Part shown: piece after piece, positions 1-64,000 of the stretch | Position numbering within the stretch: position 1 is the stretch's first letter | Layout: each line of letters starts with the position of its first letter | Assembly: GCA_011051655.1 (NCBI GenBank) | Contig: DRKS01000103.1 | Span: 1 to 64,000, forward strand | From: Sedimenticola sp. | Lineage (GTDB): Bacteria > Pseudomonadota > Gammaproteobacteria > Chromatiales > Chromatiaceae | Length of the DNA: 64,000 nucleotides | Direction of reading: 5' to 3' | Notes under the pieces: generated by a model | Told to the model about the DNA's origin: nothing | Databases searched by the model: none | What the model saw: the letters and a program-made list of their open reading frames with translations, nothing else | Made by a program: the position numbers and the translations under genes

Positions 1-1585
1 CGCGGACGTGGGTGAGCAGGCGCAGGGCGAATTCACGCCCCCAGTCGTCGCTGATGTCGTGGGCGTCGCCGCTGAAGTTGCGGATCATCTCGTTGAGGCC
101 GTTGACGCCGATGGTGGAGAAGTGATTGCGCAGGGTGCCCAGGTAACGCCTGGTGTAGGGGAACAGGCCGCCGTCCATGTAGCGCTGGATCACCTTGCGC
201 TTGATCTCCAGGCTGTTGCGGGCCAGGTCCATGAGCTGGTCGACGCGCGCCAGCAGGGCCTCCTCGTCGCCCTTGAAGAGATAGCCGAGGCGTGCGCAGT
301 TGAGGGTGACAACACCGATGGAGCCGGTCTGCTCGGCCGAGCCGAACAGGCCGTTGCCCCGTTTCAGCAGCTCCCGCAGGTCCAGTTGCAGGCGGCAGCA
401 CATGGAGCGCACCTGCCCCGGCTCCATGTCGGAATTGATGAAGTTCTGGAAATAGGGCAGCCCATACTTGGCGGTCATCTCGAACAGCCGTTCGGCGTTG
501 TCGCTCTCCCAGGGGAAGTCCTCGGTGATGTTGTAGGTGGGGATGGGGAAGGTGAACACCCGCCCCTTGGCGTCCCCCGCCGTCATCACTTCGATGTAGG
601 CGCGGTTGATCATGTCCATCTCCGCCTGCAGCTCGCCGTAGCCGAAGGGCATCTCCTCGCCGCCGATCACCGGCACCTGCTCGCGCAGATCCTCGGGGCA
701 GACCCAGTCGAAGGTAAGGTTGGTGAAGGGGGTCTGGGTGCCCCAGCGGGAGGGCACGTTGAGGTTGTAGATGAACTCCTGTATCCCCTGGCGCACCGCC
801 TCATAGTCCAGCCCCTCGCGCCGCACATAGGGCGCCAGATAGGTATCGAAGGAGCTGAAGGCCTGGGCCCCGGCCCACTCGTTCTGCAGGGCGCCGAGGA
901 AGTTGACCATCTGCCCCAGGGCGCTGGAGAGGCGCTTCGGCGGGGCCGCCTCCACCTTGCCCGGCACGCCGTTGAAGCCCTCCGTCAGCAGGGTGCGCAG
1001 CGACCAGCCGGCACAGTAACCGGCCAGCATGTCGAGGTCGTGGATGTGGATGTCCCCCTCGCGGTGGGCCTGGCCCACCTCCGCCGGATAGACGTGGTTG
1101 AGCCAGTAGTTGGCGGTGACCTTGCCGGCGGTGTTGAGGATCAGCCCGCCCAGGGAATAGCCCTGGTTGGCGTTGGCGTTGACCCGCCAGTCGAGGCGCT
1201 GCAGATATTCGTTCATGGAGGCCTCCACATTGATCAGCGACTTGCTGTCGCGGCGCAGCTTGCCGTGCTGGTCGCGATAGATGATGTAGGCCCGCGCGGT
1301 GCGGTGATGGTTGGAGCTGATCAGAACCTGCTCCACCACGTCCTGGATCTGCTCGATCTCCGGGGCCGTGCCGGCGTGGCGGTGGCGCAGCACCTTCAGC
1401 ACCTGGGCAGTCAGCAGGCGCGCCTCCTCTTCCCTGAATTCACCCGTGGCGAGGCCGGCGCGCAGGATGGCCGAGGTGATCTTGCCGCTGTCGAAGCGGG
1501 CCTGGCGGCCATCCCGTTTGATGACAGTAAGCGGCAGGCCGGCCACCGGTTGCCCGCCGGTGGTGGTGGATGTCTCTGTGTGCAT
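1..1585 (-). CDS. nrdD: Anaerobic (class III) ribonucleoside-triphosphate reductase, C-terminal part missing at window edge
   Basis: Class III ribonucleotide reductase makes dNTPs from NTPs by a glycyl-radical mechanism under anoxia and needs the NrdG activase, which is not in view. The first 528 codons are present; the C-terminal glycyl-radical region lies beyond base 1. An ATP-cone allosteric domain covers about residues 15-110 (LTVIKRDGRQARFDSGKI). The catalytic barrel includes RSMCCRLQLDLREL, TGSIGVVTLNCARLGYL, SLEIKRKVIQRYMDGGLFPYT and FSTIGVNGLNEMIRNFS, which are NrdD rather than NrdJ or NrdA signatures. The ATG at 1585 follows a purine-rich GGGGGAG ribosome site. A cobalamin riboswitch lies in its leader on the same strand, so the gene is probably repressed by B12. 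No downstream partner can be seen. Confidence 0.95.
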   Translation of the reverse strand, partial: MHTETSTTTGGQPVAGLPLTVIKRDGRQARFDSGKITSAILRAGLATGEFREEEARLLTAQVLKVLRHRHAGTAPEIEQIQDVVEQVLISSNHHRTARAYIIYRDQHGKLRRDSKSLINVEASMNEYLQRLDWRVNANANQGYSLGGLILNTAGKVTANYWLNHVYPAEVGQAHREGDIHIHDLDMLAGYCAGWSLRTLLTEGFNGVPGKVEAAPPKRLSSALGQMVNFLGALQNEWAGAQAFSSFDTYLAPYVRREGLDYEAVRQGIQEFIYNLNVPSRWGTQTPFTNLTFDWVCPEDLREQVPVIGGEEMPFGYGELQAEMDMINRAYIEVMTAGDAKGRVFTFPIPTYNITEDFPWESDNAERLFEMTAKYGLPYFQNFINSDMEPGQVRSMCCRLQLDLRELLKRGNGLFGSAEQTGSIGVVTLNCARLGYLFKGDEEALLARVDQLMDLARNSLEIKRKVIQRYMDGGLFPYTRRYLGTLRNHFSTIGVNGLNEMIRNFSGDAHDISDDWGREFALRLLTHVR

Positions 1586-1744
1586 GGCTCCCCCTTTGCT
1601 CTTGTGTGCCGATGAGACCCGGGAACCGGCGCGACAGAGAGGGGAGAGCGGAAGAGATATTCCAGGCGGCGGCCGCAGGCAGGCACCGTCCTCCACCCTT
1701 CGGCCTTGACGCGAGGCCCGGGTAACGGAATCCATTACGGGATT

Positions 1745-1925
1745 CCGGCTCCGGCAGGTATTCGGACTCAGGGGCGCGAACCAATGGATGATTCACCTAC
1801 GGCCACGGCTTCCCATCCCGACGGACAGTGCCTGTGCAAACGCACTCGTGGCCTTCGTTCCCCAATACCGCTGCGCGACAGTCCCGGAGTCTCACCGGGT
1901 TCCCTGTTGATGCAAACACTATATC
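1745..1925 (-). promoter_or_regulatory. Cobalamin (B12) riboswitch in the nrdD leader
   Basis: Read on the minus strand, the segment has the conserved core GGGAACCCGGTGAGACTCC (about 1881-1904), then ACTGTCGCGCAGCGGT, a variable arm, and the 3' B12 box AGTCCGAATACCTGCCGG (1751-1768). Order and spacing match the AdoCbl riboswitch family. It lies 160 nt upstream of the nrdD start on the same strand. A perfect 8-bp hairpin, CGGAATCC/GGATTCCG (1726-1747), abuts the 3' end of the aptamer and may belong to the expression platform. No U-run follows it, so control may be at translation. That last point is inference. Confidence 0.93.
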
Positions 1926-1951
1926 TAGTGGTTGCGGCGGAGCTAAGACAC

Positions 1952-1980
1952 AAGATAGCGCAGCGCCTTCAGAGTGGCAA
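1952..1980 (-). promoter_or_regulatory. Sigma-70 type promoter for the riboswitch-nrdD transcript
   Basis: On the minus strand, TTGCCA (1975-1980) and TATCTT (1952-1957) are separated by exactly 17 bases. The predicted start, near 1945, is about 20 nt ahead of the first conserved riboswitch bases, which is where a riboswitch promoter should be. Prediction from motif and spacing only. Confidence 0.6.
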
Positions 1981-2059
1981 CCCTTTTTTCAAAAAGACTC
2001 ACCGGCGGCGGGAAGCAGACAGGCCGGTTTAAAGCCAAGGAAAAACCGACTATTATTTA

Positions 2060-2087
2060 AATAACGTTCGTATTTAACGAAGTTATT
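2060..2087. promoter_or_regulatory. Dyad operator candidate upstream of nhaR
   Basis: AT-rich dyad just before the nhaR start. The inner part is TTCGT-N5-ACGAA (2067-2081), and the flanks AATAAC/GTTATT extend the symmetry with a one-base offset. Spaced dyads of this kind are typical LysR-family binding sites. Since the adjacent gene is the LysR regulator NhaR, autoregulation of nhaR-nhaA is the simplest reading. The AT-rich block stands out against the GC-rich surroundings. Confidence 0.45.
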
Positions 2088-2101
2088 GCAGAGACGGCGC
2101 G

Positions 2102-3036
2102 GTGATCAATTACAAGCACCTTCATTATTTCTGGGCGGTGGCGAAGGCGGGCAGCATCGCCCGGGCCAGCGAGCGCCTGAATCTGACGCCCCAGACCATC
2201 AGCGGACAACTCAGCCTGCTGGAAGAGAACTTCGGCGACGCCCTGTTCAGCCGGGTGGGGCGCAACCTGGAGCTGACGGAGACCGGGCGGCTGGTGCTGA
2301 GTTATGCCGACGAGATTTTCTCGCTGGGGGGGGAGCTGGAGGAAATGCTGCGCAATCTCCCGGATGGGCGGCCGCTGATGTTCAAGGTGGGCGTGGCGGA
2401 CGTGGTGCCGAAATCCATCGCCCACCGCCTGCTGGCCCCGGCGCTGCAACTGACGGAGCCCGTGCGCATCGTCTGCCGGGAGGGCGCCATCGAATCCCTG
2501 CTGGCCGAGCTGGCCGTCCACCGCATCGACCTGGTGATTGCAGACGGCCCCATTCCGCCCGGCGTGAACGTGCGCGGCTTCAGCCACCCCCTCGGTGATT
2601 GCGGCATCACCTTTTTTGCCACCCCCCGGCTGGCCCATGAGATCGGCGACGGATTTCCACACAACCTCAGCGGTGCGCCATTGCTGCTGCCCGGTGAAAC
2701 GGCCGTGGTGCAAAGCCGCCTGATGCAGTGGTTCGGCAGGCTGCATATTCACCCCCGGATCATGGGCGAGTTCGACGACAGCGCCCTGATGAAGGCCTTC
2801 GGCAAGGCCGGGGCCGGGGTGTTCATTGCGCCCACGCCCATTGCGGAGGAAGTGGAAAAACAGTACGAGGTGACGGCCATTGGTCAAACGGATGAGGTGC
2901 GCGACCACTTCTATGCCATTTCCGTGGAACGCAAGATCTCCCACCCGGCGGTGGCCGCGATCACCGAAATGGCGCGGGAATGGCTGTTCCGAAACGAACC
3001 ACGGCCGCGTGAACAAAAAAGAGGCGGAAAGGACAT

Positions 3037-3040
<4 letters not shown>
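2102..3040 (+). CDS. nhaR: LysR-family transcriptional activator of Na+/H+ antiporter genes
   Basis: NhaR senses Na+ and activates nhaA. The 312-residue protein has the LysR winged helix-turn-helix at about residues 4-64 (HLHYFWAVAKAGSIARASERL, LTPQTISGQLSLLEENFG) and a periplasmic-binding-protein-like effector domain after residue 90. HYFWAVAKAGSIARA is characteristic of NhaR. The start is GTG; no strong ribosome site precedes it, but this start keeps the full first helix. The stop overlaps the nhaA start by 4 nt (ATGA), so the two are co-translated. In E. coli the order is nhaA-nhaR; here the regulator comes first. Confidence 0.92.
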
Positions 3041-4410
<1,370 letters not shown>

Positions 4411-4428
4411 TCCCCGGGTGAACACTCG

Positions 4429-5649
4429 ATGCAAACCCATGACTTCTTCCTTTACCTGCTGATCATTCTCCTGACGGCGCGGGTGTTCGCGGAGCTGGCG
4501 ACGCGCCTGCAGGCGCCTTCCGTGATCGGCGAGCTGTTCGCCGGCGTGGTTCTGGGGCCCAGCCTGCTGGGCTGGATCGAACCGGCCGAGGCCATCAGGC
4601 TGATGGCGGAGATCGGCATTATCCTGCTGCTGTTCGAGGTTGGCCTGGGGACCGACGTCAAACGCCTGGTGCGCACCGGACTGAAGTCCGTCGTGGTGGC
4701 GATGGCGGGGTTCATACTGCCGCTGGCGCTGGGCTTCGCGCTGGGCTACTGGGTGTTCGGCCTGTCGTTGCTGGTGTCCCTGTTTATCGGCGGCACCCTC
4801 ACGGCCACCAGCATCGGCATCACCGTGCGCGTATTGACCGACCTCAAACGCCAGCAGGCCCCCGAGGGGCAGATCGTGCTGGGGGCGGCCGTATTGGACG
4901 ACGTGCTGGGCGTGGTGCTGCTGGCGCTGCTGTACGAATTCTCCACCGGCGGCGGCGTGAGCCTGCTCAACGCCGGCAAGGTGCTGGTGTTCGTGGGTGC
5001 GTTTTTCATCCTGGCCCCCATCGCCGCCAAGCTGATTTCACTGGTCATCAAGCGCTTCGACGCCGTCAGCAGGATCCCCGGCCTGCTGCCCACCACCATT
5101 GTCTCCCTGGTGCTGTTCTTCGCCTGGCTGGCGCATGCCCTGGGGGCGCCGGAACTGCTCGGCGGCTTTGCCGCGGGGCTGGCCCTGTCGAGACGCTTCT
5201 TTCTGCCGCTGGGCATCGCCCTGCACACTGACGAGCGTTTCGCCCACCGCATCGAAGATCAGATGCAGCCCATTGTCCAATTGTTCACGCCCATATTTTT
5301 CGTATTCGTCGGGCTTTCACTCAACCTGCGGGAGATCGATTGGGGCTCGGCCTTTATCTGGGGGTTTTCCCTGTCCCTGTTGCTGGCGGCCGTCGCCGGC
5401 AAGATCGTGGGCGCGCTCCTTCTGAACGAACCCTGGGCCGCGCGCTGGATGATCGGCATGGCCATGATACCCCGCGGCGAAGTGGGCCTCATTTTCGCCG
5501 AGCTGGGAAGAGTAAGCGGTATCTTCAGCAACGAGATCTACGCGGGCATGGTGATGGTGATCGCGCTCACCACCCTGTTGCCGCCCTTCATCATGAAGTG
5601 GCTCTACGGACGCTACAGTGACCGCCTGCAGCCGGAATCCCACGGCTGA
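4429..5649 (+). CDS. CPA2-family cation/proton antiporter (Kef/NapA-like, membrane domain only)
   Basis: Monovalent cation:proton exchanger of the inner membrane. The 406 residues form about 12-13 hydrophobic segments with CPA2 hallmarks: PSVIGELFAGVVLGPSLLG near the N-terminus, ATSIGITVRVLTDL, and the double aspartate in GAAVLDDVLGVVLLAL near residue 156. MIPRGEVGLIFAELG near residue 345 is the late conserved helix. No RCK/TrkA-N nucleotide-binding domain follows, unlike KefB/KefC, so it is more likely an Na+/H+ or K+/H+ exchanger without cytosolic gating. It follows nhaA by 18 nt and probably belongs to the NhaR-controlled unit. Ion specificity cannot be read from sequence. Confidence 0.85.
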   Translation: MQTHDFFLYLLIILLTARVFAELATRLQAPSVIGELFAGVVLGPSLLGWIEPAEAIRLMAEIGIILLLFEVGLGTDVKRLVRTGLKSVVVAMAGFILPLALGFALGYWVFGLSLLVSLFIGGTLTATSIGITVRVLTDLKRQQAPEGQIVLGAAVLDDVLGVVLLALLYEFSTGGGVSLLNAGKVLVFVGAFFILAPIAAKLISLVIKRFDAVSRIPGLLPTTIVSLVLFFAWLAHALGAPELLGGFAAGLALSRRFFLPLGIALHTDERFAHRIEDQMQPIVQLFTPIFFVFVGLSLNLREIDWGSAFIWGFSLSLLLAAVAGKIVGALLLNEPWAARWMIGMAMIPRGEVGLIFAELGRVSGIFSNEIYAGMVMVIALTTLLPPFIMKWLYGRYSDRLQPESHG

Positions 5650-5720
5650 GAAGAACCGCTCTTCCCCTCTGATGTACAATACGGGCACTGTGAAACAACC
5701 GGCCCCATGATTCCCGAATT

Positions 5721-6371
5721 ATGACCAACCGCCCCCTTCTGGTCCTCTCCTGTCTTTTTGGCATCCTGCTGCTGGGCGCATGCACCGAACCGGACAAGCC
5801 CTCCATTTCGCTCTATATGGCCCTGCAGCGGGGGGACATCGCCCAGATCGAGCGCCACATCTACTGGGGCACCGACCTCAACCAGCCCACCCCCGACGGC
5901 GACATGCCGCTGCACGAAGCGGCCAGGGCGGGCCGCCTGGTGGTGGTCAAGCTGTTGCTGGACAATAATGCCGACATAAACGCCCGGGACGCCCGGGACC
6001 ATACCCCCCTCTATGAGGCCCTGATGTCGGGCCGCACCCAGATAGCCCGGCTGCTGGTCAAGCGGGGCGCGGAATTCGACCCCGACCGGATGCTGGAGCA
6101 AGTGGTGCGCAACCAGGTGACGGACCGCGACGTCATTGAATTCCTGACTCAGCACGGCGCCGACATCAACCATGTGACCGAAAACGGCGACACCCCGCTC
6201 CACCTAGCGGTAAAGCTGGGCAACCGCGTGCTCAGCAAGCATCTCATCGCCAACGGCGCCGATGTGAACGCCGGGGATGCCGCCGGACACAGTCCCCTCT
6301 GGTACGCCAGCGGACGCCGCAATGAGGACATCGTCAAACTGCTGAAACGCAGCGGCGCTGTCTTGAAATAA
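5721..6371 (+). CDS. Ankyrin-repeat lipoprotein
   Basis: The 216-residue product has a lipoprotein signal peptide (PLLVLSCLFGILLLGAC, lipidated Cys at residue 21) and so is a membrane-anchored envelope protein. The mature part is made of about five ankyrin repeats: DGDMPLHEAARAGRLVVVKL, DHTPLYEALMSGRTQIARLL, a degenerate one, GDTPLHLAVKLGNRVLSKHL and HSPLWYASGRRNEDIVKLL. Ankyrin repeats bind proteins; no enzymatic part is present and the partner is unknown. A TACAAT -10-like hexamer lies at about 5675, and the gene is probably transcribed on its own. Confidence 0.85.
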   Translation: MTNRPLLVLSCLFGILLLGACTEPDKPSISLYMALQRGDIAQIERHIYWGTDLNQPTPDGDMPLHEAARAGRLVVVKLLLDNNADINARDARDHTPLYEALMSGRTQIARLLVKRGAEFDPDRMLEQVVRNQVTDRDVIEFLTQHGADINHVTENGDTPLHLAVKLGNRVLSKHLIANGADVNAGDAAGHSPLWYASGRRNEDIVKLLKRSGAVLK

Positions 6372-6455
6372 CCCGAAAGACCAAAGGGAATCTTTGGAAC
6401 TGCCCTTCAATTTCTGATATGTTCGCCCGCCTGGACCATAAACCGAGAATAAACC

Positions 6456-6740
6456 ATGGCATCCACCGTAGAAGAGCTGACCATCACCTATACCGAGGAC
6501 GGCACCGATATCGTGAAGGAGCTGGACAAGGAGATTCTTTCCAAAGGCGCCTGGTCAACCATTATCTTCCGCTACCAGGAATGGAACCGGGCCAAGGGCG
6601 AGTATGGCCCGGAAAAATACAGTATCCGCCGCTACCAGAAGCGCGGCGGTGAATATCAGCAGAAATCCAAGTTCAATATCTCGAGCAAGGACCAGGCCCG
6701 GACCATTATCGCCGCCCTGGAGAAGTGGACCGCGGATTAG
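6456..6740 (+). CDS. Conserved small hypothetical protein (94 aa)
   Basis: I do not recognise a named family. The 94-residue soluble protein is charged and rich in Lys and Glu, with an N-terminal beta-type stretch (VEELTITYTEDGTDIVKELD), an aromatic-rich middle (FRYQEWNRAKGEYGPEKYS) and a C-terminal helix (KDQARTIIAALEKWTAD). It has no signal peptide, membrane segment or Cys. Coding character fits its neighbours. The start follows GAATAAACC without a strong ribosome site. Its TAG stop overlaps the TAA stop of the convergent sbcB gene (shared bases 6737-6740). Confidence 0.75.
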   Translation: MASTVEELTITYTEDGTDIVKELDKEILSKGAWSTIIFRYQEWNRAKGEYGPEKYSIRRYQKRGGEYQQKSKFNISSKDQARTIIAALEKWTAD

Positions 6741-8167
6741 GGCGCGATTTGCTCCCCCCAGCGGGCCAGTTCATCCAGCAGCGACAACTTGTCCTCCGGC
6801 GTTTGCGGGTCCCTCCTCAACGCCTCGATCCGCTTCCGGTATTCGGCCAGGGTGATGCTGCCGCCCCCGTCCGGCTCCAGCAGCCGCACCCGGCGGAACT
6901 CTTCCCAGCGGTCCCTTTCCTCCGCCGTCAGGGTCTCGGGCCAGTTGCGCGCCCGGTAGCGAAACAGCATCTCCGGCAGCCGCCGGTCATCGAAGACCAG
7001 ATCCAGGCCGCCCAGGTCCCGGGGCGCCGTGGCGCGGACGATGTCCATCCGTTTCCGGTCCCGGTCGCTGAAAAAGCCGCCATAGAGATCCTGATCGGGG
7101 TCGCTGACCGGCTCGAACCTGCGCATGCCGTGCACCTTGCGGACCTTTTCCCCGAATGCCCTGGCGCGGCGCAGGGTCTCCAGATGACGCTCCCCCGCCG
7201 CCACATCGATCTTCCAGCGCTCCGCCGCGGCCGGGGTAAGGGTGCTCATGGGCACCACCACGGGGCTCTTGTTCAGGTGCACCGTCTTGAGCGGGACACG
7301 CTCCACGCCATCCGGCAGGTCGGCGGCGGGGGTAAACAGGCGCTCATGCAACTCCTCCAGGCTGAGATCGAGGAAGGGCCCGGGGTCATAGCGCAGATCG
7401 AATACGATTATGCCGTTTTTGTTGACCGGGTGCCGCGCCACCGGCGCCACCATGGCGATGCGCCCGTAGCAGGCCGGAAACATGGAGGAGACGTGCAGCA
7501 CCGGCGTCTTTTTACCCGGATCGAGCTGCTGCTCCAGCAGGCGCTTGTTGCGCATGCGCAAGACATAATCGAACAGGCGTGGCTGACGGCCTTTGATCAG
7601 CCTGGCCAGGGCAATGGTAGCGTACACGTCGGAGAGGGCGTCGTGGGCCTCCCTGTGGCTGATGCCGTTGGCGGCGGTCAGCTCCTCCAGCTGGAAGCAG
7701 GGGGTGCCGTCCTCATAGGCCGGCCATTCGATACCCTCGGGACGGAGGGCGTGGGTAAGACGCACCATATCGATAATGTCCCAGCGTGAGTTGCCGTTTT
7801 GCCACTCACGGGCATAGGGATCGAAGAAATTACGATAGAGGCCGAAGCGGGTGAACTCGTCATCGAAGCGGATGCTGTTGTAGCCGACGCCACAGGTGCC
7901 GGGACGCGCCAGCTCGGCATGGATGAGCGCCATGAACCGGGCCTCGCACAGCCCCTCGGCCAGGACCTTCTGGGGGGTGAGGCCGGTAACCATGCAGGCC
8001 TCCGGCTGGGGCAACAGGTCATCCGCCGGCCGGCAGTAGATCATCAGCGGATCGCCAATGATATTCAGTTCTTCATCGGTGCGGATGCCGGCGAACTGGG
8101 AAGGCCGGTCCCGGCGCGGATCCGTGCCCCAGGTCTCATAGTCGTGCCAATAGAAGGTGCCTTCCAT
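6737..8167 (-). CDS. sbcB: Exodeoxyribonuclease I
   Basis: Single-strand 3'-5' DNA exonuclease acting in mismatch repair and recombination. The 476 residues match the family length. The DnaQ-like exonuclease fold starts at once with FYWHDYETWGTDPRRDRPSQFAG, which carries the first acidic metal ligands (D and E of DYET). The later ligands are in GVGYNSIRFDDEFTRFGLYRNFFDPY and SHREAHDALSDVYATIALA. The ExoI SH3-like and C-terminal helical domains follow. The gene lies 4 nt after the hybrid kinase on the same strand and converges on the 94-aa gene with overlapping stops. Confidence 0.95.
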   Translation of the reverse strand: MEGTFYWHDYETWGTDPRRDRPSQFAGIRTDEELNIIGDPLMIYCRPADDLLPQPEACMVTGLTPQKVLAEGLCEARFMALIHAELARPGTCGVGYNSIRFDDEFTRFGLYRNFFDPYAREWQNGNSRWDIIDMVRLTHALRPEGIEWPAYEDGTPCFQLEELTAANGISHREAHDALSDVYATIALARLIKGRQPRLFDYVLRMRNKRLLEQQLDPGKKTPVLHVSSMFPACYGRIAMVAPVARHPVNKNGIIVFDLRYDPGPFLDLSLEELHERLFTPAADLPDGVERVPLKTVHLNKSPVVVPMSTLTPAAAERWKIDVAAGERHLETLRRARAFGEKVRKVHGMRRFEPVSDPDQDLYGGFFSDRDRKRMDIVRATAPRDLGGLDLVFDDRRLPEMLFRYRARNWPETLTAEERDRWEEFRRVRLLEPDGGGSITLAEYRKRIEALRRDPQTPEDKLSLLDELARWGEQIAP

Positions 8168-8171
8168 GCCC

Positions 8172-10337
8172 TTACATCAGTCCCCGCGCCTCCCGCTCCG
8201 GCCGGAGGACCGCCTGCCGATGGGGTTGGACCGCTCCGATATCCCGCCGCCAGGCGTCATCCGTATAACGCTGCACCAGCGCCACCAGCATGTCGGCGGC
8301 GACGGGCTTGACCACGAACCCGTCCATGCCGGCCTCCAGGCACTCGGTCTTCCTCTCTTCCGGGGCGGTGACGGACAGGGCGATCATGGGCATGCGGACG
8401 CCTTCCGGCTCCCGGGCGCGATAGGCCCGGGCGAATCCCAGGCCATCCAGCCGGGGCATATGGAGATCCACCAGGGCCATCTGGAAATCCATGTCTTCGG
8501 TCAGCTCCAGGGCCTCCTGGCCGTCCTTCGCCACGGTCACGCGATAGCCGTTGTTCTCCAGAATGGCATGCAGCACCTTGGCGTTGATTTCGTTGTCCTC
8601 CGCCACCAGAACATGGATGCGGGCATCCTCATCCCGGGCCGCCGGGGCTCCGTCCACGCCGGCCGGCGCCGGCAGATCCTCTCCCGGCTGCCGCGACAGG
8701 GCCCGCCCCATGGCCTCCCACAGTTGCTCCGGAAGAAACGGCTTCGACAGCCGGGCGCAATGATGTTTCTCCCCGGGAGGTTGCCGGCTGCTGTATCCGA
8801 GATAGACCAGGGGCAGGTCCTGGCCCAGATGCCCCCGCACCAAAGCGCCGATGCGCGGCAGATCCTGGCCCCGGGGCGAATCGGCGATAATCGCCAAATC
8901 CAGGGCGCCCTGCTCACCCGCCGCGGATATCACACCGCCGAAATCACCGATGGTCTGCACCGGCCGGCACTGCACGCCCTGCTCGCCACAGGCCTCGACA
9001 ATGGCCGCGAGGCTGGCCGCATTGGGTTCGAACACCGCCGCTGTCAGCCCCCGCAGAGGATAGGGGCAGTCAGGCTTCCCGGCGCCGTCCCCCTCCCGCA
9101 ACAGGGGCAGCTTGACCCAGAAGACACTGCCTTTCCCCAGGGAGCTGCGCACCCCGATCTCCCCTCCCATCAGCCGCGCAAGATCCCGCGCAATAGAGGT
9201 GCCCAGGCCGGTCCCGCCGAAACGCCGGGTGGTCGAGGCATCCACCTGTGAGAACCGCTCGAACAGGCTCCCCAGCGCATGTTCGGGGATGCCGATGCCC
9301 GTATCCTCGACCTCCAGATAGAGATGGGGACGGTCCACATCCTCATCCGGTGCAGCCAGCCTGGCATGCACCAGTACCTCGCCCTTGTTGGTGAATTTGA
9401 TGGCGTTGCCCACCAGGTTGAACAGAATCTGCCGCACCCGCAACGCATCCCCCAGCACCTCCCGCGGCAGCCGCCGGTCCACCCGGCATACCAATTCCAA
9501 GCCCTTGTCCACGGCCTGGCTCACCAGGGCGGCGCATACGCCCTGGACCACCGGGCGGATCTCAAACGGCGCGGATTCCAGTTCCACCTTCCCGGACTCG
9601 ATTTTCGACATGTCCAGCACATCGTGCACCAGGGCGCCCAGATGCTGGGCCGCGGTGGAGATCGAGTGCACATAGTCGTTCTGCTCCGGGGTCAGCCGGG
9701 TGCCCTCCAGCAGGTGCGTCATGCCCACGATGCCGCTCAGGGGCGTGCGCAGCTCATGGGTCATGGTGGACAGGAATTCGCTTTTCGCCCGGTTCGAGCG
9801 CTCCGCCTCGGCGCGCGCCTCGTGCAACCTGTGCAGCAAGGAGTACTGGTACAGGGGGAGCAGCAAAAGCGACAGCAACATAAAGGCCGCTTCGAAGGTA
9901 TGGCTGGCCCATCCTCCCATCAGGGTCAACAGCAGGCTGAAGGCGGCAACGCTCAAAAGGGAGGCGGCCCTCAAATGGTTCTTGCCGTAACGGGTGCCAT
10001 AGGAAATGAAAATCCAGATATAGAGCAGGAAAAACGGGCTGATCACCTCGTTGGTGAGAAAAATCGTAAAGGTGGTGGCGCTGACATCCACAATCAGCGA
10101 GAAATAGCGGCGGGCGGCCCAGCCACGGCGGAGGATGACACTGATCAGCAGGCCGCCGAAGACTACCAGGTAGCCGCCAAACAGCCAGAAATAGTAGGCG
10201 TCAATAACCCGGTAATAATGAGATACACTGCCCAGACCGATAAAGCTGGCGGCGAACAGCCAGATGGCAAGGCGAATCAGTGCGGACTGGAATTCCGGAT
10301 CAGCGCGCAATTGTGGTTTTATAATCTGATCCAACAT
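8172..10337 (-). CDS. RpfC-like membrane hybrid sensor histidine kinase/response regulator
   Basis: The 721-residue hybrid kinase has about 5-6 transmembrane segments in residues 20-170, resembling the RpfC sensor module that detects diffusible fatty-acid signals. HisKA follows (SEFLSTMTHELRTPLSGIVG, near residue 200), then HATPase (NLVGNAIKFTNKG, DTGIGIPE, GTGLGTSIARDL), a degenerate receiver-like region and a C-terminal receiver (LVAEDNEIN, phosphoacceptor in MALVDLHMPRLDG, Lys in FVVKPV). The HPt domain that ends canonical RpfC is absent, and no rpfF or rpfG lies nearby. Phosphotransfer would need a separate HPt protein. The ligand is unknown; RpfC-like describes architecture only. Confidence 0.82.
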   Translation of the reverse strand: MLDQIIKPQLRADPEFQSALIRLAIWLFAASFIGLGSVSHYYRVIDAYYFWLFGGYLVVFGGLLISVILRRGWAARRYFSLIVDVSATTFTIFLTNEVISPFFLLYIWIFISYGTRYGKNHLRAASLLSVAAFSLLLTLMGGWASHTFEAAFMLLSLLLLPLYQYSLLHRLHEARAEAERSNRAKSEFLSTMTHELRTPLSGIVGMTHLLEGTRLTPEQNDYVHSISTAAQHLGALVHDVLDMSKIESGKVELESAPFEIRPVVQGVCAALVSQAVDKGLELVCRVDRRLPREVLGDALRVRQILFNLVGNAIKFTNKGEVLVHARLAAPDEDVDRPHLYLEVEDTGIGIPEHALGSLFERFSQVDASTTRRFGGTGLGTSIARDLARLMGGEIGVRSSLGKGSVFWVKLPLLREGDGAGKPDCPYPLRGLTAAVFEPNAASLAAIVEACGEQGVQCRPVQTIGDFGGVISAAGEQGALDLAIIADSPRGQDLPRIGALVRGHLGQDLPLVYLGYSSRQPPGEKHHCARLSKPFLPEQLWEAMGRALSRQPGEDLPAPAGVDGAPAARDEDARIHVLVAEDNEINAKVLHAILENNGYRVTVAKDGQEALELTEDMDFQMALVDLHMPRLDGLGFARAYRAREPEGVRMPMIALSVTAPEERKTECLEAGMDGFVVKPVAADMLVALVQRYTDDAWRRDIGAVQPHRQAVLRPEREARGLM

Positions 10338-10463
10338 GGGTGAGCCCTTTGGTGTGGAAACAAAAAGGCACTTAAAGCATGCGCATACGCATATCTGTTT
10401 TCACAGAGTCTACCATTTCCACCTTGCTTTCATATAATTTTTCATACACAAGGCCCCTCTGAA

Positions 10464-11099
10464 ATGAACAGGGAAAAACGAAGCGCCATCTTCAGGCGCC
10501 TGCGCTCGGCCAACCCGGAGCCGGCGTCCGAGCTGAACTACAGCACCCCTTTCGAACTCCTGGTCGCCGTCATCCTGTCCGCCCAGGCCACGGACAAAAG
10601 CGTCAACAAGGCCACAGCAAAGCTCTTCCCCTCCGCCAACACGCCGGAGGCCATGCTGGCGCTTGGCGAAGAAGGTCTGAAGCGGCACATAAAGAGCATC
10701 GGCCTGTACAACAGCAAGGCGAAAAACATCATCCGAACCTGCCGCATCCTGCAAGACGAATACGGCGGCCGGGTGCCGGAGGACCGGGCCGCCCTGGAGC
10801 GCCTGCCCGGCGTCGGCCGCAAGACCGCCAACGTCATCCTGAATGTCGCCTTCGGCCATCCGACCATGGCGGTGGACACCCATGTCTTCCGGGTGGCCAA
10901 CCGCACCGGCATCGCGCCGGGGAAAAGTGTCCTCGAAGTGGAAAAGCGGCTGCTGCGCCTGGTGCCGGAGGAGTTCCTGCAGCACGCCCACCACTGGCTC
11001 ATCCTGCACGGCCGCTACACCTGCACCGCACGCAGGCCCCGCTGCGGCTCCTGCATCATCGAGGACCTGTGTGAATACAAAGACAAGGCCGACGGTTGA
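10464..11099 (+). CDS. nth: Endonuclease III (DNA glycosylase/AP lyase)
   Basis: Base-excision repair enzyme that removes oxidised pyrimidines and cleaves the AP site. The 211 residues include the helix-hairpin-helix LERLPGVGRKTANVIL, whose Lys is the catalytic nucleophile, and the Asp in AVDTHVFRVANRTG. The 4Fe-4S loop is C-X6-C-X2-C-X5-C near the C-terminus (CTARRPRCGSCIIEDLC). A TATAAT hexamer at 10433-10438 gives a probable short leader; the ribosome site is weak. The TGA stop lies inside the left arm of a heptad-repeat hairpin. Divergent from the hybrid kinase. Confidence 0.95.
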   Translation: MNREKRSAIFRRLRSANPEPASELNYSTPFELLVAVILSAQATDKSVNKATAKLFPSANTPEAMLALGEEGLKRHIKSIGLYNSKAKNIIRTCRILQDEYGGRVPEDRAALERLPGVGRKTANVILNVAFGHPTMAVDTHVFRVANRTGIAPGKSVLEVEKRLLRLVPEEFLQHAHHWLILHGRYTCTARRPRCGSCIIEDLCEYKDKADG

Positions 11100-11147
11100 C
11101 GGTGTGGGGTATCACTGTCAACCGTCAACTGTAAACTGTAAACTAAA
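11091..11147. repeat. Heptad repeat array with hairpin at the nth 3' end
   Basis: GACGGTTGAC (11091-11100) and GTCAACCGTC (11117-11126) form a perfect 10-bp inverted repeat, partly extended inward by GGTG/CACT. From 11117 the units run in 7-bp phase: GTCAACC, GTCAACT, GTAAACT, GTAAACT. The nth stop codon is inside the left arm. The unit sequence matches the arms of the array at 40351-40741. Confidence 0.8.
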
Positions 11148-11150
11148 TTC

Positions 11151-11597
11151 ATGTTCACCAACGACCGCACACAAATGCGCCGGGTATTTACCGAGGCCTG
11201 GCGCAAACACCGGGATAATCTGCCCATGGAGCCCATGGAGCAGGTCATCGCCCATCTCATCCGGCAGCACCCCGAATACCATAAATTAATGGAAAACCCA
11301 GACGCGGCCCTGGCCAGGGATTTCCTGCCGGAAGGGGGGGAGAGCAATCCCTTTCTTCACCTGAGCATGCACATCGCCCTGCATGAACAGGTCAGCACCG
11401 ACCGGCCGGCCGGCATCGCCGGACTCTACCGGCGGATCACGCAACGCCTGGGGGACCCCCACGAGGCCGAACATCAGCTCATGGAGTGCCTCGCCCGCAT
11501 GCTCTGGGAGGCCCAGCGGGAAAACCGCATGCCCGACGAGCAGGCCTATCTGGAGTCCATCCGGGCGCTGGCCCGGGGCCCGGCAAAGACGGATTGA
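11151..11597 (+). CDS. DUF1841 family protein
   Basis: The 148-residue all-helical cytoplasmic protein fits the proteobacterial DUF1841 family: FTNDRTQMRRVFTEAWRKHR at the N-terminus, then HPEYHKLM, NPFLHLSMHIALHEQ and HEAEHQLMECLARMLWEAQR. Two His-rich helices (HLSMHIALHEQ and HEAEHQLMECL) could bind metal, but no activity is established for the family. Its start is 4 nt past the heptad array that follows nth, so it probably shares the nth transcript. Confidence 0.85.
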   Translation: MFTNDRTQMRRVFTEAWRKHRDNLPMEPMEQVIAHLIRQHPEYHKLMENPDAALARDFLPEGGESNPFLHLSMHIALHEQVSTDRPAGIAGLYRRITQRLGDPHEAEHQLMECLARMLWEAQRENRMPDEQAYLESIRALARGPAKTD

Positions 11598-11732
11598 GCC
11601 GGCAGGGAATCCGGGAAAACAGCCCCCGTCTGCCCCCCCTTCGGCCAGGGGCGCTTCGTTTTCCCAAGGCACCTTCAAGTATCGGCCGGGAGGGCCGCTA
11701 ATCATCCCATCCGGATTTGTAAGGAATGCGCG

Positions 11733-12020
11733 ATGAAAATAGCCACTATTGCCACCATCCTGCTGGCCAGTTACCTCCTCTATGGCTGCAATGCCTCCAG
11801 CCCGGCAAGGCCGGCCAGCCCCAACAGCCTGGTAGGGGTCGATAAAGAGACCCTGACCGCCGCCCTGGGTCAACCCAAATACGTCCTCAATGCCTCGGCC
11901 CCCGGCGCCCCCCTCACCCGCAGCTATGTCTACGACATCGAAGAAAACGGCCGGGCCTGCGCGGCAAGCTACCTGGTCGACGTCAAGACCGGCAAAGTCA
12001 TCAGCTACTCCTGCTTCTGA
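11733..12020 (+). CDS. Small lipoprotein of unknown function
   Basis: The 95-residue product starts with a lipoprotein signal peptide (IATILLASYLLYGC, Cys at residue 19). The mature domain of about 75 residues has LVGVDKETLTAALGQPKYVL followed by a beta-rich tail with two Cys (GRACAASY and SYSCF) that could form a disulfide. The L-x-G-x-x-x-x-x-L-x-x-x-L-G-x-P pattern recalls BamE/SmpA-type small lipoproteins, but the match is too short to name it. A purine-rich AAGGAATG stretch precedes the ATG. No operon partner is evident. Confidence 0.75.
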   Translation: MKIATIATILLASYLLYGCNASSPARPASPNSLVGVDKETLTAALGQPKYVLNASAPGAPLTRSYVYDIEENGRACAASYLVDVKTGKVISYSCF

Positions 12021-12178
12021 CGCCGACTGCCGGCTACAAGCTGAAAACCCGGCATGAACCTGTCTCGCCCGGCCTGGTGGGGACTGGCTGAAGCAGGGTC
12101 GAAAACTGGCCGGGACACCGGGTGAACCGGCGGACAGGGAGCGGGGAATCGCCTGTTGGCCACCGGCTCAATACCGGA

Positions 12179-13012
12179 TCAGCGCACAAGCACCCCATCC
12201 AAAAATTCCGAAATCCCCTCTCGATACTTCTCTCCACTTACATAAAACCCGTCATTGTGCCCCCCCGCAATCTCCAGAAACTGCTTGGGCTCCGCCGCCG
12301 CCTCGAACAGCCGGCGGCCATGCCGAAAGGGGATGATTTCGTCCTGGCGGCTGTGGATGATCAGCACCGGCACCTTCACCCCGCCGATGCGCGCCCTGGA
12401 GTCAAACCGGTTGCGGGCCAGCAGCCGCACCGGCAGCCAGGGATAGATCTCCGCGCCCATATCCGGCACCGAGGTGAAGGAGGACTCCACGATCAGGCCC
12501 GCCGGGCGGACCCGGCCCGCCAGCCAGACCGCCACCGCCCCGCCCAGGGAGCGGCCGAACAGCACGATCTCATCCGCCGGCGTCGCCCGCTCCCCGGTGA
12601 GATAGCGCCAGGCCGCCTCCGCATCCCGGTAGAGACCGGCCTCCGAGGGTTTGCCGCTGCTGCGGCCATAGCCGCGGTAATCAAAAATCAGCACATTCAG
12701 CCCCAGGCGGTGAAACAGGCCGACGGAGTCCAGCCGGTGGGAGATGTTCCCCGCATTGCCATGGAAGAAGAGCAGGGTCCCGCGGGCCTCCCCGGCCGGG
12801 ATGAACCAGCCATCCAGGGTTTCGCCATCCCTGGTCGGGATGGAGAGGGGCTCGAACTCCAGGCCCCTATCGGCGGGCGTCGCCTCCAGGGCGCGGCCGG
12901 GGGTGTCCGGCAGATAGAGCATGCCGGACTGGAGAAAAAACAGGGCCGCCGCCAACGCCAGGTAGGACAGCGCCAAAAAGATCAGAATATCCACCCACAT
13001 AGGCCGCAGCAT
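12179..13012 (-). CDS. Alpha/beta hydrolase, membrane-anchored, S33 serine-aminopeptidase-like
   Basis: Predicted serine hydrolase of unknown substrate. An N-terminal membrane anchor (MWVDILIFLALSYLALAAAL) precedes the hydrolase fold. The oxyanion region is LLFFHGNAGNISHRLDS, the nucleophile elbow is VLFGRSLGGAVAVWLAGR, the acid is in VPVLIIHSRQDEIIPF and the catalytic His is in AGGHNDGF. The length is 277 residues from the ATG at 13012. An in-frame upstream ATG at 13093 would add 27 residues of non-hydrophobic sequence and was not chosen. Similar proteins are the YfhR/Bem46-like hydrolases. Divergent from nifJ. Confidence 0.85.
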   Translation of the reverse strand: MLRPMWVDILIFLALSYLALAAALFFLQSGMLYLPDTPGRALEATPADRGLEFEPLSIPTRDGETLDGWFIPAGEARGTLLFFHGNAGNISHRLDSVGLFHRLGLNVLIFDYRGYGRSSGKPSEAGLYRDAEAAWRYLTGERATPADEIVLFGRSLGGAVAVWLAGRVRPAGLIVESSFTSVPDMGAEIYPWLPVRLLARNRFDSRARIGGVKVPVLIIHSRQDEIIPFRHGRRLFEAAAEPKQFLEIAGGHNDGFYVSGEKYREGISEFLDGVLVR

Positions 13013-13046
13013 ATAGATTCCCAAACTATTCCTTATATCCCCATTC

Positions 13047-13076
13047 TTGCCCGATGGTGGCGGCAGGGCATATAGT
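13047..13076 (+). promoter_or_regulatory. Candidate sigma-70 promoter for nifJ
   Basis: TTGCCC (13047-13052) and TATAGT (13071-13076) are separated by 18 bases. The predicted start is near 13083, giving a leader of about 160 nt. No clear FNR palindrome was seen nearby. The long leader has no recognised riboswitch. Confidence 0.4.
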
Positions 13077-13243
13077 GCCCCCAATCGCGTCAATCCGGAA
13101 AATTCATTTTCTGATCCGGCTCTGGTAAATTAGGCAGCCTTTTAGCCTGTGGGCATGCCGGGCGGAACCAGATTTCTCTATCGGCGCGGCGCCGGAACTT
13201 CCCGCCGCAATCACCTAACATTTTGAAACCAAAAGGTAAACCT

Positions 13244-16831
<3,588 letters not shown>

Positions 16832-16861
16832 GGACAGGCCACCAGGGACCGGACCCCCGAG

Positions 16862-16901
16862 AAAAAGGGCGGCCGTGCAAAATGCACGGCCGCCCTTTTT
16901 T
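16862..16901. terminator. Bidirectional rho-independent terminator
   Basis: A 13-bp perfect stem, GGGCGGCCGTGCA/TGCACGGCCGCCC (16867-16879 and 16883-16895) with a 3-nt loop, is flanked by A5 on the left and T6 on the right. It ends nifJ on the plus strand and the convergent sensor kinase gene on the minus strand. Confidence 0.95.
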
Positions 16902-16916
16902 GTGGGGCTCCAGCGC

Positions 16917-18746
16917 TCAGGCGGCCGCCGGGGGATCGGCGGGCGCTTCGCAGGAAAAATCCACATGAAACCGGCTGCCCTTGCCCAGCTCGGTCTCCAC
17001 GCTTATCCGCCCCCCCATCAGCTCCACCAGGTACTTGGTGATGGTCAGCCCGATGCCGGTTCCCTCGATATTCAGGCCCTCGGCCCCCAGGCGGTCGAAT
17101 GGAATGAACAACTTTTCGATCTTGTCCGCGGGAATGCCGGGGCCGGTATCGGCGACGGTTATCCGGACCGTTTCTTCATCCAACAGCCGGCAACAGGCCG
17201 TTACCCGCCCGTCCGGAACATTGTACTTGATGGCGTTCGACAGCAGGTTGATCAACACCTGCCTGAGGCGGGTGGGGTCGGCCTTGATACGGTATGCCTC
17301 CGAATCCAGTGGAACCTCCAGGCTTATGCCCCGGCCTTGGGCAATGGGGTGGACGGTGGAAACGGCATCGTTCAGGGCCTGCCAGACCTCGACAGTCTCC
17401 AGCTCCACCTCCACCCCGCACGACTCGATCCTGGACAGCTCCAGCACCTCGTTTATGAGCCGCAGGAGATGGCCGCCCGCGTTCAGGATATGCCCCACAT
17501 GCTCGCGCTGGGTCTCCGTCAGGGGCTCGTCCGCATCCGCCTCCAGCAACTGCGAAAAACCGAGTATGGCGTTCATGGGCGTGCGCAGCTCATGGCTCAT
17601 GCTGGAAAGAAAATCGGACTTGGCCCGGTTCGCCCGCTCCGCCTCCTCTTTGGAGATGCGCAACTGTTCCGCCGCCCGCCTGCTGAATCTGACCATCATG
17701 ACAATAAAGATGAAAGAGGCCACGGAAATGGCCAGGAGGAAGGATTGCATATAGATCGCCCGGGCGGAACCGGCGCGAATGCCATCCGCGGCCTGGGCGG
17801 ACAATGCGCCGACAACCCCCGATATGGCCAAAGCGCTTTCGATCCCCTTCGTCGCCCGGGCAAACCAGGTTGCGCTATCCACCGGATAGTCCGGGCCGGC
17901 CTCTCCTCCCACGGCCCGGTGGCGGGCGCTGCGGCGGTAGATATCCCGCCGCAGCCGCTGGTACTCCCCGAGGAACTTTTCCTCATATGTCCCGATGGCC
18001 TGCACCAGGGCGGCCGGGGTGCCGGGAAGCTCCTTGAACAGCAGCATCTCGTCGGACAGCAGGTCGATGACCGCGCGGTAGGCCCCTAATTTCTCCAGGC
18101 TCTCGTCATCAATGGCCCGGCCGGCGGCGATGATATTCCCCAACAGGGCCCGCTCCCGGCCGGCATACTCCGCCAGCCTGGCCGCATTGGCGCGGATGAC
18201 ATGGTTGTAGAGCAGGAGCGCCTCTGTCTGGTTGACGGGGGAGAAGACGATGAAACGCAGGTTCAGGGTATGCTCTATGCTTTTCGTCGCCACCCGCATC
18301 CATTGATCTAGGCCTGTTTCGTTGTTCAGGAGCCGGCGGCGATGGGAGCGGACCCGGTCGTAGGCGGCGCCGAGCTGCTCCAGGTGTGACGCCAGGACCT
18401 CGTCGCCATTTTCCCGGAACAGCTCCCTGCCCAGGCGCAATACGGTGGCCACCTCCAGGTCGCACAGCTTGCTCAGGGCCAGCAGCGCGTCCAACTGGCC
18501 CGGGGCCGGAGAATCGCTGCCCAGCAGGGTGGCCCCCAGGCCCCGGCAGCGGGCCTGCAAACCGGCGGCCGCGTTCAAATGATGGGCCAGGCGGTTGACC
18601 CTGTCGAGGCGGTTGGCCTCGGTGGTCCGGAGGTGGGCCTCGTACACCTCACCACCGGTCATGACCACGGAAATGGCCAGCAGAACGGCGAGCACCCAAA
18701 TGACCCAGCTTTCCGGATTCCTTATTTTTGTTCCTGGGTTTTGCAT
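16917..18746 (-). CDS. Membrane sensor histidine kinase with helical periplasmic domain
   Basis: The 609-residue kinase has a first membrane helix (WVIWVLAVLLAISVVM, near 14-30), a helix-rich periplasmic domain of about 290 residues, and a second membrane helix (AIYMQSFLLAISVASFIFIVMM, near 330). HisKA follows (SDFLSSMSHELRTPMNAILGFSQLL), then HATPase (NLLSNAIKYNVPDG, DTGPGIPADK, GTGIGLTITKYL). No PAS, HAMP or receiver domain is evident. The long helical periplasmic part resembles nitrate-sensor (NIT/PilJ-type) bundles, but the ligand is unknown and no response regulator is adjacent. It is the last gene of the rluD-pgeF-gcvR-def run and reads into the shared terminator. Confidence 0.85.
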   Translation of the reverse strand: MQNPGTKIRNPESWVIWVLAVLLAISVVMTGGEVYEAHLRTTEANRLDRVNRLAHHLNAAAGLQARCRGLGATLLGSDSPAPGQLDALLALSKLCDLEVATVLRLGRELFRENGDEVLASHLEQLGAAYDRVRSHRRRLLNNETGLDQWMRVATKSIEHTLNLRFIVFSPVNQTEALLLYNHVIRANAARLAEYAGRERALLGNIIAAGRAIDDESLEKLGAYRAVIDLLSDEMLLFKELPGTPAALVQAIGTYEEKFLGEYQRLRRDIYRRSARHRAVGGEAGPDYPVDSATWFARATKGIESALAISGVVGALSAQAADGIRAGSARAIYMQSFLLAISVASFIFIVMMVRFSRRAAEQLRISKEEAERANRAKSDFLSSMSHELRTPMNAILGFSQLLEADADEPLTETQREHVGHILNAGGHLLRLINEVLELSRIESCGVEVELETVEVWQALNDAVSTVHPIAQGRGISLEVPLDSEAYRIKADPTRLRQVLINLLSNAIKYNVPDGRVTACCRLLDEETVRITVADTGPGIPADKIEKLFIPFDRLGAEGLNIEGTGIGLTITKYLVELMGGRISVETELGKGSRFHVDFSCEAPADPPAAA

Positions 18747-18835
18747 CTTGTTCGTTGAGTCGCCACTACCCGGTAGTTAGCGTCGACCCGGGCCGAATCT
18801 GAAGCCGCCCCGCCGGTTTGCCTTGCTTTTTCCTG

Positions 18836-19348
18836 TCAGCGCCCTCCCTTTCGATAGACCTTGCGCCGGAACAGGTCGGTGCGGCGGCTGACCACCCGGT
18901 CGATGAACAGCAGGCCGTCCAGGTGGTCCACCTCGTGCTGCAGCGCCCGCGCCTCGAATCCCTCCATTTCGTATTCGCAACGGCGACCATCCGGGTCCAG
19001 GGCGGCCAGCCCGATGCGCTCGGCGCGGATCACGTTTCCCGTGTAGTCCGGCACCGAGAGGCAGCCCTCCCGCCCCAGTTCATAGCCGTCCCACTGGAGA
19101 ATCTCCGGATTGATCAGCACCAGATGGCCATGGCTGGAGGACTTGGGCCTGGCCGGCACATCGAGAATGACAATGCGCTGCAACCGCCCCACCTGGGGCG
19201 CGGCGATGCCCACGGCGGCGGGGCCGGCCTGCCTGGTCTCTTCCAGGTCGGCGAGGAAGGCGCGCAGGGCCCCGTCAAACGCCTCCACCGGTTCGCAGAC
19301 CCGCTTCAGGCGCTCGTCCGGTATCTTGAGGATCTCCAGTACGGCCAT
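18836..19348 (-). CDS. def: Peptide deformylase
   Basis: Removes the formyl group from nascent peptides. The 170 residues contain all three metal/catalytic motifs: GIAAPQVG (motif 1), REGCLSVP with the Cys ligand (motif 2), and QHEVDHLDG with both His ligands and the catalytic Glu (motif 3). The ATG at 19348 begins MAVLEILKIPDERLK, the normal start for the family. No fmt is adjacent, so this may be a second deformylase outside the usual def-fmt operon; the genome would have to be checked. It starts 2 nt after the ACT-domain gene. Confidence 0.95.
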   Translation of the reverse strand: MAVLEILKIPDERLKRVCEPVEAFDGALRAFLADLEETRQAGPAAVGIAAPQVGRLQRIVILDVPARPKSSSHGHLVLINPEILQWDGYELGREGCLSVPDYTGNVIRAERIGLAALDPDGRRCEYEMEGFEARALQHEVDHLDGLLFIDRVVSRRTDLFRRKVYRKGGR

Positions 19349-19350
19349 GG

Positions 19351-19863
19351 TCAGCCGATCAGGGTTTCGATGGGCGAGACGCTGACGTCCATGCCCTCCT
19401 CGTCCAGCCCCTCCACGGCCCGGCGCAGGGATTCCAGGGTGGCGTCGGCGACCCCCTGGATGGTCATGATGTAGACCGGTGCCTCTTCCGTGCCCGCCAC
19501 GTCGGACTCCAGCTCCAGGATGTTGAAACCGGTCTTGGCCAGGGCGCCGGTCACCCTGGCGACGATGCCGGGGCGGTCCGCCCCCATGACCCGGACCTGG
19601 ATATTCGGCGCCAGGTGCCGGTGCAGCCCCCCGGAGATGGCGTCCACGTGCAGCCGCAGGCCCAGTTTCTCCGCCACAGGCGCGAGGGCCGCCTCCAGGT
19701 CGCCGTCGCCGGCCACCATCATCATGATGGTGAAGTTCCCCCCCAGCCGCATCATGGAGGCCTCGCCCAGGGACCAGCCGTTGCGATAGAGGGCGTCGGT
19801 GACGTCCGCCACGATGCCGGGACGGTCTTCGCCGACGAGGGTTACCATTTTCCAGTTGTTCAT
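19351..19863 (-). CDS. Tandem ACT-domain protein, GcvR-like
   Basis: The 170-residue cytoplasmic protein consists of two ACT domains: MVTLVGEDRPGIVADVTDAL (about 6-80) and IQVRVMGADRPGIVARVTGAL (about 88-165). This is the architecture of GcvR, which represses glycine-cleavage genes through GcvA, and of related amino-acid sensors. Each D-R-P-G-I-V loop is the amino-acid-binding turn. No gcv genes lie nearby, so the exact role is uncertain. Its ATG overlaps the pgeF stop by 4 nt (ATGA), indicating translational coupling. Confidence 0.85.
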   Translation of the reverse strand: MNNWKMVTLVGEDRPGIVADVTDALYRNGWSLGEASMMRLGGNFTIMMMVAGDGDLEAALAPVAEKLGLRLHVDAISGGLHRHLAPNIQVRVMGADRPGIVARVTGALAKTGFNILELESDVAGTEEAPVYIMTIQGVADATLESLRRAVEGLDEEGMDVSVSPIETLIG

Positions 19864-20621
19864 GATTTCTGTTCTTCAATCCAAATCAGGGATGCCATGC
19901 GGCCGGTGCGGCCGTCACGGCGATAGGAGAAAAAGCGCTCCGGATCGGATACTGTACAGCAGTCCCCGCCGTACACGAAGCCCAGGCCCCGGGCCGCCAG
20001 CCGGCGGCGGGCGAGCCGGTAGATGTCCGCCAGCCAGCGGCCCGCCCCGGCCGGGGAAAAGGCCTCCGCCGCGGCGGCATCCTGCCGCAGAAACAGCTCC
20101 CGCACCTCATCCCCCACCTCGAAGGCGCCGGGGCCGATGGCCGGCCCCAGCCAGGCCATGATATCCCGGCCGGGGGCGGAAAAGCGCTCCAGGGCCGCCT
20201 CGATGACGCCGGCCGCCAGTCCGCGCCAGCCGGCATGGACCGCCGCCACCTGATCCCCCCCGCGGTTGCACAGCAGCAGGGGGAGGCAATCCGCCGTGAG
20301 CACGGCGCAGACCCGGCCCGGGGTTCGGGTGAAAACGGCATCCGCCTCCCAACCCTCAGGACAAGATCCGGCCGTGACCACGCCGGCGCCATGCACCTGA
20401 TGCAGCCACAGGGGTTCGGCCGGCAACGCCAGGGATTCCCTGAGCAGCCGCCGGTTGCGCCTGACCGCCCCGGGATCGTCCCCCAGGTGACCGGCCAGGT
20501 TCAGTCCATCGAAAGGAGGGGCGCTGAAGCCGCCCTGGCGGGTGGTAGTCAGGGCCCGCACGCGAGAGGGCGCGGGCCAGTCCGGCTCGATCCAGCCGAC
20601 CGGTTCAGGCATCGGCCGCAT
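19860..20621 (-). CDS. pgeF: Purine nucleoside phosphorylase YfiH / laccase-domain family
   Basis: The 253-residue protein belongs to the YfiH/PgeF family, described as purine nucleoside phosphorylase/adenosine deaminase and as a peptidoglycan-editing factor. Metal-site motifs are present: LWLHQVHGAG, VLTADCLPLLL, AAVHAGWRGLAAGV and AWLGPAIGPGAFEVGDEV. The start may be the fourth codon (Met4, 20612), because Met1 overlaps rluD by 17 nt. An rluD-pgeF pair is common in gammaproteobacteria, which supports the call. Confidence 0.92.
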   Translation of the reverse strand: MRPMPEPVGWIEPDWPAPSRVRALTTTRQGGFSAPPFDGLNLAGHLGDDPGAVRRNRRLLRESLALPAEPLWLHQVHGAGVVTAGSCPEGWEADAVFTRTPGRVCAVLTADCLPLLLCNRGGDQVAAVHAGWRGLAAGVIEAALERFSAPGRDIMAWLGPAIGPGAFEVGDEVRELFLRQDAAAAEAFSPAGAGRWLADIYRLARRRLAARGLGFVYGGDCCTVSDPERFFSYRRDGRTGRMASLIWIEEQKS

Positions 20622-21600
20622 CGGCCCGCAGCACTTCCAGCAGGCGGGCCATGTCCGCCGGCAGCGGCGCCTCCCACTCCAGCCACTCTCCCGATGCCGG
20701 GTGCTTCAACCCCAGCCGCAACGCATGCAGGGCCTGGCGCCTGAATCCCCGCAGGAGTTCCCGCAACTCATCCGGGGCCCCCGCCGGCAGGCGCAGCCGC
20801 CCGCCGTAGGCGGGATCGCCCACCAGCGGATGGCGGATATGGGCCAGGTGCACCCGGATCTGATGGGTGCGGCCGGTCTCCAGGTTCACCCGCAGGTAGC
20901 TGTGATGGCGAAAGCGCTCCAGCACGCGATAGTGGGTGACGGCCGGCTTGCCCCCGGGGACGACGGCCATGCGGACACGCTGCACGGGATGACGCCCGAT
21001 GGGCGCCTCCACGGTGCCCCCGGCCACCATCACCCCCTGAACCAGGGCCCGGTATTCCCGCCTGACCTCCCGCGCCTGGAGCTGCTCCACCAGGGACTTG
21101 TGGGCGGCCGGCGTGCGCGCCACCACCAGCAGGCCGCTGGTGTCCTTGTCCAGCCGGTGCACGATACCGGCCCGGGGCTGCCGGACCAGGCCTGGATCAT
21201 GGTGCAGCAGGGCGTTCTGCAGGGTGCCGTCCGGGTTGCCGGCGGCCGGATGCACCACCAGCCCCGCCGGCTTGTCGATCACCAGCAGGCATTCATCCTC
21301 GAACAGGATCTCAAGGGGGATGGCCTGGGGGTTGCACTCAATCCGATCCTCCATCCGCGCCCGAATCTCCACCCGCTCACCCCCGAACACCTTGTCCCGC
21401 GGCCGGCAGGCCCGCCCGTCCAGGGTCACCCGGCCTTCCCTCACCCACTGCTGAAGGCGGCTGCGCGAATAATCCGGAAACAGTTGCGCCAGGGCCTGGT
21501 CCAGGCGCAGACCGGCCTGCTCCGGCCGCACCCGGGCGCCGAGCAACTCCGTCTTGGCGCCCGGCGCCTTTCCATCGGAAACACTAATCATTACCGCCAT
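20605..21600 (-). CDS. rluD: 23S rRNA pseudouridine(1911/1915/1917) synthase
   Basis: Makes pseudouridines in helix 69 of 23S rRNA. It has an N-terminal S4 RNA-binding domain (LRLDQALAQLFPDYSRSRLQQWVREGRV, about residues 30-90) and the RluA-type catalytic domain with the active Asp in GIVHRLDKDTSGLLVVART and the late motif GRTHQIRVHLAHIRHPLVGDP. Up to 331 residues. The listed ATG overlaps a TATAAT hexamer (21598-21603), so the Met at codon 4 (21591) is an alternative start. First gene of the minus-strand operon, divergent from bamD. Confidence 0.95.
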   Translation of the reverse strand: MAVMISVSDGKAPGAKTELLGARVRPEQAGLRLDQALAQLFPDYSRSRLQQWVREGRVTLDGRACRPRDKVFGGERVEIRARMEDRIECNPQAIPLEILFEDECLLVIDKPAGLVVHPAAGNPDGTLQNALLHHDPGLVRQPRAGIVHRLDKDTSGLLVVARTPAAHKSLVEQLQAREVRREYRALVQGVMVAGGTVEAPIGRHPVQRVRMAVVPGGKPAVTHYRVLERFRHHSYLRVNLETGRTHQIRVHLAHIRHPLVGDPAYGGRLRLPAGAPDELRELLRGFRRQALHALRLGLKHPASGEWLEWEAPLPADMARLLEVLRADAADA

Positions 21601-21715
21601 TATAAACCCCTTGGGTTCAGACCGATTTGTTCATGGGGCCGGGCGGCCGCGTGGCGGGCAAAAAGGGGTATAATCCGCCATGCGATTTTTTCACGACCCC
21701 GGCAAAACCGACACC

Positions 21716-22542
21716 ATGGCCACCATCCGCATCCTGAGCCTGCTTCTGGCGATCAGCCTGATCCCCGCCTGTTCCCTGCTGCCCAAGGCGGCGGCGGACA
21801 AGCCCGAGAACTGGAGCGCGGCCAAGTTCTACGCCGAGGCCTCCAAGGCCATGAAGGACGGGGATTATGAAAAGGCCATCGAGTACTACGAGAAGCTGGA
21901 GGCCCGCTATCCCTTCGGCCGTTACGCCACCCAGTCCCAGCTGGACGTGGCCTACGTCTACTACAAGTACGACGAGCCGGACTCCGCCATCGCCGCCCTC
22001 GACCGCTTTATCAAACTGCACCCCCGCAACCCCCACGTGGACTACGCCTATTACCTCAAGGGCATCGTGAACTTCAACCGCAGCCTGGGGTTTATCGAAC
22101 GCTTCATGCCCACCGACATATCCCAGCGCGACGCCGGGGCGGCCATGGACTCCTTCGATGATTTCTCCGAGCTGGTGCGCAAGTTCCCGGACAGCAAATA
22201 CGCCGAAGACGCCCGCAAGCGCCTCATCTACCTGCGCAACAATCTCGCCCGGCACGAGATCCATGTGGCGCGCTATTACCTGGACCGCGGCGCCTATGTG
22301 GCCGCCGCAAACCGTTGCGTGTACGTGGTGGAAAACTATCAGCGCACCCCGGCGGTGCGGGATGCGCTGAAGATCATGATCGAGGCCTATGACAAGCTGG
22401 GCCTGGATGAACTATCGGCGGACGCGAAACGCGTGCTGGCCCTGAATGAAGCCAAAGGCAGCTTCGACTATCTGAAGGGGGACGGACACGACAAGCCCCT
22501 GGGCGAAAAGGTCTGGGAGTTCCTGGAACTGGATAAGAATTA

Positions 22543-22543
<1 letters not shown>
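21716..22543 (+). CDS. bamD: Outer membrane protein assembly factor BamD
   Basis: Essential lipoprotein of the BAM complex, which inserts beta-barrel proteins into the outer membrane. From the ATG at 21716 the product is 275 residues with a normal lipoprotein signal (ILSLLLAISLIPAC, Cys at residue 19). TPR-like repeats follow: NWSAAKFYAEASKAMKDGDY, YEKLEARYPFGRYATQSQLD, FIKLHPRNPHVDYAYYLKG and LVRKFPDSKYAEDARKR. An in-frame ATG at 21680 sits 5 nt after a TATAAT (21669-21674) and would put an odd 12-residue extension before the signal peptide, so it was rejected. The TAG stop is the first part of a heptad array shared with glnB. Confidence 0.93.
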
Positions 22544-23050
<507 letters not shown>

Positions 23051-23142
23051 TCATTTGAATGAACCGGGCCTATTCTAGCAGCAAGCATTGGATTGTGCTT
23101 TTTGCGTTTTCCGGCAACCCGCTCCATGCCCCCGCGTTCTTT

Positions 23143-24750
23143 TCAGAACCCGCTGGTCAAAGGATAACGCCGGTCCCGGCCGAAGGCCCGCCGGGTGATC
23201 TTGATGCCGGGGGGGGCCTGCCGGCGCTTGTATTCATTGCGCTCCACCAGCCGGATGACATGCCGCACCACAGCCTCGTCAAAACCGGCCGCGACGATCT
23301 CTTCGAGGCTGTGATCCTGCTCCACGTAGCGCATCAGGATCGGATCGAGTATTTCATAGGGGGGCAGGCTATCCACGTCTTTCTGATCGCGGGCCAGCTC
23401 CGGCGAGGGAGGACGCTCCATGGTGCGCCGCGAAATCACCGGTGAGATGCCGTTGCGATACTCCGCCAGGCGGTAGACCATGGTCTTCGCCACATCCCGC
23501 AGGGGGGCGAATCCCCCCGCCATGTCCCCATAGAGGGTGGTGTAGCCCACTGACATCTCGCTCTTGTTGCCGGTCGTGAGCAGGATCTTGCCCTTTTTGT
23601 TGCTGATGGCCATGAGCACGATGCCCCGGCAGCGGGCCTGAATGTTCTCCTCGGCGGTGTCCGGAGGCAGACCGGCAAACTCTTCCGCCAGCATCTCCTG
23701 AAAGGCCCGGAAGGCCGGTTCGATGGAGATACTGCTGTAGTGCACGCCCAGGGCCTTCGCCTCCGCCGCAGCGTCCTCCTTGCTCATGTCGGCGGTGTAG
23801 CGGGACGGCATCATGACCGCCTTCACCTGATCCGCGCCCAGGGCGTCCACCGCTATCGCCAGGGTAAGGGCCGAATCGATGCCTCCGGACAACCCCAGCA
23901 CGGCGCCCCGAAAGCCGTTTTTGACGGCATAGTCCCGAACACCGAGCACCAGGGCGCGATAGATGCTCTCCTCCTCGCCGGGCTCGGGGGCGACGCTGCC
24001 CGGCATCACCGCGCCGCTTGCGGCATCGACCTCCACCAGCATCCGGTCCTCGACGAAGTACTCGCCCCGCCGGATCAGCCCGCCCTTGGCGTCGACCACG
24101 AAGGAGCCGCCGTCGAACACCAACTCGTCCTGGCCGCCGATGAGGTTGACGTAGGCGATGGGCAGCCCGTTTTCTCTGGCCCGGCGCTGTAACAGGCGCT
24201 CGCGCTCCGGGGCCTTGCCGCAATGATAGGGCGAGGCGTTGAGGTTCAGGATCAGACGGGCGCCGGCCGCCGCCGCCTGGGCGGCCGGGGCCTCCTCCCA
24301 GATGTCCTCGCAAATGGTCAGTCCCACCGGCACGCCCTTCATCCTGAACACACAGGGGGCATGGCCCGGCACGAAATAGCGCTTCTCATCGAATACGCTG
24401 TAGTTGGGAAGGCATTGTTTTTGATACTCGGCGATAATCCTGCCCTCACGCATCACCCCCGCCGAATTGAACAGGCCGTCGGCCGTGGAACGGGGATAGC
24501 CCAGGATGACATCGATGCCCGTAACGGCGGCGCTGATCCGCGACAGGGCCTTCTCCACCCGCCGGATCAGTTCAGGGCGCAGCAGCAGATCCTCCGGCGG
24601 ATAGCCCGTCAGGGTCAGCTCGGGAAACACAATGGCGTCTGCGCCCTGCTCGTCCCGGGCATGGCTGGCGGCGCGGATCACAAGATCCGCATTGCCGGAG
24701 ATATCGCCAACCAAAAAATTGAGCTGGGCCAATGAGAGACGCAGAATCAA
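23143..24750 (-). CDS. nadE: Glutamine-dependent NAD+ synthetase
   Basis: Last step of NAD synthesis, amidating deamido-NAD with ammonia released from glutamine. The N-terminal nitrilase-type glutaminase has its triad in FPELTLTGYPPEDLL (Glu44), KQCLPNYSVFDEKRYF (Lys) and GLTICEDIWEE (Cys). The C-terminal synthetase has the PP-loop GLSGGIDSALTLAIAVDALG and TTGNKSEMSVGYTTLYGD. The start is a TTG at 24750, with GGAG 6 nt upstream, giving 535 residues. The only upstream ATG (24855) would lie inside the divergent pilS and add 35 non-homologous residues. Divergent from pilS across 84 bp. Confidence 0.93.
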   Translation of the reverse strand: MILRLSLAQLNFLVGDISGNADLVIRAASHARDEQGADAIVFPELTLTGYPPEDLLLRPELIRRVEKALSRISAAVTGIDVILGYPRSTADGLFNSAGVMREGRIIAEYQKQCLPNYSVFDEKRYFVPGHAPCVFRMKGVPVGLTICEDIWEEAPAAQAAAAGARLILNLNASPYHCGKAPERERLLQRRARENGLPIAYVNLIGGQDELVFDGGSFVVDAKGGLIRRGEYFVEDRMLVEVDAASGAVMPGSVAPEPGEEESIYRALVLGVRDYAVKNGFRGAVLGLSGGIDSALTLAIAVDALGADQVKAVMMPSRYTADMSKEDAAAEAKALGVHYSSISIEPAFRAFQEMLAEEFAGLPPDTAEENIQARCRGIVLMAISNKKGKILLTTGNKSEMSVGYTTLYGDMAGGFAPLRDVAKTMVYRLAEYRNGISPVISRRTMERPPSPELARDQKDVDSLPPYEILDPILMRYVEQDHSLEEIVAAGFDEAVVRHVIRLVERNEYKRRQAPPGIKITRRAFGRDRRYPLTSGF

Positions 24751-24834
24751 AAAAATCTCCGGCTGAAAGGGGGAAATGATGCTATTCTGGGGCAAACACC
24801 AGCTCTTGGCAAAAGATCGAGATCCCGGATTGAC

Positions 24835-26471
24835 ATGCCAGCCCGGCCCCGTCATGACCCCCCTTCCACGGAAAAACAGGCCCCAAGCCTCAAGAGCCCC
24901 CGGGACCGGCTGCTATTCTTTTTTATATACCGACTGATTCTTTCCGGCCTGCTCGGCATCCTGTTTTTCAAGGGCCTGCCGCCCGCCCTGCTCGGCAGTC
25001 ACAATCCGGAACTCTTTTCCTTCGTTGTCGCCGCCTATTTCGGCCTGGTCCTCGCCAGCGGCCTGCTGCTGGCCCTGCGCCAGCTCTCCGACGACCACCA
25101 GACCGACATCGCCGTATTCGTGGACATCGCCGCCATCACCCTGCTCATGCACGCCAGCGGCGGCGTGAGAACGGGCCTGGGGATGCTTTTGGCGGTCTCC
25201 ATCGCCGCCGGCAGCCTGACCATACGCCGCCATACCGCCCTCCTGTTTGCGGCCATAGCCGCCCTCGCCATACTTGGCGAACAGGTCTACGCCCATTTGC
25301 ATCATGATTTTTCCACCACGGCCTATACCCAGGCCGGGCTGCTGGGGGCCTCCTTTTTCGCCATGGCCCTCCTTGCCGATGTGCTGTCCAAACGCCTGCA
25401 GGAAAGCGAGCAACTGGCCAGCCAGCGTGAGCTGGATCTGGCCAACCTGGCCCAGCTCAATGAATACATCATCCAGCGCATGCAGACCGGCGTCATCATC
25501 GTCGACGACCAGGAGCGGCCCCGCCTCAGAAACGAGGCCGCCTGGAACCTGCTGGGCATATCGGACGCCACCGGAGACCGGCCGCTGGAAAAGACCTGCC
25601 CGGCGTTGTTCAGGCAGTTGAAGCAATGGAAACAGAATCCAAGCCATGAGCGCCTGACCTTCAGATCCGCCACCGGCGGCCGCGATTTGAGCGCCAACTT
25701 CATCCGGCTGGGCGGTAAAGAGCTGATCGGCACCCTTATATTTCTCGAGGACAGCGCCCTGGTCACCGAACAACTGCAACAGATGAAGCTCGCCTCCCTG
25801 GGGCGGCTGACGGCCAGCATCGCCCACGAGATCCGCAATCCCCTGGGCGCCATCAGCCACGCCGGCCAACTGCTGGAAGAGTCACCCCACCTCGATGAGG
25901 GGGACAAACGGCTTACCGAAATCATTCGCGACAACTCACGGCGGGTAAACGAGATCATCGAAAACATACTGCAACTGTCCCGCCGGAGCCGCACCCAGCC
26001 GGAGGAGATCGAGCTGAAACCCTGGCTGGAGCGGATCGCCGGAGAGATACGCCGGGACAAAGGCCTGGCGCCGGAGATGCTCAAGGTGCGGATCGACCCT
26101 GCCGATACCCGCATCAGAACGGACCCCAGCCAGTTGCGCCAGGTACTGGTCAGCCTGATCGACAACGCCATGCGTCACTTTCACAAAGACCCCGGGGAGC
26201 TTCGCCTGCGGATCGAAGGCGGCATGACCGCCGATTCGGGAGGCCCCTTCGTGGACATCATCGACAACGGGCCGGGCATCGAACCGGAAACGGCGAAGCA
26301 GATCTTCGAACCCTTTTTCACCACCAGCAATACCGGCACCGGCCTGGGGCTTTACATCGCCCGGGAATTGGCCGAATCTAACCGGGCGCGCCTGGAGTAC
26401 ACACCGGGCCCAGATGGCGGCAGTTGCTTTCACATCAGCTTTCCCGGACTGCGGAAAAAGGTATTCAACGC

Positions 26472-26475
<4 letters not shown>
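24835..26475 (+). CDS. pilS: Two-component sensor histidine kinase PilS
   Basis: Membrane kinase that controls type IV pilin transcription through PilR. The 546 residues have about six membrane helices in residues 25-190 (LLFFFIYRLILSGLLGILFF onward), a linker with a PAS-like segment (YIIQRMQTGVIIVDDQERPRLRN), HisKA (LGRLTASIAHEIRNPLGAISHAGQLL) and HATPase (SLIDNAMRHF, DNGPGIEPE, GTGLGLYIARELAE). Membrane layout and position directly before pilR support PilS over other NtrB-type kinases. Its stop overlaps the pilR start by 4 nt (ATGA). In Pseudomonas, PilS senses PilA levels in the membrane. Confidence 0.94.
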
Positions 26476-27818
<1,343 letters not shown>

Positions 27819-28045
27819 CACCCAAACAAGCGCAGACTGGCTTTTTGTCTTGCCCCTGTTGCCTGGCAGGTGACAATTTACGTCACAAAGTGACATCAAC
27901 CGGCAGTCGGCCCCCAGCATCCTGCGGGCAAGCCGGCCGGAGTGGGTGAACAGCGTTCCCAAAACGGGAATTAACGGCAAAAAAAGGCCAAAAAGGCTTT
28001 AAGTTTCCCCCACCCTCGCCGTAAATATGACTGACTCGAGGATGC
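27819..28045 (+). promoter_or_regulatory. pilR-pilA intergenic region with dyad, possible PilR target
   Basis: This non-coding stretch precedes the sigma-54 promoter of pilA. It contains the dyad GTCAC-AAA-GTGAC (27882-27894), about 150-165 bp upstream of the -24 element, a distance at which enhancer-binding proteins commonly act. GTGACA also occurs at 27870-27875. Assignment to PilR is inference; the motif does not exactly match the published Pseudomonas sites. No ORF or terminator is clear here. Confidence 0.35.
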
Positions 28046-28061
28046 TGGCACGCTACCTGCT
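28046..28061 (+). promoter_or_regulatory. Sigma-54 promoter of pilA
   Basis: TGGCAC (28046-28051), five bases, then CTGCT (28057-28061): the -24/-12 layout of sigma-54 promoters with a perfect -24 and one mismatch in the -12 TTGC. Predicted start near 28073, giving a leader of about 145 nt. Its position between pilR and pilA agrees with known PilR/RpoN control of pilin genes. Confidence 0.85.
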
Positions 28062-28216
28062 ATACATCTTCCAGGAAACGAACATCCGCCGGGCTCGAAT
28101 TGCAGTGGTCAGCCCACCTGGGTGTCACAGGGACGACGAAGGTCACAAAGACACCGGCGACAGCCGCACCTGGACCTGACCATTTTGCACTAACTCAAAT
28201 CTGTTGGAGAAATGAC

Positions 28217-28660
28217 ATGAAAAAAGCTCAATCCGGTTTTACCCTGATCGAACTGATGATCGTTGTAGCCATCATCGCCATCCTGGCCGCCATCGCCATC
28301 CCTGCATACAACAGCTATATCGCTGAAGCGAGGATGTCAAAGGTCACGGACCACTATGACGAAGCGGTCCGTTCCATCAAGGCCGAACTGGCCAAGCGCG
28401 CTGCCCAACAGGCCCGAGGCGATACGCTTTCCACTTTCAGCTTTAGTTCCCTGAGGGCTGTCGTTGACCCCGACGGCCAGAAATCCCCCGTTGGCGGTGG
28501 CGAGGCCTATGTTGACGGCACCTCCCCCAGTGCAACCAACGGTGAGATCGGCCTCAGCCTCGTCTCTTCCACAGCCGGCTCTGAAATCATCGTTATTACC
28601 AAACCGGCCTTTGATGAACTCACTGCACAGTCAACCCGAGTCGACGCCTCTCAGCTATAA
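28217..28660 (+). CDS. pilA: Type IV major pilin
   Basis: Structural subunit of the type IV pilus. The 147-residue prepilin has a 7-residue leader MKKAQSG cut before Phe, then [22 protein letters not shown] with Glu at mature position 5 and a helix spine to about residue 60. The globular part has no Cys, so the usual C-terminal disulfide (D-region) is absent. GGAGA lies 6 nt before the ATG at 28217; an ATG 5 nt earlier is out of frame. Transcribed from the sigma-54 promoter and closed by a terminator at 28701-28750, so it can be made in excess over pilB-D. Confidence 0.93.
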
Positions 28661-28700
28661 CTCGGAAATAGCAGCATCAACATAAGAGATGCAAAACAAT

Positions 28701-28750
28701 GGAAAAAGGGGCCGGATAGCTGATAAGGCGTCTGGTCCCTTTTCCTTTTT
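28701..28750 (+). terminator. Rho-independent terminator after pilA
   Basis: GGAAAAAGGGGCC (28701-28713) pairs, with one bulge and one mismatch, with GGTCCCTTTTCC (28734-28745) and is followed by T5. It separates the pilA message from the following pilin gene. Confidence 0.8.
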
Positions 28751-28791
28751 CGCCAGACAAACATGACCTCAATCAACATGCGGAAGATGCC

Positions 28792-29190
28792 ATGCGCACA
28801 GATTCCCCCGGCTTTACCCTGATAGAACTGATGATCGTCGTTGCGGTGCTCACCATCCTCGCCGGTATCGCCATCCCGGCCTATAACAATTACATCCGGG
28901 AATCCCAGCTCAGCACCGCCAGAATGAATGTGGAGCCCCTGCGCCTGGCCCTGGAGGATTATTGGCTGGACAACAGCACCTACGCCACCATCAACGGTCA
29001 ATCATGGACCCCCGGCGGAACAAAAACACTGGAAACCGGCCCCCTGGGCTGGCGGCCGGACGGGGATAACGACCAGTACAGTTATGCCGTAACCGCGGGA
29101 ACCAACACATTCACCATCACTGTGACCCACATCGCATCCAGCCGATCCGCCACCTGTACAAAGAACACCGCCTGCACCTATGCTGAATAG
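28792..29190 (+). CDS. Second type IV pilin-like protein (minor pilin, PilE-like)
   Basis: The 132-residue prepilin has leader MRTDSPG cut before [22 protein letters not shown], again with Glu5, so it is processed by PilD and can enter the pilus or its base. The globular domain has YWLDNSTYATI, typical of PilE-like minor pilins, and a very tight Cys pair near the C-terminus (CTKNTAC), unlike PilA, which has none. GGAAG precedes the ATG. It lies between the pilA terminator and pilB. It could be a minor pilin or an alternative major subunit; sequence alone does not decide. Confidence 0.88.
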   Translation: MRTDSPGFTLIELMIVVAVLTILAGIAIPAYNNYIRESQLSTARMNVEPLRLALEDYWLDNSTYATINGQSWTPGGTKTLETGPLGWRPDGDNDQYSYAVTAGTNTFTITVTHIASSRSATCTKNTACTYAE

Positions 29191-29280
29191 ACACGACAAC
29201 ACCCTTCGGACGGCCCCGCCCTCCTTGAAGCATTGACCCCAGAAGCATGGGGAAACCGCGGTTAAGCTATAATCCCCCTG

Positions 29281-30990
29281 ATGGCCACGACGCAAGCCAA
29301 AATAAACCTCAGCGGCCTTGCCCGCTCCCTGGTTCAGAACAAGCTGCTCAGCGAGCACGAAGCGGAGCAGGCCTTCCAGCAGTCGCTGAAGAACCGGACG
29401 CCTTTCGTCAGCTATCTGGTTGAAAACAAGATCCTGGACAGCCGCGCCATTGCCGAAACCGCCTCCATGGAATTCGGCGTTCCCCTGTTCGACCTGGACG
29501 CCCTGGATATGGAAAGCGCACCTGTCGAGCTGATCGAGGAGAAACTGCTTCGGACCCATCGCGCCCTGCCCCTGGTCAAACGGGGCAACCGGCTGTTTCT
29601 GGCCGTTTCCGATCCTACCAACCACCAGGGCCTGGATGAAATCAAGTTCCATACCGGCCTGGCCTCCGAGGCCGTTGTCGTAGAGGAAGACAAACTCACC
29701 AAGCACATCGAGCAGGCGCTGGATGCCCAGGACACCAGCATGGCCGACCTGATGGATGCGGACCTGGACAACCTGGACATTTCCGCCGGGGAAGACGACC
29801 AGCCAAAGGACACCGACCTGGATGTGGACGAAGCGCCGGTGGTGCGCTTCGTCAACAAGATACTGCTGGACGCCATCAATGCGGGCGCCTCCGACATCCA
29901 TCTCGAACCCTATGAAAAATCGTTCCGCGTCCGCTACCGCCAGGACGGCATGCTGCATGAAGTGGCATCGCCCCCTGTAAACATCGCCAGCAGGCTGACT
30001 GCCCGCATCAAGGTGATGTCCAAGATGAACATCGCCGAACGTCGGGTGCCCCAGGACGGACGCATAAAAATGGTTTTATCAAAAAACCGCTCCATCGATT
30101 TCCGTGTCAATACCTGTCCGACCCTCTATGGGGAAAAGATCGTTCTGCGTATCCTGGATCCCACCAGCGCCCAGCTGGGCATCGAGGCCCTGGGATTCGA
30201 GCCAAAGCAGCAGGAAGACTTCATGACGGCCATCCATAAACCCTATGGCATGGTGCTGGTGACGGGGCCGACCGGCAGCGGTAAAACCGTATCCCTCTAT
30301 ACCGCCCTCAATATACTCAATACACCTGAGATCAATATCTCCACGGCGGAAGATCCCGTGGAAATCCAGGTGCCGGGCATCAACCAGGTCAACATGAACG
30401 TCAAGACCGGCCTTACTTTCGCGGAGGCCCTGCGGGCCTTTCTGCGCCAGGACCCGGATATCGTGATGGTGGGTGAAATACGCGACCTGGAAACGGCGGA
30501 GATTGCGGTCAAGGCCGCCCAGACGGGGCATCTGGTTCTTTCAACCCTGCACACGAATGACGCCCCCCAGACCCTGACCCGCCTGGCGAACATGGGAATT
30601 CCGCCATTCAATATTGCCTCGGCGGTATTGCTCATCATGGCGCAGCGCCTTGCACGGCGGCTGTGTGAACACTGCAAGGTTCCGGACGACATCCCCAAAG
30701 AGGCGCTGCTGGCAGAAGGCTTCACTGAAGAGGAAATACCCAAGCTCAAGATCTACAAGGCCGCAGGATGCGAGCACTGCAAAAAAGGCTACAAGGGGCG
30801 AGTGGGCATATTCCAGGTGATGCCGGTTTCCGAGGCCATGGGCCGGATGATCATGGAGGGAGGCAACTCGCTGCAACTTGCCGATTTGGCGAAAAAAGAG
30901 GGTATCCAGGACCTGCGCGCCTCAGGTCTGAACAAGGTCAGGCAAGGCATTACCAGCCTGGAAGAAATCAACCGGGTAACAAGAGACTGA
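29281..30990 (+). CDS. pilB: Type IV pilus assembly ATPase PilB
   Basis: Cytoplasmic hexameric ATPase that powers pilus extension. The 569 residues comprise an N-terminal GspE_N-type domain (LSGLARSLVQNKLLSEHEA) and the motor with Walker A GPTGSGKTVSLYTALN, the Asp box, Walker B DPDIVMVGEIRDLETAEIA, the His box GHLVLSTLHTNDAPQT, and a zinc site made of CEHCKVP and CEHCKKGYKG. The ATG at 29281 aligns with known PilB N-termini. A TATAAT (29268-29273) ends only 7 nt before it, so a very short or absent leader is possible. First gene of pilBCD-coaE-zapD-yacG. Confidence 0.96.
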   Translation: MATTQAKINLSGLARSLVQNKLLSEHEAEQAFQQSLKNRTPFVSYLVENKILDSRAIAETASMEFGVPLFDLDALDMESAPVELIEEKLLRTHRALPLVKRGNRLFLAVSDPTNHQGLDEIKFHTGLASEAVVVEEDKLTKHIEQALDAQDTSMADLMDADLDNLDISAGEDDQPKDTDLDVDEAPVVRFVNKILLDAINAGASDIHLEPYEKSFRVRYRQDGMLHEVASPPVNIASRLTARIKVMSKMNIAERRVPQDGRIKMVLSKNRSIDFRVNTCPTLYGEKIVLRILDPTSAQLGIEALGFEPKQQEDFMTAIHKPYGMVLVTGPTGSGKTVSLYTALNILNTPEINISTAEDPVEIQVPGINQVNMNVKTGLTFAEALRAFLRQDPDIVMVGEIRDLETAEIAVKAAQTGHLVLSTLHTNDAPQTLTRLANMGIPPFNIASAVLLIMAQRLARRLCEHCKVPDDIPKEALLAEGFTEEEIPKLKIYKAAGCEHCKKGYKGRVGIFQVMPVSEAMGRMIMEGGNSLQLADLAKKEGIQDLRASGLNKVRQGITSLEEINRVTRD

Positions 30991-30994
30991 ACCA

Positions 30995-32260
30995 ATGGTG
31001 GCAAAAGCAGCAAAGGCGGCAAAGGCATCCAAGGCCCCGAAGCCGGAGAAGGTTTTTATCTTTGCCTGGGAAGGCGCCGACAAACGCGGCAAGCGGATCA
31101 AGGGGGAAACCCGCGCGGCAAACCTTGCACTGGTAAGGGCGGAACTGCGCCGGCAGGGCATTACCCCAACCAAGGTAAAGAAAAAGTCCGCATCCCTGTT
31201 TTCATCGCGCAAAAAAGCCATCAAAGCAGGCGACATCGCCGTATTCAGCCGCCAGCTCGCCACCATGATGTCTTCCGGCGTGCCCCTGGTGCAATCCTTC
31301 GATATCGTTGGCCGCGGACACAGCAACCCGAGCATGCAGGATCTTCTGCTGAGCATCAAAGCAGACATCGAGGGCGGCACCGCGCTGGCCCCGGCCCTTG
31401 CAAAGCATCCCCTCTATTTTGACGACCTCTTTTGCAATCTGGTGCAGGCGGGTGAGCAGGCGGGCGTGCTGGAGGACCTGTTGGACAAGATCGCCACCTA
31501 CAAGGAAAAGACCGAATCCATAAAGGGAAAGATAAAAAAGGCCCTGTTTTATCCTACGGCGGTCATCGCCGTAGCCATCCTGGTGACCGCCATCATCATG
31601 ATCTTCGTGATCCCCCAGTTCCAGGAGCTGTTTTCCAGCTTTGGATCGGAACTGCCCGCCTTTACCCAGCTGGTCGTCAATATATCCGAAGTCGTACAGG
31701 AATGGTGGTGGGCCATGCTGCTTGGCACGGTCGGCACCTTGTTCTTTCTCGCCAATCTCTGGAAGCGATCCCGCAAATTCCGCCAGATCCTGGACAAGCT
31801 GTTGTTGAAGGCGCCGATTTTCGGCAACATCGTCCACAAGGCGGCCATTGCACGCTTTGCGCGCACCACGGCCACCATGTTCGCCGCCGGCGTGCCCCTG
31901 GTGGAGGCGCTGGAATCGGTGGCGGGCGCTACCGGCAATGTGATATACGGCGACGCCGTATTGCGCATTCGCGAGGATGTCGCCACCGGGCAGTCCTTTC
32001 AACTGGCCATGAAACAGCAAAATCTTTTCCCCCACATGGTGATTCAGATGGTCGCCATCGGCGAGGAATCCGGCTCCGTGGACGACATGCTTTCCAAGGT
32101 TGCCGATTTTTATGAAGAGGAAGTGGACAACGCCGTGGACGCCCTGAGCAGCCTGCTCGAACCCCTCATCATGGTGGTGCTGGGCGGATTGATCGGCGGC
32201 CTGGTGATCGCCATGTATCTGCCCATCTTCCAGATGGGGCAGGCGGTCCTCGGAAAATAG
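30995..32260 (+). CDS. pilC: Type IV pilus inner-membrane platform protein PilC
   Basis: Inner-membrane platform on which PilB acts. The 421 residues have two T2SSF domains (FSRQLATMMSSGVPLVQSFD near 80 and FARTTATMFAAGVPLVEALE near 285) and three main membrane segments (AVIAVAILVTAIIMIFVIPQ, AMLLGTVGTLFFLANLW and ILEPLIMVVLGGLIGGLVIA-type at the C-terminus). The N-terminus is Ala/Lys-rich (MVAKAAKAAKASKAPKPEKV). It starts 4 nt after pilB. Confidence 0.95.
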   Translation: MVAKAAKAAKASKAPKPEKVFIFAWEGADKRGKRIKGETRAANLALVRAELRRQGITPTKVKKKSASLFSSRKKAIKAGDIAVFSRQLATMMSSGVPLVQSFDIVGRGHSNPSMQDLLLSIKADIEGGTALAPALAKHPLYFDDLFCNLVQAGEQAGVLEDLLDKIATYKEKTESIKGKIKKALFYPTAVIAVAILVTAIIMIFVIPQFQELFSSFGSELPAFTQLVVNISEVVQEWWWAMLLGTVGTLFFLANLWKRSRKFRQILDKLLLKAPIFGNIVHKAAIARFARTTATMFAAGVPLVEALESVAGATGNVIYGDAVLRIREDVATGQSFQLAMKQQNLFPHMVIQMVAIGEESGSVDDMLSKVADFYEEEVDNAVDALSSLLEPLIMVVLGGLIGGLVIAMYLPIFQMGQAVLGK

Positions 32261-32299
32261 CCACGGCTCAAAGGCGGGCAACGGACATTACGCAATCCC

Positions 32300-33172
32300 A
32301 TGGCACTGGCCGATTACTTGCAGCAAAATGCACTGGTGCTATATCTGTACGCCGGCCTGCTGGGATTGGTCGTGGGCAGCTTTTTGAACGTGGTGGTCCA
32401 CCGGCTGCCCATCATGATGGAAAAAGACTGGCGGGCCCAGTGCCTGGAATTCCTTGACCGGCAGAACCAGGCCGAGGAAGACGCCCCCCTCAGCCTCAGC
32501 AAGCCGGGCTCCCGCTGTCCCCACTGCGGCCACCACATCAGGATAATCGAAAACATCCCGGTTCTGAGTTATCTCTTTCTGAAGGGGCGCTGTTCGGCAT
32601 GCGGGGAGCCCATCTCCATACGCTATCCCCTGGTCGAACTGGCCACCTGCCTGCTGTCATTGGCGGTGGTCTGGGGCTTCGGCCTCAGCGGCCAGGCGGC
32701 GGCGGCCCTGCTCCTCACCTGGGCGCTGATTGCCCTCAGCCTGATCGATTTCGATCACAAGCTGCTGCCGGACTCCATCACCCTGCCCTTCCTGTGGCTG
32801 GGTCTGCTGCTCAGCCTGTTCGGCGTCTTCACCGATCCCCGCTCGGCCATCATCGGCGCCGCCGCCGGTTACCTGTCCCTGTGGAGCGTCTATCACCTGT
32901 TTCGGTTGCTGACCGGCAAGGAGGGCATGGGATTTGGCGATTTCAAACTGCTGGCCCTGTTCGGGGCCTGGCTGGGCTGGCAATATCTGCCCCAGATCAT
33001 CATGCTCTCCTCCCTGGTGGGCGCTGTCGTCGGCGTAGGGCTCATCCTGTTGCGGGGCCGCGACCGGAACATCCCCATCCCCTTTGGCCCCTACCTGGCC
33101 GTGGCCGGCTGGATCAGCCTGCTCTGGGGTGAAAAAATCAACCAGGCCTACCTCAACTGGGCCGGATTATGA
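32300..33172 (+). CDS. pilD: Prepilin leader peptidase/N-methyltransferase PilD
   Basis: Polytopic aspartyl protease that cuts prepilin leaders and methylates the new N-terminal Phe; its substrates here are the two pilins upstream. The 290 residues show GLVVGSFLNVVVHRLP at the N-terminus, the two Cys pairs of the cytoplasmic domain (CPHCGHHI and CSACGEPI), and the catalytic Asp residues in LIDFDHKLLPD and GMGFGDFKLLALFGAWLG. About seven membrane segments. It lies 39 nt after pilC. Confidence 0.95.
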   Translation: MALADYLQQNALVLYLYAGLLGLVVGSFLNVVVHRLPIMMEKDWRAQCLEFLDRQNQAEEDAPLSLSKPGSRCPHCGHHIRIIENIPVLSYLFLKGRCSACGEPISIRYPLVELATCLLSLAVVWGFGLSGQAAAALLLTWALIALSLIDFDHKLLPDSITLPFLWLGLLLSLFGVFTDPRSAIIGAAAGYLSLWSVYHLFRLLTGKEGMGFGDFKLLALFGAWLGWQYLPQIIMLSSLVGAVVGVGLILLRGRDRNIPIPFGPYLAVAGWISLLWGEKINQAYLNWAGL

Positions 33173-33253
33173 CCCAAGATCCAAGGCGGGTATGAGATAC
33201 CTTGTCCGGGGCCCCATGCCTTGAACCTTGCGCCTTGAACCTTTAACCTCGCC
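33173..33253. repeat. Heptad repeat array between pilD and coaE
   Basis: Five in-phase units stand directly before the coaE start: CCTTGAA, CCTTGCG, CCTTGAA, CCTTTAA, CCTCGCC (33219-33253). On the left, CCAAG units read in the opposite sense (CCCAAGATCCAAGG, 33173-33186), and GGTAT-GAG-ATACC forms a small hairpin. The design, inverted units around a centre, matches the other arrays, although the unit differs. Confidence 0.75.
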
Positions 33254-33255
33254 CG

Positions 33256-33879
33256 ATGCTCATCATCGGACTCACCGGCGGCATCGGCAGCGGCAAGACC
33301 ACGGTCTGCAAGCTCTTTTCCGACCTTGGCGTTCCCATCATCGATGCCGATCTGGCCGCCCGCGAGGTCGTCGAGCCCGGCCGGCCCGGGCTCGACCGGA
33401 TCGTCCGCCACTTCGGTCCCGAAGTCCTGACGCCGGACGGCGCCCTGGACCGGGCCAAACTCCGCGAACGGGTGTTTTCGGACGAGACCGCCCGCAAAGA
33501 GCTGGAACGGATACTCCACCCCCTGATCCGGGCACGCATGAACGACCAGCTTGCCCGACTCCAGGCACCCTACGTCATTCTGGCCATACCGTTGTTGCTG
33601 GAGGCCGGTCAAAGGGACCAGGTCGACCGGGTACTGGTCATTGATGCCGGGGAATCCCAGCAGATCGCCAGGGCATGCCGGCGGGACGGCCAGGATGAGG
33701 CCCGGGTCCGGGCCATACTGAAGGCCCAATGCAGCAGAAAAGATCGGCTGGCGGCGGCAGATGATGTAATCTATAACACCGGCGGCCTGGAGGAGCTCAA
33801 GCCCCAGGTCGTCCAAATGCACAACCATTACTTGCGGCTCGCCGCCGGAAAAGGCACGGAAACAGCATGTCCGACCTGA
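33256..33879 (+). CDS. coaE: Dephospho-CoA kinase
   Basis: Last step of coenzyme A synthesis. The 207 residues carry the P-loop GLTGGIGSGKTTVCKLF, DADLAAREVVEPG (substrate Asp), and the lid/CoA region HPLIRARMNDQLARLQAPYVILAIPLLLEAG. Its reading frame overlaps zapD by 13 nt. The pilD-coaE-zapD-yacG order is conserved in gammaproteobacteria. Confidence 0.95.
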   Translation: MLIIGLTGGIGSGKTTVCKLFSDLGVPIIDADLAAREVVEPGRPGLDRIVRHFGPEVLTPDGALDRAKLRERVFSDETARKELERILHPLIRARMNDQLARLQAPYVILAIPLLLEAGQRDQVDRVLVIDAGESQQIARACRRDGQDEARVRAILKAQCSRKDRLAAADDVIYNTGGLEELKPQVVQMHNHYLRLAAGKGTETACPT

Positions 33880-34634
33880 TCATCTACGAGCACCCCCTGA
33901 ATGAGCGGATCCGGACCCTGCTGCGCCTCGAGCACCTGTTCGAACGCATCGCCTTTCATATGCCCCGGCCCGAAACCTGGAGCAGCCGCGCCGCCATCAA
34001 CGGCCTGCTGGACATCATCAACATTCTCACCCGGGCGGATATCAAATCCGAGGTCATTAAAGAGCTGGAGCGCCACAGCGCAAGCCTCGACAGGATTCGC
34101 GCCGCCCCGGGCATCGACATGCAGCGCCTGGGCAGCATCCTGAAAGAGCTGGAGATCAATACGGCAAGGCTGCGCCAGTTGAACGGCCAGATCGGCCGCA
34201 ACCTGCGCGAGAACGATTTTCTCAACGGCATTATGCAACGGTCGGGGATTCCCGGCGGCAACTGCGCCTTCGACCTGCCCCACTATCACTATTGGCTGAG
34301 GCAACCCCACGACAGGAGGCTGGAGGACCTGCGGCGCTGGTTCTGTGAACTGGAGCCCCTGCAAATGGCCACCCGGCTGCTGCTGACGCTGACCAGGGAC
34401 TGCGCCGGCGCCACCAGGGTGCAAGCCAGCGGCGGCATGTTCCAGCATACCCTGGAATCCCAGGCGCCGGCCCAGCTCATTCGCGTCGGGCTCCCCAGGG
34501 AATCCGGCCTCTTCCCCGAGATCAGCGGCGGCAAGCACCGGTTCACCATCCGGTTTCTGGAGCCCGAGGAGATCGGCCGCCCCGCCCAGACCCAACAGGA
34601 TGTGGAGTTCTCCCTGACCTGCTGCATCTTCTGA
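33867..34634 (+). CDS. zapD: Cell division protein ZapD
   Basis: FtsZ-bundling factor that stabilises the Z-ring. The 255 residues match the family: IIYEHPLNERIRTLLRLEHL at the N-terminus, GLLDIINILTRADIKSEVIKELER and GNCAFDLPHYHYWL in the middle, and the beta-rich C-terminal FtsZ-binding domain ending VEFSLTCCIF. Partner FtsZ is encoded at 43-44 kb. Co-translated with coaE and followed 3 nt later by yacG. Confidence 0.93.
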   Translation: MSDLIIYEHPLNERIRTLLRLEHLFERIAFHMPRPETWSSRAAINGLLDIINILTRADIKSEVIKELERHSASLDRIRAAPGIDMQRLGSILKELEINTARLRQLNGQIGRNLRENDFLNGIMQRSGIPGGNCAFDLPHYHYWLRQPHDRRLEDLRRWFCELEPLQMATRLLLTLTRDCAGATRVQASGGMFQHTLESQAPAQLIRVGLPRESGLFPEISGGKHRFTIRFLEPEEIGRPAQTQQDVEFSLTCCIF

Positions 34635-34637
34635 TCC

Positions 34638-34838
34638 ATGGTTTCAATGCCGGAATCAAAGCCCCAAACGCCCTGCCCCACCTGCGGCAAGGCCGTCACC
34701 TGGTCCGAGGCATCGCCCTGGCGTCCCTTCTGCAGCGAGCGCTGCCGGCTGATCGACCTGGGGGACTGGCTGGAGGAAAGGCACCGCATTCCCGGGCGGG
34801 ACACCGCCTTCTTGCCGCCGGACGAAAACCAGCACTGA
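34638..34838 (+). CDS. yacG: DNA gyrase inhibitor YacG
   Basis: Small zinc protein that binds GyrB and inhibits gyrase. The 66 residues carry four Cys ligands, [10 protein letters not shown] and [17 protein letters not shown], the family signature. The start could be Met4 (34647). The TGA stop falls within the left terminal repeat of a MITE-like element (34835-35004), so the present C-terminus (DENQH) may have been set by that insertion. Confidence 0.92.
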
Positions 34839-35004
34839 GGAGCCTGTCGGATTTAGGATGAACTGGCTGCACAAGCGGGAGAGTGGCTCAAATATCCCCG
34901 GTTTTTCGTTGCGTAGGCCCACTATGCGCCTCAAAACCGAGAATATTTGCGCTCACTCTCCCACTCCCTCGCTGCAATCCACTTAAATCCGACAGACTCC
35001 TGAG
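34835..35004. mobile_element. MITE-like element, about 170 bp, imperfect inverted repeat
   Basis: The ends are AGGAGCCTGTCGGATTTA (34838-34855) and the complement of AGGAGTCTGTCGGATTTA (34984-35001), differing at one base. The similarity continues inward at lower identity (GGGAGAGTG, AAATAT, CGGTTTT blocks on both arms) so the whole segment folds into one long hairpin, with a small inner hairpin around GGCCCACTATGCGCC. No ORF is present. It lies between yacG and the convergent Nudix gene and may also act as a terminator for both. Confidence 0.8.
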
Positions 35005-35009
35005 AATCC

Positions 35010-35951
35010 TCACTCCGGCCACAGCCCGCTGATGCCGGCAATCCCCTGGGCGCCGCTATCCTGTGCCCGGGCGATCATTCCGACCCGCATTCCGCCCAGG
35101 GCATAGACCGGCAACAGCGCCTCCCCGGCCAGATCTGAAAACCTCTCCCAGCCCAGGGGGCGGGCCTGGGGATGACTGGCCGTGGGCAGCACCGGGGAGA
35201 GCACGGCGAAATCCAGCCCCAGCCCGGCGGCCCTGGCCAGCTCGGCGGCATTATGACAGGAGGCCGCCACCAAAAGGCCACCGCCCGGGGGGCGTTTACG
35301 CAGCCCCCCCAGTTGCCGGGCGCTGAGGTGAACCCCGTCCGCCCCCAAGGCCCGGGCCAGCCCCGGAGAGGCGTTGAGCAGCAGCCGCGCCCCATAACGC
35401 CGGCACAGCCCCAGCGCTGCCTCCGCCAGGCGGCGGAACTCATCCGCCGGCAGTGATCTGGCGCGAAGCTGCACCAGGCCGATCCCGCCCTCCAGCGCCC
35501 GTTCGAGCCGCCCCAGAAAGGTCCCCCGGTCCGCCGGGTCGGCCCCGGTAATGAGATAACGGTCCGGGAGCTGCAGCGCCATGGCGATGGGACCATCGGC
35601 GGGCGGAAGGGGATAGCGGCCCAGTTCCTCCGGCCGCACCCAGGCGAGGGGCTGCCCCTCCCGGCCCTCGGCCGCGCCGGTAAACGAGGTAACCCTGTGG
35701 GCATCCAGCAATACGCTGCGGTCAGGATAATGATGGGTAATGCGAATCAGCGGGCGATGGGCGCGCACCTCCAGCCCCAGCTCCTCGCGCACCTCCCGCT
35801 TCAGGGCCTGGGACAGGGTCTCCCCCGGCTCCAGCTTGCCCCCGGGAAACTCCCACAGCCCGCCCTGGTGGGCATGGGCCGGCCGGCGGCCGATCAGCAC
35901 CCGGCCCCGGCCATCCTCGATGACGGCTACCGCCACATGAAGAACAGTCAT
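35010..35951 (-). CDS. Nudix hydrolase (MutT-like) fused to TenI/ThiE-like domain
   Basis: The 313-residue fusion has an N-terminal MutT-type Nudix domain (residues 1-130) with an intact box, GGKLEPGETLSQALKREVREELG, suggesting 8-oxo-dGTP hydrolysis. The C-terminal TIM-barrel (about 133-310) resembles thiamine phosphate synthase: YLITG, GIGLVQLRARSLP, GADGVHLSARQLG, and SPVLPTASHP. The ThiE pyrophosphate-site motif NDR reads LLNAS, and QLRxK reads QLRAR, so it is closer to TenI than to active ThiE. This fusion is known in proteobacteria; the job of the second domain is unclear. mutT near secA matches the E. coli order. Reads from argJ across a heptad array. Confidence 0.88.
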   Translation of the reverse strand: MTVLHVAVAVIEDGRGRVLIGRRPAHAHQGGLWEFPGGKLEPGETLSQALKREVREELGLEVRAHRPLIRITHHYPDRSVLLDAHRVTSFTGAAEGREGQPLAWVRPEELGRYPLPPADGPIAMALQLPDRYLITGADPADRGTFLGRLERALEGGIGLVQLRARSLPADEFRRLAEAALGLCRRYGARLLLNASPGLARALGADGVHLSARQLGGLRKRPPGGGLLVAASCHNAAELARAAGLGLDFAVLSPVLPTASHPQARPLGWERFSDLAGEALLPVYALGGMRVGMIARAQDSGAQGIAGISGLWPE

Positions 35952-35957
35952 CGGTTT

Positions 35958-36116
35958 TTAGTTGTTGGTTTTCAGTGATCAGTTGTCAGTTATCAGTTAT
36001 CAGTTATCAGTTTTCAGTGGTCAGTGGTCAGAGTGCAACTGACAATGCTAAACACTCCCCCTGACCACTGAAAACTGAAAACTGATAACTGATAACTGAT
36101 AACTGACCACCCGACT
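35958..36116. repeat. Heptad repeat palindrome between argJ and the Nudix gene
   Basis: Left arm: about eleven 7-bp units from 35958, mainly TCAGTTA, TCAGTTT and TCAGTGG (35972-36034 are nine strict TCAG units). Right arm: CTGACCA, CTGAAAA x2, CTGATAA x3, CTGACCA (36061-36109), the reverse complements. The arms pair over more than 30 bases and the centre adds GAGTG/CACTC (36031-36035 and 36052-36056). The array fills the 164-bp gap from the argJ stop to near the Nudix start. Confidence 0.95.
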
Positions 36117-37333
36117 CAGGTACGGTATTCGGCATTGATGCGGACATAGTCGTAGGAGAGATCGCAGGTGAGCACGCGGGCGCCGGCCTCACCGCGCCCC
36201 AGCGCCACCCGGATGCTGAATTCGGCCTGGCTCATCACGGCCTGTCCCGCCTCCTCCCTGTAGTCATCGGCGCGGCCGCCGGCGCGCACGATGCAGACAT
36301 CGTCCAGCCAGATCCGGACCCGTTCGATGGCCAGGTCCTCCACCCCCGCCCGGCCCGTCGCCGCCAGGATGCGGCCCCAGTTGGGATCGGAGGCAAACAG
36401 CGCTGTTTTGACCAGAGGAGAGTGGGCGATGGTGTAGGCCACATCCCGCGCCTCGGCCTCATCCCGGGCCTCTTCCACCAGCACCTCCACCAGCTTGGTG
36501 GCCCCTTCGCCGTCACGCACGATGGCGCGGGCCAGCTCCATGCAGACCCCGGTCACCGCCTCGCACAGCCCCCGGTAGGCGGCGCTCCCCCGCGCCGTTA
36601 TCGGCGCGGCCCCGCCGGCGCCGCTGGCCATGAGCACGCAGGCGTCATTGGTGGAGGTGTCGCCGTCCACGGTGATGGAATTGAAGGAGGGGGCCACCGC
36701 CTGCCCCAGGCAGTCCCGCAACAGGGCGGGATCCACCGCCGCATCGGTGGCCACATAGGCCAGCATGGTGGCCATGTCCGGCCGGATCATGCCCGACCCC
36801 TTGGCCATGCCGGTGACCCTGATGGGACGGCCATCCACTTCAAATTGCCAAAACGCCAGCTTGGGTACGGTATCGGTGGTCATGATGGCGCGGGCAGCCT
36901 CCGCCCAGCCCTCTTCGCTCAGGGCCTCCACCGCCCGGGGCAGGGCCTCGATCAACCGGCCCAGGGGCAGGCGCTCGCCGATAACCCCGGTGGAAAAAGG
37001 CAGCACCCGGCCGGGGTCGCAACCGACGATCCCGGCCAGGCCCTTGCAGCTCGCCCGGGCGTCCTCCAGACCGGCTGCGCCTGTGCCCGCATTGGCATTG
37101 CCGGAATTGATCAGCAAATAGCGCGGGGCCTTCGCCTCCAGGTGCTCCCGCGCCGTCACCACCGGCGCGGCGCAGAAGGCGTTGCGGGTGAACACCGCCG
37201 CGCAGGCCGCCCCCTCCGCCAGTTCGATCACCACCAGGTCGTCCCGGCCGGGATATTTGATCCCCGCGGCGGCGGCGCCGAGGCGAATCCCCGGAATGGG
37301 AAGGAAAGACGGATCAGCCCGGGTCATCACCAA
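36116..37333 (-). CDS. argJ: Bifunctional glutamate N-acetyltransferase/amino-acid acetyltransferase
   Basis: Arginine synthesis: transfers acetyl from N-acetylornithine to glutamate, and in bifunctional forms uses acetyl-CoA. The 405-residue precursor self-cleaves at the Ala-Thr bond in the RPDMATMLAYVATDA segment, and the new N-terminal Thr is the nucleophile. Other family motifs: LLINSGNANAGTG, FSTGVIGERLP, MTTDTVPK and SFNSITVDGDTSTND. The start is Met1 or Met3 (MTRADPSFLPIPG). Mono- or bifunctionality cannot be settled from sequence. Confidence 0.95.
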   Translation of the reverse strand: MVMTRADPSFLPIPGIRLGAAAAGIKYPGRDDLVVIELAEGAACAAVFTRNAFCAAPVVTAREHLEAKAPRYLLINSGNANAGTGAAGLEDARASCKGLAGIVGCDPGRVLPFSTGVIGERLPLGRLIEALPRAVEALSEEGWAEAARAIMTTDTVPKLAFWQFEVDGRPIRVTGMAKGSGMIRPDMATMLAYVATDAAVDPALLRDCLGQAVAPSFNSITVDGDTSTNDACVLMASGAGGAAPITARGSAAYRGLCEAVTGVCMELARAIVRDGEGATKLVEVLVEEARDEAEARDVAYTIAHSPLVKTALFASDPNWGRILAATGRAGVEDLAIERVRIWLDDVCIVRAGGRADDYREEAGQAVMSQAEFSIRVALGRGEAGARVLTCDLSYDYVRINAEYRT

Positions 37334-37428
37334 TCAGCGCCCTCAGGCAACAAGGCATGGAAATCGCCTGACACCACCCCTGAAAACGCCTGACCAGTGA
37401 TTATCCAGGAACGAAGAGCACATGATGC

Positions 37429-40248
<2,820 letters not shown>

Positions 40249-40350
40249 GAAAAAGGATTCCGTTGGGGTAAATCTAAAGAAAGATGGGGGATGATAGCGT
40301 AAATTCAACCGGCTTGCTGCCGGTTGAAGGCAACAAGTCACGAGATAACC

Positions 40351-40747
40351 GTTTACAGTTTACGGTTAACCCGCATTTCTCACCAGGCGGACCCAGTTAA
40401 TTGAGAAATTTATGAAATTCAATGTACTTAGCCTCATAAGGTGATGGCGGTTAATTTATACTCTGTCCTATTTGGTTTTTGGAACAATCTGGCTTCGCAT
40501 CTTGAACGATCAACCTTGAAGCATAGCTACAGCTATGCTTCGGCGGCCGATCGTCCAACCTGCTTCGCCAGCTTGCCCCAAAAATCCAAATCCTGGTGAG
40601 AAATGCGGGTTAACGGTTGACAGTTAAAAAAACAGTAAGCCAATAAATGGGCAGCATTCAGATGCCGGGATTGAATATGGTTCAGGAAGGCGCCAAATAA
40701 ATTTGGGTCAAGTTGAAAAACCGTCAACCGTAAACTGTAAACGCCTG
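40351..40747. repeat. Heptad repeat array upstream of secA, split by a MITE
   Basis: Left arm GTTTACA, GTTTACG, G-TTAA (40351-40369) continues after the inserted element as CG, GTTGACA, GTTAAAA (40614-40629). The right arm is CCGTCAA, CCGTAAA, CTGTAAA (40721-40741), the reverse complement. Between them, about 90 bp (40630-40720) has no recognised feature. Units are the same as in the array after nth (11117-11144). The whole 40249-40748 gap between secA and the M23 gene is accounted for by this array and the element. Confidence 0.85.
40370..40609. mobile_element. MITE-like element (240 bp) flanked by TTAA duplication
   Basis: Perfect 18-bp terminal inverted repeats, CCCGCATTTCTCACCAGG (40370-40387) and CCTGGTGAGAAATGCGGG (40592-40609), flanked by TTAA on both sides (40366-40369, 40610-40613). 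The right half is itself an imperfect long hairpin centred on the perfect 11-bp stem GAAGCATAGCT/AGCTATGCTTC (40518-40541). There is no transposase ORF. TTAA duplication with CC-starting ends suggests mobilisation by an IS1380/piggyBac-like transposase; that family assignment is inference. Confidence 0.88.
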
Positions 40748-40748
40748 T

Positions 40749-41681
40749 TTATTTGCTGGCGCGGAGGTACTTCCAGGGATTCACGGGCCTGCCGTTGTTC
40801 AGCACCTCGAAATGGACGTGCGGCCCGGTAGAGCGCCCGGTAGAGCCCATGGTGGCAATAACCTGACCCTTGGCGACCCGCTCCCCCACCTTCACCAGCA
40901 GTTTGCCGTTATGGCCGTAACGGGTGGAATAGCCATTGCCGTGGTTGATCTCCACCATTTTGCCATAGCCGTAGCGCTTGCCCGACCAGGCAACCACGCC
41001 GGCCGCCACTGAGATCACGTCCGCGCCCTTGCGACCCGCGAAATCAACCCCCTGGTGAAAGGCCCTCTTGCCCGTAAAGGGATCCTTGCGGTAACCGAAA
41101 CGGGAAGAGATCCAGCCCTTTTTCACCGGCCGGCCGGTTGGATGGACATCCTGTTGCAGCCTGCGGTTCATGATCAGCTCTTCCATGAAATCGAGCTTGT
41201 GCTCCCGGTCATCGATGGTCCGCGACAGCGCCTGCAGATCGGACAACAACTCCGAGAGTTCCACCGATTCGGCAGAGTCCGAGGCGTCCAGGCCACCCAC
41301 CGCGGGAGGCGTGGAAAAATCGAACTCCCCCTGGTCCAGCAGGCCGATCTTGGCCAGGCGTTCACCCAGCGCATCCAGGCGCATGATATGGGATTGCATC
41401 TGCCCCAGCCGCAGCGCCAGCGCATCCAGATGCTCGCGGGTCTGCTCCCGGACCTCCCGGATAGTCCGCCGCTGATCATCCAGCGCCGCCTGCAGGACGA
41501 GATCCACCGGCTCCACCGCCGACGCCGTCTTTGCATGATCGAGGCCCAGCCTGTAGCCGGCCCAGCCCATGCCGCCGGAGACGCCGGCCAGCAACAGCAA
41601 CAGCATCGTCACCACCAGCCCCACGCTGACTTTTATGCTGCCGGTCTTATTGTGAAACCCGGTAAAGAGTATGATATTCAT
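40749..41681 (-). CDS. M23-family peptidoglycan metalloendopeptidase, membrane-anchored
   Basis: Envelope protein with an N-terminal membrane anchor (VSVGLVVTMLLLLLAGVSGG), a coiled-coil stretch (about residues 60-165) and a C-terminal LytM/M23 domain. The zinc ligands are intact: HQGVDFAGRKG (H-x3-D) and GPHVHFEV (H-x-H). It should therefore be catalytic, unlike degenerate EnvC/NlpD-type activators. The 310-residue form starts at the ATG at 41681; an upstream ATG at 41753 would cross into dciA. This gene type commonly sits between dciA and secA in gammaproteobacteria. Confidence 0.9.
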   Translation of the reverse strand: MNIILFTGFHNKTGSIKVSVGLVVTMLLLLLAGVSGGMGWAGYRLGLDHAKTASAVEPVDLVLQAALDDQRRTIREVREQTREHLDALALRLGQMQSHIMRLDALGERLAKIGLLDQGEFDFSTPPAVGGLDASDSAESVELSELLSDLQALSRTIDDREHKLDFMEELIMNRRLQQDVHPTGRPVKKGWISSRFGYRKDPFTGKRAFHQGVDFAGRKGADVISVAAGVVAWSGKRYGYGKMVEINHGNGYSTRYGHNGKLLVKVGERVAKGQVIATMGSTGRSTGPHVHFEVLNNGRPVNPWKYLRASK

Positions 41682-41717
41682 AAAAGCGCCTGCACCTACA
41701 ATCAACCCGGCTGAATC

Positions 41718-42152
41718 ATGATCAAACCCCGGCCCGCCAGCAGCTTCCTGCACACCGCTGCCGTACTGCGGGAATTACAAGCACATCTCCATGATCAGGA
41801 GCGGCTGCTGATGCTGGTCCGGTCCCTGCTGCCCCAGCCCCTGGACCTGCACTGCCTTTCGGCCCAACGCAGGGAGGGCAGACTCATCCTCCACGCCGGC
41901 TCCTCGGCCTGGGCAAGCCGTTTACGTTATTTCTCCCGGGATCTCCGTATCAAGCTGCGGGACAAAGGGGTCCCGGTTCAGAAAATCGAAGTGCGCGTCC
42001 TGATCGGCAACCCGCGAAAAACGCCCCCGCCGCGCCGCGCCAGGACCCTTTCCAGCGACAACGCCGAACTGATCGGGGCCGTCGCCGAGGGCATCGGGGA
42101 TCCGGATCTGCGCGCCGCCCTGCAACGCCTGAGCAGGCACGGCCGCACCTGA
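41718..42152 (+). CDS. dciA: DciA-family (DUF721) replicative helicase loader
   Basis: DciA assists loading of DnaB helicase in bacteria that lack DnaC/DnaI loaders. The 144-residue protein has the DUF721 core: LRELQAHLHDQERLLMLVRSLLPQPLDLHC then ILHAGSSAWASRLRYFSRDLRIKL, with the S-x-W-A motif. The C-terminal tail is basic and disordered. Divergent from the M23 gene across 36 bp and convergent on lpxC (12 bp). Location next to lpxC-secA is typical. Confidence 0.88.
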   Translation: MIKPRPASSFLHTAAVLRELQAHLHDQERLLMLVRSLLPQPLDLHCLSAQRREGRLILHAGSSAWASRLRYFSRDLRIKLRDKGVPVQKIEVRVLIGNPRKTPPPRRARTLSSDNAELIGAVAEGIGDPDLRAALQRLSRHGRT

Positions 42153-42164
42153 CTGGTGCCCCTC

Positions 42165-43076
42165 CTAAATGGCCTGCACCGGTTTCATGTAGGAAATCGG
42201 CACGTTACCCTCTTCTTCGAAAGTGACCTCTTCCCAGGCCTTCTCATCCGCCAGCAGGGCTTGGAGCAGCTTGTTGTTCAGGGCGTGCCCCGATTTGTAA
42301 CCGCTGAAAGATCCGATCAGGCTGTGTCCCAGCAGGTACAGGTCGCCGATGGCGTCCAGGATCTTGTGCTTTACGAACTCGTCGTCGTAACGCAGTCCGT
42401 CTTCGTTCAATATCCGGTAATCGTCCACCACGATGGCGTTGTCCATGCTGCCGCCGAGGGCCAGCTGCCTTTCCCGCAGCATTTCGATATCACGCAGAAA
42501 ACCGAAGGTGCGGGCGCGGCTGACCTCCTTGACGAAGGAGGTGGAGGAGAAATCCACGGAGGCGACGCGGGTCTGTTCGGTAAAGGCGGGATGATCGAAA
42601 TCGATGGCGAAGGAGACCTTGAAGCCATCGAAGGGCTCGAAGCAGGCGCGCTTGTCGCCCTCCTCCACCACCACGGTCTGCTTGATGCGGACGAAGCGCT
42701 TGGCCGCCTTCTGCTCCTCCACCCCGGCGGACTGGATCAGGAATACGAAGGGACCGGCGCTGCCGTCCATGATGGGCACCTCGGGGGCGCTCACGTCCAC
42801 ATAGGCGTTGTCGATGCCCAGCCCGGCGAAGGCGGAGAGCAGATGCTCCACCGTGGAGATCTTCACCCCGTCCTTTTCCAGGGAGGTGGAGAGCCGGGTG
42901 TCGCCCACGTTCTCCGGACAGGCGCGGATCTCCACCGGATCATCCAGGTCCACCCGCTTGAACACGATGCCCGTATCGACGGCCGCCGGCCGCAGGGTGA
43001 GGTAGATCTTTTCACCTGTGTGCAGTCCAACCCCGGTTGCACGAATGATATTTTTGAGCGTGCGTTGCCTTATCAT
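42165..43076 (-). CDS. lpxC: UDP-3-O-acyl-N-acetylglucosamine deacetylase
   Basis: First committed step of lipid A synthesis, a zinc deacetylase. The 303 residues have [21 protein letters not shown] at the N-terminus, zinc ligands in [17 protein letters not shown] and [20 protein letters not shown], the catalytic Glu in MDGSAGPF-adjacent core, and the catalytic His in [14 protein letters not shown]. It follows ftsZ with its own promoter in the 163-bp gap. Confidence 0.97.
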
Positions 43077-43128
43077 TGTATTTCTTGACCCTTTTAGTCA
43101 GTGGGCGAACCGCGAAAAATTGGCGGGC

Positions 43129-43157
43129 ATGGTATCACAGCGCCCGGATACTGACAA
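43129..43157 (-). promoter_or_regulatory. Sigma-70 promoter of lpxC
   Basis: On the minus strand, TTGTCA (43152-43157) and TACCAT (43129-43134) are spaced by 17 bases. The predicted start is near 43122, with a leader of about 45 nt. This lets lpxC be transcribed separately from the dcw message. Confidence 0.65.
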
Positions 43158-43239
43158 AACAGGGCCTTCAACAACGCCATGCCTTGTCATCGCAGCTCAA
43201 ATGTATCCCATTACCGTCATGATTTCAGAGAACCGGGTC

Positions 43240-44439
43240 TCAATCCGCCTGACGCCGCAGAAACGCCGGGATATCGAGATAGTCCATCTCCTTGTCGCGG
43301 GCCGCCTCCACATAGGCCTGGGCCTGGGCGGTTTTCATGTCCTGGCGAATCACCGTCGGACGGTCCATTTCAGCATAGTCCACCGGCCCGGCATCCACCA
43401 CGTCCGAGTTGACCAGCTTGATGGGGGCGGCCTCCGGCGGGGCGACCCTGGTCGTTTGGGGGGGCTGGCGGACCTGGCCGCCGATCTCGCCCAGGCCGGT
43501 GGCCACCACGGTCACCCGCATCTCATCTTGCATATTCGACTCGATCACGGTGCCCACCACCACGGTTGCATCATCGCAGGCGAACTCCTTGATCGTATTG
43601 CCGACCTCCTCGAATTCACCGATGGCGAGATCCATTCCGGCGGTGATGTTCACCAGGATGCCCCGGGCCCCTGAGAGATTCACATCCTCCAGCAGCGGGC
43701 TGTGGATGGCCTCCTCCGCCGCCTCCCGCGCCCGGTTGGCGCCCGCAGCGGCGCCGGAGCCCATCATGGCCACGCCCATCTCCGACATCACGGTGCGCAC
43801 GTCGGCGAAGTCCACGTTGATCAGGCCCGGCCGGGTAATGAGTTCCGCGATGCCCTGAACCGCACCCAGCAGGACATCGTTGGCCGTCTTGAAGGCGTCC
43901 AGCAGGGACATATCCTTGCCCAGCACCGCCAGCAGCTTCTCATTGGGGATGGTGATCAGGGAGTCCACGGACTTGCCCAGGGCCTCGATGCCCTCGTTCG
44001 CCACCTGCATGCGCTTCTCGCCCTCGAAGCGGAAGGGCTTGGTGACCACGGCGACGGTCAGTATCCCGAGATCCCTGGCCACCTCGGCCACGATGGGCGC
44101 CGCCCCCGTGCCCGTGCCACCGCCCATGCCGGCGGTGATGAACACCATGTCCGCCCCGTCCAGCACCTCCTGGATGCGGTCGCGCTCTTCCAGCGCCGCA
44201 TCCCGGCCGATCTGGGGATTGGCCCCGGCCCCCAGTCCCTTGGTGATGTTGGAGCCCAGTTGCAGCACCGTGCGCACCTCGCTGTTCTTCAGCGCCTGGG
44301 CGTCCGTGTTGGCGCAGATGAAATCCACCCCCTCTATATTGGCACTCAGCATATGGTTGACCGCATTGCCGCCGCCGCCGCCGACACCGATCACCTTGAT
44401 GACCGCGTTCTGACTGTACGCATCCATTAATTCGAACAT
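43240..44439 (-). CDS. ftsZ: Cell division protein FtsZ
   Basis: Tubulin-like GTPase that forms the Z-ring. The 399 residues have [14 protein letters not shown], the GTP signature [21 protein letters not shown] and the C-terminal conserved tail [14 protein letters not shown], which binds FtsA, ZipA and ZapD. A variable linker separates core and tail. It lies 50 nt after ftsA, in the usual ftsQ-ftsA-ftsZ order. Confidence 0.98.
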
Positions 44440-44489
44440 AATCCTGTCTCCTCCACGCTATTACATGTATTGAAACAAAAAACCCGGAA

Positions 44490-45725
44490 CTAGAAGTTCC
44501 CCTGAAACCAACTCTTCATCCGCCCCCAGACCGCCTTCACGCCGCCGCCGCGGGGCAATTGCATATCCCGCAGGGGCTGGTTGCTGCGCCCGAACAGCAG
44601 CAGGCCGACGCCGGTGGCGTAAATCGGGTTGCGCACCACATCCACCAGGCCGGTGACGTACTGGGGCGCCCCCAGGCGCACCGGCATGTGAAACACCTCC
44701 TCCGCCAGCTCGATGAGCCCCTCCATCTTGGAGCTGCCCCCGGTCAGCACCACGCCGCCGGCGATGAGATCCTCGAAGCCGCTGCGCCGCAGCTCCCCCT
44801 GGATCAGGGTCAGCAGCTCCTCGTAGCGGGGCTCCACCACCTCCGCCAGTGTCTGGCGGGACAGCCGCCGCGCCGGCCGGTCGCCGATGCTGGGCACCTC
44901 GATGGTCTCGTTCTCGGAGGCCAGCTGGGTCAGGGCGCAGGCGTATTTGATCTTGATGTCCTCGGCGTGCTGGGTGGGGGTGCGCAGGGCCACGGCGATG
45001 TCGTTGGTCACCTGGTCCCCCGCAATGGGGATCACCGCCGTATGCCGGATGGCGCCCTCGGTGAAAATGGCCATGTCGGTGGTGCCGCCGCCGATGTCCA
45101 CCAGGCAGACCCCCAGCTCCTTCTCGTCCTCGCTGAGCACCGCGTTGGCGGAGCTGAGCTGCTCCAGAATCAGGTCGTCCACATCCAGGCCGCAGCGGCG
45201 CACGCACTTGACGATGTTCTGGGCGGCGCTGACCGCGCCGGTGACCATGTGCACCCGCGCCTCCAGGCGCACCCCGGACATGCCCACCGGCTCGCGGATG
45301 CCGTCCTGGTTGTCGATGATGAATTCCTGGGGCAGGATGTGCAGGATCTTCTGGTCCGCCGGAATGGCCACCGCCCGGGCCGCGTCGATCACCCGCTCCA
45401 CGTCGCCGTGGGTCACCTCCTGGTCCTTGATGGCCACGATGCCGTGGGAGTTGAGGCTGCGGATATGGCTGCCGGCGATGCCGGCGTAGACCGACTGGAT
45501 CTCGCAGCCCGCCATCAGCTCCGCCTCCTCCACCGCCCGCTGCATGGACTGGACGGTGGACTCGATATTGACCACCACCCCCTTCTTCAGGCCCCGGGAG
45601 GGGTGGGAGCCGATACCGATGATCTCGATCTCGTTGTCCGGCTTTATCTCGCCGACAATGGCCACCACCTTGGAGGTGCCGATGTCCAGCCCCACGATCA
45701 GGTTTGTCTCGCCCTTTTTGCTCAT
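44490..45725 (-). CDS. ftsA: Cell division protein FtsA
   Basis: Actin-like ATPase that tethers FtsZ to the membrane. The 411 residues begin LIVGLDIGTSKVVAIVGEI and include VVNIESTVQSMQRAVEEAE (1C domain), VCLVDIGGGTTDMAIFTEGA (phosphate 2) and AGGVVLTGGSSKMEGL (adenosine motif). The C-terminal amphipathic membrane helix is visible as KAVWGRMKSWFQGNF. It starts 10 nt after ftsQ. Confidence 0.97.
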   Translation of the reverse strand: MSKKGETNLIVGLDIGTSKVVAIVGEIKPDNEIEIIGIGSHPSRGLKKGVVVNIESTVQSMQRAVEEAELMAGCEIQSVYAGIAGSHIRSLNSHGIVAIKDQEVTHGDVERVIDAARAVAIPADQKILHILPQEFIIDNQDGIREPVGMSGVRLEARVHMVTGAVSAAQNIVKCVRRCGLDVDDLILEQLSSANAVLSEDEKELGVCLVDIGGGTTDMAIFTEGAIRHTAVIPIAGDQVTNDIAVALRTPTQHAEDIKIKYACALTQLASENETIEVPSIGDRPARRLSRQTLAEVVEPRYEELLTLIQGELRRSGFEDLIAGGVVLTGGSSKMEGLIELAEEVFHMPVRLGAPQYVTGLVDVVRNPIYATGVGLLLFGRSNQPLRDMQLPRGGGVKAVWGRMKSWFQGNF

Positions 45726-45735
45726 CTATTCCAAC

Positions 45736-46532
45736 TCATGACTGTTTGCCGTCTCTTTTCCCGTCCGCGGCGGCCTCGTCCCAATGCACCACGAAACCGT
45801 TGGTGTAACGCAGGTCCACCTGCCTGGGCCTGCCCCGGCCCGCATCCCTGAGCCGCGGGTAGAGCCGGATGAAGCGGGCCAGCCGGCGGTCCAGATCCCG
45901 GCTGCCCAACCTGATGACGGCGCCGTCGGCGAACTCGATGGACCAGGCCCGGCGCTCATCCTGTTGCAGCCGCACGATACGCAGACCGGCCGCGTCCAGG
46001 CGGGCCTGCATGGCGCGGTAACGGGCCGCCATCCCGGCGGCGGTCCCCTCCGGCCCGGCCAGCTGGGGCAGGCCCGGCGGGATCTCAGCGGGGGCGGGGG
46101 AAAACACCTCGCCCCGCCGGTTCAGCAGCCGGCGCCCGCCCCAGCGGGCCAGGGGCGCCTGCTCCGTCACCCGGATCTGCAGGGTGTCCGGCCAGATGCG
46201 CCGCACCCCCGCCTCGTCCACCCAGGGCAGCGCCCGGACCTTGGCGCGGACCGCCTCCACGTCCACCGTGAAGAAGCCGCCCCGGAGCTGCGCCGCCACC
46301 ACCTGCTCCAGCCGCCGCCGGTCGAGATATTTGAACTCGCCCTCGATCCGCACCACCTTCAGGGGCAGCGTCTGGGGGTCCAGAAGCCTGGCACCCCCCA
46401 GGACCGCGCCCGCGCCCATGGCGCCGAACAGGGACAGCGCCAGGCCCCAGCGCAGCAGCGCCGGCCAGAAGGGACGCCCGGCCTCCCGGGGCCTGCTCTC
46501 CCGCACGGATTGTTGCCGCTTCGCCATCCCCA

Positions 46533-46533
<1 letters not shown>
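45736..46533 (-). CDS. ftsQ: Cell division protein FtsQ
   Basis: Bitopic inner-membrane protein of the FtsQLB complex. The 265 residues have a basic cytoplasmic tail, one membrane helix (GLALSLFGAMGAGAVLGGA), a POTRA domain (LKVVRIEGEFKYLDRRRLEQ to LPWVDEAGVRRIWPDTLQIRV) and the beta domain (APLARWGGRRLLNRRGEVF). The start at 46533 shares one base with the ddl stop (TGATG), which decided against the ATG 36 nt upstream. Confidence 0.95.
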
Positions 46534-48345
<1,812 letters not shown>

Positions 48346-48349
<4 letters not shown>

Positions 48350-48510
48350 GATTCCCTTCCCTTGGGCGCCCGGCCACCCCGGGGCCTTGGCTCACCGGGC
48401 CTGAGCCGCTCCCGGCCGGAGCGCCGCCGCTCCGGATGCAGGGCCGGCAGCAGCCCGCTGAGGGACTCCCCGCAACCCATGTGCAGATGACGCATCACCG
48501 GCCGGCTCAT
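48346..48510 (-). CDS. Candidate small ORF (54 aa) between murC and murB
   Basis: No family recognised. A 54-codon frame exactly fills the murC-murB gap. Its ATG (48510) overlaps the murC stop by 4 nt (ATGA), and its TGA overlaps the murB ATG by 4 nt (ATGA), the coupling used by the flanking genes. It begins [19 protein letters not shown] and continues [13 protein letters not shown], with a very basic, Pro/Gly/Arg-rich C-terminus ([13 protein letters not shown]). There is no membrane helix or signal peptide and one Cys (residue 13). About 44 of 54 codons end in G or C, like its neighbours. In GC-rich DNA an open frame this short may be chance; the double overlap is the main support. Confidence 0.55.
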
Positions 48511-49946
48511 TCATCACCCCCCGGGGCTTGATCCAGCCGCTCCATCAGCCCGGCCGCCACGGCGCCGATATCCCCCGCGCCCAGGGTGAGCACGATGTCT
48601 CCCTCGCGCAACACCCCGGGCAGCACCTCCGGCAGGTCCGCCACCGCCTCCACGAACACCGGGTCCACCTGCCCGCGGGCGCGCACCGCCCGGCTCAGGG
48701 CCCGGCCGTCCGCGCCTGGAACGGGCTCTTCGCCGGCGGCGTAGACCTCGGTCAGCAGCAGGGCATCGGCCCGGGAGAGGACCTGCACGAAGTCGTCGAA
48801 CTGCTCCTCGGTGCGGCTGTAACGGTGGGGCTGGAAGGCCAGCACCAGGCGGCGCTCCGGCCAGCCCGCCCGCACCGCGTCGATGGTGGCCGCCAGCTCC
48901 CGCGGGTGGTGGGCATAGTCGTCCACCAGCAGCACCTGGCCGGCGGCGGTGCGGCACTCCCCCAGCACCTGGAAGCGCCGGCCGATGCCCTGGAACCCCG
49001 CCAGAGCCCGCCGGATGGCGTCGTCGTCCACCCCCAGTTCCCGGGCCACGGCGATGGCCGCCAGGGCGTTGAGGACATTGTGCCGGCCCGGCATGTTGAA
49101 GCGGATCTCCAGCGGCTCCCGGCCCGCCTGGTGCACGCTGAAAAAGGTCTGAAATCCCTGCTGGCGGATATCACCGGCCCGCACGTCCGCCTCGGCGGCG
49201 GTGCCGTAGGTGCGCACCGGCCGGGAGATCTCGGGCAGCAGGCCCCGCACCTCGTCGTCGTCGATGCAGAGCACCGCCAGGCCGTAGAACGGGAGATGAT
49301 GCAGGAATTCGGCAAAGGTGCCGCGCAGGCGGCTGAAATCGCCCCCGTAGGCGGCCATGTGGTCGGCGTCCACGTTGGTCACCACCGCCAGCATGGGCTG
49401 GAGATAGAGAAAGGAGGCATCGCTCTCGTCCGCCTCCGCCACCAGATAGTGGCCGGCCCCCAGCCGGGCGTTGCTGCCGGCGCTGTTGAGCCGGCCGCCG
49501 ATGACGAAGGTGGGATCCAGCCCGCCCTCGGCCAGCAGGCTGGAGACCAGGCTGGTGGTGGTGGTCTTGCCGTGGGTGCCCGCCACGGCGATGCCGAAAC
49601 GGAAGCGCATCAGCTCCGCCAGCATCTCCGCCCGGGGCACCACCGGGATGCGCTGCACCCGCGCCGCCATCACCTCCGGGTTGTCCTCCTTCACCGCGCT
49701 GGAGGTCACCACGGCGTCACAGCCCACCACGTTGCGGGAGCGGTGCCCGATCATGATCCGGGCGCCCAGCCGGGCCAGCCGCCTGGTGGTGGGGCTCTCG
49801 CGCAGGTCCGATCCGCTCACCTGGAACTCCAGGTTGAGCAGCACCTCAGCGATGCCGCTCATGCCCACGCCGCCGATGCCGACGAAGTGGATGCGTTTCA
49901 CCCGCCCCATCGCCTCGGTGGGACGCCTGGCGCCCGGCCCGGTCAT
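48507..49946 (-). CDS. murC: UDP-N-acetylmuramate--L-alanine ligase
   Basis: Adds L-Ala to UDP-MurNAc. The 479 residues have the N-terminal UDP-binding fold [19 protein letters not shown], the Mur ATP loop [41 protein letters not shown], and [16 protein letters not shown] with HRYSRTEE. The ATG at 49946 overlaps the murG stop by 4 nt (ATGA) and adds a short N-terminal tail before MGRVKRIHF, which could be an internal start (49910). Confidence 0.97.
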
Positions 49947-51022
49947 CGGCCGCCCTCCTGCTGACACACATCGGCCACCGCGGCGGTGGCCTCCGGCCGC
50001 GCCAGGGCGCGGGCGCTCCGGGCCATGGCCAGCAGCCGCCCGCGCTCGCCCAGCAGTTCCCCCAGGCATTGGGCCAGGCTCTGTGCGTTCAAGCCGGACT
50101 GGGGCAGCAGCCGGGCCGCGCCGGCCCGGCACAGAAAGCCGGCGTTGCGGGTCTGATGATCGTCCACCGCATGGGGAAAGGGCACCAGAATGGCGCCGAC
50201 GCCGGCGGCGGCCAGCTCGGAGACGGTGAGGGCCCCGGCGCGGCAGATCACCAGGTCCGCCCAGCCATAGGCCTCCGCCATGTCCGCCAGGAAGGGTTGC
50301 ACCTCGGCCTCCACCCCGGCGGCCCGGTAGGCGGCGACGGTGGCCTCCTGCTTGTCCCGCCCGGCCTGATGCCGCACCAGGGGCCGGGCATCCGGCTCCA
50401 TCCGCGCCAGCGCCGCCGGCACCGTCTCGTTCAGGGCGCGGGCACCCTGGGAGCCGCCGATCACCAGCAGCCGCATGGGGCCCCGGCGTCCGGCCATGCG
50501 CTCTCCCGGCTCCGGCAATGCCGATATCTCGCTGCGCACCGGATTGCCCGTCACCCGAGCCCGGCGCTGGGGGGCGAAGCTGCCGGGAAAGGCCTCCAGC
50601 ACCTGGTTGGCGATGCGGGCCAGCCATTGGTTGGTCAGGCCGGGGATGGCGTTCTGCTCGTGGATCACCAGGGGAATGCCCAGCAGGCGGGCCATCACCC
50701 CGCCGGGACCGGTCACGAAGCCCCCCATGCCCAGCACGACCCCGGGCCGGCGGCGGCGCAGCACGCCCAGGGCCTGCGCCATGGCCAGGCCCAGCCTGAA
50801 CGGGGCCGCCAGCCAGCGTCCCGGACCGCCGCCGCGCAGGCCCTGCACCTCGATCCACTCCATAGGGAAGCCGGACGCCGGCACCACCCGCGCCTCGAAG
50901 CCGCCGCGGGTCCCGAGCCAGCACACCTCCATGCCGCGCTCGCGCAGCTCGCGGGCCACCGCCAGGGCGGGGAATACATGGCCGCCAGTGCCTCCCGCCA
51001 TGATCATCACACCCGCGCCCAT
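49943..51022 (-). CDS. murG: UDP-N-acetylglucosamine--lipid I transferase
   Basis: Peripheral membrane GT28 glycosyltransferase that makes lipid II. The 359 residues have [69 protein letters not shown] and the donor site [33 protein letters not shown]. The ATG at 51022 lies inside the end of ftsW (16-nt overlap). A GTG at 51010 with a GTGA overlap is an alternative start. Confidence 0.96.
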
Positions 51023-52200
51023 TTCACCCGCTCCAGTTCCCGTAGGGGGGCGTTGCAGCGGGTCTCCCAGTCGATGCGCGCCAGGATGGCGATCACCAGG
51101 CAGGCCAGGATGATGCTGTTGCCGCCGTAGCTCATCAGCGGCAGGGTCAGCCCCTTGGTGGGCAGCAGGCCCACGTTGACGCCGATGTTGATGAAGGCCT
51201 GCATGCCGATCCAGAGCCCGAAGCCGTAGGCCACATAGGCGGCGAAACGCCGCTCCTGGGCCTCCGCCGCGGCGCCGATGCGAAAGGCGCGCCATACGAT
51301 CAGGGCGAACAGCCCGATCACCATCAGGCTGCCCAGCAGCCCGAACTCCTCGCCGATCACCGCCATGAGGAAATCGGTATGGGCCTCGGGCAGGTAGAAC
51401 TGCTTCTGGATGCCGTTGCCCAGGCCGACGCCGAACCACTCCCCCCGGCCGAAGGCGATCAGGGCCTGGGACAGCTGGTAACCGGTGTTCTGGGCATCCG
51501 CCCAGGGATTCAGGAAGGCGGTCACGCGCTGCAGGCGGTAGGGATAGCTGATCACCAGCCCGGCCAACACGGAACCCGCCAGCCCCAGCAGCAGGGCGAA
51601 CTGCCACAGGGCCACGCCGCCCAGAAACAGCATTCCCAGGGCCGTGGCCAGCAGCACCGCCATGGTGCCGAAATCCGGCTGCTCCATGATCAGCGCCGAG
51701 GCCACCACCAGCAGCAGCATGGGCTTGGCGAAGCCCCAGAAGCTGTGGGCCACCTCCACCTGGCGCCGCGCCAGGTAGCCGGCGATATAGATCACCAGGA
51801 ACAGCTTCATGAATTCCGAGCCCTGGAGGGTGAACGGCCCCAGGGGGATCCAGCGCATGGCGCCGTTGGCCTTGACCCCCACCCCCGGAATCAGCACCAG
51901 CACCAGCAGGCCGAGGCCGATGGCGTAGAGCAGGGGGCCGGCCTTCTCCCAGCGGGCCATGGGGATCTGGGACACCGCCAGGGCGCCGGCCAGGCCGAGG
52001 CCGGTGGCGATGCCATGGCGGTAGAGGTAATAGAAGGGGTCCCCCGCCTTCTTTTCGCCGATGGGCATGGAGGCGGAGGCCACCATCACCAGGCCGAAAC
52101 CCAGCAGGGCGACAGCCCCGCCGATGAGCCACCAGTCCAGCGGCGGCAGGGCCGGCCGGGGGGCGCCGGCGACGGCCTGGGGGCGAATGTCCACATTCAT
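51007..52200 (-). CDS. ftsW: SEDS-family peptidoglycan polymerase FtsW
   Basis: Polytopic septal peptidoglycan glycosyltransferase that works with FtsI. The 397 residues have about ten membrane segments and SEDS motifs: [37 protein letters not shown]-like region with the conserved [44 protein letters not shown], and [16 protein letters not shown]. The ATG at 52200 overlaps the murD stop by 4 nt. A long upstream in-frame extension inside murD was rejected. Confidence 0.97.
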
Positions 52201-53579
52201 CCCGGCAGTCTCCTCACGGCGTCCGCGAAGGCCTTGCCCCGGTGGGCGAAGCTGGGGAACATGTCGAAGCTGGCGCAGGCCGGCGACAGCAGCACCAGGT
52301 CCCCGGGCCGGGCCAGTCCGGCCGCCCGGGCCACGGCATCCTCCATATCGGCGGCCCGGACCACCGGCACGCAACCGTCCAGCGCCCGTTCAATCAGGCC
52401 GGCGTCCCGGCCCATGAGCACCACCGCCCGCGCGGTCCGCTCCACTACCGGCGCCAGGGCCGAGAAGTCCGCATCCTTGGATTCGCCGCCGGCGATGAGC
52501 ACGATGCGCCCGGCGCCCGGCGCCATGCCCTCCAGGGCCGCGATACAGGCCCCCACATTGGTGGCCTTGGAGTCGTCATACCAGCGCACCCCGGCAGTCT
52601 CGGCCACGAACCAGGTGCGATGAGGCAGCCCCCGGAAGGATCTCAGGGTCTCCAGCATGGCGGGCATGGGCAGATCCAGGGCGCTGCCCAGGGCCAGGGC
52701 GGCCAGGGCGTTGGCCAGATTGTGGCGCCCCGACAGGCGCAGCTGGACGGCCGGCAGGAGAGGCTGGTCTCCGCGGCACAGCCAGCTCTCCCCTCCCAGC
52801 AGGCGCAGGCCGAACTCGTCCCGGCGGGGCTCTTGCAGGGTGAAGAACAGGTCCTCCCCGCCCTCCCCGCACATCGCCATCACGCCGGGGTCGTCCCGGT
52901 TGAAGATGCGGGTCTGGGCACCTTTATAGATGGCGGACTTGGCCGCCGCATAGCCCTCGAAGGAGGCATGGCGGTCGAGATGATCCGGCGACAGGTTCAG
53001 CACCACCGCCGCCTTGGGGCGCAGGGAACGGGTGGTTTCCAGCTGGAAGCTGGAGAGCTCCAGCACATAGAGATCCACATCATCCACCAGCAGATCCAGG
53101 GCCGGCGGACCGAGATTGCCCCCCACCGCCACCCGGCGGCCGGCACGGCGGGCCATTTCCCCCACCAGGGTGGTCACCGTGCTCTTGCCGTTGGAGCCGG
53201 TGATCGCCACCACCGGGGCCCCGGCCTCATGGGCGAACAGCTCGATATCCCCCAGCACCTCGACGCCGCGTTCCCGGGCCATCCGGATCTGGGGCTCCTC
53301 CAGCGATATGCCGGGGCTGACGATCAGCCGGTCGGCGGCGGCAAATACCAGGGGGTCGAAGCCGCCGGTCACCACCGACACGCCGAACATCTGCTCCCGC
53401 AACATGGACAAGCCGGGGGGGTGGCTGCGGCTGTCGATGATCACCGCCGGGATACCGCGGCTGCTGAGGAAGCGGGCGCAGGAGAGACCGGTCTGGCCCA
53501 GGCCCACAATCAGGGTCCTGCTGGCTCCGGTTTCGGATTGCGGGCTGTTCTCTGTCATGTCTGTCGCTATGCTGTTCAT
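52197..53579 (-). CDS. murD: UDP-N-acetylmuramoylalanine--D-glutamate ligase
   Basis: Adds D-Glu to the stem peptide. The 460 residues have LIVGLGQTGLSCARFLSSRG, the ATP loop VAITGSNGKSTVTTLVGEMA, YVLELSSFQLETT, LNLSPDHLDRHASFEGYAAAK, RTWFVAETAGVRWYDDSKATN and LLSPACASFDMF. Met1 lies 1 nt after the mraY stop; Met8 is an alternative start. Confidence 0.97.
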   Translation of the reverse strand: MNSIATDMTENSPQSETGASRTLIVGLGQTGLSCARFLSSRGIPAVIIDSRSHPPGLSMLREQMFGVSVVTGGFDPLVFAAADRLIVSPGISLEEPQIRMARERGVEVLGDIELFAHEAGAPVVAITGSNGKSTVTTLVGEMARRAGRRVAVGGNLGPPALDLLVDDVDLYVLELSSFQLETTRSLRPKAAVVLNLSPDHLDRHASFEGYAAAKSAIYKGAQTRIFNRDDPGVMAMCGEGGEDLFFTLQEPRRDEFGLRLLGGESWLCRGDQPLLPAVQLRLSGRHNLANALAALALGSALDLPMPAMLETLRSFRGLPHRTWFVAETAGVRWYDDSKATNVGACIAALEGMAPGAGRIVLIAGGESKDADFSALAPVVERTARAVVLMGRDAGLIERALDGCVPVVRAADMEDAVARAAGLARPGDLVLLSPACASFDMFPSFAHRGKAFADAVRRLPG

Positions 53580-53580
53580 A

Positions 53581-54666
53581 TCAACGTATCTTCAAGCTGG
53601 CCAGTCCCACCAGCACCAAAATCACGGTAATGATCCAAAAGCGCACGATAATCCGGGGCTCGGGCCACCCCTTGAGTTCATAGTGGTGATGCAGGGGCGC
53701 CATGCGGAAAATGCGCCGCCCCGTCAGCTTGAACGAGGCCACCTGCAGCATCACCGACACCGTCTCCACCACGAACACCCCGCCCATGATCAGCAGCACC
53801 AGCTCCTGGCGCACGATCACGGCCAGCACACCCAGCGCCGCCCCCATGGACAGGGCCCCCACGTCACCCATGAACACCTGGGCCGGATAGGCGTTGAACC
53901 AGAGAAACCCCAGCCCCGCGCCCACCAGGGCGCCACAGAAGACCACCCCCTCGCCCACGCCGGGCAGGTAGGGGATCATGAGATAATTGGAGAAGTTCGA
54001 ATTGCCCGAGGCGTAGACGAAAATGCCCAGGGCCCCGGCCACCAGCACCGTGGGCATGATGGCCAGCCCGTCCAGGCCGTCGGTGAGATTCACCGCATTG
54101 CTGCAGCCCACGATGACGAAATAGCTCAGCAGCACGAACCCGAAGGGGCCCAGGTCGAAAACCGCATCCTTTATGAAGGGGATGATGAGCTGGGTCTCGG
54201 CGGGACTGGCGGCCGTCAGGTAGAGCGTCAGCGCGGCGCCGAAGCCGATCAGGGACTGCCAGAGATACTTGTAGCGGGCCGCCAGCCCCACGGAATCCTT
54301 GAGCACCAGTTTCTTGTAGTCGTCCACGAAGCCGACCACGCCGAACAGCAGGGTCACCACCAGCAGCACCCAGACATAGCGGTTGGCGAGATCCGACCAG
54401 AGCAGGGTGCTGACCGCCACCGCCACCAGCAGCAGGGCGCCCCCCATGGTGGGGGTGCCCGCCTTGGCCAGGTGGCTCTCGGGCCCGTCGGTCCGCACCG
54501 TCTGGCCGATCTGGTGCACACTGAGACGCCGGATCATGACCGGACCCACCACGAAGGAGATGACCAGCGCCGTCAGCACGCCCAGGATGGCGCGCAGGGT
54601 CAGGTACTGGAAGACATTGAAGCCACTGTGGAAACGGGTCAGATATTCGGCCAGATAGAGCAGCAT
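53581..54666 (-). CDS. mraY: Phospho-N-acetylmuramoyl-pentapeptide transferase
   Basis: Makes lipid I on undecaprenyl phosphate. The 361-residue polytopic protein has [26 protein letters not shown] (Asp-rich motif), [31 protein letters not shown] and the His motif [22 protein letters not shown]. The start at 54666 ([19 protein letters not shown]) matches the family; the upstream in-frame part overlaps murF. It is 2 nt from the murF stop. Confidence 0.97.
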
Positions 54667-54668
54667 GT

Positions 54669-56036
54669 TCAGTGGCCCCCGTTCCCGGTCAGGGCGTCCG
54701 CCACCTGCTCCATGCGGGCGCTGCGCGAACCCTTCACCAGCACGCTGTCGCCTTCCGCCAGGGTTTTGCGCAGGGCGTCGATCAGCGCTTCCCTGTCCCG
54801 GAAATGCAGCCCCCCCGCGCCAAACCCCCGGACCGCGGCGCGGCAGGAATCCCCCATGCAATAGAGGTGCTCGATGCCGCTCTCGCGGGCCTGCTCGCCC
54901 AGCATCTCATGCAGCCGCTCCGCCTCCGGCCCCAGCTCCGCCAGATCCCCCAGGACCAGAAAACGCCGGCCGGGGGCGGCGGCCAGCACGGCGATGGCGG
55001 CGGCCACGGAATCGGGATTGGCGTTATAGCTGTCGTCGATGACCCGCACACCGCCCGCGCCGGCGCGGGGCTGCAGGCGCCCCGGCGCCGGCCGCAGGCC
55101 GGCCAGCCCGTCACGGATCCGATCCAGGCCGGCCCCCATGAGCTGGGCGGCGGCGATGGCGGCCAGGGCGTTCATGCGGTTGTGGCGGCCGGCCAGGGGC
55201 AGCTCGATCTCTATCCCGCCCTCCGGCGTGGAGACGGGAAAGCGGCTGAAAAAGCCCCTGTCGTTCCAGCCGGTCTCCAGTTCCGGTTCGGGGCTGGTCA
55301 CATCCGCCGGCGCACGGACGCCAAAGGTGCGCACCGGGTGATCGGCCGCCAGCTCCCGCCAAAGCCCGGCCCAGCGTTCGTCGGCGTTGAAGACGAAGGC
55401 GCCGCCCGGGGCCAGCCCGGTGATGATCTCCGCCTTGGCCCGGGCCACCCCCTCGGGGGTGCCAAAGCCCTCCAGATGAGCGGCGCCGGCGTTGTTCAGC
55501 ACGGCGACATCCGGCCGGGCGATGGCGCTCAGATAACCGATCTCGCCCGGGGCGCTGGCGCCCATCTCCACCACCGCATAGGCCTCGTCCTGGAGACGCA
55601 GGAGGGTCAGGGGCAGGCCGATGTCGTTGTTCAGGTTGCCCCGGGTGGCCAGGGTCGGCCCGCAGCGGGAGAGGATGGCGGCGATCATCTCCTTCACCGT
55701 GGTCTTGCCGTTGCTGCCGGTCACGGCGACCAGCGCCGCGGGGCTGGCCCGGCGCCAGTGGGCCGCCAGCCCGCCCAGGCCGATACGGGTATCGGCCACC
55801 TGGAGCCGGGGCAGGCCGGACGCCACCTCCCGGCTGACCATGGCGCCCACGGCCCCCTGGGCCTCGGCCTGGCCCAGATGGTCATGGCCATCGAAACGGG
55901 GTCCCCGCAGGGCCACGAACAGATCGCCCTTCGAGAGGGTGCGGCTGTCCGTGCTGACGGACGAAAACACCGCATCCGGGCCGATGTGCCGCCCATGCAG
56001 CCGCCGCGCCGCGTCGGAGAGGGAGAAGGCGATCAT
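54669..56036 (-). CDS. murF: UDP-MurNAc-tripeptide--D-alanyl-D-alanine ligase
   Basis: Adds D-Ala-D-Ala, made by the Ddl enzyme encoded downstream, to the UDP-tripeptide. The 455 residues have [23 protein letters not shown] loop [51 protein letters not shown] and [17 protein letters not shown]. The ATG overlaps the murE stop by 4 nt. Confidence 0.97.
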
Positions 56037-57574
56037 CGGCCGCCCTCCCCGGAAAGTATTTTTTGCACCTGCTCCCGGTCACTGAAATGCAGGCACAGGT
56101 CGCCGCACTGCTGGACGGTCTCGTGGCCCTTGCCGCTCACCAGCACCAGGTCCCCCGGCCGGGCCCCGGCAATGATTTGGCGTATGGCCTCGGCGCGGTT
56201 GCGCACCACCCGGGCGGAGGCCGGCCGCTGCATGCCGGCGAGGATATCCCCGATGATCCGGCCGCCGTCCTCACTCCGCGGGTTGTCGTCCGTCAGGACC
56301 ACCCGGTCACAGAGCCGCTCGGCAATGGCCCCCATCAGCGGGCGCTTGCCCCGGTCACGGTCCCCGCCGCAACCGAACAGGCAAAGCAGCCGGCCCCGGG
56401 TATGGGGACGCAGGGCGGTGATGGCCTGCTCCAGGGCGTCCGGCGTGTGGGCGTAATCCACCACCACCAGGGGTTGCCCGCCACCGCCGAAACGCTCCAT
56501 CCGGCCCGGCGGCGTATGCAGCCGGGACAACCGCTCCAGGGCGTCCGGCAGCGGGATGCCCCGCTCCAGCAGCACCCCCAGCACCGCCAGCAGGTTGCTG
56601 GCGTTGAAGCGCCCCAGCAGGGGGCTGGAGAAACCGCCCTCGCCCCAGCTGGTCTCCACCCGTACCGACAGGCCCTCTTGGGTCGAAGTGATCTCCGGCG
56701 CCCACAGCCAGGCATTCACCCGCGCCGGCGCGGGCCGCCCGGGACGGGAGAGGCCGTAGCCCACCACCTTCATCTTGTCGGGCAGGGCGGCCAGGATCTC
56801 CCGGCCGAAGGGGTCATCCAGATTCAGCACGGCGCAGCGCAGCCCCGGATGGAGGAACAGGCGGCGTTTGGCGGCGGCATAGGCATCCATGCCGCCATGG
56901 AAATCCAGGTGGTCCCGGCTCAGGTTGGTCAGCACCGCGGTATCGAAGCGCACGGCGGCAGCGCGGCCCTGCTCCAGGGCATGGGAGGAGACCTCCAGGG
57001 CCACCGCCGCCGCGCCCCGCTCGCGCAGATCCGCCAGCAGGGCCTGCAACTCCACGGGTTCCGGGGTGGTGTGGCGGCCCGCCGTCAAGGCGCCGGGAAA
57101 ACCGCTGCCCAGGGTGCCGATGACGCCGCAGGGGACGCTCCCGCCCAGCGCCTCGGCCAGAAACTGGGCGCAGCTGGTTTTTCCATTGGTCCCGGTCACG
57201 CCGATCACCGCCAGGGCCTGGCTGGGATCACCATAAAAACGGGCGGCAAGAGCGCTGATACTGCCGCTTAAATCCGGCACGGAGACCAGGGGGACGGGAA
57301 TCTCCGCCGCCAGCTCATCGATGCGCTCCTGCCGCCAATCGCCACCCGGTTCACACAGGATGGCCGCCGCCTTCCTGTCCAGCGCCTGCCCCGCAAAGTC
57401 CAGGCCGTGATGAGCAGCGCCGGCGCAGGCCAGGAACAGGTCACCGGGGGCCACTGTGCGGCTGTCCAGGGTCAGCCCCGAGACCGGGCAGTCCCCGCCC
57501 GGCGGCACCTCCGCCAGGCCGGCCAGCAAGGCCGACAGCCGCCAGGGCCCCTTGATCCGCCTGGCCGCCATCAT
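56033..57574 (-). CDS. murE: UDP-MurNAc-L-Ala-D-Glu--meso-2,6-diaminopimelate ligase
   Basis: Adds the third stem residue. The 513 residues have LTLDSRTVAPGDLFLACAG, ATP loop IGVTGTNGKTSCAQFLAEAL, TTPEPVELQALLADL, EVSSHALEQGR, LSRDHLDFHGGMDAYAAAK and VDYAHTPDALEQAI. The specificity motif is DNPR (VVLTDDNPRSEDGG), which marks meso-diaminopimelate use. The ATG at 57574 overlaps the ftsI stop by 4 nt (ATGA). Confidence 0.97.
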   Translation of the reverse strand: MMAARRIKGPWRLSALLAGLAEVPPGGDCPVSGLTLDSRTVAPGDLFLACAGAAHHGLDFAGQALDRKAAAILCEPGGDWRQERIDELAAEIPVPLVSVPDLSGSISALAARFYGDPSQALAVIGVTGTNGKTSCAQFLAEALGGSVPCGVIGTLGSGFPGALTAGRHTTPEPVELQALLADLRERGAAAVALEVSSHALEQGRAAAVRFDTAVLTNLSRDHLDFHGGMDAYAAAKRRLFLHPGLRCAVLNLDDPFGREILAALPDKMKVVGYGLSRPGRPAPARVNAWLWAPEITSTQEGLSVRVETSWGEGGFSSPLLGRFNASNLLAVLGVLLERGIPLPDALERLSRLHTPPGRMERFGGGGQPLVVVDYAHTPDALEQAITALRPHTRGRLLCLFGCGGDRDRGKRPLMGAIAERLCDRVVLTDDNPRSEDGGRIIGDILAGMQRPASARVVRNRAEAIRQIIAGARPGDLVLVSGKGHETVQQCGDLCLHFSDREQVQKILSGEGGR

Positions 57575-59340
57575 GGATGCACCGCCCCGCCCGCCAGGCG
57601 CACCCTTGGCGCATCCAGTGCATCCGGCGGGATATTCATGAGGCGCAGGGCCCCGGCCATGACCCGGGAGAACACCGGCGCGGCCACCTGCCCGCCGTAG
57701 AACTTGCCCGCCGAGGGCTCGTTCAACATCACCACCATCACCAGGCGGGGATCGCTGGCGGGCGCCATGCCGGCGAAAACCGCCAGGTAGCGGTCTTGGG
57801 CATAGCCGCCGGCGACGGACTTCCTGACCGTGCCCGTCTTGCCCGCCACCCGATAGCCCGGCACCGCCGCCGCCGGGGCGGTGCCGGCCGGGGAGACCAC
57901 GGACTCCAGCATGAGGCGCACGGCGCGGGCGGTGGCCGCGCTCATGACCCGTTCCCCCTCCGGGATCTCCGCCTGCCGCATCAATGAAACCGGCCGCAGC
58001 AGGCCGTCCGCCGCCAGAACGCTGTAGGCCTGGGCCAGCTGGAGGGGGGTGACCGACAGGCCGTATCCGAAGGAGAGGGTGGCCTGATCGATGCGGGCCC
58101 ACCGCTGGTAGGGCGACAACTGCCCCGCCGCCTCACCCGGAAAGCCGATGGCGCTCACCCGTCCGAACCCCAGATTGGAGAAGGCCTTCCAGAGCGCCTC
58201 GGGAGGCAGATCCAGGGCGATCCTGCTGGCCCCCACGTTGCTGGATTTGGTAATCACGCCGGCCACGTCCAGCATGCCGTAGTTACGGATGTCCCTGACC
58301 ATGGCGCGGCCCACCCGCATGAACCCCGGCGAGGTGTCGATGGGGCTTGCGGGGGTCAGTCGTCCCAGCTCCAGGGCGGCGGCAATGGTGAAGGGCTTCA
58401 TGGTGGAACCGGGCTCGAACACATCGGTCAGCGCCCGGTTGCGCAGGACGCCGCCCCTGCCGGCATGGGAGCCATTGGGGTTGTAGGCCGGCTGGTTGAC
58501 CATCGCCAGCACCTCGCCGGTGCGCACGTCCAGCATCACCACCGAGCCGGAACGGGCCTTGTGCCGCTGAACCGCCGCCTTGAGTTCACGGTAGGCCAGA
58601 TATTGCAGGCGCCGGTCCAGGCTGAGGGTCAGATCCCCGCCCGGCCGGGGCGCGCGGATATTCTCCACGTTCTTGATCACCCGGGCGCGCCCGTCCCGGA
58701 TCACCCGCTTGGCCCCCGGCTCACCCACCAGCCAGTCATCATAGGCCAGTTCCAGGCCCTCCTGGCCCCGGTCGTCGATATCGGTAAAGCCGATGACGTG
58801 GGCGAACACCTCGCCAGCCGGATAGTAACGGCGGAACTCCCGCCGCAGGCCGATGCCGCTGAGGTCCCGTTCCTCGGCCAGGGCCATCACCCGCTGCGCC
58901 ACATCCGGATTGACCCGCCGCTTGAGATAGATGAAGGCCCGGTCGCTGCGGCGGGCCAGCAGACGGCGGAGTTCATCCCGGTCCTCTCCCAGCACCTTTT
59001 CCAGGGCGGCCAGGGTGGAACGGTCCGGATCAAGCAGTTTTGGATTGGCCCAGACCGAGTCCACCGGGGTGCTGATGGCCAGGGGCTCGCCGTTGCGGTC
59101 GGTGATCATGCCCCGGTGGGCGGGGACCTTCACCACCCGCAGATGACGGCGCTCCCCTTCGTTCTGGAGGAAATCGGTCTCGAACACCTGCTGATCCACG
59201 GTGCGCCAGACCAGGGCCGCCATGGCCAGGCAAAACAGGCCGAGCAGGCTGCGCCGCCGGCCCGCGTAGCTGGGCAGCACCCGCTCGCTCTGCTGCCGGG
59301 CCTGGATCGCCCGTTTTTTCCGCTTCTCACTCGCCATCAT
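57571..59340 (-). CDS. ftsI: Septal peptidoglycan transpeptidase FtsI (PBP3)
   Basis: Class B penicillin-binding protein that crosslinks septal wall. The 589 residues have a short basic tail, one membrane helix (SLLGLFCLAMAALVWRTVD), the pedestal domain (HRGMITDRNGEPLAIST) and the transpeptidase domain with FEPGSTMKPFTIAAAL (S-x-x-K), SSNVGAS (S-x-N) and VAGKTGTVRKS (K-T-G). It lies 56 nt after ftsL. Confidence 0.97.
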   Translation of the reverse strand: MMASEKRKKRAIQARQQSERVLPSYAGRRRSLLGLFCLAMAALVWRTVDQQVFETDFLQNEGERRHLRVVKVPAHRGMITDRNGEPLAISTPVDSVWANPKLLDPDRSTLAALEKVLGEDRDELRRLLARRSDRAFIYLKRRVNPDVAQRVMALAEERDLSGIGLRREFRRYYPAGEVFAHVIGFTDIDDRGQEGLELAYDDWLVGEPGAKRVIRDGRARVIKNVENIRAPRPGGDLTLSLDRRLQYLAYRELKAAVQRHKARSGSVVMLDVRTGEVLAMVNQPAYNPNGSHAGRGGVLRNRALTDVFEPGSTMKPFTIAAALELGRLTPASPIDTSPGFMRVGRAMVRDIRNYGMLDVAGVITKSSNVGASRIALDLPPEALWKAFSNLGFGRVSAIGFPGEAAGQLSPYQRWARIDQATLSFGYGLSVTPLQLAQAYSVLAADGLLRPVSLMRQAEIPEGERVMSAATARAVRLMLESVVSPAGTAPAAAVPGYRVAGKTGTVRKSVAGGYAQDRYLAVFAGMAPASDPRLVMVVMLNEPSAGKFYGGQVAAPVFSRVMAGALRLMNIPPDALDAPRVRLAGGAVHP

Positions 59341-59396
59341 TCAGTGTCCGTCCGGAAAGGGTACTTTTCGCTTCGCACATGGTTTCCGGATGCCAA

Positions 59397-59672
59397 CTAT
59401 TTAAGATTGATCACCACTACTTCGTCGGCGGCGGGAATATGCATGCCCAGTTTCTTGCGGGCCATGCGCTCCACCCGCCCATGGGTGGCCCAGGTGCTCT
59501 GTTCCAGCTGCAGCCGGCCCCATTCCACATCGATGGCGTCACGCTCGGCGCGCAAGGCCTGCAGCTCCACAAAATACTTGCGGCTGGCATACTTGGCGTA
59601 GACCACGCCGATCCCGGAGGCCAGCACGGCCAACAGGCAAAACACCAGAAAAACCGGCTGGCCATACCTCAC
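59397..59672 (-). CDS. ftsL: Cell division protein FtsL
   Basis: Bitopic protein of FtsQLB. The 91 residues have one membrane helix ([21 protein letters not shown]) and a periplasmic coiled coil ([27 protein letters not shown]) ending [18 protein letters not shown], typical of the family. The start is GTG at 59672, overlapping the rsmH stop by 4 nt (GTGA). Confidence 0.95.
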
Positions 59673-60601
59673 GCCAGTCGCTCCGCCACCCGCAACACGG
59701 CGCTGCGCGCCCTTGGGTTGGCCTCCACCTCCGCCGCCGAAGGCCGGATCGCCCGGCCAATGGACCGCAGCCGCGGCCGCAGTTGCGCCTGGGTTACCGG
59801 CACGCCGGGAGGGAATGCGTCACCACGGGCATTGTCACGAATGAACCGCTTCACGATACGGTCCTCCAGCGAGTGAAAACTGATCACCGCCAGCCGGCCT
59901 TTCGGCGCCAGCACCCGCAGACTCTGCTGCAGGCAGGCGTGCAGATCCTCCAACTCCCCGTTTATGAAAATACGAATGGCCTGAAAGCTGCGGGTGGCCG
60001 GATGCCTGCCCGGCTCCCTCAGCGGTACCGCCCGGGCGATAATGGCGGCCAGCCGGGCGGTGGTATCGACAGGGGCTTCCCGCCGGGCCTCGACGATGGC
60101 CCTGGCGATGCGCCTGGCGAAACGCTCTTCACCATAGGTCTTGAGCACCCGTGCGATCTCCCCCTGTTCCGCCCAGTTCAACCAGGCCGCCGCGCTGATG
60201 CCGGTGCCGGTGTCCATGCGCATGTCCAGGGGGCCATCCTGCATGAAGCTGAAGCCCCGCTCCGGCGTATCCAGTTGGGGCGACGAAACCCCCAGGTCGA
60301 GCAGGATGCCGTCCACCCTGCCCGTCAGGCCATGTCGGTCGGTCAACTGTTCCAGCATTGCAAAGGAGCCCTGTTCAATTTCAAAACGGCGGTCGCCCCC
60401 AAACCGGCGGCGACCGGAATCGACCGCAACCGGGTCCTTGTCGATCGCAAGCAGGCGCCCGTCCGGCCCAAGGGCCCCCAGGATGGCGCCACTGTGCCCT
60501 CCCCGCCCGAAGGTTCCATCCAGGTAACATCCCGAGCCGGATATATTCAATGCCGCCACCGCCTCTTCCAGCAGCACCGGCCGGTGCCCCGAGCCGGCCA
60601 T
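59669..60601 (-). CDS. rsmH: 16S rRNA (cytosine(1402)-N4)-methyltransferase
   Basis: Methylates C1402 of 16S rRNA in the P site. The 310 residues have [14 protein letters not shown], the SAM site [47 protein letters not shown], and [15 protein letters not shown] near the C-terminus. The ATG shares one base with the mraZ stop (TGATG). Formerly mraW. Confidence 0.97.
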
Positions 60602-61077
60602 CAGAACTGAAATTTTCTCAGCTCCACGGGGAGGTCCGGCCGGTCAAGATCAATGTCCTGGCATTCATCGAGCAGCTCATCCCAGCCCTTTTCATTCCAC
60701 AGCTCAAACTTGCGCCCCTGGCCGACAAGCACCGCCCGCTTGTCCAGCTTGGCGCGCTTGCGTAAAAGCGGCGGCACCAATATGCGCCCCTGGCCGTCCA
60801 TCTCCACATCCATGGCATTGCCCTGCATGGCACGCTGAAGGGTGCGGACGGTCTTGTCCAGGGAGGGCAGCTTGGCCAGTTTGCGCTCGATTTCTTCCCA
60901 ATCGGGAAGGGGGTAGATCAACAGACAGCGGGAGGCGTTGTCCTTGCGCCGGGAAGTGACGTCCAGGGTGATCACCAGCTGAGAGGCGCAACGGGACTTC
61001 AGGCACTCCCGAAAGCGCGTCGGAATCGTTATACGGCCCTTGGAGTCCAGGCTGATGTTGTTTGCACCTCGGAACAA
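60601..61077 (-). CDS. mraZ: Transcriptional regulator MraZ
   Basis: AbrB-fold regulator that represses the dcw operon. The 158 residues have two SpoVT-AbrB-like repeats: [23 protein letters not shown] and [21 protein letters not shown]. The start is TTG at 61077, preceded by a strong GGGGGAGG ribosome site 8 nt upstream; no ATG fits the conserved N-terminus. TGG-type repeats with 10-bp period in its leader are the likely binding target. First gene of the dcw cluster. Confidence 0.96.
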
Positions 61078-61099
61078 GCGGAGCCCCTCCCCCCGAAAT

Positions 61100-61139
61100 T
61101 ATTTTTCCCTTTTAAACCACTCCTCCCCACATTTTTCCA
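61100..61139 (-). promoter_or_regulatory. MraZ binding repeats in the mraZ leader
   Basis: On the minus strand four units follow with 10-bp period: TGGAAAAATG, TGGGGAGGAG, TGGTTTAAAA, GGGAAAAATA. In E. coli MraZ binds TGGGA repeats spaced 5 nt apart (10-bp period) just after its promoter, the same geometry. The units here are degenerate; only the second closely matches TGGGA. Confidence 0.55.
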
Positions 61140-61168
61140 ACTTTAGACACCACGGACCACCCTGTCAA
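61140..61168 (-). promoter_or_regulatory. Sigma-70 promoter of the mraZ-dcw operon
   Basis: A perfect -35 TTGACA (61163-61168) and TAAAGT (61140-61145) are separated by 17 bases on the minus strand. The predicted start near 61133 places the MraZ repeats in the first transcribed bases. The remaining 61169-61338, up to rnpB, shows no gene. Confidence 0.75.
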
Positions 61169-61338
61169 GGAAATACGAGGGAAACTTCCTTTAAAGACAG
61201 AGACTTAGAACATACAGCCCGACCGGGGATCTGGCACAAATAAGGCACGCGAAAACATGATGATAAAGAGCATACTTAAAGCGATCTCTCAGGAGAAAAC
61301 TGGTGACGGGGGAGGTCTGGGCGACGGGAATAAAAAAT

Positions 61339-61698
61339 GAGAGCCGGCCTGTAAGCCGGGTTCTGTCAAAGGATGGTCATTCATCTGGGATGCGCGTCGC
61401 CGCGCACCTCTAGCAACCTACCCAGGGACCGTGCGGGCCACACGCTGCGGCCGAAGCCGCCCGCCCCTCTATTTGGTCTTGCTCCAGGCGGGGTTTACCC
61501 TGCCGCCGGTGTTGCCACCGGCGCGGTGCGCTCTTACCGCACCATTTCACCCTTACCGGCCCCGAAGGGCTTAGGCGGTATCTTTTCTGTGGCACTTTCC
61601 GTAGGCTCGCGCCCCCCAGGCGTTACCTGGCGCCTTGCCCTGTGGAGCCCGGACTTTCCTCCGCCCCCCAAGGGGCGGCGACCATCCGGCCGACTCTC
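61339..61698 (-). ncRNA. rnpB: RNase P RNA (type A)
   Basis: Catalytic RNA that matures tRNA 5' ends. On the minus strand it starts GAGAGTCGGCCGGATGGTCG and continues with GGAGGAAAGTCCGGGCTCC, the CR-I core. The 3' part has ACAGAACCCGGCTTACAGGC followed by CGGCTCTC, which pairs with the 5' end to close P1. The length of about 360 nt fits bacterial type A. The P1 3' strand is followed by ATTTTTTATT, a U-run that can end the transcript. Confidence 0.96.
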
Positions 61699-61706
61699 AT
61701 GCCCCC

Positions 61707-61735
61707 AAGATAATGCCTGTCCCTGGATTACACAA
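61707..61735 (-). promoter_or_regulatory. Sigma-70 promoter of rnpB
   Basis: On the minus strand, TTGTGT (61730-61735) and TATCTT (61707-61712) have 17-base spacing, and the start is predicted 7-8 nt after the -10, exactly at the first base of the RNase P RNA (near 61698). Confidence 0.7.
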
Positions 61736-61899
61736 GACCCGGTGTTCACGGCCACCTCCGGCATGGATTCTCCGGCACGAATACCCCACTAAACTATTAA
61801 TTTATTCAGGCACTTACTTCAACGCCACCGGCTTATGGGCTAGAATGGCGGGAATGCGTCGCAATGGTTTTCAGCACCCTCCACCGGAAGACATCCGCC

Positions 61900-63978
61900 A
61901 TGAATGATATCAATCTGCTCAACCCGGATTATTACATCAACCGGGAACTCAGCCTGCTGGCCTTTCACCACCGGGTGCTCGCCCAGGCCGGGGACGAGCG
62001 TCTGCCCCTGCTGGAGCGCCTGCGATTCGTCTGTATCGCCAGCTGTAACCTGGACGAGTTTTTCGAGGTGCGGGTCGCCGGGCTGAAGGAGCAGGCCGCC
62101 TATGGCTCAGTGCAGACCGGACCGGACAACCTGCTTCCCCAGGAGGCCCTGAGGCAAATCAGCGCCAGGGCCCACGAGATGGTGGACGATCAGTACCGGA
62201 TGCTCAACGAGGTGCTGCTACCCGCCCTCGAAAACGAGGGTATTCGCTTTCTGCGCCGCAAGCAGTGGAACGAGGAGCAGGCAAAGTGGATCCGGCAATT
62301 CTTCGAGGAGGAGCTGCTGCCGATGCTGAGCCCCATCGGTCTCGACCCGGCCCATCCCTTTCCGCGCATCCTGAACAAGAGCCTCAATTTCATCATCTCC
62401 CTCAAGGGCAAGGACGCCTTCGGGCGCGAGAGCGGCATGGCGGTGGTGCAGGCGCCGAGGGCCCTGCCGCGCATCATCGAGCTCCCCGCCGGAGGAGACA
62501 ACCGCAACGGCCACGACTTCGCCTTCCTGTCCTCCATCATCCATGACCATGTGAACGACCTGTTCCCCGGCATGAAGGCCACCGGCTGCCACCAGTTCCG
62601 CCTCACCCGCAACAGCGACCTGTTCGTCGACGAGGAGGAGGTGGTGGATCTCAAGCGCGCCCTGGAGGGCGAGCTGCCGGCGCGCCGTTACGGCGACGGC
62701 GTCCGCCTGGAGGTGGCCGACAATTGCCCGGCCAAGATCGCCGATTTTCTGCTCAAGCAGTTCCATCTCACCCAGGATGACCTCTTTCAGGTCAACGGGC
62801 CGGTCAACCTGAACCGCCTGATGGCGCTGCCCGACCTGGTGGACCGCCCGGACCTCACCTTCCCCGGCTTCACGCCGGGGCTGCCGGACGGCCTGACCGC
62901 CAGCAGCGACATGTTCGAGGCCATCCGCAAGGGCGACATCCTGCTGCACCACCCCTTCGAATCCTTCAGCCCCATCGTGGACCTCCTGGCCCAGGCCGCC
63001 CGGGATCCCAGCGTCGTGGCCATCAAGCAGACCCTTTACCGCACCGGCCCGGACTCCGTGCTGGTGGACTCCCTGGTGGAGGCGGCCCGCCGCGGCAAGG
63101 AGGTCACCGTGGTGGTGGAGCTGCGCGCCCGCTTCGACGAAGAGGCCAACATCGGGCTGGCCACCCGCCTGCAGGAGGCCGGCGCCCACGTGGTGTACGG
63201 GGTGGTCGGCTTCAAGACCCATGCCAAGCTGCTCATGATCGTGCGCCGCGAGCGCAAGAAACTGCGCCGCTACGTGCACCTGGGCACCGGCAACTACCAT
63301 GCCCGCACGGCCCGCATCTACACCGACTACGGCCTGCTCACCTGCGACCCCGACATCGGCGAGGACGTGCACCAGATGTTTCTGCAGCTCACCAGCCTGG
63401 GCCGTGGCGCCAAGCTCAAGAAACTGTTGCAGTCCCCCTTCTCCCTGCACAGCGGCATGATCGAGCGCATCGAGCGGGAGGCGGGGCATGCCCGTGAGGG
63501 CAGGCCGGGGCGCATCATCGCCAAGATGAACGCCCTGGTGGAGCCCAAGATCATCCGGGCCCTCTACCGGGCCTCCCAGGCCGGCGTGGAGATCGACCTC
63601 ATCATCCGGGGCATCTGCTGCCTGCGCCCGGGGATCGAAGGGGTGTCGGAAAACATCCGGGTACGCTCCATCGTGGGGCGCTTTCTGGAACACACCCGCG
63701 CCTTCTATTTTCTCAATGGGGGCGAGCCGGAGGTCTTCTGCTCCAGCGCCGACTGGATGACCCGCAACATGTTCCGGCGGGTGGAGGCCTGTTTTCCCCT
63801 GGAAAACGAAAGACTGCGGGAACGGGTGACCGCCGATCTCGAGCTGTACCTTTGCGACAACACCCAGGCCTGGGTGCTGGAAAACGACGGCGCATACCGG
63901 CGGCTGCAGCCGGCGGAGGGCGAGGAGCCGGTCTGCGCCCAGCAGGGGCTCCTGCGGAAACTGGCGGAAAAGCCGTAG
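61900..63978 (+). CDS. ppk1: Polyphosphate kinase 1
   Basis: Makes inorganic polyphosphate from ATP, reversibly, at the membrane. The 692 residues have the N-terminal domain (INRELSLLAFHHRVLAQA, IASCNLDEFFEVRVAG), the head domain, and two phospholipase-D-like catalytic domains. The autophosphorylated His is in GVVGFKTHAKLLMIVRRE; IRGICCLRPGIEGVSENIRV and FCSSADWMTRNMFRRVEACFP are late conserved motifs. The ATG at 61900 has GGAAG 9 nt upstream; an ATG 36 nt earlier gives a non-conserved tail. A TAGAAT hexamer (61841-61846) is a likely -10. No ppx gene follows within the window. Confidence 0.97.
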   Translation: MNDINLLNPDYYINRELSLLAFHHRVLAQAGDERLPLLERLRFVCIASCNLDEFFEVRVAGLKEQAAYGSVQTGPDNLLPQEALRQISARAHEMVDDQYRMLNEVLLPALENEGIRFLRRKQWNEEQAKWIRQFFEEELLPMLSPIGLDPAHPFPRILNKSLNFIISLKGKDAFGRESGMAVVQAPRALPRIIELPAGGDNRNGHDFAFLSSIIHDHVNDLFPGMKATGCHQFRLTRNSDLFVDEEEVVDLKRALEGELPARRYGDGVRLEVADNCPAKIADFLLKQFHLTQDDLFQVNGPVNLNRLMALPDLVDRPDLTFPGFTPGLPDGLTASSDMFEAIRKGDILLHHPFESFSPIVDLLAQAARDPSVVAIKQTLYRTGPDSVLVDSLVEAARRGKEVTVVVELRARFDEEANIGLATRLQEAGAHVVYGVVGFKTHAKLLMIVRRERKKLRRYVHLGTGNYHARTARIYTDYGLLTCDPDIGEDVHQMFLQLTSLGRGAKLKKLLQSPFSLHSGMIERIEREAGHAREGRPGRIIAKMNALVEPKIIRALYRASQAGVEIDLIIRGICCLRPGIEGVSENIRVRSIVGRFLEHTRAFYFLNGGEPEVFCSSADWMTRNMFRRVEACFPLENERLRERVTADLELYLCDNTQAWVLENDGAYRRLQPAEGEEPVCAQQGLLRKLAEKP

Positions 63979-64000
63979 CCCTGCCCTAACTGATGATCTC

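Follow-up and report, generated by a model that had tools for sequence, protein, structure and literature searches.

Correia, ERIC and REP sequences are structured bacterial MITEs or intergenic repeats, and the interior of a MITE is usually regarded as filler between the end sequences. The element described here resembles these families in being short, multicopy, intergenic, foldable and bounded by inverted ends; it differs in that a single predicted fold with compensatory changes spans two phyla and several end sequences. With IS1380 (NCBIfam NF033539, Pfam PF13701) it shares the first 15 bp of its ends and 4-bp flanks of the CTAG/TTAA kind, but it has no transposase gene, and its hairpin interior is absent from the IS1380 loci searched. 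IS1380-like transposases have been paired with those of piggyBac (PMC5718144) and serve as the outgroup in piggyBac trees (PMC10813416). Likeness to piggyBac itself extends to a preference for TTAA and to this pairing of transposase groups; the differences are a target of YTAR, mostly CTAG in other genomes, flanks that are often unequal, and the fact that this is no eukaryotic element.

The element is a 240-bp MITE at positions 40370–40609 of the window, the 64,000-nt stretch of Sedimenticola sp. DNA that was analysed, and its hairpin-first strand is the minus strand. Its terminal inverted repeats, CCCGCATTTCTCACCAGG, match exactly (left, 40370–40387, plus strand; right, 40592–40609, minus strand) and are flanked by TTAA at 40366–40369 and at 40610–40613. 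Within the window, this 18-mer occurs at just these two places when up to 3 mismatches are allowed, against a chance expectation of 0.12. No open reading frame of 80 aa or more inside the element appears in the ORF list, and a transposase gene is lacking. Read on the minus strand, the interior comprises a conserved long hairpin (40462–40593, matched by model R1 at 86.5 bits) with an apical stem-loop at 40518–40541, followed by a tail (40388–40461) that leads from the hairpin to the end. The element lies between two minus-strand genes, which we take to be secA (37429 to about 40248) and an M23-type peptidase gene (40749–41753). It is short, has inverted ends, lacks a transposase gene, exists in many copies and sits between two TTAA copies, the target site duplication; positions 40370–40609 are a non-autonomous element, arranged as an insertion into a TTAA of a pre-existing heptad array would be. 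The original prediction had given these coordinates, the perfect 18-bp ends and the TTAA flanks exactly as found here, and the perfect ends would fit the recent insertion that it proposed.

The interrupted array reads GTTTACA GTTTACG GTTAA on the left (40351–40369, plus strand) and TTAACG GTTGACA GTTAAAA on the right (40610–40629, plus strand), where the first TTAA is the duplicate. When the MITE and one TTAA are removed, the flanks join as GTTTACA-GTTTACG-GTTAACG-GTTGACA-GTTAAAA, five heptads in phase, in which 22 of 28 positions match at lag 7; the predicted empty-site sequence is CGTTTACAGTTTACGGTTAACGGTTGACAG. An uninterrupted, inverted sister arm of the array is found 90 bp away on the minus strand (40719–40743), and its reverse complement is identical to the excised array at 24 of 25 bases, with a local score of 22 against the array without the MITE and 18 with the MITE in place. 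The single difference, GTTGACG in the sister arm against GTTAACG in the array, is the change that creates TTAA. No genome of the same genus was present among the relatives searched, and the sister arm serves as an internal substitute for that empty site. That the heptad phase is coincidental, with no insertion at 40370–40609, is highly improbable: the array is admittedly short and imperfect at lag 7, yet the sister arm reproduces the excised sequence almost completely and the same element occurs at dozens of other places. The restored phase and the sister arm support the view that the array is older than the element. A second copy (L014) adjoins similar heptad sequence, which is what one would expect were GTTAAC heptads a source of TTAA sites.

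Of the periods from 4 to 15, strongly periodic regions in the window were seen for 7 and for 14, twice that length, and for no other. Arrays of 7-bp units are located at 11114–11144, 22540–22694, 33219–33249, 35960–36106 and 40351–40743; three of them consist of two inverted arms, and the heptamer differs from place to place. TAACTGA heptamer repeats are known from Beggiatoaceae (PMC4679880). The intergenic array at 35968–36018 has the same heptamer, reverse-complemented and rotated; unlike the Beggiatoaceae repeats, several of the window arrays are two-armed and inverted, with a heptamer that varies by place.

The Sedimenticola genome (3.12 Mb in 103 contigs) contains 79 exact 18-mer ends, and its complete copies measure 158, 174, 240, 241 and 312 bp, the 158-bp form comprising the ends and the hairpin without the tail. 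Many contigs of this assembly start or stop within the element, so the repeat has evidently fragmented the assembly, and complete copies are undercounted. The 4-mer that adjoins 83 exact 15-bp ends on their outer side is TTAA in 55 cases, CTAA in 12, CTAG in 11, TTAG in 4 and GTAG in 1, and on these counts the target is YTAR, with a preference for TTAA in this genome. Strict TTAA targeting, as originally proposed, does not hold for one third of these ends, nor for other genomes, where CTAG predominates.

Among 146 complete copies across genomes, the two flanking 4-mers are identical in 73, CTAG/CTAG being the commonest pair overall. The mismatches are poorly explained by a simple duplication that later decayed: the flanks differ at a rate of 0.22 per base, compared with 0.05 for one end against the other in these copies, although the automatic search probably misplaced some copy boundaries, and flanks are unequal in 28 of 64 copies with perfect ends. 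Where the innermost and outermost bases disagree, the consensus is the innermost base 52 times and the outermost base 8 times. A pure 2-bp TA duplication was considered and rejected, as it fits 27 of the 73 mismatched flanks but not the differences at middle bases. In piggyBac, a 4-nt overhang is taken into the target (PMC7351741), and carry-over of a similar overhang could be a source of the mixed flanks, which we regard as a lead and not a result. The family does not keep to the strict TTAA target of piggyBac-type elements, inserting instead at YTAR, and the bearing of its unequal flanks on piggyBac-type seamless excision without DNA synthesis is only suggestive.

Fragments matching PF13701 are found at contig ends of the Sedimenticola genome, and those of C43 and C14 begin with TTAA or CTAG followed by CCCGCATTTCTCACC; the middle of this insertion sequence is unassembled, and IS1380 is seen in the genome as fragments. 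A full-length relative in a Planctomycetota MAG (L214) has CTAG and CCCGCATTTCTCACC and encodes a 480-aa protein that matches the IS1380 model NF033539 (E = 1e-119), while another full-length relative, from a gammaproteobacterium (L213), carries the variant end CCTGGATTTCTCACC and is flanked by CTAG at each side. Over their first 15 bp, the MITE ends are identical (15/15) to those of L214 and of the fragments in its own genome. The guess of an IS1380-type transposase is strengthened by this common end, which supports movement of the MITE in trans by an IS1380-family transposase that would recognise the inverted ends. Mobilisation by a different transposase family has in its favour that several genomes with dozens to hundreds of ends (e.g., G038, G039, G045 and G162) contain no clear IS1380 transposase at the PF13701 cut-off. 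It is nonetheless improbable, given that IS1380 elements, both in this genome and in the Planctomycetota MAG, share the 15-bp end and the type of flank, and that the weak transposase hits in G162, tried as candidate partners, were rejected because they have no matching ends. The complete G162 genome (2.96 Mb) contains 352 ends of the CCCGGATATTGCACC type and no clear IS1380 transposase; at two of its loci (L257 and L273), elements stand in tandem with a single CTAG between neighbours.

The exact 18-mer was found in at least 116 stretches of species-representative genomes, assigned to Gammaproteobacteria, Acidobacteria, Alphaproteobacteria, Planctomycetota, Verrucomicrobia and others; many carriers are MAGs, so that some taxon assignments may reflect contamination and the spread across phyla rests largely on such genomes. 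One carrier, Acanthopleuribacter pedis (Acidobacteria), is an isolate; it has the ends and no match to the hairpin. Collections of phage, plasmid and viral sequences gave no match to the element, and no transfer vehicle was seen there. Across genomes, element lengths cluster at 238–243 bp, with a few near 311 bp. Four elements of 311–312 bp from different genomes (L081, L104, L049 and L002) have extra hairpins of about 70 bp within the long hairpin, at differing sites, and at four other loci (L073, L126, L151 and L168) end pairs 35–66 bp long are almost empty inside and have YTAR-like flanks.

Copies from Gammaproteobacteria and Acidobacteria share a common plan in the hairpin-first orientation: an end, a hairpin of about 125 nt, a tail and the other end, and in copies from different genomes the apical stem-loop begins near position 73–75. 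From 22 sequences, RNAalifold predicted 48 pairs, 24 of which have changes on both sides. In an alignment of the hairpin made from sequence only, 94.6% of cells can pair, compared with 69.2% after shuffling; double-change cells number 155 against 56, although the sequences are related, so that the cells cannot be counted as independent events. For covariation, the score is 0.694 against 0.232 for shuffled versions and at most 0.151 for slid ones, over which the structure tested is favoured because it came from the same alignment. Compensatory changes are thus above controls, as in a structured RNA, and covariation of this kind can be mimicked by copying from one arm to the other.

Of 274 genomes of the class, 26 (from 21 families) have a match to model R1, which describes the hairpin without the ends, at an E-value of 1e-5 or below; in the phylum to which Acanthopleuribacter belongs, the model matches in 2 of 149 genomes. 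Two matching ends enclose 103 of 148 R1 matches even though ends are absent from the model; they include CCCGCATTTCTCACC, CCCGCATATTGCACC, CCCGGATATTGCACC, CCCGAATATTTCACC and others, with CTAG or TTAG alongside; fold and ends thus travel together while both stems and ends change. An origin of the hairpin as an IS1380 leftover was rejected, as the IS1380 loci searched gave no R1 match. In the window and 20 carrier loci, no Rfam 15 covariance model gave a credible match overlapping the element; the only Rfam matches of the window are a cobalamin riboswitch (1736–1956) and a bacterial RNase P RNA (61336–61697), both on the minus strand. Searches of papers with the end sequences gave chance matches only, and no matching description was found; the group is widespread and apparently undescribed. 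Reading the locus as a MITE was correct as far as it went, and what it missed is the interior: comparison shows a predicted fold, common to phyla, with compensated stem changes in many lineages and with end sequences that drift as well.

If the fold forms from one strand, G-U mismatches are expected to be tolerated above A-C mismatches on that strand. The arms were aligned with scoring blind to pair type, and mismatches were counted if matched on each side. Among elements found by their ends alone, the hairpin-first strand has 46 isolated G-U mismatches against 13 A-C; clustering at 97% identity leaves 14 G-U and 4 A-C clusters (p = 0.03), and clustering at 92% leaves 10 and 4 (p = 0.18). With model hits included, 40 clusters have G-U against 5 with A-C, but model hits could be biased towards G-U. 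Over all mismatches without restriction, the totals are nearly equal (117 G-U against 103 A-C), since chance pairs from internal loops enter the count; counting was confined to isolated mismatches after these totals had been seen. The evidence is moderate, and the G-U excess on one strand points to single-strand folding, of RNA or of one DNA strand alike.

An ordinary palindromic MITE, whose arms copy each other during replication, would also produce pairing without selection. Template-switch copying between hairpin arms is a known mutational process, MITEs are commonly palindromic, and this hairpin is very long and nearly palindromic. Under such copying the arms should become more and more perfect. 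Instead, mismatches inside the hairpin turn up again at similar positions, the overall length and the location of the apex are conserved, and a one-strand G-U excess would be unexpected; we consider this explanation unlikely. Quite unlikely, too, is a fold that works as single-stranded DNA, with the hairpin recognised on one strand, as it is in certain other elements, and aiding transposition or replication. Strand-specific tolerance of G-U (as G-T) would suit one DNA strand equally, and the fold does travel with the ends across lineages; relatives of IS1380 such as piggyBac, however, move double-stranded DNA (PMC7351741), and the IS1380 loci searched did not yield the hairpin. Copies are mainly intergenic (68 of 88 located), and 12 are spanned by an ORF call. 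Orientation relative to genes was tried as a sign of function in mRNA and rejected, with no clear sense preference among copies.

The preferred reading joins a non-autonomous element, an IS1380 mobiliser and a selected single-strand fold, and we assign it, as a whole, a probability of about 0.7, a figure that does not cover any benefit of the fold. An IS1380-family transposase would bind the inverted ends and move the MITE in trans, here into TTAA of an older heptad array. The fold would act as a single strand, most likely as RNA read hairpin-first when nearby transcription crosses the element, and our guess at the likeliest benefit is that intergenic copies become tolerable, or of use, through a stable RNA structure. 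Counted against this reading are the 158-bp copies, mobile in spite of having no tail, and a small number of single copies without most of the hairpin, both of which imply that the fold may not be needed for movement; so are the want of a clear sense preference, the end-rich genomes with no clear IS1380 transposase and the many carriers that are MAGs. A broader claim is made only tentatively, namely that these elements could be mobile structured RNAs of a class not described before, each a hairpin of some 125 nt between IS1380-type ends in Gammaproteobacteria and Acidobacteria, with about 170 copies in one complete genome (from end counts), in which selection would act on the folded single strand rather than on the sequence or the ends.

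What would ordinarily count as filler appears here to be the part whose design is best conserved, a hairpin that compensatory changes have maintained in two phyla and between differing ends, and whether selection sees the folded strand of a mobile element becomes testable. The unequal 4-mers in half of the copies, with the innermost base tracking the element, may trace a piggyBac-like insertion step in bacteria.
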